Source of the DNA: a virus | Strand: one strand, 5' to 3' | IMG/VR virus record: IMGVR_UViG_3300048835_000993 | Coordinates: 1-38,013 of that record | Length of the DNA stretch: 38,013 nt | In this document: positions 1-38,013 of the stretch, one piece after another | How positions within the stretch are numbered: the first letter of the stretch is position 1 | Layout: each line of letters begins with the position of its first letter | The notes under the pieces: generated by a model | The model's database searches: none | Seen by the model: the letters and a program-made list of their open reading frames with translations, nothing else | What the model was told of the DNA's origin: nothing | Translations under genes and position numbers: made by a program

Positions 1-2543
1 TGATCACCTCCAAGGGATCCGAGGGCATTGGAAAGATCGGGCAGGCGGGCGTCGCCGCCGGTGCCGCGTACGGGGATGAAGGGCTGGGTGCCGTAGTCCT
101 TGGCCATCTTCTTGACCTTGCGGCGGAAGATCAGCTCGGCCTCGGGATCGAGGAAGGCCTGCAGGTTGTCAGCGACCAGGCGGCTGTAGGCGGTGCGAAC
201 GTACCAGGCGGACGAAAAGAACGGGGTGTTGCTGCGCACAAGGCCCGCGAGGTCGCGGCCGATCAGCGTGTCCTCGCCGTTCACCGCGCGGGTGATGTTG
301 CTGGCGATGGGGCCGATGATGTCACCGGCAAGGCCGGCGACCGGGCCGGCCAGCGTCTCGCCGATGCCACCGCCCACGCGACTGGTTTCGGACTGGAAGA
401 AATCCCCGAAGATGCCCAGGCCGCCGCCCTGGAAGAGGGCCGCCATCCAGAACTTGCCGGTGTCCATCGGGCGGGGATCGTTGCCCTTGACCAGCTCTTT
501 CAGCTGGATCGCAAGGGCGCCGGTTACCAGAAGCATGCCACTGACCTTGGCGGCATAGCTCCAGCGGTTCATGCCCCAGCTGTCGGCCTCGGCAAAGCGG
601 CGGTACTGGTTCAGCATCAGCGACAGGCTGAAGGACTTGTAGGCGGTCGAGCTGCGGGCAAGCTCGCCCAGGAAGGTGCCGGGGGCAGACGTGCCCTGCA
701 ACATGGCCTTGCCCTCAAGGCTGGCGCTGGGGATGGCCATTTCCAGCTGCTCCTGGATCGCCATCTGCCAGCGCATGGCCAGCCCCTCGGCCTCGACCCG
801 TGGCATGGCGGTCTGGGTTTCCAGCCAGTAATGCGGGGTCATGAAGTCCGGGCCGTCCAGCGCGGGGCCGCCGTTGCCGCCCGGCGCGCTTTGCGCCTTG
901 GGGTAGAAGCGGGTGGCGGGATCCCGCATCAGGTCCCAGTCGGCGGCGGTGATGCCGCGCCGTTCCAGCATCAGCCGCGTGCGCGGGTCGATCTCGGCAA
1001 AGCCCTTGCCGGCCATGTCGGCCAGGTGACCCGCGAATTCCATCTGGAAGGCGATCTTGCGCATGTCGGTGACAAAGCTCAGCCCGGTGGCGCGCAGGGT
1101 GAAGCTGGCCAGGCGATCGGGCAGGCCGGTGCCGAAGGTCTTCCCGAAATAGCGCGCCATGGTGCTGCCGCTGTCGGCCAGCGTCTCGGCGACATAGCCC
1201 ATGCGGGCGGCGGTTTCGCGGGTGGCCTGGGATGCCATCAGCTGCACCGACCGGCTCATCACGTTCGTGCCCGACAGGCCGATGGTGGTTGCGGCGGCGC
1301 TGATCGTGGCGGCGTCGGTGACCGAGGACACGACCGCGCTGCCCAGCTGGATGCCGACAAGGGTCGACCGGACGCCGCCGAAGAACCGCGCCCAGCCGAC
1401 GTGATGGGGGATGTTGGCGCTGCCGTTCTGGTGGGCCAGCATGGCCATGGCGGTCTTGCCGGCGCGGGTCACCCGCTCGGCCAGCTTGCCGTCACCGCGC
1501 TCGGCCGCCAGCTTCTCGGCCACCTGCGTGGCGTATTGCAGCCCGGTGCGCGGGTTGGGCCCAAGGACCCGCATCAGCGCCACGTCGCCGGCCAGGCCGT
1601 GCAGCCCGCCGATCATGGCGCTGAAGGGGTCAGACGTGCCGAACTCGCGGTTGTAGTCGATCCAGGACGATCCGTCCTTGAAGTGCAGGACGCGGTGTTC
1701 GGCCCGCTGGTTGGCAAGCGCGCGCCCGCCCATCGACAGGCTGGGGTCACGGTCATCCCAGCCGCGCGTGATGATCCCGTCATAGACGTCCTGCAGGAAG
1801 GTCTGCACGTCGGCCCGGGCCGGGATGCTGCCCTTGGCGGCAAAGGGCTTGCCGGTCGCGTTGTCGATGATCCGGTCCCAGGCCAGAAGCGGGGTGATCT
1901 TCTCGGCCCAGGCGTCAAAGCCCTTCAGCCGCAGCTGGCCCGCGTCGTGGCTATGGCTCACGCCGAAGTCAGCCAGGTCGCCAATGTCGCCGCCGTAGCT
2001 GTTGAAGGCCCGGCGCATGCGCTGCTGCTGGGTGCGGATCGTGGCGGCCAGGGTCTTGGCCAGGGCGTCGCCGGTCGCCTCGTCATGCAGCTCGCGGATC
2101 AGGTTTTCCAGAAGGCGCGCGTTGCGGGAATTCGACAGGACGTTGGTGCCGGTCTCCTTCAGCACCTGCTCGATCGCGCCGTTGATCGTGCTGACATAGG
2201 CCTCGGTCAGGGACCGGACGCTCTCGGCCCTCGATCCGGCATTGGGGTTGTATTCCAGAAGGCCCTTGATCGCGGCGGCGGGATCTTTGGCGGTCAGGAT
2301 CGTCTGCCGCAGCCGCGCCATGGCCTGCAGCTGGTTCAGCACCACATGGCGGCGGCGGGCGGTCTTCGCCTTGTTGGCCTCCTTCAGGTCGGCGGCGGCG
2401 CGGGCGCGGGCCTGGGCCAGTGGCATGGCCGTGCGGTAGCGGGCGACCAGCTGGTCGAACTCGGCAATCATCGCGATGCCCCGGGCGCGGTCCAGCTCGC
2501 CAAAGTCGATCGCGCGCTGCAGGCAGTCGGCCATGTTGGTCAC
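1..2543 (-). CDS. Large internal virion (ejection) protein, runs off the window start
   Basis: Leftward frame of 847 codons, open at base 1. I chose the GTG at 2543-2541: GGAGGT sits 6 nt upstream and the GTG abuts the TGA of the preceding gene. An in-frame ATG at 2534 lies too far from that site. The N-terminal half is helical and charged. The C-terminal third is rich in Gly/Ala and hydrophobic stretches (around SGMLLVTGALAIQL, then ALFQGGGLGIFGDFF), which suggests membrane or channel interaction. Position after gp14-, gp15- and gp16-like genes suggests a DNA-ejection or core protein; this is inferred from position and composition, since I recognise no catalytic motif. If base 1 is joined to base 38013, the frame adds one Gln and stops at TGA, giving 848 residues. 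Confidence 0.8.
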   Translation of the reverse strand, partial: MTNMADCLQRAIDFGELDRARGIAMIAEFDQLVARYRTAMPLAQARARAAADLKEANKAKTARRRHVVLNQLQAMARLRQTILTAKDPAAAIKGLLEYNPNAGSRAESVRSLTEAYVSTINGAIEQVLKETGTNVLSNSRNARLLENLIRELHDEATGDALAKTLAATIRTQQQRMRRAFNSYGGDIGDLADFGVSHSHDAGQLRLKGFDAWAEKITPLLAWDRIIDNATGKPFAAKGSIPARADVQTFLQDVYDGIITRGWDDRDPSLSMGGRALANQRAEHRVLHFKDGSSWIDYNREFGTSDPFSAMIGGLHGLAGDVALMRVLGPNPRTGLQYATQVAEKLAAERGDGKLAERVTRAGKTAMAMLAHQNGSANIPHHVGWARFFGGVRSTLVGIQLGSAVVSSVTDAATISAAATTIGLSGTNVMSRSVQLMASQATRETAARMGYVAETLADSGSTMARYFGKTFGTGLPDRLASFTLRATGLSFVTDMRKIAFQMEFAGHLADMAGKGFAEIDPRTRLMLERRGITAADWDLMRDPATRFYPKAQSAPGGNGGPALDGPDFMTPHYWLETQTAMPRVEAEGLAMRWQMAIQEQLEMAIPSASLEGKAMLQGTSAPGTFLGELARSSTAYKSFSLSLMLNQYRRFAEADSWGMNRWSYAAKVSGMLLVTGALAIQLKELVKGNDPRPMDTGKFWMAALFQGGGLGIFGDFFQSETSRVGGGIGETLAGPVAGLAGDIIGPIASNITRAVNGEDTLIGRDLAGLVRSNTPFFSSAWYVRTAYSRLVADNLQAFLDPEAELIFRRKVKKMAKDYGTQPFIPVRGTGGDARLPDLSNALGSLGGD

Positions 2544-5500
2544 TCAAGCACCTCCATTGGGGGCGACGGCACAGGCCTGCGCCACGGCGTCGGCCGTGCG
2601 GTCAGCGTCGATGTCGTCCAGGATGTCGCCGGCGCGCACGCGGGTGCCGTCGGGCAGGTCGATGTCCAGCGCCGCAAACTCGCCCAGGTCGCTGCGCGCC
2701 CGGTCGATGGCAAGGGCGGCGGTGTCGATGGGGGCCAGCGCTTCGTCAGCGGGGCGAGAAAGGGGCATGTCGGGGTTGGCGGCGGGAATGGTGCCCGGCG
2801 GGGTGTCAGAGGTGCCTTGGCGGCCCGCTCCTGAAGTGGGCGGTTTGCTGTTGAAATCGTCGACCCGACGCGCCATATTCAGGACGTCCTCTGCGGGGCG
2901 GATAGCCTTCGGCGAGGTGCCGGCATCGGCAACTGCGGCCGCGTCTACCCATTTGACCGCAGAGGATCCTTCCAGGAATTCGACGGCTTCGATCGTGTAA
3001 AGCGGGTTTGCCCGACCTTCGCGCGCATCCTGCTTGACGGTCATCTTGACCAGCGCAGGGCGTCCGTCCGGTGACTTCATCGGCACGAAATAGCGGTGCA
3101 CGGCTGCGATGTTGGGGTTCCCTGCCCGGTCCGGCTTGGACCAGCCCAACCGCGAGGCGGCAAAGAGCGTGTCGATGTTTGCAATGGCGCGGGTGTGCAG
3201 CTCCGGAGACGTCGACTTGGCGACTGCAGACTGGCTCAACATCTTGTCCAGCGCGTTGCGTGAAACGGTGGCCTCGATCCCCGTTGCCTCGTTGCGAAGC
3301 GCTCGGCCCTGAAACTCCTTTACCGCCTCCCGTGCCTCGGCGAAGGTGCCTGCTTGCCGCGACACGGTGGGTTCGCCCAGCGACGGCCCCCGCAGCTCTG
3401 CCTCGATCTCGGCATGCACCGCCTCGGCCGCCGGGCTCTGTGCGCCCTGGTCGAAGTCGTCGCCCTGCCGGTCGGCCACGGCCTCGACCGGGGCTTCCTG
3501 GCCGGGGCGGGCGAAGGTGCGGGCGGTGCCGAAGTCTTCGGGCAGGTCCTTGAAGATCTCGGGGTCGATCGTGCGCAGGATGTCACGCGGACCGGGGGCG
3601 TCGAACATCCCGTCGCCGTCGGTCGGGACCTTGCGCGCCTCGTCGGCATAGCGCTTCAGGAAGCTGACGATCTTGTCGGTGGGGGTCGACCGGCCGTCGC
3701 GCCAGAAAACCTTGACCAGGCGGACGGTCAGGGGCGAGATGGCACCTTCAAGCATGTCGGGGCTGTTGATGATGTCGCTGATGGCCTGGCCGATCCCGCC
3801 CTTGCCTTTGGCGGCCATTTCGCGCGCGTCGTCGATCAGGCGCACGGCGTCCTGGACGAAAAGGCTGATGTCCATTTCGGGCGGGACAAGCCCGGCCTCG
3901 ATGTCGGACTTCAGGGCGGCCCAGTTGGGGGCGGCCTTGGCCAGCGCCTGGATCAGCGGGATCAGGTCGTCCTCGGTGATCTCGGTGTACTTGGCCAGGA
4001 TGTCCGGGGCATCCCAGGCGCGCGCGAACATCAGCTCTTGCAGGGCGCGCTCGCCGGATCCGTTCAGCTGGCCGCCCTTGCCGAAGAAGGCATTGCGCTC
4101 GCTGCGCGACAGGGTGGCCATGGCGGCGCGGGCGAAGTCGGCATTGTCCGGGTGCGACAGGCGAAGGCCGGGCTTCAGACGGGCCAGCGTGGTGGAGGTC
4201 AGGCCGCCCCGATAGGCCAGCGCCATTTCGGTGGCGTTCATCCGGGCGATGCCGCTGTCCTGGGCGTCGACGACAAAGCCCTTGCGGGCGGTTTCGTCAA
4301 ACTCGGTCTTGCGGCGGGCGATCAGGACCGGGCGTTCCATGCCTGCAGGCACCTCGAAACCGGCGGCCTCGATGGCACCGCGATACGCCTGGGCGCGGTC
4401 GGGGTGCAGCTCATAGGCGCGACCGATGGCCATGGTGCGGCCGTTGCCGCTTTCGATCATGTTGTCGGGCCCGACGATCGGCGTCCCGGTGGCGGCATTG
4501 GGCGAGGGCATGAGCTGCGCCGGGTCCAGCCGGGCAGCGGTGGCGGCGACCCATTCGTCGCTGTTGATCCGGCTGCGGTCGCGTGGCTGGTAGTCGCCGC
4601 TGGCGCGGATCAGCGACCGGTAGTCGACGACCTCGTAGTCGACGTCGATCCGCTTGTCGTCGCCATAGGCGATCTGGTTCTGCCCGGTGTAACCGCGCGA
4701 GGTGGGGCCCATGGCGGGGGCCGGGCCGTCCGTACTGCCGGGGGTCCAGTCGCCGCGGGGGCCCTTGTAGCCCTGCCAAGCGCCGGTGCCCTGGCGGATG
4801 AAGATCTGCTGGGCCAGATACTCCTGGAACTCGGGCGTCATCACCTCGTCGCCCCGAAGGTTCAGGTCACGCTTCAGCATGGCCAGGGTGTCGCCGACGA
4901 TCTGGTAGCCGCCCATGGGCGTGGAGACGCCGTTCTCCTTGTCGGGACGGTTGGCGGCGACCCATTGGCCGTAGGGGCCTTCAGGGCGCTGGAACTCCAG
5001 CCACTGGTCGACCGTCATCTTGCTCGGCTTGATGTTGCTCCACTTGCCGCCGGGGCGGTTGGAGAAGCCGAAGAGCGCGTCGAAGTCGCCGCCGCTTTCG
5101 GTTGCAAGGATCCCGCGCCGGACGGGATCGGTCCAGCCTGCAGGGGCGTCGGGGCCGATCTCGGGCAGGGTGACCGTCACGCCGGACCGCGCGGCCGGCG
5201 CGTATGTGGCACCGGCCCGGCCGGCCTCGATGGCCTTGGCGAAATAGGGGTCAAGCGTTTTCGACGTGGTGTCCGGCCCCCAGCTGGAGACGCTGCCGCC
5301 GCCGACGTGCACGCCCCAGGAATAGTGGCCGATGCCGGGATAGACCTTGGCAGCCTCATACAGGAAGCGGGCGTAAAGCTCCGGGTCCTCGGTCGGGGTG
5401 ACGGGTCTGCCGTTGCGGGTCAGGACAACGTCGCCGGTGTGAGCGACGCCGTTCGCGTCGACGTCGTGGCGGGTGGACCCGATCGGGCGGTTGCTGCCCG

Positions 5501-6794
5501 GGATGCGGCCCGTGCGGTCCTGCCCACCCGAGACGATCATGACGCCGATGTCATCGCCCAGGGGGGCGACGGCCCCGCGCAAGTCGGCCTTGAAACTGTC
5601 ACTGACGGGCAGGTTGCGGGTCTTGGACTGGTAGGCCTCGACGACCTTGACCGTGTCGGGGGACCGGGTCTTGCCCAGGATGTCGCCCATGGTGCCGGGG
5701 GCAGGCTGGGCCTCGGCGCGCGCGCCGCCTTCGACCCTGCCGCCCAGCCGTTCCTGCGGGGTCTGGTCGCCGCGCAGCGCGGCTTCGGCGGCCTCGACCC
5801 CGGCCTCGTGGTCGATCCGGTCAACGCCCGGGGGGATGGTCTCGACCAGGCTGGCGCGGCGGGCTTCGGCCCGGGCCTGCAGGGCACGGGCGCCTTTGCC
5901 CAGGCCGATGATCGCGGCGGAGAAGCCGCCGCCGAAAAGCGCACCCAGGGCAATGCGGCTTCCTGCGCTTGGGTCGGGCAGGTCCAGCTCTTCGGCGACG
6001 CGGTATTCCTTGGGCAGGACGGCCGCTTCGCCAGCCGCGCCCAGGACGGCCTCACCAACGATTGTGCGCCAAGCAGATCCGCTGATCCCCAAGGGCAGAA
6101 GCATCAGGCTGGTTTCGTCAGTGATGGCCCGCGCGGCGGATCCGAAGAATTCGGCCACTCCTCCGCCGGGCTGATCAAGGACTGCCTGCGCCTCGTCCAG
6201 ATCAGCGCGGCGGCCCTCGTCGACCTGGCGGTTGAAGTCCTCGATCGACAGGGGCAGGCCCGCCCAGACGCGCGCCACGTCGGGCGACGCGGCCGCCTGG
6301 CGACCGGCCTCGGCGGTGATCAGCTCTTCCATGCTGGCCCAGCCTCGGCGGATGCGGTCCTGCCAGACACGGTCGCGGCCGCCCTGGTCGAGGCGGTTCC
6401 ACATCTCTTCGACCAGCGACTGGCGGCGGCTGGTGGTGTCGTTCCAGGCGTCGGTCTTGATCGTTTCCGCACGCCAAGCCGCACCGATCACGTCCCAGGT
6501 TCCTGCATCAAAGGACGGCGGGGGTTGCACCTCGATCTGCGACGGGGGCAGGCCAAGCTCTGCGTCGATCTCGGCGCGCGTCTTGGGCGGGGGTCCGGCC
6601 GGAACTGCGGGGGGCGGTGCTGCCGGCTGGGCTGCGGCCGGGTCGGGCGGCGGGACGGCGACGGGGGCAGTCGGCGCGCCGGGCGGCGGGGCAATGCCGG
6701 GGCTGAACGGGTCGGTGTAGAAGCCGGCTGGCCCCATGTCCGCCTTGGTGCGGTTGCGCTGATCCTGTTTCAGCTGATCCTGAAGCTCGGTCAT
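2544..6794 (-). CDS. T7 gp16-like ejection protein with two murein-hydrolase-like domains and a ParB-like domain (polyvalent protein)
   Basis: 1416 residues, one of the largest genes. Residues 30-70 are a Pro/Ala linker. Residues 400-530 resemble an M15-type peptidase fold: GSTRHD around H443, D455, and GVHVGGG around H496. Residues 556-680 look like a lysozyme or lytic transglycosylase, with ATESGGDF (candidate catalytic E566) and MGGYQIVGDTL. Residues 700-1010 match the ddrB-like ParB superfamily domain (IESGNGRTMAIGRAYE at 780-795). Residues 1155-1275 resemble a large-polyvalent-protein-associated domain. In T7, gp16 opens the cell wall and forms part of the DNA ejection channel. The gene overlaps its upstream neighbour by 4 nt, in a gp14-gp15-gp16 order like that of T7. 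The M15-like domain lacks the usual HG.AAD spacing and may be inactive. Confidence 0.85.
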   Translation of the reverse strand: MTELQDQLKQDQRNRTKADMGPAGFYTDPFSPGIAPPPGAPTAPVAVPPPDPAAAQPAAPPPAVPAGPPPKTRAEIDAELGLPPSQIEVQPPPSFDAGTWDVIGAAWRAETIKTDAWNDTTSRRQSLVEEMWNRLDQGGRDRVWQDRIRRGWASMEELITAEAGRQAAASPDVARVWAGLPLSIEDFNRQVDEGRRADLDEAQAVLDQPGGGVAEFFGSAARAITDETSLMLLPLGISGSAWRTIVGEAVLGAAGEAAVLPKEYRVAEELDLPDPSAGSRIALGALFGGGFSAAIIGLGKGARALQARAEARRASLVETIPPGVDRIDHEAGVEAAEAALRGDQTPQERLGGRVEGGARAEAQPAPGTMGDILGKTRSPDTVKVVEAYQSKTRNLPVSDSFKADLRGAVAPLGDDIGVMIVSGGQDRTGRIPGSNRPIGSTRHDVDANGVAHTGDVVLTRNGRPVTPTEDPELYARFLYEAAKVYPGIGHYSWGVHVGGGSVSSWGPDTTSKTLDPYFAKAIEAGRAGATYAPAARSGVTVTLPEIGPDAPAGWTDPVRRGILATESGGDFDALFGFSNRPGGKWSNIKPSKMTVDQWLEFQRPEGPYGQWVAANRPDKENGVSTPMGGYQIVGDTLAMLKRDLNLRGDEVMTPEFQEYLAQQIFIRQGTGAWQGYKGPRGDWTPGSTDGPAPAMGPTSRGYTGQNQIAYGDDKRIDVDYEVVDYRSLIRASGDYQPRDRSRINSDEWVAATAARLDPAQLMPSPNAATGTPIVGPDNMIESGNGRTMAIGRAYELHPDRAQAYRGAIEAAGFEVPAGMERPVLIARRKTEFDETARKGFVVDAQDSGIARMNATEMALAYRGGLTSTTLARLKPGLRLSHPDNADFARAAMATLSRSERNAFFGKGGQLNGSGERALQELMFARAWDAPDILAKYTEITEDDLIPLIQALAKAAPNWAALKSDIEAGLVPPEMDISLFVQDAVRLIDDAREMAAKGKGGIGQAISDIINSPDMLEGAISPLTVRLVKVFWRDGRSTPTDKIVSFLKRYADEARKVPTDGDGMFDAPGPRDILRTIDPEIFKDLPEDFGTARTFARPGQEAPVEAVADRQGDDFDQGAQSPAAEAVHAEIEAELRGPSLGEPTVSRQAGTFAEAREAVKEFQGRALRNEATGIEATVSRNALDKMLSQSAVAKSTSPELHTRAIANIDTLFAASRLGWSKPDRAGNPNIAAVHRYFVPMKSPDGRPALVKMTVKQDAREGRANPLYTIEAVEFLEGSSAVKWVDAAAVADAGTSPKAIRPAEDVLNMARRVDDFNSKPPTSGAGRQGTSDTPPGTIPAANPDMPLSRPADEALAPIDTAALAIDRARSDLGEFAALDIDLPDGTRVRAGDILDDIDADRTADAVAQACAVAPNGGA

Positions 6795-8965
6795 TGGCGG
6801 GCCCCGCGCATCAGGTCCTTCAGGCGGAAGCGATAGGCCCCGCCGCCGCCGGCCTCGGGCACAGCGTAGGTGCGGCCGTTCTGTTCATAGACCAGTTCGT
6901 AGACGTCGGTTTCGCCCACGCGGCGGGGGGTCAGCATGTCCCACATCTGCGTGGGGTTGGAACCAAGGTCAGGGACGCCGCCATACACGCTGGCGGCCTT
7001 GAACGGGGCAAGGCGCGCGGTGGCGGTGGGGGCGGATTTTAGGGCGGCGTCAGGTGCCTGAAACCCTTCCGGTGCAGCATAGACCCACTCGCCCTGGCCA
7101 CGGCTCGTATCCCAGACACCCCCGGCCAGGCGGTTGCCGATCGCGTCCCACTCGCTTTCGACCTGCGCGACCGAGACACCGACGGGCAGCACGGTCAGGC
7201 CGCCATTGATCTCCTGCAGGCCGCCAACGGTCAGGCCGCCGTTTCGGTCCGGCTGCGCGCCAAGCAGGCGCTGCACCGACTGCTGATAAAGTTCATAGGC
7301 CGCGCCGTCGGCAATCCAGCCGTCGCTTCCAGTGGTCTCGCCGTCGATGCCGGCCGCGCTGTCGGCGTACAACGCCAGGGCGGCTTCCATGATCTCGGCC
7401 TTGACGGCGGGGGCATCGTCGAAGGCTCCGCCCGTCATGGCGTCGAAGGCGAGGATCTGCTCCTTCCGGCTGGGCGGGACGATGGTCTTGCCGTCCAGCT
7501 TCTGCTGGCCGCGCAGGATGCTTTCCGTCAGGGCGGGATCCTGCGTCATGCCCAGAACCTTCAGCGCACGGCGGCTGACCGGGTCAGCTTCAAGGGCGGT
7601 CAGGACCTCGCCCGCGTTGCCGCCTGTTGCGCTCTGGATGGCTGCCAATAGCGCGACTTTGGGTCCGGCCTCCGCGCCGGGGGCGAGGACGGCCTGCAGC
7701 TCCGCCTTCTGCGCTTTGGTGAAGATCGCGCTCTGGTCGCTATAGCCCTTCTGGCGCTGGAAGGCGTCGAAGCTTAGGCTTTCCTGCAGGGCGGCGGCAA
7801 AGGCCTCGGGGTTGGCGGGGTCGAAGGCCGGGATCTCGGGCGCGGGCAGGCCGGATGCTGCAAGCGCAGCCTTGGGGTCGGTGGCAAGCGCGGTGGCCTT
7901 CTTGTCGCGCATCTCGATCAGGACGGGCAGACGCTCGTTTTCCCAGGGCTCGACGATGGTGCGGTCCTTCTCGGCCGCGATCAGTGCGTCAATCTGGGCA
8001 GGGGTCATCAGGTCAAGGTTGGGGATCTCCTGCCCCAGCTTCACGCGCGCCAGGGCACGGGGGTACTTGGGGTTAGCCTTGACCTCATCGGGGGCGTTCA
8101 GGACAAAGTCGACGTCGGCGACCTTGCGGCCGGCGACGGTCAGCTCGCCGATCGTGTCGAGGCGGTTGCCGATTTCGTCCTGCCGCTTCTTGGCTTCCGC
8201 CTCGCCTGCCGTAGCCGCCGCCGCCGCGCGGCGGTCCAGCTCGGCCTGGGCGGTGGCGATGCGCTGCGCCTTGGCTTCCGGGCCGATGGCGTCATAGGTC
8301 CCGGCCTGCAGCGCCTCTTTGGCGGCGGCGGGATCCTGGTCGATGGCCGTGATCAGCCGGGCGTTCATCACCTCGGCCTCAAGCGCCTGCTTTTCGATAA
8401 CAGCCTTGTCGGGCAGGATCAGGCCGGCGGCGACCTGTGCGTCGATCCGGGCATAGCCTTCCTGCAGCAAGGTCTCCATCGTCACCGGGTCGGCGGTGGC
8501 GGCGGTGGTGGTCAGGTCGGCACGGGTTTCAAGCCAATCGGCGGTCTGCTGGCTTTGGTGCAGGGCGATGTTGCGCTCGCCCAGGGCCAGCGCCTGACGC
8601 TGGCCAAGGTCCATCGCATGCAGGCCCAGGGCGTCAGCCTCGTCGGGCCGCCACATCGGGCGACCGTTGGCGTCCTTCTGGTTGATGTACTGGTCGCGGA
8701 TCCGCGCCTCGACCTGCGGCCATTCGGCGTCGATCGCGGCTGGGTCGCCCAGCTGGGACACGCGCTGGTATTCCTGCCCCAGCGCCTTGGTCATCTCGAT
8801 CTTGGCGCGGCTCATGCGGACGGCGCGCTGTTCCTGGTCGATCTGCCCCATCTTCTGGGCGACGGCGGCCCCGGCCTGCGAAATGAAGCCGCCGATGTCG
8901 GGCGTCTCGACGCGGATGTCGGCGGACCGGCCGGCGACGATGCCCCCTTCAGGAACCGTGATCAT
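6791..8965 (-). CDS. T7 gp15-like internal virion (core) protein
   Basis: 724 residues, ATG at 8965 with AAAGG 8 nt upstream; overlaps both neighbours by 4 nt. The N-terminus (GGIVAGRSADIRVETPDIGG) and the long alanine-rich helical body, with repeated QAELDRRA-type segments, look like phage internal core proteins. In T7 gp15 assembles inside the capsid and forms part of the periplasmic ejection tunnel. No enzyme motif is visible. The identification rests on size, composition and position between the gp14-like and gp16-like genes. Confidence 0.75.
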   Translation of the reverse strand: MITVPEGGIVAGRSADIRVETPDIGGFISQAGAAVAQKMGQIDQEQRAVRMSRAKIEMTKALGQEYQRVSQLGDPAAIDAEWPQVEARIRDQYINQKDANGRPMWRPDEADALGLHAMDLGQRQALALGERNIALHQSQQTADWLETRADLTTTAATADPVTMETLLQEGYARIDAQVAAGLILPDKAVIEKQALEAEVMNARLITAIDQDPAAAKEALQAGTYDAIGPEAKAQRIATAQAELDRRAAAAATAGEAEAKKRQDEIGNRLDTIGELTVAGRKVADVDFVLNAPDEVKANPKYPRALARVKLGQEIPNLDLMTPAQIDALIAAEKDRTIVEPWENERLPVLIEMRDKKATALATDPKAALAASGLPAPEIPAFDPANPEAFAAALQESLSFDAFQRQKGYSDQSAIFTKAQKAELQAVLAPGAEAGPKVALLAAIQSATGGNAGEVLTALEADPVSRRALKVLGMTQDPALTESILRGQQKLDGKTIVPPSRKEQILAFDAMTGGAFDDAPAVKAEIMEAALALYADSAAGIDGETTGSDGWIADGAAYELYQQSVQRLLGAQPDRNGGLTVGGLQEINGGLTVLPVGVSVAQVESEWDAIGNRLAGGVWDTSRGQGEWVYAAPEGFQAPDAALKSAPTATARLAPFKAASVYGGVPDLGSNPTQMWDMLTPRRVGETDVYELVYEQNGRTYAVPEAGGGGAYRFRLKDLMRGARQ

Positions 8966-9516
8966 GCCAGCTGCCTTTCCCGAAAGAGGCCGGGCCAGAC
9001 CTCCGGGCCCATGGTCAGGAAGTCGCTGGCCGCGCCGATCGTGCCCTTCAGAAGGCCGGCGCTGGCGCTGGCGCTGGCGATGGCGGCCTGACTGGTCAGC
9101 TCGGCATTGCGCGCCTGGCCGGTGGACCGGATGGCCTGGCTGTCAAAGCTCAGCTCCTGTGCGGCGGTCTGGCCCAGGTAGACGGCGGTCGGGCTGGAAA
9201 GATCGACGCCGCGCGCCAGAAGCTCGGCCCCCTGCTGGCGGATCATGCCTTCCATCTTGCCGCGCTGGCGCTGGTCCTGCGTGGCGGTCAGCTGCGCCTC
9301 TGTCTTGGCCTGGTCGCGCAGGGCGGCTTCCTGCGCCTTGCCCTGCCCGTAGGCCTGCACGCCGGAATAAAGGCTGCCCGCGATGGTGGCGACGGTGGCA
9401 AGGGTCTGCAGCGCCCCGACCGCGCCGGCGCCGGCTGCTGCTGCACCGGCACCCGCGGCTGCTGCACCGCCGCCAAGCAATCCCGGCACCAGGGCTCCCA
9501 ATCCAATGACACACAT
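8962..9516 (-). CDS. T7 gp14-like internal virion protein
   Basis: 184 residues. A hydrophobic Gly/Ala-rich N-terminus (residues 1-55, with repeated AAAAGAG) precedes a helical Gln-rich segment (KAQEAALRDQAKTEAQLTA). The later SSPTAVYLGQTAAQELSFD is typical of phage virion core proteins of the gp14 type, which insert in the outer membrane during DNA ejection. The ATG at 9516 overlaps the nozzle-protein stop as TGATG, with GGAGG 10 nt upstream. Its size is close to T7 gp14 (about 196 residues). Confidence 0.78.
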   Translation of the reverse strand: MCVIGLGALVPGLLGGGAAAAGAGAAAAGAGAVGALQTLATVATIAGSLYSGVQAYGQGKAQEAALRDQAKTEAQLTATQDQRQRGKMEGMIRQQGAELLARGVDLSSPTAVYLGQTAAQELSFDSQAIRSTGQARNAELTSQAAIASASASAGLLKGTIGAASDFLTMGPEVWPGLFRERQLA

Positions 9517-11741
9517 CAGCGTCCAGCCTCCTGCACGATCGGGGTGACGGCGGTCACGGTCATCGGAGCGCCGCCAAAGGGGTAGAAGCGGATGGCCAGC
9601 TCGGTCGCGTGGCCGCTGGGTTCGGGGATCTGCAGGACGCCGGAATAGGCGTCCTCGCCCAGGGTGGCCGCCACCGGCTGCGGGACCATCAGGCGCTTGT
9701 CGCCAAGGCGCGGGGCCTGGGCGAAGTCGCGCTCCACGATCTGGATGTAGCCCTGCGCCGTGTTGTGCAGCCCGACGCCGAACTGGGCATGCAGCCGTTT
9801 CTTGCGGCCAAGGGTGTTGCCGTCGGCGGCCGACGCCTGCACGTCCAGCGTCTCGACATAGTGGGTGTCGTCGAAAAGGCCGATATAGGCGCGGGTGGCC
9901 TGGACCGGCAGGGTGATCGCGCCGCCCGGCGGGACGTCGATCGGGCCGAAGGCACCGACGTCGGTCCAGACGTAGACGGTTTCGCCGGCCAGGTGCGGCA
10001 CGGAAAAGCTGTTGCTTCCGGGCTCTTGCGCAAAGCGGCCGGCAGCGAAGAAATGGCAGGCGTCCTTGATCGGCGTGGTCCCGGTCAAGAGGCCGAAGAT
10101 CGGGGTCATCGTCTCGACGAAGCGCCTGGTCACCCCGTTGATCGTGCGGCGCACGATCATCATGACCTCGTCGCTGGTGCCGGTTGCATTGGGCGTGACG
10201 GCCAAGGCCTCGCAGAAGCCGCCGGCAAGGGGAACGGTGGCCCAGCCCAGGACTTCTTCGGACTGGTCGAATATCATGACAGCCAGGTCACCGGTGGCGC
10301 GGCGGATCCATGCCATCGGCTCGGGCGTCGCCTGCCAGACGATCTGCTCGAACTGTTCGGCCCCGAGATGCTGGCTGGCGCGGCTCAGGGTGATCGGGCG
10401 GTTGGCGTCGGCCTCGAAGCTGTAGCTGATCATCACGACGCGGCGGCGGTCGCGGCTGATGAACATCGGGTTGCCCCCGGGCGCGATCGGGCGCGAGGTG
10501 TGGCTGCCGAAGGACGAGTTGTAGGTGAAGGTCGCGGTGGTGGGCCCGATCACCTGGGCGCGGTTGTCGGCACGGGTGGAGTATTCCTCGCCCAGGGCGA
10601 AGATGTGCAGGCCCGTCGCACCCCGGCGGAGGTTCAGGATCCGGTTGACCGTGTTGTCGCCCGCAATGGCATAGGCAAAGCTGCTGTCTGCCTCGACGCC
10701 CGGCGCGAAGTCACCGAAGTCGCCTGCCGTGGAAAACCAGATGGTGCGCGGCTCGGTCGGGGTGGCGGCAAGGCAAAGGCGCTGATCGAAGATCTCGATG
10801 GCCGACGGATAGCCGTAGCGGTCCGACCAGGCCCCCTCTGACCAGCGGTAGGTCGGATCGTTTACGACCGCCTCGGGCAGGCGCTTCAGGACCTGGGCGG
10901 TGGCGGATGTGCCGCTGGCGACGGCGGTGATCCGCACGACGCCGGTGTCGTCGCTGATGAAGGTCCAGCGGGTGGGCTTGTTGTCGACCAGTTCCTGACC
11001 GACATCATGGATCGGCGGGTTGGTCCCGGCATTGGTCCCGGCCGCCAGCTGATAGACGTTGCGGCCATAGCGGCGGCGGTCCCCGACGCTCAGCGCCTCG
11101 TTGGACGTCCAAAGGGCGACGGCGGTGTTGTCGGTGGGCTTCAGCTCCATCAGGCTGCCGACATGGCTGGCCGTGAACAGGCTGCCCCCGGCGGCCGTCA
11201 GGGTAACGGTGCCGATCTCGGCGCTGGCCTGCACGGTCCTGGCCTTGTTCAGGTTCTGCACCCGGAAGGGGCCGGTGTTGGGGTCGAAGTCGGCGATTGT
11301 CCAGTTGTCCAGCGCAAAGCGGGACAGGACCTGAATGGGACGAAGCCCGTCCGCCAGGTAGATCACGTCGGCAGACTGCACCCACTGCAGCTGGCCAAGG
11401 GACGCTGTGGGGTAAGGCGTGACAAGCTCGTAGGGCGCGTCCGCCCCGTCAAGGACCGGCTGGCCATAGCGCCAGACGCGCATCCGAAGGTTGGTGAACT
11501 CCAGCACCACGGCGTCGTTCACCGCAAAGGTGAAGGGCAGAAGGATGCCTTGGGCGTTGCTGCGGGTCGATCCCAGGTGAAACGTGCCCGGCGCGCGGGT
11601 GAAGCCGCCCTGGGCCAGGGGCAGGAAGCCGCGGCACGCGGCAAGTCCGGTCTGGAAGCGCTGGTAGTCGAAACGGCGGTGCAGAAGCGGGTCGATCTCG
11701 CCGGACCCGAAGCTTACCTGCGGTGGGCTGGTTCGGGTCAT
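9516..11741 (-). CDS. Tail tubular protein B-like (tail nozzle) protein
   Basis: 741 residues. The start is the ATG at 11741, giving MTRTSPPQVSFGSGEIDPLL, with GGAGG 7 nt upstream and an ATGA overlap with the preceding gene. The frame stays open further upstream, but that part reads in the shadow of the tail-tubular-A gene and is Arg/Pro-rich. The opening SFGSGEIDP followed by CRGFLPLAQGGFTRAPGT matches podoviral nozzle (T7 gp12-like, stabilisation) proteins, as does the later ITLSRASQHL. It would form the tip of the tail tube below the tail-tubular-A ring. C-terminal beta-rich segments end in a Gly/Pro-rich stretch. Confidence 0.85.
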   Translation of the reverse strand: MTRTSPPQVSFGSGEIDPLLHRRFDYQRFQTGLAACRGFLPLAQGGFTRAPGTFHLGSTRSNAQGILLPFTFAVNDAVVLEFTNLRMRVWRYGQPVLDGADAPYELVTPYPTASLGQLQWVQSADVIYLADGLRPIQVLSRFALDNWTIADFDPNTGPFRVQNLNKARTVQASAEIGTVTLTAAGGSLFTASHVGSLMELKPTDNTAVALWTSNEALSVGDRRRYGRNVYQLAAGTNAGTNPPIHDVGQELVDNKPTRWTFISDDTGVVRITAVASGTSATAQVLKRLPEAVVNDPTYRWSEGAWSDRYGYPSAIEIFDQRLCLAATPTEPRTIWFSTAGDFGDFAPGVEADSSFAYAIAGDNTVNRILNLRRGATGLHIFALGEEYSTRADNRAQVIGPTTATFTYNSSFGSHTSRPIAPGGNPMFISRDRRRVVMISYSFEADANRPITLSRASQHLGAEQFEQIVWQATPEPMAWIRRATGDLAVMIFDQSEEVLGWATVPLAGGFCEALAVTPNATGTSDEVMMIVRRTINGVTRRFVETMTPIFGLLTGTTPIKDACHFFAAGRFAQEPGSNSFSVPHLAGETVYVWTDVGAFGPIDVPPGGAITLPVQATRAYIGLFDDTHYVETLDVQASAADGNTLGRKKRLHAQFGVGLHNTAQGYIQIVERDFAQAPRLGDKRLMVPQPVAATLGEDAYSGVLQIPEPSGHATELAIRFYPFGGAPMTVTAVTPIVQEAGR

Positions 11742-12436
11742 CGCATGGCCTCCAGTGCCCAGTCGCCTTCGCTGCCGTAGGTCAGGCCGCCGCCTTGCGC
11801 TTCGGACCAGGTGGCTCGGCTGGCCTGCAGGCCGTCTTCGCGCATCGCCTGCTTCAGGGTGGCAAGCGCGGCGTCCTCGATTCCCTGCGGATCGAAGCCC
11901 GACCCGGCAAAGCGGCCGCCAAGACGCAGGGCGATATGCAGGGCAAGGGCGGTGCGGAAGGTGGCGGGCAGCACCTCCTCGCGCGTGACGCGGGCGGTGT
12001 AGCGCAGGGTGACCGCGGCCGGGGCATCGTGGCGCATGATCTGCCCGTCGATCCGCCAGCGCGCGGTGTCGGGCCAAAGCTGACGAGGCCGGATCAGGGT
12101 GTCGGGCAGAAGCACGCAGACCGTCAGCCGATCATCCGACGCGACGCCTGGTGGCAGGGGCGATGGCTGCAGGATGATGACGGTGGACGCAAAGCTCCAG
12201 TCGCAGGCGGCCAGAAGGTCGTCGATCGCAATGTCGAAGGCCTCGGTCAGCGCGGGCAGAAGCTCGGACCCCGGATCGTGCCGCGCGACGGGTGCCAGGC
12301 GCATGAAGCGCAGCGCCTGGCCGATGACCGGGGAGGTCGCCAGGACCACTGGCGGGGCCCAGTCATAGGGCGGCACAAGAAGGCCCGTGTCGAAGAGCGC
12401 GTCATCGAAGATGGCTGGGTCAAAGAGGACGGTCAT
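11738..12436 (-). CDS. Tail tubular protein A-like protein, second copy
   Basis: 232 residues. It shares a pattern with the protein at 14734-15336: QALRFMRLAP against QAWRFMELSP, CDWSFAST against ADWSFAST, RYTARVTREEVLPATFRTAL against RYTAEVTNEAILPAAFQTAV, and a C-terminal GDW. Known T7 gp11-like proteins form the ring joining portal and nozzle. This copy has an extra N-terminal segment of about 34 residues (FDPAIFDDALFDT) and lies directly before the nozzle gene, overlapping it by 4 nt. Either copy may be the true adaptor; the other may be specialised for attaching the fibre. The adjacent fibre gene stops at 12439, 2 nt upstream. Confidence 0.8.
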   Translation of the reverse strand: MTVLFDPAIFDDALFDTGLLVPPYDWAPPVVLATSPVIGQALRFMRLAPVARHDPGSELLPALTEAFDIAIDDLLAACDWSFASTVIILQPSPLPPGVASDDRLTVCVLLPDTLIRPRQLWPDTARWRIDGQIMRHDAPAAVTLRYTARVTREEVLPATFRTALALHIALRLGGRFAGSGFDPQGIEDAALATLKQAMREDGLQASRATWSEAQGGGLTYGSEGDWALEAMR

Positions 12437-12438
12437 CG

Positions 12439-14724
12439 TCAGTAATCCGTCTCGATGTAGAGGCTGAAGAGGGTGATCCCGACCACGCTGGACGTGCCCC
12501 CGACCGAGCAGATCCCGTAGGGGTTAAGCCCCGTCGCCGTGGTCGGCAGGTTGGTCGTGATCGTGCCCGTGGCCTCGGCACCGGTCTTGAGGTTGCGGAC
12601 GCGGTAGTCGACGCGCTGGGTCGTGCCCGGCGGGCTGAAGAGGACGAGCTCATAGACGTTGTCGCGGTCGGTCGTCGGCACCGGGAAGCTGGCCCCGAGG
12701 TCGATCTTGGTGCAGGTGCCGCTGGCATCGTTGTGCATGATCTGGATGTTCGCGTCGGCGGCATCCCAGCCCATGCCGACAACGTTCGTCCGGGTGGAGT
12801 TCTCGATGTCCGTCGGCACCGAGACGGCGCCGATCAGCCCGGCGAAAGCCCGATGCGTGGCGACGGTCACCCCGGTTGCCGGTGCCCAGCGGCAGATGTA
12901 GTGGAACCCGCCAAGCTCGGCGGAAGGGCCACCCACCGTGAAGTGCTGCGAACCGCCCCGGAAGGCCGCGACGGCGGTCGCCGCCGCCGTGGTGACAAGA
13001 TACTCAATCCCTCGCATGTAGGTGTAAAGGTTGGTCGAGGCCCAATTCTTCGCGGTGCCTGTGCCGGTGCCCGCAACGGTCAAGCCGAAGGTGCTGACGG
13101 TCGTGGAGTTGCCGATCGGTGCGGCCCAGGCCAGCTTGTTCAGGGCGAGGTGGGGTTGCAGCGGGCTATCGACACCGCTAGGGCCGATGGACGAGGGCAG
13201 GATACGCCCGCCAACGTCGCGCCCGAACAGCTTCAGTCCCCCCGCCGCCGGCGCGGTCGGGATGGCGATGGCCGGAAGCCGAAGCTGCCCGCCCTCGATC
13301 TCCACATCGGCCGCGCCTGCGAAGGCCCCGGCGTTGTTCCACTGGATTTCGCCGGAAGCGCCGCCGGGCGAGCCGCTGCCACCGCCTGCGATGGAGACTG
13401 TCGCCGTCGCCCCACCGGTGACGGTGACGCCCGGTCCGACAAAGTTCAGCGTCCCAAGGGCCGTGGTGATGTTGGTCCCTTCGTCCTGCACCGTGATGGG
13501 ACTGCCACCGCCGGACGCGGCCCAGGTGCCGTCATCGCGCAGGAAAAGACCCGTCGCGGTGCCGGGCGGCGGGACAAGCCCCTTCAAGGTCGTGGTGAAG
13601 GTGTTCAGAAGGGCAGTCTGCGCGGCGGCCGTCGCGGCCGTCAGCATGGCCCGGCCGGCGGCCGTGCTGTCGCTGATCGCGGTCGCGGCAACGCTGATCG
13701 CGACGTTGGCGGCGGCGGTGATCAGGCCCTTGGCGTTCACCGTGAACTGGGCGACCGACCCGGCCAGCCCCCAACTGCCGGTGTTGGCGTTGACCGTCGC
13801 CAGGGTCTGGACGGTGGATCCTGCCGGGGCCGTCACATCGCCGGTCTGGGCAGGCATCCGCGCGGCGGGCAGGGTGCCGGTGGTCAGGTCTGTCGCGCTG
13901 CCGCTGAACGCCACAGCGGCCAGGTCGGCGACCCATTTGCCCAGCTTGCCGAAGGCGTCCAGGATGCTGTCGGTCGCGGCCAGCGCCACGCGCGACCCGG
14001 CGGCGGCATAGCCCGTCAGCACGATCGACCGCACAGTCGCGCCGAAGTTCGAGATCGTGCCTGCCAGCTGCGTTCCGGTATGGTTGGCCCGGTCAAGAAG
14101 AACTGCATCGGTGCTGTTCGCGGTTGCGCCCGTCGCCACACCGTCGAGTTTCTGCTTGTCGCTGCCGGACATGAAGCCGGCGGCCCCGGCCGGGACGGCA
14201 TTGGCATGCAGCGCGCCGCCCGCCCGGGCGCCGTGGGCGGTGTCGTCGAAGCGCGCCGCGGGCAGGATGCCGCCCGACAGGTCAGACGCGCTTCCGCTGG
14301 TCGCGACAGAGGCAAATGCCGGCTTGCCGTCGATGTCAGTCCAGGGGATCAGCGCGCCGGGCTGCAGGGCGGTCGACAGCGCAAGGAAGCTGGCCGAGGA
14401 CATGAGCCCGGCATTGCTGCCATCGGCCAGGGTCAGGACCGCATCCGTGCCGGTGTCGCTGGACAGGGTGCGGGTCGCCGCATCCCAGGCAAGGTTGGTC
14501 GCGACAACGCCAAGGGGCAGCGTGACGCCGGCGCTGCGAACCTTCACCTCGCCGGTCGTGGTGTTCAGCCAGATGGTGCCGTTGGGCGGTGCCACGGGGT
14601 CTGTCGCAAGGTCGCCCAGCTGGAAGGTGCCGATGACGACGTGATCCTCGTTCCAGCGGTTGACGCTGATCTGCTTGTCCGGGTCGTTCGTGCCGGTGGC
14701 CGTGTGCTGGTGGCGGATGCCCAT
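12439..14724 (-). CDS. Tail fibre protein
   Basis: 761 residues, low in charge and rich in Gly, Ala, Thr and Ser. The N-terminus (MGIRHQHTATGTNDPDKQIS) is likely the virion-attachment part. The middle has fibre-type repeats, including SDKQKLDGVATGATANS (around residues 190-205) and several repeated FSGSATDLTTGTLPAAR-like units. The C-terminal 230 residues form a beta-rich, lectin-like region ending in VVGITLFSLYIETDY. This points to a trimeric fibre that recognises the host surface. It sits between two tail-tubular-A paralogues. The receptor cannot be read from sequence. Confidence 0.82.
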   Translation of the reverse strand: MGIRHQHTATGTNDPDKQISVNRWNEDHVVIGTFQLGDLATDPVAPPNGTIWLNTTTGEVKVRSAGVTLPLGVVATNLAWDAATRTLSSDTGTDAVLTLADGSNAGLMSSASFLALSTALQPGALIPWTDIDGKPAFASVATSGSASDLSGGILPAARFDDTAHGARAGGALHANAVPAGAAGFMSGSDKQKLDGVATGATANSTDAVLLDRANHTGTQLAGTISNFGATVRSIVLTGYAAAGSRVALAATDSILDAFGKLGKWVADLAAVAFSGSATDLTTGTLPAARMPAQTGDVTAPAGSTVQTLATVNANTGSWGLAGSVAQFTVNAKGLITAAANVAISVAATAISDSTAAGRAMLTAATAAAQTALLNTFTTTLKGLVPPPGTATGLFLRDDGTWAASGGGSPITVQDEGTNITTALGTLNFVGPGVTVTGGATATVSIAGGGSGSPGGASGEIQWNNAGAFAGAADVEIEGGQLRLPAIAIPTAPAAGGLKLFGRDVGGRILPSSIGPSGVDSPLQPHLALNKLAWAAPIGNSTTVSTFGLTVAGTGTGTAKNWASTNLYTYMRGIEYLVTTAAATAVAAFRGGSQHFTVGGPSAELGGFHYICRWAPATGVTVATHRAFAGLIGAVSVPTDIENSTRTNVVGMGWDAADANIQIMHNDASGTCTKIDLGASFPVPTTDRDNVYELVLFSPPGTTQRVDYRVRNLKTGAEATGTITTNLPTTATGLNPYGICSVGGTSSVVGITLFSLYIETDY

Positions 14725-14733
14725 GGCCCGGCC

Positions 14734-15336
14734 CTACCAGGTGGCCGACTGCGACCAGTCGCCGCTGTCGGCCAGGTCGTTGTCGTACCTCGCGCCGCTG
14801 GCGCTGCGGCTGTCCTGTTTCTTGGCTTGGGCAAGCTCCATCTCGAAGCGGCGGTCCAGCTCGCGCAGCTTGGTCGCGGTGCCCAGCCAGCGCGGGCCCA
14901 GAAGCGTGGCAAGGCGCAAGGCGACGGCAGTCTGGAAGGCGGCCGGCAGGATCGCCTCATTCGTCACCTCGGCGGTGTAGCGGATCCGCAAGGGGGCGGG
15001 TGCGTCGGCGCGCAGGCCGTCGCGGTCACGCCGCCACAGGGTGCCCGGCTCTCCGACCTCCAACAGGCGCACCAGGTCGCCGGGGACTTGGTAGAAATAG
15101 GCAAGCTCGGGATCTTCGGCCACGGTCGGGGGCAGTGTCGCCTCGGGCAGGTTGGCGATGGTCGAGGCAAAGGACCAGTCGGCGCGGGCCAGGCATTCGC
15201 GCAGCGCGTTCGGATACTGTTCCGTTGCGGACCGGGCCTGTTCGGTATCGTCGGCAAAGCTTGAGATCGGGCTCAGCTCCATGAAGCGCCAGGCCTGGGC
15301 AACGATGGTCGATGTGGCGATGGGGCTGGGCGGCAT
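14734..15336 (-). CDS. Tail tubular protein A-like protein, first copy
   Basis: 200 residues, close to the size of T7 gp11. It begins IVAQAWRFMELSPISSF and contains ADWSFASTIANLPEATLPP, then IRYTAEVTNEAILPAAFQTA, typical of podoviral tail tubular A/adaptor proteins. It ends in a charged tail with SGDWSQSATW. It follows the decoration-like gene after a 74-bp gap with a hairpin and precedes the fibre gene by 9 bp. It is a paralogue of the protein at 11738-12436. It probably forms the dodecameric ring under the portal. Confidence 0.82.
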   Translation of the reverse strand: MPPSPIATSTIVAQAWRFMELSPISSFADDTEQARSATEQYPNALRECLARADWSFASTIANLPEATLPPTVAEDPELAYFYQVPGDLVRLLEVGEPGTLWRRDRDGLRADAPAPLRIRYTAEVTNEAILPAAFQTAVALRLATLLGPRWLGTATKLRELDRRFEMELAQAKKQDSRSASGARYDNDLADSGDWSQSATW

Positions 15337-15364
15337 GGGCGACGCTTCCGGGTTCGGGAAGGCG

Positions 15365-15384
15365 GGGGCCTGGTGTCAGGCCCC
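15365..15384 (-). terminator. Stem-loop between decoration-like gene and tail tubular A
   Basis: Perfect 8-bp stem GGGGCCTG / CAGGCCCC with a 4-nt loop, in the 74-bp gap after the stop at 15411. No T-run follows on the leftward strand, so it is not a textbook terminator. It may partly stop transcription or protect the 3' end of capsid-region mRNA. Confidence 0.4.
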
Positions 15385-15410
15385 GGCCGGGTTTCCTCGC
15401 ACGGGGGCGG

Positions 15411-15869
15411 TCAGTGGTGGCGGTAGACGAGCTCGCCCCGAAGGTTGCCCGCGACGGTCGCGTTGGCGACGGTGCTGCAGATCAGGCGGATGTTGTTGTC
15501 CGCCGGGGCGGCGGCCAGGCCCAGCTGCTGCCAGGCCGGCAGGCCGTGGCGGGCATCGCCGATGGTGATCGGGTTGATGATGTTGGCCGACCTCAGGCCG
15601 CCGTTCACCAGCGCGGTCAGGGCACCGACAACGCCGATGTTGATCGTGGCATAGCCCCAGTTGGTGACGAAGAAGCTGGTCGCCCGGTCGATGATCGCGT
15701 CGGCCGGGATGTCGCACAGCACGAAGGTCGACCCGCTGTCGTCGTCGATCAGGTTGGTGGCCGTGAAGGTCACGACGACGGCGCGGCCGCGCTGGCGGGC
15801 GGGGTCTTGCGGGTTCTGGTCCAGGCGCGGATCGGTGATCGCGTCGGAGACTTTGTTGCGGACGGGCAT
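15411..15869 (-). CDS. Putative capsid decoration or head-associated structural protein
   Basis: 152 residues directly downstream of the capsid gene, ATG at 15869 with AGGAG 8 nt upstream. The sequence is beta-rich: AVVVTFTATNLIDDDSGSTFVLCDIPADAII, and near the end NIRLICSTVANATVAGNLRGELVYRHH. Its place between major capsid and tail tubular A, with its own ribosome site and flanking hairpins, fits an abundant small head protein. I cannot name a family; the role is inferred from position and composition. Confidence 0.7.
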   Translation of the reverse strand: MPVRNKVSDAITDPRLDQNPQDPARQRGRAVVVTFTATNLIDDDSGSTFVLCDIPADAIIDRATSFFVTNWGYATINIGVVGALTALVNGGLRSANIINPITIGDARHGLPAWQQLGLAAAPADNNIRLICSTVANATVAGNLRGELVYRHH

Positions 15870-15899
15870 GGAAGATGCTCCTGATGGTGGAAGGGGGAT

Positions 15900-15923
15900 G
15901 CCGCCCGGCCATTGCCGGACGGC
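15900..15923 (-). terminator. Stem-loop between capsid and decoration-like gene
   Basis: 10-bp stem GCCGCCCGGC / GCCGGACGGC (one G-U pair in RNA) with a 4-nt loop, lying 17 bp past the capsid stop. No T-run follows on the leftward strand. It may be an mRNA stability or partial termination element. Confidence 0.4.
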
Positions 15924-15940
15924 GGGGGATCAGGTCAGGG

Positions 15941-16867
15941 TCAGGCGCACTCGATGGCGATGACGCCCTTGTCCTGCAGGCGCACCACATCGCGCCGGGT
16001 GCGCACCCGGACGTAGGGCTTGTTGTCGGCGTGGGTGTCGTTCCAGACGTCGCCGTTGATCTCTTCCCAGACGCCTTCGACGATGTTGCGCTTGGTCCAG
16101 ACCGGGCAGACGTCGGCCGTGCCGGCGGTGTTCTTCGGCACGCGGTTCGACGTGATCCAGGTGATGCCCATCAGCATGCTGGGCTTGCCGTCCCGGATCT
16201 GCTCGATGTTGTAGGCGTTCAGGGGGGTGGTGGACGCCTGCGCGATGGCGAGAAGGTTGTCGCGCTGCTTTGGCGTGATCAGGCAGTAGAGGGGATCGTC
16301 TTCCTCCAGCCCAAAGTCGGCCTGCTGCAGCGTCAGGATGGCCAGGCGCATCTTGTCGATGGTCAGGCCGGTGCCGCCGGCCGGGATGATCTGGCTGCCC
16401 GGCAGGGCGACGCCCGAAGTGCCGGGGCGCTTGCCCTCGATCGCGGTCCCGAGGATCCCGCCGTCGGTGACGGTATAGACCCCGTTGATCCGGCGGACGC
16501 CGACGATCCGGTCCATGCAGCCGCGCAGGACCGCGACAGTGTGGGCCTTGACGAAGTCCGACGTGGGATCCTTGATCATGTCGAGCTTGTCTTCTTCGTC
16601 GATGTACTGGCCGGTCTTGATCTCGGCCGGGCGGACAAGCCAGCGGCGGTAGCCGGTGACGTTGTTCTCGACGTTGCGGCGGGTGCGCTCTTCGCCGTAC
16701 TGGTATTCCAGGGCGTTCAGGGCATCCATGGCCGACTGCGCCTCGCCCGTGGCCGGGATCGAGGTGACGGTCGACATGAGCGGGTTCTTCATCTGCTGTG
16801 CGACCATGACGACGTTGTCACGGTAGGCAAGCTTGTGGTGCTGTTCCACTGCGGGTGCGATGGGCAT
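15941..16867 (-). CDS. Major capsid protein
   Basis: 308 residues, ATG at 16867 with AAGGAGG 8 nt upstream, the best-placed ribosome site in the late region. The N-terminus MPIAPAVEQHHKLAYRDNVV leads into MSTVTSIPATGEAQSAMDAL and GYRRWLVRPAEIKTGQYID, typical of podoviral coat proteins of alphaproteobacterial phages. Later segments (LAILTLQQADFGLEEDDPLY, GITWITSNRVPKN) read like an HK97-type coat domain. It comes after the scaffold gene and an unusually long 281-bp gap, consistent with separate, strong expression. The family call rests on recognition of pattern and position. Confidence 0.85.
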   Translation of the reverse strand: MPIAPAVEQHHKLAYRDNVVMVAQQMKNPLMSTVTSIPATGEAQSAMDALNALEYQYGEERTRRNVENNVTGYRRWLVRPAEIKTGQYIDEEDKLDMIKDPTSDFVKAHTVAVLRGCMDRIVGVRRINGVYTVTDGGILGTAIEGKRPGTSGVALPGSQIIPAGGTGLTIDKMRLAILTLQQADFGLEEDDPLYCLITPKQRDNLLAIAQASTTPLNAYNIEQIRDGKPSMLMGITWITSNRVPKNTAGTADVCPVWTKRNIVEGVWEEINGDVWNDTHADNKPYVRVRTRRDVVRLQDKGVIAIECA

Positions 16868-17148
16868 GGGGCCCCTCCTTTTGAAAAATCACGGGTGGTC
16901 TTGTGAGTTTTCGGAAGGGGTGCCCGATCGAAGCGGACCCGTCCTATGGGAAGCACTTGGCGCGTGCCGCTCCCCACTGGGAGGCCGTCTTTCCGGCTGT
17001 CGTCGGGACCGGAGGCAAGGCCGGGTGTCCGTCGACAATCAGAAAAGACACACTTCCCGTTGTGGGTCAAGAGGGGTCCGATACGACATCTGCCCGCGCC
17101 TTTACCGGGCGCGGGCAGATTTTCTGCTTCACAAGCGCTGCGAAACGG
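16868..17148 (-). promoter_or_regulatory. 281-bp gap upstream of the capsid gene with possible leftward promoter
   Basis: This is the longest gap within the virion genes. On the leftward strand TTGACC (17072-17067) overlaps a copy of CCACAACGG (plus-strand CCGTTGTGGG at 17057-17066), the same motif that fills 24919-25217. No clear -10 lies 16-18 bp downstream (CTTTTC), so the promoter is only suspected. An open frame of 93 codons crosses the gap but has no ribosome site and would overlap the capsid start. Confidence 0.3.
17088..17120. terminator. 13-bp perfect stem-loop between scaffold and capsid
   Basis: ATCTGCCCGCGCC (17088-17100), loop TTTACCG, then GGCGCGGGCAGAT (17108-17120), a perfect 13-bp stem. 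On the plus strand it is followed by TTTTCTG, weakly terminator-like in the rightward sense. On the gene strand it lies 28 bp after the scaffold stop without a T-run. It may adjust scaffold-to-capsid expression or act as an RNA processing site. Confidence 0.5.
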
Positions 17149-18126
17149 TCAGCCGCCAGCGGCCAGCCGGGTCAGACGGTCGATCGTCGGCTGCAGGCGG
17201 GCGATCTCGGTCCGGTCGCCCGCCTTGACCGCTTTGGCATACTCTCCGTCCGGGCTGCGCAGGCGGGCGATTTCGGCACGGGCCTCGGCCGGTGTGGTGG
17301 TCAGGCCGCCGCCCTTGCCCAGGCCGACGGCGCTGTCGTCGCCCAGCATCTCGCCGATCACCCGGAAGGCGCGGATCGCATTGGCGTCGCCGATCTTGTC
17401 GGTCAGCACGTCCGACAGGTTGGCGATCGCCTCGGTGGTCAGCCCCGCCTTCTCGGCGATGAACTGCGCCCCGAGGCGCGCCTGGTGCAGGACCTTGGGC
17501 GTCTGGGTGCCATAGTCCTTCTCCAGCTCGGTCATGAGCTGGCGCTTGGCCGTCTCGCCCAGGGCGGCTGCGTCGTTCCAGGTCTGCATGGCATTGGCCG
17601 CCTGCAGGTTGATCATCTCCTGCAGCGCTTCCTTGGGGACGCCGTATTTGACAGCGATGGCCTTTGCGGCGGCTTCCGTCTTGTCGTCCCAGGGCGCGTC
17701 TTTCGGCCAGGTCTCGGGGCGGGCAACCTCATAGCCCGCCTCGTCCGTGGGCAGGCCCAGGGCCTCGCGGTTCTTGGCGACCCAGTCGGTGTAGGCCTCG
17801 CCCTTGGCGGGCTTGTCGAGGATGCTGTCAAGGCCCTTGCCGATGCGCTGCTCGGCCGCGCGGTGGCCCTTGATCATCTTCGGGATGGCCGCCATGGGGT
17901 CATCCTCGGCCAGGCCGCGCGCGGTCAGCCACTGGCGCTCCTCGTCGGTGATGTCCTTCGCCTCCCACCACTTGGGCGCGGGCGGGTCACCAGCGCCCCC
18001 GGCAGGCGGGGCGGACGGCGGCGGGTCGCTAGCCGGAGGCGGATCACCAGCACCGCCCGGCGGATCGTCCGCCGGGGCAAAGGCGCGGCGGTCGCGGGTG
18101 AAGTCAGTCATCTTCGGGAAGGTCAT
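17149..18126 (-). CDS. Capsid assembly scaffold protein
   Basis: 325 residues. The first 55 are a Pro/Gly/Asp-rich disordered segment (GGAGDPPPASDPPPSAPP); the rest is charged, helical and rich in Ala, Lys and Glu, with no cysteine. It contains PETWPKDAPWDDKTEAAAKA and a helical C-terminus (TEIARLQPTIDRLTRLAAGG). Composition and place between the portal group and the capsid match podoviral scaffolds, which template the procapsid and then leave. The ATG at 18126 has AAGGAG 7 nt upstream; a second ATG at 18111 has none. It overlaps the gene before it by 23 nt. Confidence 0.82.
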   Translation of the reverse strand: MTFPKMTDFTRDRRAFAPADDPPGGAGDPPPASDPPPSAPPAGGAGDPPAPKWWEAKDITDEERQWLTARGLAEDDPMAAIPKMIKGHRAAEQRIGKGLDSILDKPAKGEAYTDWVAKNREALGLPTDEAGYEVARPETWPKDAPWDDKTEAAAKAIAVKYGVPKEALQEMINLQAANAMQTWNDAAALGETAKRQLMTELEKDYGTQTPKVLHQARLGAQFIAEKAGLTTEAIANLSDVLTDKIGDANAIRAFRVIGEMLGDDSAVGLGKGGGLTTTPAEARAEIARLRSPDGEYAKAVKAGDRTEIARLQPTIDRLTRLAAGG

Positions 18127-18439
18127 AGTCGGGCTCCTTGGCCATCTGGTTCAGCTGGTAGGGGGTCAGGTTCATCAGGGCCAGCAACTGCAGCGCCAGG
18201 TCGCGCCGCCCGGCCTCATAGGCCAGCTGCTGGGGGTCAGGCAGGGCGGGGCCGGGACGCCCGTCCTCGATCATCACGGGTTGCCCGGCCAGAACGCCGC
18301 CGATGCGGATCAGATCTTCGGCCAGGCGCGGCTCGGCCGTGGCGGCCTTGCCCCAGCGCTTGGCCATGTGCAGCCCTTTGCGGCGGCTGGCAAAGGGGAT
18401 GAAAGCCTGGATGAGGGACAGGGGATGCCAGATGGTCAA
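18104..18439 (-). CDS. Bbp19-like small phage protein
   Basis: 111 residues from the TTG at 18439, which has GGAGG 7 nt upstream and overlaps the previous stop as TTGA. An ATG at 18367 (MAKRWGK, 87 residues) has only a weak AAAGGG site and is the alternative start. The core LAEDLIRIGGVLAG, then DPQQLAYEAGRRDLALQLL, fits the Bbp19-like phage domain, a small conserved protein found near portal genes; its role is unknown. The acidic C-terminus ends PDYDLPEDD. Confidence 0.65.
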   Translation of the reverse strand: MTIWHPLSLIQAFIPFASRRKGLHMAKRWGKAATAEPRLAEDLIRIGGVLAGQPVMIEDGRPGPALPDPQQLAYEAGRRDLALQLLALMNLTPYQLNQMAKEPDYDLPEDD

Positions 18440-18654
18440 CGGCAGTCCTCCGCATGAACGCGGCGGCTGATCAGGTGCCCCTCGTGCCAGTATTCGACCA
18501 GGTAGAACGGAGCGGCCATGTGGCGGCAGTAGATGATTTCCTCGATCGTGGCGGGGATCCCATCGCCGATCGTGACGCGGTCCCCGAGTTTGTGGTCTGG
18601 ACGACCGATCGTGACGCGGTCCCCGGGGTTGCGGGCAGGACGACCGATCATCAC
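18436..18654 (-). CDS. Small SH3/KOW-like protein with a 13-residue tandem repeat
   Basis: 72 residues; GTG at 18654 (or ATG at 18651), with AGGGGG about 8 nt upstream and overlap with the portal stop. The N-terminus repeats a 13-residue unit: IGRPARNPGDRVT then IGRPDHKLGDRVT, then IGDG. The rest (IPATIEEI, FYLVEYWHEGHLISRRVHAEDC) looks like a small beta-barrel of the KOW/SH3 type. The DNA shows the same repeat: a 21-bp stretch beginning CCGATCGTGACGC occurs twice, 39 bp apart. The function is unknown; it sits between portal and Bbp19-like genes. Confidence 0.6.
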   Translation of the reverse strand: MMIGRPARNPGDRVTIGRPDHKLGDRVTIGDGIPATIEEIIYCRHMAAPFYLVEYWHEGHLISRRVHAEDCR

Positions 18655-20339
18655 GCCGGCACCCCCTGCCCTTCAGGCCCGGCCAAGGCGGCCTGCGCCC
18701 CCGCCAGGTCCTTCACCATGCCGGTCCCGGCCTGCATCATCTGCGCGGTCTGGGCGGCCTGCTGTTGCTGCTGGCGGGCTTCGGTCCGGGCGTCGGCTTC
18801 CTCGCGCGACCGGATCAGGCGGGCCGGGGCCCCGCGCGCCTCGATCAGGATCTCCAGCGCGCCGTCCGGGTCGAGGCGGTCGCCCAACCGCTGCGCGGCC
18901 TCGGGGCTGATCTGGGCCAGGGGCGTGATGTCCTGCAGGATCCGCAGGACGGCGTTCCCTTCGACGCTCCTCTGCGCGGCGGCGGCGGCGGATTTGTAGA
19001 TCACCGTCAGCTCCTTGCCCGCCAGCCCCTTGGGCGGCGGCGGGATCTGGCCCGCCTTCCACAACATCGCAAAGCGCCGCGCGACCTTGGGCGCCAGGTA
19101 TTCCTCCTGCACGCGGCCCTGGTGCGGGGCCCAGAGGCGCTGGCGTTCCTCGGTGATCGCCATGACCTCGGTCGCGGTCATGCCGGTGCGGCCGGCAAGG
19201 TTCATCAGCGTGTAGTGGAAGGCGTCGCGGATCTCCTGCATCACCTCCTGCCGCTCCTGCAGGGTCAGCTGCAGCCTGCCCGCAACGTCCAGGGGCTGCA
19301 GCATCGGCTTGCCCTGGATGTTCATCGCGCCATAGACCACTTCGCCCGGCCGGATCTTGCCGTTCAAGGGCCAGTCGCCCCGGTCGGGGGCCATGATGGT
19401 CGGGTCGGCTGCGCGCTGTGCGGCCCGGATCGTGGCATCGGTCATCCGGTGGTGAAGGCGGGCCGATGCCAGGGCCGCAAAGGCCGGGCCGGTGCCGTAG
19501 GTGTGGCCGGTGTCCACGTCCCAGCGGGGGGCGTAGAAGGGCATTTCGTCATAGCCCTTGACCCTGATCAGGCTGGTCTCGCATTCGGTCGAATATCGGC
19601 TGTACCAGCGCTTGCCGTCGGGACCAAGGCGGCCCTTGCGGAACGTCTCGTTGCGCCCGACGCGGTGGTAGAAGGCGATCTTCGTGCGGTCGGACTTTTG
19701 CGCCAGCTCGGCCAGCTTCGGGGGCAGCTGGTCATCGGGGCGGTTGAACATGCGGACGGCCTGTTCCGGGGTCAGCATGAACTTGCGCACGACCTCGACG
19801 ACCAGGCCGAAGGCGTCGATCTCCATCACGATCTCCGAGAGGCTGACCGTGATGTCCATGATCTTGCGCTCGTCAATCAGGATCTCGTCGTACTGGGCGG
19901 CGTTGCCGAAGGCGGCAAGGTCGCCGTAGATCTGCTGGGCGGCGGTGTAGAAGGTCGAAACCGACGGCTGAAAGCTGGCCAGCACCCGGGCGCTGGCGGT
20001 GTCCAGCCACAGGCGATGCTCATGGTTCGCCATGTCGTCGGGGTCGTTGGTCGACAGGCCGCACCACTGGTTTGCCGGGTTCGTCAGGGTGCCGTAAAGC
20101 CCTGCGGCAAAGTTGTTGTGGGCATGGATCGGCGCGCTGGACAGCGGCTTTTCCAGCGTGCGGCCGGCGGGGTCGGTCAGCCCGAAACCGCCGCGCTGCG
20201 GGCGGATCAGGCGGGCGATGTCTTCCCACATCTGTTCGTGCTGGGACCGGTCGGTCTTCAGCTCGGTCCAGCGCTGGATATCGGCTTGCGCCCGGGTCTT
20301 GCTGTCCTCGAAGGCGGCGGCGGGGGAAAGCGCGTTCAT
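18651..20339 (-). CDS. Portal protein (T7 gp8-like head-tail connector)
   Basis: 562 residues, near T7 gp8 (536). Recognisable segments: DRSQHEQMWEDIARLIRPQR, then APIHAHNNFAAGLYGTLTNP and QWCGLSTNDPDDM, all characteristic of the Head-tail connector family of podoviruses. The middle has MEIDAFGLVVEVVRKFMLT. The C-terminus carries a Gln-rich coiled segment (ARQQQQQAAQTAQMMQAG). It would form the dodecameric ring at one capsid vertex through which DNA is packaged and released. The ATG at 20339 overlaps the stop of the upstream small gene. Confidence 0.92.
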   Translation of the reverse strand: MNALSPAAAFEDSKTRAQADIQRWTELKTDRSQHEQMWEDIARLIRPQRGGFGLTDPAGRTLEKPLSSAPIHAHNNFAAGLYGTLTNPANQWCGLSTNDPDDMANHEHRLWLDTASARVLASFQPSVSTFYTAAQQIYGDLAAFGNAAQYDEILIDERKIMDITVSLSEIVMEIDAFGLVVEVVRKFMLTPEQAVRMFNRPDDQLPPKLAELAQKSDRTKIAFYHRVGRNETFRKGRLGPDGKRWYSRYSTECETSLIRVKGYDEMPFYAPRWDVDTGHTYGTGPAFAALASARLHHRMTDATIRAAQRAADPTIMAPDRGDWPLNGKIRPGEVVYGAMNIQGKPMLQPLDVAGRLQLTLQERQEVMQEIRDAFHYTLMNLAGRTGMTATEVMAITEERQRLWAPHQGRVQEEYLAPKVARRFAMLWKAGQIPPPPKGLAGKELTVIYKSAAAAAQRSVEGNAVLRILQDITPLAQISPEAAQRLGDRLDPDGALEILIEARGAPARLIRSREEADARTEARQQQQQAAQTAQMMQAGTGMVKDLAGAQAALAGPEGQGVPA

Positions 20340-20521
20340 GTTGCGGCACCCCCCAGCGTGGCGGTGGACGGGATGCCGCTCGGTCCGGTCAGGATGTTCG
20401 CGGCGGCCCCACGGCGGCGGCGGCGCAGCATTGCCTCCTGGTCCGCCTGGGCCAGCGCCTCGGCGTTGTCATAGGCCGCGACCTGGACGGTCGGTGTGCG
20501 GGGAATTCTCGGCTTGCACAT
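20336..20521 (-). CDS. Small conserved phage protein upstream of the portal
   Basis: 61 residues. The ATG at 20521 has AAGGAG 7 nt upstream; the frame continues further upstream, but only in the shadow of the Gp13-like gene. It begins MCKPRIPRTPTVQVA and contains an Arg-run (LRRRRRGAAANILTGPSG), resembling short podoviral proteins with an R-rich patch followed by ILTG. The function of that group is unknown; position suggests a minor head or packaging role. Confidence 0.65.
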   Translation of the reverse strand: MCKPRIPRTPTVQVAAYDNAEALAQADQEAMLRRRRRGAAANILTGPSGIPSTATLGGAAT

Positions 20522-20522
20522 G

Positions 20523-21044
20523 TCAAGTCTCCTTCTGGGGTTGGGGGGAGGAAGGTCTGGTCCAGGCAAATTGGCGGAACGAGTGGGTGCCATCCCGGCC
20601 AAAGCCGGGCAGGTCAGCCTCATGGGCAAAGCCGATCGCGGTCAACAGGCGCGACGCGGTCGGGTGGCCGGCCCAGCTGCGGGCCTCGATCCGGTGGATC
20701 CCGGTCTCGGCCGTGAACTTGGGCAGGCGCTGGCGGATCGCCACGGCCAGCCGCGCCAGGGCAACGCGGTGGCGCATATGGTCAGCGGCCAGTAGGGCGC
20801 CCTCCGCCACCCCGGCCTGACCGCTGTTGGCCAGGGCAAAGACGGCAAAGGGCCTTTGCGACGGTCCGGTGGTGGCGATCAGCGACACCGGGCCCTGCGC
20901 CTGGGCCATCCGCCATTCGGCGAACAGCCCAAGTGCCGTGTAGGGTGCACCCCTGACCAGCTCGACCTCGATGTGGTCATGCAGGTCCAGCCGGCTGAAG
21001 ACGGCCATCGCGGCAAGATCCTCGAAGGGGTGCACGCGGATCAT
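20523..21044 (-). CDS. Gp13-like GNAT-fold phage protein (DUF2833)
   Basis: 173 residues from the ATG at 21044 (MIRVHPFEDLAAMAVFSR), with GGAG 9 nt upstream and an ATGA overlap with the preceding small gene. The C-terminal half has the pattern of T7 gp13 and related GNAT-fold proteins: RIEARSWAGHPTASRLLTAI, then GFAHEADLPGFGRDGTHS and FAWTR. Known relatives assist virion assembly rather than acting as proven acetyltransferases. Its site between terminase and portal fits a head-assembly role. Confidence 0.75.
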   Translation of the reverse strand: MIRVHPFEDLAAMAVFSRLDLHDHIEVELVRGAPYTALGLFAEWRMAQAQGPVSLIATTGPSQRPFAVFALANSGQAGVAEGALLAADHMRHRVALARLAVAIRQRLPKFTAETGIHRIEARSWAGHPTASRLLTAIGFAHEADLPGFGRDGTHSFRQFAWTRPSSPQPQKET

Positions 21045-21184
21045 GGGGTCAGGCTCCGCAAGGCGGTTGAGCAAAGCAGCTGCGACCGGACGGTGCAGGC
21101 GGCCGCAAGGAACTCGCGGCAGGCCTCGGCGGTCTCTGCCTCGCGGATCCGCTTCAGTGTGGCAGCATCAAGCAGGATGGCCAT
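21041..21184 (-). CDS. Small protein, 47 residues, between Gp13-like and coiled-coil genes
   Basis: Begins MAILLDAATLKRIREAET and ends with TGA overlapping the Gp13-like start as ATGA. It lies 3 bp after the coiled-coil gene, filling the space exactly in an operon where genes touch. Ribosome site weak. The sequence is helical with three cysteines. Function unknown. Confidence 0.55.
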   Translation of the reverse strand: MAILLDAATLKRIREAETAEACREFLAAACTVRSQLLCSTALRSLTP

Positions 21185-21187
21185 AGG

Positions 21188-21640
21188 TCAGGCCAGCGCC
21201 ATGATCTGGCGGCGGGCTTCCATCGCCCAGTCGGCCAGCGTGCGGTCCAGCGTCGCCGCCCGGATCACGGTGATGTCGGCCAGGCTGAAGATGTCCTCGG
21301 TCAGCTCTGCCGCGTGTTCGACCTGCAGCACCTCGACGGTGTCGTCGCGCAGGGTGTCGAGGTTGTTCATCTCGACGGCGGTCAGAAGCTCGTTCAACAG
21401 GTCCAGCCGGCCCGCGCGGTCAGCCTCGGCCCGCTTGGCCGCGCGCTGCGCTGCCTTGGCATCCTTCTCGGCCTTGGCCTGCACCTTGCGCTGGTGGGCC
21501 GCGTCCGCGTCTGCCAGGGCGGCCGCCTTGGCCGCGGCTTCTGCCTCTGCCGCCTCGGCTTCGGCCTTGGCCTGCGCTTCCGCCGCCGCCTGGGCAGCGG
21601 CTTCGGCCTCTGCTGCGTCGGACTTGGGGGGTTTGCTCAT
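21188..21640 (-). CDS. Alanine/glutamate-rich coiled-coil phage protein
   Basis: 150 residues, ATG at 21640 with AAAGGA about 6 nt upstream. Residues 5-80 are almost only Ala, Glu, Lys, Asp and Arg in heptad-like order (AEAEAAAKAAALADADAAHQ), a long coiled coil. Residues 80-150 are an ordinary helical domain (LLNELLTAVEMNNLDTLRDD, then DITVIRAATLDRTLADWAME). It lies between the DUF2829 gene and virion genes. Possibly a minor structural or scaffolding-type protein; I recognise no family. Confidence 0.7.
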   Translation of the reverse strand: MSKPPKSDAAEAEAAAQAAAEAQAKAEAEAAEAEAAAKAAALADADAAHQRKVQAKAEKDAKAAQRAAKRAEADRAGRLDLLNELLTAVEMNNLDTLRDDTVEVLQVEHAAELTEDIFSLADITVIRAATLDRTLADWAMEARRQIMALA

Positions 21641-21670
21641 GTCTTATCCTTTCGGGGGTTGGGGTGGATG

Positions 21671-22168
21671 TCAGGGAACGATCTGCCAGTCGTCGGCCAG
21701 CATGTCGGTCTGGCTGGCCAGCCAGCCGACGACCATGCAGCCATCCGCCGCGCGCATGTCGATGTGCGGCAGAAGCTCGATTTGGCCCTCTGGGTCGTCG
21801 AGCTCGACCGCGCGCTTTGCAGCTGCGTGACCGCATTTCGCGTGACGGGCCTCGAAAGCCGAGCCAGGCGTGAGCGCGATCCACATGCCTTTGCCGTTCC
21901 ATCCGGCACGGGCGACTTTTGCTCCGGCCTTCAGGGCGGAAAGGGCCTGACCAAAGTTCATCGCGTTGGTTTGGGTGCGATCGCCGTGCAGTCGACTGAC
22001 GTAACCGTCAAGCATGTGGATGAAACCAAGAAGCTCTCGGCGGTCCATTTCGCCTGCCGCAACGCCCATCCAGTTGATGCCCTGCGCTGCCTCGAAGTCG
22101 CTGTCCGACACGCCAATTCGCCCTCTGGCAGCGGCAGTCTGCAAATGCGATGTATCAGGATCCTGCAT
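21671..22168 (-). CDS. DUF2829 / Tad2-like predicted Thoeris anti-defence protein
   Basis: 165 residues from the ATG at 22168, which has GGAG 7 nt upstream (a TTG at 22174 is also in frame). Residues 70-165 carry the DUF2829 signature: MNFGQALSALKAGAKVARAG, WNGKGMWIALTPGSAF, LLPHIDMRAADG, then WLASQTDMLADDWQIV. The Tad2 family is known to bind and sequester the cyclic ADP-ribose-type signal of Thoeris defence, so that the effector is not activated. Residues 1-69 are an extension absent from the minimal family; Met70 could start a short form. Its place between TerL and structural genes is that of an accessory gene. The domain is clear; activity against a given Thoeris type is inferred. Confidence 0.82.
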   Translation of the reverse strand: MQDPDTSHLQTAAARGRIGVSDSDFEAAQGINWMGVAAGEMDRRELLGFIHMLDGYVSRLHGDRTQTNAMNFGQALSALKAGAKVARAGWNGKGMWIALTPGSAFEARHAKCGHAAAKRAVELDDPEGQIELLPHIDMRAADGCMVVGWLASQTDMLADDWQIVP

Positions 22169-22170
22169 GT

Positions 22171-23868
22171 TCAATCTCCATAGGGGTTCATCGGGTCATA
22201 CCGGGCGGACAGCCCCCCGGCGGGCTCCATCGGGCGGCCTTGGTCGCCCTCTCTCCCCGTGGCCGCGCGGGCCCCGTGGGGGAAACTGATCGGACTTAAG
22301 CCGTTGCCCTTGTGCTGGCTAAGAAGCAGGTATTGCAGGGCGTCCATGACGTTCGCCTCGGTCAGCCGCTTGTCCGGGACCTTGCGCTTGTCGCCCGATG
22401 CGTCGACCTCATCGGTCCAGACATAGCGGGCCTCGAAGCCCCGGATCAGGAACTTGGCACTCGGGTCGATGATCAGCCCAGGCCTGCCGCCCTGGACGAA
22501 CTCCAGCGGCGCGCGCACGGCCTCCAGGCGGGGCTGCAGGCGGTTGGTGCCCAGGCGCTGCGGCCGCACGCGAAAGCCCGCCGCCTGCCCCACGATCTTG
22601 TTCCAGGTCGCGTTTTCGTCGGCAGCCTGGCTGGCCCCGTGTTCGCCCGCCATGTCGCCCCAGCCGTCGCCCTTCCTCAGGTGCGAAAAACGCCGCTCGA
22701 TCAGCTCGTCCAGGCGACGGCCAAACTCGGCGGCCATCAGCCGCTCCTTGTCGAAATGCAGCTCGGCCAGGATGGTCCAGTGGAAGGGCGGGGCGAACTG
22801 GGCGATGACCGCCGCGCCCTTGAAGCCCTGGTCGAGGCCGAAAAGGAGGGGAAGCGACGGGTCAGGCTGGATCGTCGTCTCGGCCACATGGATCCGGCGG
22901 TTGAACTCGCGGGCAAAGACCGGGTCGCCGGCGCGCAGGTAGGTGGTCCGGTTGTAGACCATGCGGCTGGTCACGTCGGATTTGCCCGCCAGCTTGTTCA
23001 GCGCGATCTGCAGCTCGTAATAGCCGGGCGCGAGGTTGGCCATGTTTTCAAGGCCGGGCTCGCCATAGCCGGGCTGCCGGTGAAAGCTGATCTCGATCTT
23101 GCGCGCGCCCTCGGGCTGGCTGGCGGTCAGCTGCTTGGCGATCTCGGCACGGCCGGCGGTGTCGTGGAAAACCTTGTAGGTCCAGTTGTCCTCATCCGGG
23201 GCGTTGAAGTCGCAGTCGATCTGGCCGTAGCTCCGCACATCGTCGGCATAGCCCTCGAAGTGCTTGCGCCCCGGCCAGCGGTTGATCCGGCCGACCCCGA
23301 AGGTCAGGCTGTCCAGCGGGTTGGTGTCGGCTTCGCTGATGTCCAGGTCGGTGCATTCGAGGCCCCGCATGGATGCCGCGACGTCGTCACCGAAGGCCAT
23401 GAACTCGGCGATCCAGTCGATCTCGCCGTGTTCGTCGGCAAAGCGGATGTGGTGGCGCACCGGGTCACCCCGGCCGCCGGACCAGGTGCCCAGGGACTTC
23501 GGATAGGTCTCCAGGTAGGACGGGATGACCGTGGCCCAAAGCTGGCGATAGGTCTCGCGGGTGAAGAGAACCTTGTAATACCGGACCGCGTCGATCACCG
23601 ATCGGGGCATCATCACCGCCCGGCGCAGCTTCCGGCGCATCTTGGTGGTGGTCTTGCCGCTGCCGACCGGCCCCTGGATCGCGACCACGCTGGCATCGTC
23701 CCAGTAGTAGGCTTCGGCTACCGGGCCGGGGAATGTGAAGGCCCCCAGATCTGGCATCTTGCCATCGGCGAAGTTTCCGTCCAGGCTGTCGATCGCCTCG
23801 CTTGCCGACAGTCCTGCCAGCATCTCCGCGCGTGCATCGACATCATCGGCGTTCCGGGTTGCGGTCAT
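22171..23868 (-). CDS. Terminase large subunit
   Basis: 565 residues from the ATG at 23868 (MTATRNADDVDARAEM), with GGGGG 7 nt upstream. The longer open frame upstream reads through Pro/Arg-rich noncoding sequence and is rejected. Walker A GPVGSGKT at residues 66-73; likely Walker B and catalytic Glu in LDISEAD (E179). The nuclease half begins near FGLDQGF (D346) and continues to TEANVMDALQYLLL, as in RNase H-fold terminases. It cuts and pumps phage DNA into the procapsid at the portal. Small terminase lies 322 bp upstream across a repeat-bearing gap. Confidence 0.9.
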   Translation of the reverse strand: MTATRNADDVDARAEMLAGLSASEAIDSLDGNFADGKMPDLGAFTFPGPVAEAYYWDDASVVAIQGPVGSGKTTTKMRRKLRRAVMMPRSVIDAVRYYKVLFTRETYRQLWATVIPSYLETYPKSLGTWSGGRGDPVRHHIRFADEHGEIDWIAEFMAFGDDVAASMRGLECTDLDISEADTNPLDSLTFGVGRINRWPGRKHFEGYADDVRSYGQIDCDFNAPDEDNWTYKVFHDTAGRAEIAKQLTASQPEGARKIEISFHRQPGYGEPGLENMANLAPGYYELQIALNKLAGKSDVTSRMVYNRTTYLRAGDPVFAREFNRRIHVAETTIQPDPSLPLLFGLDQGFKGAAVIAQFAPPFHWTILAELHFDKERLMAAEFGRRLDELIERRFSHLRKGDGWGDMAGEHGASQAADENATWNKIVGQAAGFRVRPQRLGTNRLQPRLEAVRAPLEFVQGGRPGLIIDPSAKFLIRGFEARYVWTDEVDASGDKRKVPDKRLTEANVMDALQYLLLSQHKGNGLSPISFPHGARAATGREGDQGRPMEPAGGLSARYDPMNPYGD

Positions 23869-24190
23869 GTACGCACCCCCACGGTCAGGCCACCCCGGCA
23901 GCCTTTGCCGGGATAGGGCAAGGCCGCACCCCCCACCCCATTTGCGCCGCACCCCAGTCGCGCCCCTGACGGGCCGATCAGGCCGGAAATGCCGTATGGG
24001 GTCGGAGACACGGCGAGAGAGACTGGGGCGCGGACGCCCCCCGGGGGGTCGCGGCGGGGGCGCGAAGGCCGGGAGGCGCAAGGGGGGGTGGCCCCGATCG
24101 GCCCGCCCAGGGCGCAGCCGATCGGCCCGTCTTGGTGGCGGGTCCGCTGATTTTTGATCAGCCGGTTGGGTGTGGATTGTGCCAAGGATT
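23869..24190. repeat. Noncoding gap between terminase subunits with a repeated CCGATCGGCCCG motif
   Basis: Very GC-rich 322 bp without a convincing gene. CCGATCGGCCCGCC (24094-24107) and CCGATCGGCCCGTC (24118-24131) are direct copies 24 bp apart. GACGGGCCGATCAG (23968-23981) is the same motif inverted with one change. A small stem (GCTGAT / ATCAGC) lies about 40 bp past the small-terminase stop. A packaging recognition site is possible, since terminase genes often carry it nearby; this is inference. Confidence 0.45.
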
Positions 24191-24874
24191 TCAACGGCTT
24201 GTCCCTTCCGTCCGACTGGCGCTGTCCGACTGGACCGGCGCGGCCTCGCTAACCCCTTGATTTCGTTGGACCTGCGCAGGCATCGGCGGCGGACCGATCC
24301 GGGACGGTTGCGGGGTCACGTCGCGCGCCTGGTCGCCTGGTCTGCCGGTGCCTGCGGCCTGCGGACCGGCCACGTAGACCGGCACCGGGACCGCGATTGT
24401 CACGTCCTTGTCGACCTTGCCCAGGCCGTAGGGCAGCAGGGCCTCTGCAGCGCGCAGGGCGGCGGCGTAGATCGTCTGGAACGTGGCGACCCGCTGCGCC
24501 ATCGTGGCGCTGGTGTCGAGCTGGACCTCGATCAGGCAGCCGTCGCGGATCACCTGGGCGGTTTTCCTTGCCCCGGCCTCGGCCCAGGCCAGCACCTGCT
24601 CGGTCCGCTGCATGGCGAAGACGAAGACGTCCTCGCGGCTGGCCATGCCGGCCATCTGGACCAGCTGGTCTTCGGGCAGGCTGTAGCCCTTCAGGGCGCA
24701 CCAGTCGCGCAGCTGCGAGGTGATCTTGCCCTTGCCGCGCGGTGGGCGCTGGCCCTCGACCGGCTGGCCGGGATCCCCAGGCAACAGCGCCAGCTGCTCG
24801 CCCGCCGCCCGCGCCACGTCGATGTTGCGGGCGGCTTGCGCGGCCAATTCGTCAAACTGGGTGCCCTTCGGCAT
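24191..24874 (-). CDS. Terminase small subunit (DNA-packaging protein), putative
   Basis: 227 residues from the ATG at 24874, with GAGGGGG 8 nt upstream (a TTG at 24880 is in frame). Segment GKGKITSQLRDWCALKGY, followed by PEDQLVQMAGMASREDV and MQRTEQVLAWAEAG, resembles the small packaging protein found upstream of TerL in alphaproteobacterial podoviruses. The central part is helical (oligomerisation). The last 60 residues are Pro/Ser/Gln-rich and probably flexible. It would bind the packaging site and recruit the large subunit. The repeat block just upstream could be its target. The family match is by pattern and position only. Confidence 0.7.
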   Translation of the reverse strand: MPKGTQFDELAAQAARNIDVARAAGEQLALLPGDPGQPVEGQRPPRGKGKITSQLRDWCALKGYSLPEDQLVQMAGMASREDVFVFAMQRTEQVLAWAEAGARKTAQVIRDGCLIEVQLDTSATMAQRVATFQTIYAAALRAAEALLPYGLGKVDKDVTIAVPVPVYVAGPQAAGTGRPGDQARDVTPQPSRIGPPPMPAQVQRNQGVSEAAPVQSDSASRTEGTSR

Positions 24875-25373
24875 CGTCAAAACCCCCTCAAATCGAACGA
24901 TTTCAAGGGTTTGGCCCGGCCCACAACGCCGCCCACAACGGCAGGCCGAGGCGGCGTTGTGGGCAGGGACAGGGAAACACCCCTCTTTTCTCCTTTCTTT
25001 TCAGGCAGATAGAGAAAGAGAAGAGAGAGGCACAACGCCACAACGCCACAACGGTCGCGCATGTGATCGCACACGCGCGCACGCACACACACATGTAGGG
25101 ATTTCCGTTTTTGCCGTTGTGGCGTTGTGGGTGGGGCTAACCCTTTGATCTGGCGCAGGAAAAGCCCACAACGGACCCCACAACGCCGCGACCTGCCAAC
25201 CGTTGTGGCGTTGTGGGCAAAAGCGACATTCGCCGTGTCGCAATCGGGATAGACAGCCCCGAACCCTTCGCCGCAGGTGGCCCCGCGCAGCGCAATTCTG
25301 GCACCAATCGGGGACCGGGGCAAGCGGGCCGCAAGTGCCGGGCGCGAAAGGCCTTTATGCGTGTCAAGGGGCG
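24875..25373. repeat. Noncoding block with twelve CCACAACG motifs in both orientations
   Basis: About 500 bp with no credible gene, between helicase and small terminase. CCACAACG or its last 8 of 9 bases occurs at 24921, 24933, 25031 (as CACAACGCC), 25038, 25046, 25166 and 25178. The complement CGTTGTGG occurs at 24955, 25115, 25123, 25201 and 25209. A 15-bp perfect inverted repeat (GCCCACAACGCCGCC, 24919-24933 and 24950-24964) has a 16-nt loop. CCGTTGTGGCGTTGTGG occurs at 25114 and 25200 and inverted at 25038-25054. Between these lie a purine/pyrimidine-biased stretch (24980-25030) and a CA-rich stretch (25060-25095). Candidate replication origin iterons, packaging site or regulator-binding array. 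Confidence 0.75.
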
Positions 25374-27350
25374 TCATGCGAAGTCGTCGGCCTCGATGCT
25401 GGGAAGGGTGGTGGGCGCGTCCGTCTTGGCGCTGGATGTCGGGAACTGCATCAGGCCCGGGATCGACGCGAAGGGGATGTGCCAGCCCCGCGTGCGGATA
25501 CCGGCCAGGGTGAGTGGGTCCGGGCTGGGCGTAGCGCCCTGCACGCGGGCGGCGGACTGCTTCCACACGGTCTTGGCCCATTCCGACTTCTGGAAGAGGT
25601 CGAGCAGGCCCTGGATGGGGTTGTTGGCGATGAACAGCCGCGCCTCGATGCCGCTGCCGTAGACACGCAGCCCGGCGCTGGCCAGCTTGCCGTTGACGGC
25701 CTTGGCATACTCGGCCTTGTCAGCCCAGCCATCGCCGCCCAGAAGGCCCTCTGGCGCGCCGGGAAGCTGGGCGGCAGCCATCAGCCATTGGGCAATGGTG
25801 AACTGCTCGCCCCGGCGGTAGATGTCGAACTTCTGCGTCAGAAGGTGCATGAGCATGCCGTCGGCGTCGCTGCCCAGCTCGGCCACGTCGGCGCGGATCA
25901 GGCGGGCGACGCGGTGCGACCAGCTGGACAGGATCTCGGGTGTGGGCAGGCCCTCGGACAGGGCCATGTCGGCCATGGCAAGGGTGGTGGCCCAGTTGTC
26001 GCCATTCCGGCCTGCAATGCCCTCCAGGGCGAAGGCCTCGCGCCAAAGCTCCAGGCGCGCGGCCCAGGTGGGCCAGCGGTCGATCAGCACGCGCTTCAGG
26101 GCAGCGCCACGGCCGCGCCAGACATCGGCGCGCAGGGTGGGGGCGGTGGCGCCTTCGGGCAGGGCGTTCAGGGTCAGGATGATCAGGCGCGACAGGTCCT
26201 GCGGCTTCAGCTCGCCCGGGATCAGGATCGAGGAGGCGAAGAAGGCGCTGTAGACGTTGCCGCCTGCGCCCTTCTGGTCGCTGGATCCCCGGAACCACTG
26301 GCCGCCGGATGAGGCGACGCGGGCCAGGGTGATGATGTCCTTTTCCTTCGACGATCGCTCGTCACCGGGCTCCAGCTCGTCCAGGGCGACGGGAAGGGAT
26401 CCGTGGCCGATGCGGCTGGTCAGGCCCGACTTGGTGGCGTCGGCGGACTGGACAAGGCCCTTCTCGCCGCCATGCAGGTGCTTGATCAGGGTCTGCAGCG
26501 TGGATTTGCCCGCGCTCTTGCCGCCGGTCAGCCAGGTGAAGGGCCGCCAGTCCAGCGCCCCGCCCAGCATCTGCGTGCCGATCACGCCCAGCATGATCTG
26601 CGGGTCGATGTCGCGCGACCAGTTCCAGGTGGCCAGCGTCTCCAGCACCTGCGCGCCGGGGGCGGCGCTGTCCTTGAGGGTCAGGGCGGGCTTCGGGATC
26701 GGCGGATAGGCCGGGTAGATCCGGCCCTGGTGCGTGGCGGGCGGGATCTCGCCCTCGGCCGTGATCAGCACGTCGCCGGCGTGATAGATGAGGGACCCGT
26801 CGTCATCCGTCCAGGCCCCGACGCCGCGGATCGCGCCCTCGGGGTCGAAGAGGCCCCGCTCGCCACAGGCGGCCATCATGGTCAGGGCGGCCTTGTCGGC
26901 CTCGAAGTCGTCGGGCTTGCGGCGCCAGGCCCCGGTGTCCTTGTCCATCGTCATCTTGGGGAAGGCGTTGAACAGGGCGGCGGTGCGGTGGCCGAACATC
27001 TGGGCGATGGTCTGGCGTTCGTGCTTGCCGATCGCGCGCAGCTGGCCCAGGGCGTCCAGGTAGTAGCAATGCCCGCCGTTCACGCCCAGGGGCTTGACCG
27101 GACAGCCGTCCCAGATCTCGCCCTTGGGGCGTGACGGCCTGCCTGACGGGGGCGGGGGTGGGGACCCGCTGTCTTGGTCGTGGTCAGGGGCTTGGCCGGG
27201 ATCGTCCTCGGGCGGCGGTGGCGCGTCAGCTTTGGGCCGGGCGCGGCCTTTCGGCTTCGGTCCCGGCTCGCCCGCGACCGGCGGCTCCTCGATCTCGGCC
27301 GCAAGGGCCGCGACGGGGCGCAGGGGGGTGATGTCGGCTTCGGCTGTCAC
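25374..27350 (-). CDS. Replicative helicase-like P-loop ATPase
   Basis: 658 residues, GTG at 27350 overlapping the previous stop as GTGA. Residues 20-80 are a Pro-rich flexible linker. The ATPase core has Walker A LTGGKSAGKST (274-284) and Walker B LPVALDELEP (319-328), then GGQWFRGSSDQK and a sensor-like FFASSILIPGELKPQDLSRL, as in SF3/D5-type phage helicases. With the separate Toprim primase upstream it would make up the phage initiation machinery; no DNA polymerase gene is seen, so host polymerase is implied. The downstream repeat block could be where it loads. A DUF927/DUF3631-type ATPase is the other reading. Confidence 0.8.
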   Translation of the reverse strand: MTAEADITPLRPVAALAAEIEEPPVAGEPGPKPKGRARPKADAPPPPEDDPGQAPDHDQDSGSPPPPPSGRPSRPKGEIWDGCPVKPLGVNGGHCYYLDALGQLRAIGKHERQTIAQMFGHRTAALFNAFPKMTMDKDTGAWRRKPDDFEADKAALTMMAACGERGLFDPEGAIRGVGAWTDDDGSLIYHAGDVLITAEGEIPPATHQGRIYPAYPPIPKPALTLKDSAAPGAQVLETLATWNWSRDIDPQIMLGVIGTQMLGGALDWRPFTWLTGGKSAGKSTLQTLIKHLHGGEKGLVQSADATKSGLTSRIGHGSLPVALDELEPGDERSSKEKDIITLARVASSGGQWFRGSSDQKGAGGNVYSAFFASSILIPGELKPQDLSRLIILTLNALPEGATAPTLRADVWRGRGAALKRVLIDRWPTWAARLELWREAFALEGIAGRNGDNWATTLAMADMALSEGLPTPEILSSWSHRVARLIRADVAELGSDADGMLMHLLTQKFDIYRRGEQFTIAQWLMAAAQLPGAPEGLLGGDGWADKAEYAKAVNGKLASAGLRVYGSGIEARLFIANNPIQGLLDLFQKSEWAKTVWKQSAARVQGATPSPDPLTLAGIRTRGWHIPFASIPGLMQFPTSSAKTDAPTTLPSIEADDFA

Positions 27351-27535
27351 GCGCTGGCCTCGGCTTGCGGCAGGCAGGCCCAGGCGGCCTGCAGGCCGGG
27401 GTTGGTCTCCTCCAGGACGCGGGTCATGCCGACGCCGGCGACAGTGCAGGTGGCCTCGTCCAGCATCAGGCCGACGGCGGCCTTCGAGGACTGGCCGTCG
27501 GGGGTCAGGACGGCGATGATCAGCAGGAACTTCAT
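27347..27535 (-). CDS. Small unknown protein with hydrophobic N-terminus
   Basis: 62 residues, ATG at 27535 with GAGG 8 nt upstream, overlapping the helicase start. The N-terminus MKFLLIIAVLTPDG may be a beta strand or a short signal-like segment. The rest (MLDEATCTVAGVGMTRVLEE) resembles small phage proteins of unknown role. It fits the overlap chain of the early operon. Confidence 0.5.
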   Translation of the reverse strand: MKFLLIIAVLTPDGQSSKAAVGLMLDEATCTVAGVGMTRVLEETNPGLQAAWACLPQAEASA

Positions 27536-27538
27536 GGG

Positions 27539-27814
27539 TCAGGCCTCACCCAGCGGGTCGAGGCCCTTGGTGGCGCGCCAGTGGGCAAGGGTGGCGTCGC
27601 CGTCCAGCACCACACGGATTGCCATGACGGCGACCTGCACCGCCTCCCTCCGGACAGCGGCTGCGGGTTCCTCAAAGGTGGCCTTGGCCAGCTCTCCGAC
27701 CTCTTCCATCAGGGCCAGCATGGTCACGTTGTCGCCCGGAAACTTGGTGCGGGCGCGGATCAGCTCTGCCTCGATGTCAAACATCAGCTGATGGAAAGCG
27801 TTGTCGTCGCTCAT
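27539..27814 (-). CDS. MazG-like nucleotide pyrophosphohydrolase family protein
   Basis: 91 residues from the ATG at 27814, with AAAGGGGG upstream and an ATGA overlap with the gene before it. Residues 35-70 carry the MazG-like pattern: LMEEVGELAKATFEE (EExxE at E37, E38, E41), then RREAVQVAVMAIRVVL. The second metal motif reads ExxQ instead of ExxD. MazG enzymes hydrolyse NTPs; phage copies may lower ppGpp or clean up non-canonical nucleotides. The altered residue leaves activity open. It sits between primase and helicase genes. Confidence 0.72.
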   Translation of the reverse strand: MSDDNAFHQLMFDIEAELIRARTKFPGDNVTMLALMEEVGELAKATFEEPAAAVRREAVQVAVMAIRVVLDGDATLAHWRATKGLDPLGEA

Positions 27815-28119
27815 GCTGCCCCCTTTGCCCGCGCTGCGCGGCGGTCGATGCGCTCGATCTCTGCGATGATCAGAGCGGCAGCGCGCACCAAGTTTTCTCG
27901 GCGGCTTTTCGGCTTCCACCACGCCCTGTCGAACGGCCAGAACCACGGCTTCAGGCCGTGCTTGTCCGCGAAGGCATAGGCGGCTCCAGCCAGCGCTAGC
28001 TCGCCATGGGCATGAGCGTCGTCATGTTCGTCCGTCCAGCCTTCTTCGTAAAACTGGCGCTCCCGCTCTCGCAAGACGTCGCCCTGTGCCTGGCTGGTCA
28101 GTGTCACCGGATAGCTCAC
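27811..28119 (-). CDS. Conserved phage protein (EGWT.EHDD type)
   Basis: 102 residues from the GTG at 28119, with AGGAGGG 6 nt upstream and overlapping the primase stop as GTGA. It contains VLRERERQFYEEGWTDEHDD, then HGELALAGAAYA, WPFDRAWWKPKSRRENLVRA and LIIAEIERIDR, a pattern common in phages of Proteobacteria next to replication genes. Its biochemical role is not known. It lies between the primase and MazG-like genes. Confidence 0.72.
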   Translation of the reverse strand: MSYPVTLTSQAQGDVLRERERQFYEEGWTDEHDDAHAHGELALAGAAYAFADKHGLKPWFWPFDRAWWKPKSRRENLVRAAALIIAEIERIDRRAARAKGAA

Positions 28120-29285
28120 GCAGCTCCCTCCTGTGCTTCTTCTCTCAGCGCCCGCATCAGGGCGTCGTTCAGGTCTTCGCCGGGCCTGTCGGATTTCCAG
28201 ACGCGGACGGTGCGGCCCTGCGCCTGGTGCTGGCGGATCGCCTCGGCCAGTTGCTCCTGTGCCTGCTCGCCCAGGTCGTGGTCGGTGATCAGGACAACCT
28301 CGGTCACTTCCTTCGGCAGGCCGACCCGGCCCATGTTGGACAGGCTATAGGCTGCCAGGACGCGCGCGTCGGGGCGCAGGATCCGGGCGCTCAAGGCCGT
28401 CTCGATGCCTTCGGCGATGTAGACGCGGGTGCCGGGCGGGCAGCGGTTCAGGGGCGCGCCCTTGCCACCGTTGGGCCCGAGGCCCGAGGCAAGGCGGATC
28501 GCGCAGCCGTCGCCCCAGCCATAGACCTTCTTGGCCTTCAGGAACTGACCCTCGGCGCTGGGGTGGGGCACGCGGATCTTGTCCCAGCGGCCGGTGGCGA
28601 GGGACAGCCAGGTGCGGTGCACCGCAACGGTGCGGCCCTGCAGGTTGGTCATCGCGGCCAGCATGGCGGGGCCGTCAAACTCGATCACCTCGCCGGTGGT
28701 CTTGTCCTCGAAATGGTAGTGGCACTTCGGCAGGTAACGCAGGGCGCGGGGCTGGTGGCCGATGGTCGCAAGGTCGATGCCCCGGCCCTTCAGGTACAGG
28801 TCGACCGGGGTGCCGCGAAGGTTGGGCTCGGCCGCCAGCCACATCGCCTCGGCCCGGCGGCTGGTGCGGTCGCGGTCGCGCTTGGCGGCGGCCTCGGCTT
28901 CGGCCTGGCGGGCGCGGGCGGCGGCGATCGCCACCTCGCGCGCCTTGGCGTCGGCGGGGTTGTCGGTTGACAGGCCCAGGAAGTGCCGCGCCTCGCGCAG
29001 CTGGTCGACCATGTTGCCCAGGCCCAGGCGAAGGCCGATCAGGTCGAAGACGTCGCCATGCTGGCCGGTGGCGAAGTCCTCCCACTTGCCGGCCTTGTGC
29101 CCGGTCAGGTGGATGACGAAGGACCCGACCGACCTGTCGGCCCGGCCGGGGTTCAGGGTGAAGTACTTGCCCTTGTCCTCATAGCTGCCCTTGGCGGGCG
29201 GGGCGTAATGCCAGGCAAACTCGGACATGCGCGCGATGAGCATCTCCTTGATCTCTTCGATCGAGTATGTCTGGCGCGCCTGCAT
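28116..29285 (-). CDS. Toprim-domain phage primase
   Basis: 389 residues. The N-terminal part (YFTLNPGRADRSVGSF, KWEDFATGQHGDVFDLIGL, residues 40-87) looks like the zinc-finger-like module of phage primases, here without cysteines. Residues 105-145 are a charged helical linker. The C-terminal Toprim domain has IAEGIETALSA (E292, E295), VLITDHDLGE (D335, D337) and a late DLNDAL. Toprim primases make RNA primers at forks. The partner helicase is three genes downstream. The ribosome site is weak; the gene follows its neighbour by 5 bp and is probably translationally coupled. Confidence 0.88.
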   Translation of the reverse strand: MQARQTYSIEEIKEMLIARMSEFAWHYAPPAKGSYEDKGKYFTLNPGRADRSVGSFVIHLTGHKAGKWEDFATGQHGDVFDLIGLRLGLGNMVDQLREARHFLGLSTDNPADAKAREVAIAAARARQAEAEAAAKRDRDRTSRRAEAMWLAAEPNLRGTPVDLYLKGRGIDLATIGHQPRALRYLPKCHYHFEDKTTGEVIEFDGPAMLAAMTNLQGRTVAVHRTWLSLATGRWDKIRVPHPSAEGQFLKAKKVYGWGDGCAIRLASGLGPNGGKGAPLNRCPPGTRVYIAEGIETALSARILRPDARVLAAYSLSNMGRVGLPKEVTEVVLITDHDLGEQAQEQLAEAIRQHQAQGRTVRVWKSDRPGEDLNDALMRALREEAQEGAA

Positions 29286-29290
29286 CTGGG

Positions 29291-29611
29291 TCAGGCCCTG
29301 CCCTGGGGGGCGGGAAAGTCTTGGCTGGCATGGGCGACGGCAAGGAAGGCATCCGCCGCTGCGCTGAAACGGGCGATGGCTGCGGATCTGGCCGGGCCGT
29401 CGGCAGGGCCGGCCTCGATGCAGTCGGCATAGGCGCGCAGAAGGGCCGTGGCTTCAGCCGGCGCAAGGCCGGCCAGCGTTCCTGCGGCGGCCTGCATCAT
29501 GGTGCTGACGGTGGTCACCGGCGACAGGCCGATGCCCGCGCCGTTCTGCACCACTTGCGCAAGCTGCGCCTTGACGAAGTTCGCAACGAAGGTCTGCACA
29601 TCGGTCATCAC
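29291..29611 (-). CDS. Unknown early protein
   Basis: 106 residues; GTG at 29611 with GGAG 6 nt upstream, or the ATG at 29608; overlaps the SANT-type gene. Alanine-rich and helical throughout (FVANFVKAQLAQVVQNGAGI, ATALLRAYADCIEAG, then AADAFLAVAHASQDF). No motif recognised. Lies between the Myb/SANT-like protein and the primase. Confidence 0.62.
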   Translation of the reverse strand: MMTDVQTFVANFVKAQLAQVVQNGAGIGLSPVTTVSTMMQAAAGTLAGLAPAEATALLRAYADCIEAGPADGPARSAAIARFSAAADAFLAVAHASQDFPAPQGRA

Positions 29612-30828
29612 GCCGCACTCCGGGTTTTCAGGGTGTCGAGGGCGGTCATCACCGCCTCGCGGGTGAAGCGGCGGACCTTTTTGCCAGCGGCGTCCTCGGT
29701 CAGGCCGGTCAGCAGGTCGAAGCGCTTCTTGACCAGGTCCGCCTGCACCTGCAGCTGCAGGGCGATTTCCTGCAGCTGCCAGCCGGCGTTCGACAGCTCC
29801 ATCAGCTCGTGGTCGCGCTCCAGCGTCCAGCCGCCCTTGTCGGGCAGGGCCATCAGGTGGGCGGTGACGGGGTCGGCCGCAAAGCTGGCAGGCTCCGGGT
29901 GGGTGCCATGCGCAATGGCCGTGTCGCGGGACCGGGCGTCTAGGTCGGGCGGCAGGGTGGCTTCGGTTCCATCGGCCACGATGAAGTCAGGCCGGTTGGC
30001 GACGGCTTCGCTGATTGCATCAAGGGCGGCCGCGTCGGGGGATGGGGTGTCCTCGGGCTGGTCCAGGAAGGCGTCGCCCCCCGGCTCGGGGGCCGGGGCA
30101 GGCTGAGCGATGGCGGCGTCCAGGCGGTCCTTCAGCTTGTTGTAGCAGCGGGACTTCACGCCCTCGCGGCCCCGGCCCAGCTCATCGGCGGCGGCGTTGA
30201 TGGCGACCAGCTTCTGCAGCTTCAGACGGGTCACGCCCATTGCGACCAAGGCGACCAGGCGGTCATCCTCCTCCGGCGTCCAGGGCGGGCTGGCGAAGCT
30301 GCCGCCCGGTCCGGCGGCCATGGCACTGGCCGACCCGGGGATGGGCACGGGGGCCGCTTCGTTTGCTGCAGGCGCGGCGGGGGGCATGGCCGCTGCCAGT
30401 TGCTGCCCCCCGCCGCTGTCCGCCGCGCCCTCGGCTGACGCTGCCTCGGCCAAAGGGAGGGCGGCCTCGGCAACCCCGGGAGGAGGTGGGGCTTCGTCAC
30501 CCGATCTGCTCGGGGCGGCGGGTTCGGATGTGGTGTCGATCGACAGCGCCTCGCGGATCAGCGCGTCGGTCGCGTGGTCGTCGAAGCTGTCGGTTCGGGC
30601 GACATGTGCCCGGAACACGTCGTTGATGGACAGCTTCGGGCTCTCGATCGCCGGCATGCGGAACCGGGTGGTGATCGTCACCGCCTCGCCCGGGGTCAGG
30701 TCGAACCTTGGCGCAAGGCCCTGGTCAGCCAACTCGCGGCCGACGGTTTCCAGCGTCACCAGCGTGCCGGACAGTTCGGACAGGTCTTCAAGGCTCAGGT
30801 CATTGAGGCTTTGGACAAACGGGGGCAT
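29608..30828 (-). CDS. Protein with two Myb/SANT-like HTH segments
   Basis: 406 residues from the ATG at 30828, with AGGAG 7 nt upstream; the frame is open further upstream but without a ribosome site. Residues 1-95 form an ordinary domain (LSLEDLSELSGTLVTLETVG). Residues 100-180 are Pro/Ala-rich. Residues 182-236 hold PWTPEEDDRLVALVAMGV with GREGVKSRCYNKLKDRL, a Myb/SANT-like helix-turn-helix. After a second linker, residues 333-375 hold GWTLERDHELMELSNAGW and QLQEIALQLQVQADLVKKRF. Such WT.E.D modules bind DNA. It might be an early transcription regulator or origin-binding protein; this is inferred from the domains and its place ahead of the primase. Confidence 0.7.
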   Translation of the reverse strand: MPPFVQSLNDLSLEDLSELSGTLVTLETVGRELADQGLAPRFDLTPGEAVTITTRFRMPAIESPKLSINDVFRAHVARTDSFDDHATDALIREALSIDTTSEPAAPSRSGDEAPPPPGVAEAALPLAEAASAEGAADSGGGQQLAAAMPPAAPAANEAAPVPIPGSASAMAAGPGGSFASPPWTPEEDDRLVALVAMGVTRLKLQKLVAINAAADELGRGREGVKSRCYNKLKDRLDAAIAQPAPAPEPGGDAFLDQPEDTPSPDAAALDAISEAVANRPDFIVADGTEATLPPDLDARSRDTAIAHGTHPEPASFAADPVTAHLMALPDKGGWTLERDHELMELSNAGWQLQEIALQLQVQADLVKKRFDLLTGLTEDAAGKKVRRFTREAVMTALDTLKTRSAA

Positions 30829-30838
30829 GGGCAGGCTC

Positions 30839-31186
30839 CTATGCGGCGGTTGCGGGGGGATCAGGGCGGGTGTTCTCATCCGGCCAGCAGGCCGCGCAGG
30901 CGGCGGCCCCTCGTGCCAGGAAGACATCGGCTAGGGCCTTGTCGAGGTCGAGCCGGGCATAGGCCTGGTCGCCCTTGGCGGGATGCCCGCCCGCATCGGC
31001 GACGGCCTGCGCGGCCTCGGCCAGGGGGGCGATCAACGGGTTGGCGTGGTTCACCTGCGGGACCAGGCGGCGGATCTGCGCCAGCATCATGTCGCGGTTC
31101 GGGTCCGACCAGCGGGTGCAGGCGACCCAGCCGCACAGGTTGATCAGCGCCTGGTCCCACATGGTCAGCCGGACGGGGGCGGTCAT
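30839..31186 (-). CDS. Unknown early protein with Cys pair
   Basis: 115 residues from the ATG at 31186 (MTAPVRLTMWDQALINLCGW), overlapping the stop of the small membrane protein as ATGA. It has LIAPLAEAAQAVADAGGHPA, and near the end AAACAACWPDEN, a CxxC-like pair. No family recognised. It ends 10 bp before the SANT-type gene. Confidence 0.6.
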   Translation of the reverse strand: MTAPVRLTMWDQALINLCGWVACTRWSDPNRDMMLAQIRRLVPQVNHANPLIAPLAEAAQAVADAGGHPAKGDQAYARLDLDKALADVFLARGAAACAACWPDENTRPDPPATAA

Positions 31187-31329
31187 GTCAGCACCGCCAC
31201 GGCAAGAAGGCACAGGCCGGCGACGGCCAGGCAGGCGAGGGCGAGCATCAGGACGCCGATCAGGACGGCGGCAAGACCCAGCGCCTTCATGTCGTTGCCC
31301 GACAGGGGGATGAAGTCCGGGTCATCCAT
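31183..31329 (-). CDS. Small membrane protein, 48 residues
   Basis: Begins MDDPDFIPLSGNDMKALG, followed by one long hydrophobic stretch (residues 17-47: LGLAAVLIGVLMLALACL, then AVAGLCLLAVAVL). One or two membrane passes with the short polar N-terminus outside the bilayer. It overlaps both neighbours (8 nt and 4 nt), as a coupled gene would. Its early-operon place speaks against an ordinary holin, though a holin-like or superinfection-exclusion role is possible. Confidence 0.55.
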   Translation of the reverse strand: MDDPDFIPLSGNDMKALGLAAVLIGVLMLALACLAVAGLCLLAVAVLT

Positions 31330-31612
31330 CAAGGTCAGCCCGAAATGGCAGGGTGGGGGCAGGCGAGACGGCCAGGCGGATGCCGCGCTCCAGGTCGTTG
31401 CCCAGGGTGACCAGCGTTGCGGCGTCGCGGCGGTGAACCTCGTACATCGTCGCGAACTGGACGATGTACGGATAGGCCGGATGGTCGCGGCGCAAAAGCT
31501 CCTCGGCCTTGACGCGCATGTCCTCGACCGCGTGCTCGGTCAACTGGCCCGACCGGGCGGACATCGCCACGGCAAAGGCCGCCATCAGCGCGGGCAGGTG
31601 TTCATCGCCCAT
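31322..31612 (-). CDS. Unknown early protein
   Basis: 96 residues from the ATG at 31612 (MGDEHLPALMAAFAVAMS), with GGAGGT 5 nt upstream, a strong site. Helical: EHAVEDMRVKAEELLRRD, then IVQFATMYEVHRRDAATLVT. No motif recognised. Either the first or second gene of the leftward early operon. Confidence 0.62.
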   Translation of the reverse strand: MGDEHLPALMAAFAVAMSARSGQLTEHAVEDMRVKAEELLRRDHPAYPYIVQFATMYEVHRRDAATLVTLGNDLERGIRLAVSPAPTLPFRADLDG

Positions 31613-31805
31613 GGCGCACCTCCGGGTGAAAGAACGGGCCGCCCGCCCCGCTTGCCTGCTTGCCAGCGGACGGCCCTGGCCCCGGCTGCCAGGCCGGGGA
31701 TCTGGTGGAAAGGGCGGGCAGCGCGATGCCACCCGCCAGGTGCGCAGCCCGATCTGTTGAGGCAGATGCCGGGGCGTAAACCGGCTGGGCCGCGGGGAAG
31801 ATCAT
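31602..31805 (-). CDS. Possible small leader gene of the early operon
   Basis: 67 residues (MIFPAAQPVYAPASASTDRA). GGAGG lies 7 nt before the ATG at 31805, a good ribosome site, and the stop overlaps the next start by 11 nt. The Pro/Ala/Gly-rich sequence has no recognised domain and could be read-through of noncoding DNA. Kept because of the ribosome site and spacing. Confidence 0.35.
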   Translation of the reverse strand: MIFPAAQPVYAPASASTDRAAHLAGGIALPALSTRSPAWQPGPGPSAGKQASGAGGPFFHPEVRHGR

Positions 31806-31820
31806 GCGCGGTCCTCCGGG

Positions 31821-31849
31821 TTGGCAGCTGCGGACATGGCTGGTAAGCT
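31821..31849 (+). promoter_or_regulatory. Possible promoter of the zinc-ribbon gene
   Basis: TTGGCA (31821-31826), 17 bp, TAAGCT (31844-31849), 31 bp before the ATG at 31880. The -35 is good, the -10 weak. This gene needs its own rightward start because it faces the leftward operon. Confidence 0.3.
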
Positions 31850-31879
31850 TTCTGTCCCAGCATCCACCGGAGCACCGTC

Positions 31880-32410
31880 ATGCAGCTTTTCGGCTTCGAC
31901 CTTTCCGAGATCAGCGGGACGATCGGCATGCTCCGGGAAACCAGCGGGGGTCTTGCCGAGGGCATCGCGATCGCCGGCAAAGTAGCCGAGTACCTGCGCG
32001 GTGAACCGGAGGCGCGGAAGCAGGCCGAGATCGTCGGGCTGCTGGGCGACCTCAACCAGAAGCTGGTCCAGGTTCAGGTGACGCAGACGAACATGATGCA
32101 CAGTCTTTACAAGGCGGAAGCAGCGCTCCGCGCCGCGCAGGCACAGCACGATGAGTTTCAGCGTTACCAGCTGGTGACGCTGCCCACGGGCGCGAAGGTT
32201 CTGGCGCTCAAGGAGAGTGACCGCAACGGCGAACCCGCCCATTACCTGTGTCAGCCCTGCAGCACAGAAGGCAAGAAACTTGTCCTGCAGCCGTTCGGCC
32301 ATTCCCGGACGACGCTTGAATGCCCCCGGTGCAAGCATCTGTACCGGACCGCCGCAGAGAACGCGGACATCCGCTTCACCCCGCGCGACGATAGGTTTTC
32401 CGGGCTCTGA
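31880..32410 (+). CDS. Coiled-coil zinc-ribbon protein, moron-like
   Basis: 176 residues, ATG with GGAG 7 nt upstream. Residues 1-40 are mixed helical (MQLFGFDLSEISGTIGML). Residues 45-95 form a coiled coil (LNQKLVQVQVTQTNMMHSLY). The C-terminus carries a zinc ribbon: C124-C127 (YLCQPCSTEGKKL) and C148-C151 (LECPRCKHLY). Similar coiled-coil plus ribbon proteins occur as accessory genes in prophages; their function is not known to me. It points rightward between the leftward cro and the leftward early operon, ending 2 bp from the cro stop, so it looks like an inserted accessory gene, perhaps expressed in the lysogen. Confidence 0.78.
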   Translation: MQLFGFDLSEISGTIGMLRETSGGLAEGIAIAGKVAEYLRGEPEARKQAEIVGLLGDLNQKLVQVQVTQTNMMHSLYKAEAALRAAQAQHDEFQRYQLVTLPTGAKVLALKESDRNGEPAHYLCQPCSTEGKKLVLQPFGHSRTTLECPRCKHLYRTAAENADIRFTPRDDRFSGL

Positions 32411-32412
32411 CA

Positions 32413-32787
32413 TCATGCCGCCACCCCATTTGGCTGGCGGATCGAGGTGAAGGCGGGGGGCAAGGCGGCATCACCCTCCCCGGCGGCTGCCGGGGAGGGG
32501 TGGCCTTTGGGGGATGCGACCCCCCGCTCCGCTAGTATGGCTTCGATCTCGGCCTCGGTCGCGCCCCAGATCAGATGCTCGGCCGTCAGGCCAAGCTGGC
32601 GGGCGGCGGAATGGGCAAGGAGGGCGCGCATGATCGGCGTGGACGGCAGATCGCCCGCTCTACGGTTGCGCGCTTCGCGCTCCCAAAGATACGGGGCGGT
32701 CGGCCCATAGCCGATGATCTCGGCGATGACCGAGTGCGTCCCGATCAGCCGGAAGCACACTTCCAATGGGGTGATCTGCTGTTTCAT
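32413..32787 (-). CDS. Cro-like HTH regulator
   Basis: 124 residues from the ATG at 32787 (MKQQITPLEVCFRLIGTHSV). The first 60 residues look like a Cro/YdaS-type HTH: IAEIIGYGPTAPYLWEREAR. The rest to residue 90 is helical (ARQLGLTAEHLIWGATEAEI). The last 35 residues (KGHPSPAAAGEGDAALPPAF) are read through a perfect DNA palindrome and look unstructured. It diverges from the repressor gene over operators O1 and O2, the usual place for Cro. It should repress cI and favour lytic growth. The extended frame upstream of 32787 covers the operator region and is not used. Confidence 0.75.
   Translation of the reverse strand: MKQQITPLEVCFRLIGTHSVIAEIIGYGPTAPYLWEREARNRRAGDLPSTPIMRALLAHSAARQLGLTAEHLIWGATEAEIEAILAERGVASPKGHPSPAAAGEGDAALPPAFTSIRQPNGVAA
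32474..32499. repeat. Perfect 11-bp palindrome inside the 3' end of the cro-like gene
   Basis: CCCTCCCCGGC, loop GGCT, GCCGGGGAGGG. It encodes the PSPAAAGEG segment of the Cro-like tail. It lies 64 bp past the stop of the facing zinc-ribbon gene, so it may act as a terminator between convergent genes or be a REP-like element. No T-run follows on either strand. Confidence 0.5.
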
Positions 32788-32803
32788 GACGCAAGATGTA
32801 GTC

Positions 32804-32814
32804 GCAAATCTTGC
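32804..32814. promoter_or_regulatory. Operator O1
   Basis: GCAAATCTTGC, within the 13-bp palindrome CGCAAATCTTGCG, 17 bp from the cro start. It differs from O2 and O3 at one base of 11. Likely bound by the CI-like and Cro-like proteins. Confidence 0.6.
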
Positions 32815-32825
32815 GCATCGGCAAG

Positions 32826-32836
32826 GCAAATTTTGC
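32826..32836. promoter_or_regulatory. Operator O2
   Basis: GCAAATTTTGC, within the palindrome GGCAAATTTTGCC, centred 22 bp (two helix turns) from O1. It overlaps where the -35 of the cI promoter would be. Confidence 0.6.
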
Positions 32837-32848
32837 CAAGGCGGCACA

Positions 32849-32854
32849 TTTAAT
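32849..32854 (+). promoter_or_regulatory. Possible -10 box of the cI promoter
   Basis: TTTAAT (5 of 6 to consensus), 29 bp before the repressor ATG. No good -35 lies 16-18 bp upstream; that place is filled by O2, so positive control by the bound repressor is imaginable. Confidence 0.35.
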
Positions 32855-32883
32855 TGCCTTCACGGGTCATTACTTGTGAACGC

Positions 32884-33498
32884 ATGGACGACAAGTGGTT
32901 CAAGGCCCAGCAAAAGAAGGTCGGAATTACTGCCGACGCGATCGCCGATGTCCTTGGGCGCGACCGTTCCGTGGTGTCGAAGATCCTGTCGGGCAAGCAG
33001 CGGATGACCTTGGAATGGGCTCAGGCCTTTGCCAAGGCGCTGCAGGTCGAGGTGGCCACCGTCCTGGAAAAGGCAGGGGTGGCAGATGCTCCGACCGTGC
33101 AGGCCGTGACGCCGGGCTTTGCCGAAAGCGACGCAGCCCCGTGGGTGGCCGGACCGGAACCTGCAGGCGCGCGCGAGGTGACGAACGTGGCCGCGGCCCT
33201 GGGCGGCGGGCGGCCCGGTGTTGATGTGTGGCGGGTGAAGGGGCAGGCCATGGCCCTGTCCGGCCTGCTGGCCGGGGATTTCATGCTGGTGGACACGCAC
33301 CAGGCCGAACGGGTGAAGCCCGGCGACGTTGTCTTGGCTCAGGTCTACAATCCGCGCGGCGCGACCACGGTGCTGCGTCGGTACGAGCCGCCGGTGCTGG
33401 TGGCCGCCACCACAGACCCGGCAGAGGGGCGGGTGCATGTGGTGGACGGGATCAACGTCGTGATCCGGGGCAAGGTCGTGGCCAGCTGGAGGGTTTAG
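32884..33498 (+). CDS. CI-like phage repressor with a degenerate S24 peptidase domain
   Basis: 204 residues from the ATG at 32884. An upstream TTG at 32854 would run through the -10 box and is rejected; no good ribosome site is visible. Residues 8-62 form the HTH (KVGITADAIADVLGRDRSVV, SKILSGKQRMTLEWAQAFAK). Residues 112-204 are a LexA/S24-type domain (VKGQAMALSGLLAGDFMLVD, KPGDVVLAQVYN, VIRGKVVASWR). Where lambda CI has GNSM with catalytic Ser, this protein has GQAM (A122). Where CI has the catalytic Lys (FKKL), this has LRRY (R165/R166). The fold should still dimerise, but self-cleavage looks impossible. It maintains lysogeny by binding the GCAAATTTTGC operators. Confidence 0.85.
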   Translation: MDDKWFKAQQKKVGITADAIADVLGRDRSVVSKILSGKQRMTLEWAQAFAKALQVEVATVLEKAGVADAPTVQAVTPGFAESDAAPWVAGPEPAGAREVTNVAAALGGGRPGVDVWRVKGQAMALSGLLAGDFMLVDTHQAERVKPGDVVLAQVYNPRGATTVLRRYEPPVLVAATTDPAEGRVHVVDGINVVIRGKVVASWRV

Positions 33499-33499
33499 G

Positions 33500-33895
33500 T
33501 TGTCGCACGACTACAAGCTTGTCTGGCAAGGGCGCTCTCACACAATACGGGTCGACCGAGACTGGCGCGCCTTTTGGGGTTTGGCGGCCAGCTGCGAATT
33601 TCATGAGCCACGCAGAAATGTTCTTCTTGACGGTGGGTGGACCTATCAGGTTTGCGAGACTTATCGGAACGTCGAGGCGGCGCGGGTACATTTTCCAAGG
33701 ACAGACGACTGGTGGCACTGGTCGAGAAAGTTATGCGACGATTTTGCCGATTGCTTTGTGTCAAACAGACCCCGTCCCGGCAACGACTATTGGGATCTGT
33801 CAGGGGCCCTAAAGAGCCCTTCGCGCGGGGTCAAGATTTCGGCCCACGCTGCGGTAGGGTATGCCGGGCCTCATAGTTGGCGCTGGGGTGACTAG
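33500..33895 (+). CDS. Unknown protein co-transcribed with the repressor
   Basis: 131 residues from a TTG at 33500 with GGAGGG 6 nt upstream, one base after the repressor stop. Rich in Trp, His, Arg and Asp (GGWTYQVCETYRNVEAARV, TDDWWHWSRKLCDDFADCF). Three cysteines, no membrane segment. Visibly richer in A and T than its neighbours. I recognise no family. Placement after cI means it is probably made in the lysogen, as lysogenic-conversion or exclusion genes are. Confidence 0.65.
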   Translation: MSHDYKLVWQGRSHTIRVDRDWRAFWGLAASCEFHEPRRNVLLDGGWTYQVCETYRNVEAARVHFPRTDDWWHWSRKLCDDFADCFVSNRPRPGNDYWDLSGALKSPSRGVKISAHAAVGYAGPHSWRWGD

Positions 33896-33905
33896 CAAAT
33901 TTTGC
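33895..33905. promoter_or_regulatory. Operator O3
   Basis: GCAAATTTTGC, identical to O2, immediately after the stop of the cI-linked gene and 20 bp before the -35 of the rightward promoter. Confidence 0.6.
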
Positions 33906-33912
33906 CGTTTGC

Positions 33913-33923
33913 GCAAAATGTGC
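33913..33923. promoter_or_regulatory. Degenerate operator O4
   Basis: GCAAAATGTGC, two differences from O3, centred 18 bp from it and abutting the -35 of the rightward promoter. Confidence 0.45.
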
Positions 33924-33924
33924 G

Positions 33925-33952
33925 TTGACATTCACAAGTCATAACTCATAAC
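33925..33952 (+). promoter_or_regulatory. Promoter of the rightward (integrase) operon
   Basis: Perfect -35 TTGACA (33925-33930), 16-bp spacer, -10 CATAAC (33947-33952, 4 of 6). It lies just after O3/O4 and 34 bp before the first start codon. The repeated TTGTGCACAG / TTTTGCACAG downstream (33954-33976) may be another binding site. Confidence 0.65.
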
Positions 33953-33985
33953 TCTTGTGCACAGTCTTTTGCACAGGAGATGCGC

Positions 33986-34246
33986 ATGCCTGCCCTTGCT
34001 CCCCCGGCCGAGTTTCCGTTTATCCCGAACGCCCGGCCCGCCTCGATCGACGATCGCCAGCTTTCGCAACTCGCCCAGCTGGGCGACGACGCCCGGATGG
34101 GCAACGTCACCCAGGCCGAGGCGGAATGGCTGCTGGTCAGCTGCGGCCCGCTTCTGCGCGAACTGCAGATGCGCCGCGCCGCGATGGCCCGGGCAGGCTT
34201 GCCGGACGATGCCGCGAATGTGGTGATCCTCGGGCAGGTGCGCTGA
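33986..34246 (+). CDS. First gene of the rightward operon, unknown
   Basis: 86 residues from the ATG at 33986: AGGAG lies 6 nt upstream, while the ATG at 33980 directly abuts it and is unusable. Begins MPALAPPAEFPFIPNARPAS; then helical (LGDDARMGNVTQAEAEWLLV, GPLLRELQMRRAAMARAG). No family recognised. As first gene after a repressed promoter it would be expressed early. Confidence 0.68.
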   Translation: MPALAPPAEFPFIPNARPASIDDRQLSQLAQLGDDARMGNVTQAEAEWLLVSCGPLLRELQMRRAAMARAGLPDDAANVVILGQVR

Positions 34247-34518
34247 TGCCCAGCAAGCTCCCGCTGCGCTATGACGCAACCGGCGCGCTGATCCGCCGGG
34301 GCGACGTGGTTACCGTTCAAGTCGGCGACCGCACGATGAAGGGCGTGGTCAAGAGCGCCTGGCAGCACAAGCGCTATGTCGAGGTCTGGCTGCCCGCAAC
34401 GCCCTTGGCCCGGCACCGCGTCGTCGCGGTCCCCTTCCGGCGCGCCGACGTGTCGCCCATGCCATGGCTGGCCAGGCGCCTGAAGCCCTTCGTCATTGTC
34501 GAGCGAATGGCAGCATGA
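34246..34518 (+). CDS. Small basic SH3-like protein, unknown
   Basis: 90 residues, TGATG overlap with the gene before it. It has IRRGDVVTVQVGDRTMKGVV and KSAWQHKRYVEVWLP, the look of a KOW/SH3-type beta barrel, and a basic C-terminus (WLARRLKPFVIVERMAA). Possibly nucleic-acid or protein binding. No close family named. Confidence 0.65.
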   Translation: MPSKLPLRYDATGALIRRGDVVTVQVGDRTMKGVVKSAWQHKRYVEVWLPATPLARHRVVAVPFRRADVSPMPWLARRLKPFVIVERMAA

Positions 34519-34820
34519 GCGGCAAGGTTCCCTCTCCGGCTGCGCGTGCCGCTTGGCGCAAGATCAAGGCGGCGCTGGACAGCTTTCCTGAAACGCGCCG
34601 CAGCCTCGAAGATAATGAGGCTTGGGCGCTGGCCGAAGCCCGCCTCAAGGATGTGATCCTCTCCGAAGGTGGCAAGGTGCAGGACAGGTGGGACGGTGCG
34701 CGGGTTCGCGTGCACGGGCTCTCGGCCAGCTCGACCATGGGCCTTCGGGCAGCGTGCCAGAACTGGCTCGCACAGGTCACGCTCAAATCTGCGGCGGCGA
34801 CGATGGGGTCGCTCACATGA
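34515..34820 (+). CDS. Unknown protein
   Basis: 101 residues from the ATG at 34515, ATGA overlap with the previous gene. Helical and charged: SPAARAAWRKIKAALDSFPE, RRSLEDNEAWALAEARLKDV, then a C-terminal LRAACQNWLAQVTLKSAA. No motif recognised. Confidence 0.65.
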   Translation: MSGKVPSPAARAAWRKIKAALDSFPETRRSLEDNEAWALAEARLKDVILSEGGKVQDRWDGARVRVHGLSASSTMGLRAACQNWLAQVTLKSAAATMGSLT

Positions 34821-35116
34821 TGCGCGCGCCGGTCCTTCTGCCCGGGCAGATGACGCCCGAGGAACAGCGCGGGTTTCGCATCGCCTGCGCCTGCTTTGCC
34901 ACCTGGGGCTACCAGCTGGCGGCGGACCCTTCGGTCGGGGGCAGCCCGGCCAGGGCCGCCGCCCGCGCGCAGTTTCGCAAGCATGGCCGCGTCGTGTCGG
35001 CCATGGCAGCCGCGCTCGATCGCCAGCTTGGCCAGCCCGGCCCGGCGCGCCTGTCGGTTCACATGATCCCGGATGAGGCGCTGGCCGAAATGGCCGCGCC
35101 TGCGTCCGCCCCCTGA
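34817..35116 (+). CDS. Unknown protein
   Basis: 99 residues, ATG at 34817 overlapping the previous stop (a second ATG follows at once). MTPEEQRGFRIACACFATWG, then AQFRKHGRVVSAMAAALDRQ and a Pro/Ala tail. No motif recognised. Followed by a 105-bp gap (35117-35221) carrying a GGGGCCG / CGGCCCC inverted repeat and no gene. Confidence 0.62.
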   Translation: MMRAPVLLPGQMTPEEQRGFRIACACFATWGYQLAADPSVGGSPARAAARAQFRKHGRVVSAMAAALDRQLGQPGPARLSVHMIPDEALAEMAAPASAP

Positions 35117-35221
35117 CCGCTGGCCGGGGCCGTCCGTGTCGACCTGCTCGCCGACACCCCCGGATACGCCAACCAAGGGCCGCAGGGACGGCACGGCCCC
35201 AAGGAACAAAGGCATCGAGCT

Positions 35222-35392
35222 ATGGACACACTGGCACTCTGGATCGGGATCATCAGCGGAACGCTCGTCGTCTGCGCGGTGATCCTGCGCCCGCGCAGCC
35301 CAAAGGCGCGCAGCCGGGCAGAGATCCGCCGCGAATGGACCCATGCCCGCCCGAACTGGGGCGGCAGCGACGGATGGGAGGGCCGGGAATGA
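35222..35392 (+). CDS. Small membrane protein, 56 residues
   Basis: One membrane helix at residues 4-22 (LALWIGIISGTLVVCAVIL), then a basic, Trp-containing cytoplasmic tail (SRAEIRREWTHARPNWGG). AAAGG lies 9 nt upstream; the stop overlaps the excisionase-like start as ATGA. Unknown role; a single-pass regulator of lysis or exclusion is possible. Confidence 0.58.
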   Translation: MDTLALWIGIISGTLVVCAVILRPRSPKARSRAEIRREWTHARPNWGGSDGWEGRE

Positions 35393-35646
35393 CCCGCATG
35401 TTCCTCAACTCTGCCGAAGTGGCGCAGCTTCTTGACCTGCCCTCGGCCAACAGCTTCCTTGCCAAGCGCAGTGATCTGGAAAAGCTGGGCTTTCCGCTGC
35501 CCTGCAGCTGGTCGGCGCGGCCCATGAAATGGCGGCGTGAACTGGTCGAAGGCTGGATCGCCGCCCAGGGCTATCCCCGCGCGGTTGGCCAGCGGCCCCA
35601 GCTGGTGACACCGGAGTACCTGATGGCACGGGCGGCGACGGCATGA
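35389..35646 (+). CDS. Excisionase-like winged HTH protein
   Basis: 85 residues from the ATG at 35389, GGAGG 7 nt upstream. FLNSAEVAQLLDLPSANSFL, then KRSDLEKLGFPLPCSWSARP and KWRRELVEGWIAAQG follow the MerR/AlpA-like pattern of small excisionases and DNA-binding helpers. It overlaps the integrase start by 4 nt, the usual xis-int arrangement. It would bend attachment-site DNA and direct the integrase towards excision, or regulate. Confidence 0.75.
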   Translation: MTRMFLNSAEVAQLLDLPSANSFLAKRSDLEKLGFPLPCSWSARPMKWRRELVEGWIAAQGYPRAVGQRPQLVTPEYLMARAATA

Positions 35647-36863
35647 CGAAGAAGCCCAAAGGCCCCGTGTCTGCCGCGCTGCGTGGCGATTTGCCCCCGC
35701 GCCTTCGGGAACGTCAGCGCGCCGATGGCACCTGGCGCGTCTGGTGGGAGTGTGAGGCCGCCGTCAAGAAGCTCGGCTTCACCTCGGTCGACCTGGACGC
35801 GAAGGCCCCGCTCAAGGCCGCGCGTGAGGCGCGAAAGCTGAACGACGCGGTCGACCAGGCGCGCCTGACGGGCTCTGCCCCGAAGGCCAAGCGGGGCCCG
35901 GTCTGCATCGAGGATGTGGTCGAAGACTTCCGCCGCTCGGTCCAGTGGGACCAGCTGGCGGCCAAGACCCGCGACAGCTACGGCAAGGGGTTCCGCCTGA
36001 TCGTCACCAAATGGGGCGACGTGCCGGTGCAGGACTTCACGAAACCGATGGCGCGGACCTGGTACGAAAGCCTTTACCGCGATGCCGGGCACTGGCAGGC
36101 GGCGGCGCTGATCCGGCTTCTCTCGATCCTGATGGCCCATGCGGAACTCCGCGGCTGGCGGCCGGAAATGTCGAACCCTTGCTATCGGTTGGGCGTCAGC
36201 ATCCCCAAGGGGCGCGACCGGGTGGCGACGTGGGACGAGTACGACGCGCTGCAGGCGGCGGCCCTGCGGGTGGGCCTGCCCTCGATCGGCGTCCTGGTGG
36301 CGCTGTCGATGCTGGCCGGCCAGCGGGAAACCGACTGCCTGGGTGCCCTGCGCGGTGACTTCTCGGCCCGCCCGGTGGTCTGGCCTGGGGCTTCGGCGCC
36401 GGTGGATGTCTGGGTCTGGGATCTGTCGCGGTCGAAGACCGGGGCCTCTGGCACGATCATGCTGCATGGCGATCTTGCGCCCATGGTCGCGGCGATCCTG
36501 TCGCGCCCGGCCCCGGCCGATGCCCGCCTGGTGATCGAGGAACGGCTCGGCCGGCCCTATGACGAGGATCTGTTTCAGTCCCGCTGGGGCGAAGTGCGGG
36601 CCGCTGCCATCGCCGGCGGCGGTGGTGTTGCGCCCTGCGCGACGCTGGCCAGCCTGCAGTTTCGCGACCTGCGCCGGTCCTTCTCGGTCAACGCGCGACG
36701 GGGCGGGGCCTCGGTCGACGATGCCGGCGACGTCCTGGGCAACTCGGCCGCAAAGAACGCCCGGATCAAGGGCACCTACATGCCGCCCGAATTCTTCACC
36801 GCCGCAAGGGCGGTGGCAGCCGCCGGGCGGCCCGAGGTTTCAGAGGAAAGGAAAGAGGCATGA
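35643..36863 (+). CDS. Tyrosine-recombinase integrase
   Basis: 406 residues. The N-terminal part (residues 20-60) resembles the arm-binding region; residues 88-180 are the core-binding helices (VEDFRRSVQWDQLAAKTRDS). The catalytic domain has R228 (LAGQRETD), K265 (SRSKTGASG), R344 (FRDLRRSFSV) and nucleophile Y379 (KGTYMPP). The first His of HxxR is Arg (R341), and the second His position is Asn (LGNSAA, N367). It inserts the phage into the host genome and, with the excisionase, takes it out. It lies in the operon governed by O3/O4, so the repressor should shut it off after lysogeny is set. attP was not identified. Confidence 0.9.
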   Translation: MTKKPKGPVSAALRGDLPPRLRERQRADGTWRVWWECEAAVKKLGFTSVDLDAKAPLKAAREARKLNDAVDQARLTGSAPKAKRGPVCIEDVVEDFRRSVQWDQLAAKTRDSYGKGFRLIVTKWGDVPVQDFTKPMARTWYESLYRDAGHWQAAALIRLLSILMAHAELRGWRPEMSNPCYRLGVSIPKGRDRVATWDEYDALQAAALRVGLPSIGVLVALSMLAGQRETDCLGALRGDFSARPVVWPGASAPVDVWVWDLSRSKTGASGTIMLHGDLAPMVAAILSRPAPADARLVIEERLGRPYDEDLFQSRWGEVRAAAIAGGGGVAPCATLASLQFRDLRRSFSVNARRGGASVDDAGDVLGNSAAKNARIKGTYMPPEFFTAARAVAAAGRPEVSEERKEA

Positions 36864-37141
36864 AGGACCGGATCCCCGTCTTCAACGACATCCGCGTGAT
36901 CGCCGCGATCGAGGCCCTGAAGGCCGCGATGCTGGCCGTCAATGGCGACCTGAAGGTGAAAAGCATGATCGTGCAGGCTGACCTGCGGCCCAGCGAGGAC
37001 GCGCCGGAAAACCGGCTGGTGGCCTTTGCGGACATCTGCGGCTGCGCGGACTGCGTTGGCAACATCCGGCGGCAGCATGCAGAGGTTTTGGCCAGCGTGG
37101 AGACGAGTGAGCGGCAGCGGGCGATGGGCGGGGTGCACTGA
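36860..37141 (+). CDS. Small unknown protein with a Cys cluster
   Basis: 93 residues, ATG overlapping the integrase stop as ATGA. Begins MKDRIPVFNDIRVIAAIEAL; a CGCADC cluster at residues 60-65 could hold a metal, with a charged tail (EVLASVETSERQRAMG). No family recognised. Confidence 0.6.
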   Translation: MKDRIPVFNDIRVIAAIEALKAAMLAVNGDLKVKSMIVQADLRPSEDAPENRLVAFADICGCADCVGNIRRQHAEVLASVETSERQRAMGGVH

Positions 37142-37368
37142 TGCCCGACCTCACCATCACCGGCAAGGGCCTGTCGAACTGGATCACATCGCGCGGGCGC
37201 ACGGTGGCCGGGCCCTACACCAGCCACCAGAACGCCGTCGCGGCCCTGCGCGGGGTCGAGGCGCGTCAGCGGGTGGTCACGATCCGTCGTTGCCTCTGCT
37301 GCCCCACACAGTTTCCATCCACCGGGCCGGGCCATCGCCTTTGCCCCACATGCAGGAGATACGCATGA
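37141..37368 (+). CDS. Small zinc-ribbon phage protein
   Basis: 75 residues, TGATG overlap with the gene before it. MPDLTITGKGLSNWITSRGR is followed by a C-terminal zinc ribbon (RCLCCPTQFPSTGPGHRLCP, C51/C54 and C68/C71), a type common in phages of Alphaproteobacteria. Probably binds nucleic acid; function unknown. Confidence 0.68.
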   Translation: MPDLTITGKGLSNWITSRGRTVAGPYTSHQNAVAALRGVEARQRVVTIRRCLCCPTQFPSTGPGHRLCPTCRRYA

Positions 37369-37547
37369 AGGACCTGACCGACGAAGACCTGTTCAAGCCG
37401 CTGTCGGCCAAGGTCGGCCGCAGGGAATACGTTCCCGGCGGGCGCGAGAAGACATCAGAGCGGGCAGGACAAGGGCGCAAGTGGCAGGCCTTCCTGCGCC
37501 GCCGCGCCAAGGATGCCGAACTTCGCGCGCGGGGTGGCCCGAAGTGA
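37365..37547 (+). CDS. Small basic protein, unknown
   Basis: 60 residues from the ATG at 37365, AGGAG 6 nt upstream, ATGA overlap. KDLTDEDLFKPLSAKVGRRE, then a strongly basic C-terminus (KWQAFLRRRAKDAELRARGG). No motif recognised. Confidence 0.6.
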   Translation: MKDLTDEDLFKPLSAKVGRREYVPGGREKTSERAGQGRKWQAFLRRRAKDAELRARGGPK

Positions 37548-37747
37548 GCGCCCGGATCGTTGCGGTCACAACCCTGGTGATCGAGGTCATGCGCGACCTG
37601 TCAAGCGCCTCCAGCCTGACGGACAGCGAGGTGCAGTTTCTGGCAATGTTCGGCTTCGACGTGTCAGAGATCGACCGGATCCGCCATCTGGCCGTGGCCG
37701 AAATGCAGGCGCTCGCCCCGGCAGTCCTCGCGGCCGACAGCGCCTGA
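37544..37747 (+). CDS. Last gene of the rightward operon, unknown
   Basis: 67 residues from the GTG at 37544, overlapping the previous stop as GTGA, with GGGGTGG 6 nt upstream. Helical (VSARIVAVTTLVIEVMRDLS, SDSEVQFLAMFGFDV-like centre). No motif recognised. It ends 54 bp before the terminator. Confidence 0.58.
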   Translation: MSARIVAVTTLVIEVMRDLSSASSLTDSEVQFLAMFGFDVSEIDRIRHLAVAEMQALAPAVLAADSA

Positions 37748-37801
37748 CGCCCTCGAGATCCCGGCGCGGGGTCAAGCGCACTACCTCCCTGTTGGAACTT
37801 G

Positions 37802-37829
37802 CCCCGGCGTTTGCGCGCCGGGGTTTTTT
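37802..37829 (+). terminator. Strong rho-independent terminator of the rightward operon
   Basis: CCCCGGCG, loop TTTGCG, CGCCGGGG, then six T (37824-37829). Perfect 8-bp GC stem. It lies between the end of the rightward operon and the end of the leftward late operon (stop at 37828-37830), so it separates convergent transcripts; the T-run favours the rightward one. The 54 bp before it (37748-37801) hold no gene and could include the attachment site. Confidence 0.85.
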
Positions 37830-38013
37830 ACTGGTCGAGCTGCGCGCTGTTGATCGACCTTTCGACCTCGATCGCAGCGGGCTTCTCGACCCCTTGCGCC
37901 TCAAGCCAATCGCGGATCTCGCCCCAGATCTCGGCAGGGCCGTGATGCCGCTGCGACAGCACGGCCTCAAGGCGGCGGCGAAGTCCTTCCGGGATAGAAT
38001 GTGGCCAGGTCAT
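37828..38013 (-). CDS. Last gene of the leftward late operon, unknown 61-residue protein
   Basis: Begins at the very last bases of the window (ATG at 38013-38011). When the ends are joined, GGAGGT at bases 11-6 is 5 nt upstream and the ATG overlaps the stop of the large gene at 1-2543. HSIPEGLRRRLEAVLSQRHH, then GPAEIWGEIRDWLEAQGVEK; helical and charged, no membrane segment. As the last late gene it might belong to lysis or virion finishing, but nothing in the sequence shows that. Confidence 0.65.
   Translation of the reverse strand: MTWPHSIPEGLRRRLEAVLSQRHHGPAEIWGEIRDWLEAQGVEKPAAIEVERSINSAQLDQ

Follow-up and report, generated by a model that had tools for sequence, protein, structure and literature searches.

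In the analysed window, the whole 38,013-nucleotide stretch of viral DNA (IMG/VR record IMGVR_UViG_3300048835_000993), the block of short repeats at 24919-25217 is very probably a replication origin read by the C-terminal domain of the replicative helicase encoded beside it, and its repeated word could be re-keyed together with that reader domain as a cassette, as judged by sequence comparison and structure modelling. The evidence computed directly consists of the array, its conserved geometry, the coordinated switches of its word, the covariation of helicase residue 614 with the third base of the word, which also held up when applied to further lineages, and the shared divergence of reader and array. 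The features of the region are collected in Table 1.

The original prediction had described a cluster of twelve short motifs between the helicase and terminase genes, and this cluster is real. The block contains 12 copies of CACAACG (7 direct, 5 inverted), and 11 exact copies of CCACAACG fall within 24921-25216 (6 on the plus strand and 5 on the minus strand), whereas dinucleotide shuffles of the complete 38 kb window contained on average 1.39 copies and at most 5. The twelfth copy, at 25030-25037, is GCACAACG, which retains the core CACAACG; since the first tandem copy begins with G, the predicted count of twelve stands for CACAACG, while only eleven are counted for CCACAACG. The only copy of CCACAACG elsewhere in the window is at 17058. 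The three-copy 8-bp tandem (25031-25054), the 15-bp perfect inverted repeat and the doubled unit that had been reported were all found in the block, along with perfect inverted repeats of 17 and 18 bp. The purine/pyrimidine-biased and CA-rich parts were likewise recovered: the 30-bp alternating purine/pyrimidine run is the longest in the window, the second longest being 11 bp, and beside it are a 23-nt pyrimidine tract and a 20-nt purine tract.

The block is located inside the 493 bp that separate the helicase stop (25374) from the start of the gene in small-terminase (TerS) position (24880), the array starts 157 bp beyond the helicase stop, and the genes flanking it are all on the minus strand. 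A nucleotide-level search of phage DNA with the block returned chance-level matches only, and the GC skew of the window was flat, without an origin signal. The gene in TerS position had no Pfam or PHROG match and is conserved across the family at 29-77% identity. The Myb/SANT-like neighbour suggested earlier as a candidate binder was not reproduced, the Pfam scan having given no Myb/SANT domain among ten neighbouring proteins. Another IMG/VR contig, 3300048836_001241 (L014), encodes proteins 100% identical to those of the window over the compared stretch (~19-24.9 kb).

Table 1. Features of the array and its neighbouring genes in the window (P1 to P6, pairs of sites; + and - within details refer to gene orientation)
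Feature	Position	Strand	Details
Terminase large subunit (TerL)	22171..24081	-	PHROG 2
Gene in small-terminase (TerS) position	24191..24880	-	Name from synteny only
Iteron array, putative replication origin	24919..25217	.	12 CACAACG in oriented pairs
Pair P6	24921..24940	+	Sites 24933-24940, 24921-24928; offset 12 bp
P5 site	24955..24962	-	Single in window; two sites 12 bp apart in many relatives
Pyrimidine tract (24980-25002) then purine tract (25011-25030), between P4 and P5	24980..25030	.	Similar tracts in relatives
Pair/triplet P4, inverted relative to P3	25030..25053	+	Sites 25046-25053, 25038-25045, 25030-25037
Alternating purine/pyrimidine core, P3 to P4	25068..25097	.	30 bp; possible unwinding/flexible element
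Pair P3, oriented as P1, at core edge	25115..25130	-	86 bp from P1; P1-P3 start-to-start 85-86 bp in most relatives
Pair P2, inverted relative to P1	25166..25185	+	Sites 25178-25185, 25166-25173; offset 12 bp
Pair P1, ++ in gene orientation	25201..25216	-	Sites 25209-25216, 25201-25208; gene-orientation positions 157+, 165+; 8-bp offset kept in relatives
SF3-type (DUF927/NrS-1/SaPI Rep-like) replicative helicase	25374..27350	-	658 aa; proposed origin binder
Helicase C-terminal reader domain, residues 545-637	25440..25718	-	AlphaFold2, covariation; Pfam negative
Codon of T614, residue predicting word base 3	25509..25511	-	
TOPRIM primase (DUF7146 + Toprim_3)	28116..29285	-	Separate gene; replication module shared with helicase

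The AlphaFold2 model of the helicase was confident, at a mean pLDDT of 82.8, with residues 545-637 as its well-predicted C-terminal part and residue 614 modelled in the strand 613-615 of a beta hairpin. With a Walker A motif GGKSAGKS, a DUF927 match slightly under the Pfam cut-off, and Foldseek matches of the whole model to the NrS-1 CTR (E 4.7e-8) and also to MPXV E5, poxvirus D5, SaPI5 (7ola) and PriRep1 (7pds), the protein has the character of an SF3-type AAA+ replicative helicase of the SaPI Rep type. For the isolated reader domain, also modelled on its own, the comparison with solved structures by Foldseek and VIA-align gave no convincing fold (best Z 2.6); the top VIA row, a DUF1528 domain at that Z, is only a lead, and Pfam on all 37 readers gave nothing consistent and no family. 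Such a weak structural match of a modelled domain does not establish a new fold.

The reader domain was also observed outside the helicase. Two Bro-N (antirepressor-like) proteins carry it (L025 141-1190 and L260 823-1659, with the stretches VPLTLGGVVTRG and PRTLASVRTRG), and the gene in L025 lies just downstream of a pair of CCACAACGCCACAACG (also given as a pair of CCACAACG), in agreement with its T at 614. A second reader-domain ORF of 259 aa with the stretch SRYLEGIQTRG is present in a Pseudogemmobacter genome (L259 1703-2482), ~7 kb from the prophage helicase and directly after an integrase-like gene, and is possibly a remnant of another phage.

Searches by helicase alignment provided 35 viral loci (some refetched) and 9 loci in bacterial genomes, the named hosts being Rhodobacteraceae, e.g., Paracoccus haematequi, Puniceibacterium antarcticum, Palleronia pelagia and Pseudogemmobacter bohemicus. 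The results showed that the same array is kept downstream of homologous helicases in more than 40 related Rhodobacteraceae phages and prophages, and that it is present in every locus of this family with sufficient downstream sequence. The common plan has an alternating purine/pyrimidine core, with runs of mostly 16-37 bp in the relatives, surrounded by ~12 sites that form six pairs of set spacing and orientation. In gene orientation, the usual layout reads ++ at 8 bp, -- at 12 bp, ++ at 8 bp, core, -- or ---, ++ and --, with the third pair starting 85-86 bp from the first, and single sites are missing or shifted in some loci.

It had been anticipated that relatives keeping both flanking genes should also keep the array; CCACAACG itself was absent from close relatives of this kind, but the array was kept under another word. 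In close relatives (77-84% helicase identity) synteny is preserved and no CCACAACG array is found because the word has been altered in concert in all or nearly all of its copies, the words of their intergenic blocks being CCGCAACG in L005, CTGCAACG in L006 and CAGCAACG in L012, with CCATACCG in L010 and CCCCTACG in L011 among more distant relatives. The wording "all or nearly all" is used since a one-base variant is seen in a minority of copies at some loci. A helicase-core tree built with the reader left out shows at least 21 switches of the whole word; the spacing of the sites stayed as it was when words changed. For L063 and L084, which have NACACAC-type words, the register cannot be fixed and both loci were excluded from the tree tests; a reading of the L084 word as GTGTACCC was rejected, as its orientation was wrong and the register of this locus is ambiguous.

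Words of this kind were also noted near other replication genes. Low-GC phages (L017, L018, L030, L032, L036, L046 and L048) have 7-8 CACAACG sites in ~100 bp directly after the helicase gene, and their primase-helicase is of a different type (primpol plus RecA-like, without the reader domain), so that they apparently have the same word in an unrelated replication module. In the high-GC phages L024 (720-900) and L029 (4330-4510), a CG/CA tract is surrounded by four sites (++ ... --); the gene on one side encodes a DinG-like helicase and that on the other a primase-helicase without a recognisable reader domain.

Which protein follows the word was determined by comparing residue differences with word differences for each alignment column, given the overall protein distance, in the helicase, TerS, TerL and primase. 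The highest value came from helicase residues 609-624, with a partial r of 0.43, in comparison to 0.24 for TerS, 0.28 for TerL and 0.26 for the primase. Within this region, in the stretch LTLAGxRTRG, residue 614 varies with base 3 of the word: T or S accompanies A, K or R accompanies G, and Y accompanies C. The mutual information between T614 and base 3 was 0.94 of 1.02 bits (normalised 0.78), the second best of 9,834 column-by-base tests across the four proteins being 0.40 on the normalised scale, and no TerS column tracked the word comparably. Determinants for bases 2, 4, 5 and 8 were weak, the best for base 2 being helicase G617 (0.28). High z-scores for primase V161 and TerL N299 were discarded, as both reflected tiny mutual information in nearly invariant columns. 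On the helicase-core tree without the reader, base 3 changed at least six times and the residue class six times, and all five independent pairs agreed; five pairs alone cannot give p < 0.05, and the weight therefore rests on the test with further lineages.

For that test, the rule was fixed on the 39-locus set beforehand, and the further helicases, mostly 22-40% identical to the first set, were taken from IMG/VR and phage records. Their arrays were located by automatic search with consensus words, only words of a single register were used, and lineages were collapsed at 65% identity. The fixed rule was correct for 23 of the 28 lineages in comparison to a shuffle mean of 15.6 (p = 4e-5), a result to be read with three features of the design in mind: the word form AC-R, used for the register, was derived from the first set, several new words were excluded for ambiguous register, and five distant phages had been inspected by eye before the formal test, two of which (L095 and L096) were among the usable lineages. 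The five exceptions were K/R with T (L168, L204 and L164) and S with G (L135 and L206); in L164 the word, GGTGAACG, is found near +58 to +321 of the helicase end, and the helicase combines K614 with T at base 3. A joint tree with 84 rows showed 17 changes of base 3; of its 9 independent pairs, 7 supported the link between A and T/S and none went against it (median p 0.016). As a separate observation, W at or next to position 614 mostly pairs with C at base 3 in words of the CCTAACG type (L242, L246, L251, L119, L132, L112, L114, L118 and L128); the Y-to-C rule may perhaps extend to aromatic residues, with the alignment off by one residue in some of these readers. The covariation suggests that the specificity for the word is set by the helicase C-terminal domain.

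The array could instead be a set of operators through which the helicase, or another protein with the reader domain, regulates the terminase operon or itself, with replication starting elsewhere. The array is upstream of TerS-TerL, and the reader is fused to a regulator-like Bro-N protein at two loci, one of which has a pair of words just upstream of the gene. However, an array of twelve strictly spaced sites, with palindromic modules and an alternating core, goes beyond what is usual for operators, the reader belongs to a replicative helicase, and in many distant lineages the array immediately follows the helicase gene whichever gene comes next; even where the gene order differs in distant lineages, it is still near the helicase. 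Operators of this kind are considered improbable as the whole explanation; a regulatory role may exist alongside the origin function.

Because of the position of the array, the main rival is that the array serves in packaging as a cos or pac site, with the small terminase, encoded immediately after it, as the binder. The array abuts the gene in TerS position in nearly all Rhodobacteraceae relatives, and it stays beside this gene in L061 and L062, the only members of the family in which inserted genes (L061 5759-7150 and L062 5954-6650) separate the helicase from the array; TerS also diverges faster than TerL between the window and L012 (69% versus 95%). A natural pair of relatives argues against it. 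L060 and L065 are 96% identical in the helicase core, 96% in TerS and 99% in TerL, yet only 73% in the reader domain, and nearly all of their sites carry CCACGACG and CCACTACG, respectively. Since their TerS proteins are 96% identical and the words differ, TerS is unlikely to be what the word follows in this pair; for comparison, L074 and L078, which share a word, have readers that are 97% identical. Nucleotide identity between L060 and L065 is only 59-78% between about helicase residue 500 and the array end, compared with ~85-95% before this stretch and 93-99% in TerS after it, and this confined dip indicates that reader and array diverged as one contiguous block. Across the family no TerS column follows the word as helicase T614 does, so that the specificity of the word was not found to follow the small terminase. 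Moreover, the terminase genes of Serratia phage MQ-4 are at the start of the record while its array is ~41.4-41.7 kb along, and ~3 kb separate the array of Pseudomonas phage ZRG1 from its terminase genes. The terminase-binding site named in the original prediction is accordingly disfavoured and appears quite improbable, whereas its iteron origin with the helicase as the putative binder gains strong support from the covariation, the position in unrelated lineages and the fold relatives.

A partition or other DNA-organising site, or functionless repeats, can be given very little credence: the array is dense and in both orientations, and centromere-like sites also carry repeats in both orientations, but there was no ParA/ParB-type pair among the neighbouring genes scanned, and functionless repeats are excluded by the conserved geometry, the coordinated change of the word and the covariation with the helicase.

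In the origin model that we favour, the helicase would bind the CCACAACG iterons via its C-terminal domain (residues ~545-637), with residue 614 probably setting base 3 (A for T/S, G for K/R and C for Y), perhaps by contact. The ~12 oriented sites around the alternating core would load helicase rings and thereby allow the duplex to be opened, the core presumably taking part in this firing of the origin, and 12 sites could fit two hexamers. After opening, the neighbouring TOPRIM primase would prime synthesis. The reader domain and the adjacent array would make up a single DNA cassette, replaced or re-keyed as a unit, since reader and array are side by side and a single recombination can exchange both, and phages of one family would thereby come to carry different origin words. 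The insertions in L061 and L062 show that the cassette can be broken.

A wider and more tentative interpretation, which we think possible though less likely to be right than wrong, is that of a hypervariable origin-identity system with a simple residue-to-base code, in which iterons and helicase are re-keyed as one cassette, which would let the phage evade competitors, satellites or resident prophages able to titrate or attack its earlier word, while the Bro-N reader fusions would act as weapons or switches against origins with a given word. If the origin reading is true, the helicase loading sites in a large set of phages could be found and partly read from DNA alone, a residue in the helicase C-terminus would predict the origin that is accepted, and the origin words would suggest compatibility groups among phages and prophages. 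It would also provide a natural, varied library for studying how specificity can shift jointly in an initiator and a dozen sites while replication is maintained, such a co-change of protein and DNA sites being a long-standing puzzle of co-evolving protein-DNA systems, and a small DNA-reading domain without a named family would be on offer.

Among the known systems, SaPI Rep has its origin directly downstream of its gene, with iterons recognised by the C-terminal domain, and SaPI Rep/ori and SCCmec Cch/Cch2 share with the present helicase the SF3-type fold, the affinity to DUF927 (fold matches 7ola and 7pds) and a separate primase nearby (PMC7581432). Multiple short iterons directly downstream of the helicase gene are likewise found here, together with a C-terminal domain that, by covariation, would set iteron specificity. 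Unlike SaPI Rep, the present cases are complete phages with ~12 sites in six oriented pairs and an alternating GC/CA core, the reader has no Pfam family or clear fold match, and a single phage family shows coordinated rewording many times over, following a residue-base rule. Origins of the SaPI Rep type have an AT-rich melting region between the iteron sets; the core from P3 to P4 is instead a CG/CA alternating tract.

The alpha protein of P4 is a helicase-initiator that reads short octamer iterons in both orientations (ori and crr), and short octamers in both orientations with a helicase-initiator as the probable reader are also the case here; the word of the distant relative L164, GGTGAACG, resembles the P4 iteron. 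Unlike in P4, the primase is a separate TOPRIM protein and is not fused to the helicase, and there is one array beside the helicase gene in comparison to two separated elements.

In PLE, the DNA-binding domain of the initiator RepA and the origin iterons covary and swap as a module, and Odn, a nuclease of ICP1, uses an initiator domain that it has borrowed to attack PLE origins (PMC8263062). Domain-iteron covariation, modular exchange and the borrowing of the domain by another protein are thus shared, but PLE has an unrelated RepA_N initiator, ~30-bp iterons and two replicon types, whereas an SF3 helicase and 8-bp words in more than a dozen versions are found here, and the borrower is a Bro-N protein and not a nuclease. 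In lambda O/ori, the pairing of initiator and iterons also defines the replicon type, and cloned lambda iterons can inhibit rep-lambda phage (PMC3349717). The lambda iterons, each of 18 bp, are located within gene O and next to an AT-rich region, and the initiator is not a helicase, whereas in the window the iterons are outside the helicase gene. By analogy, lambda iteron inhibition and the attack of Odn on PLE origins are two known precedents that offer plausible reasons for the switching of words. In general, the kind of system, an initiator helicase with iterons, is already known; as far as the searchable literature shows, outside of which are many subscription papers, what is new is the repeated coordinated rewording at fixed geometry, the residue-base rule and the cassette structure.
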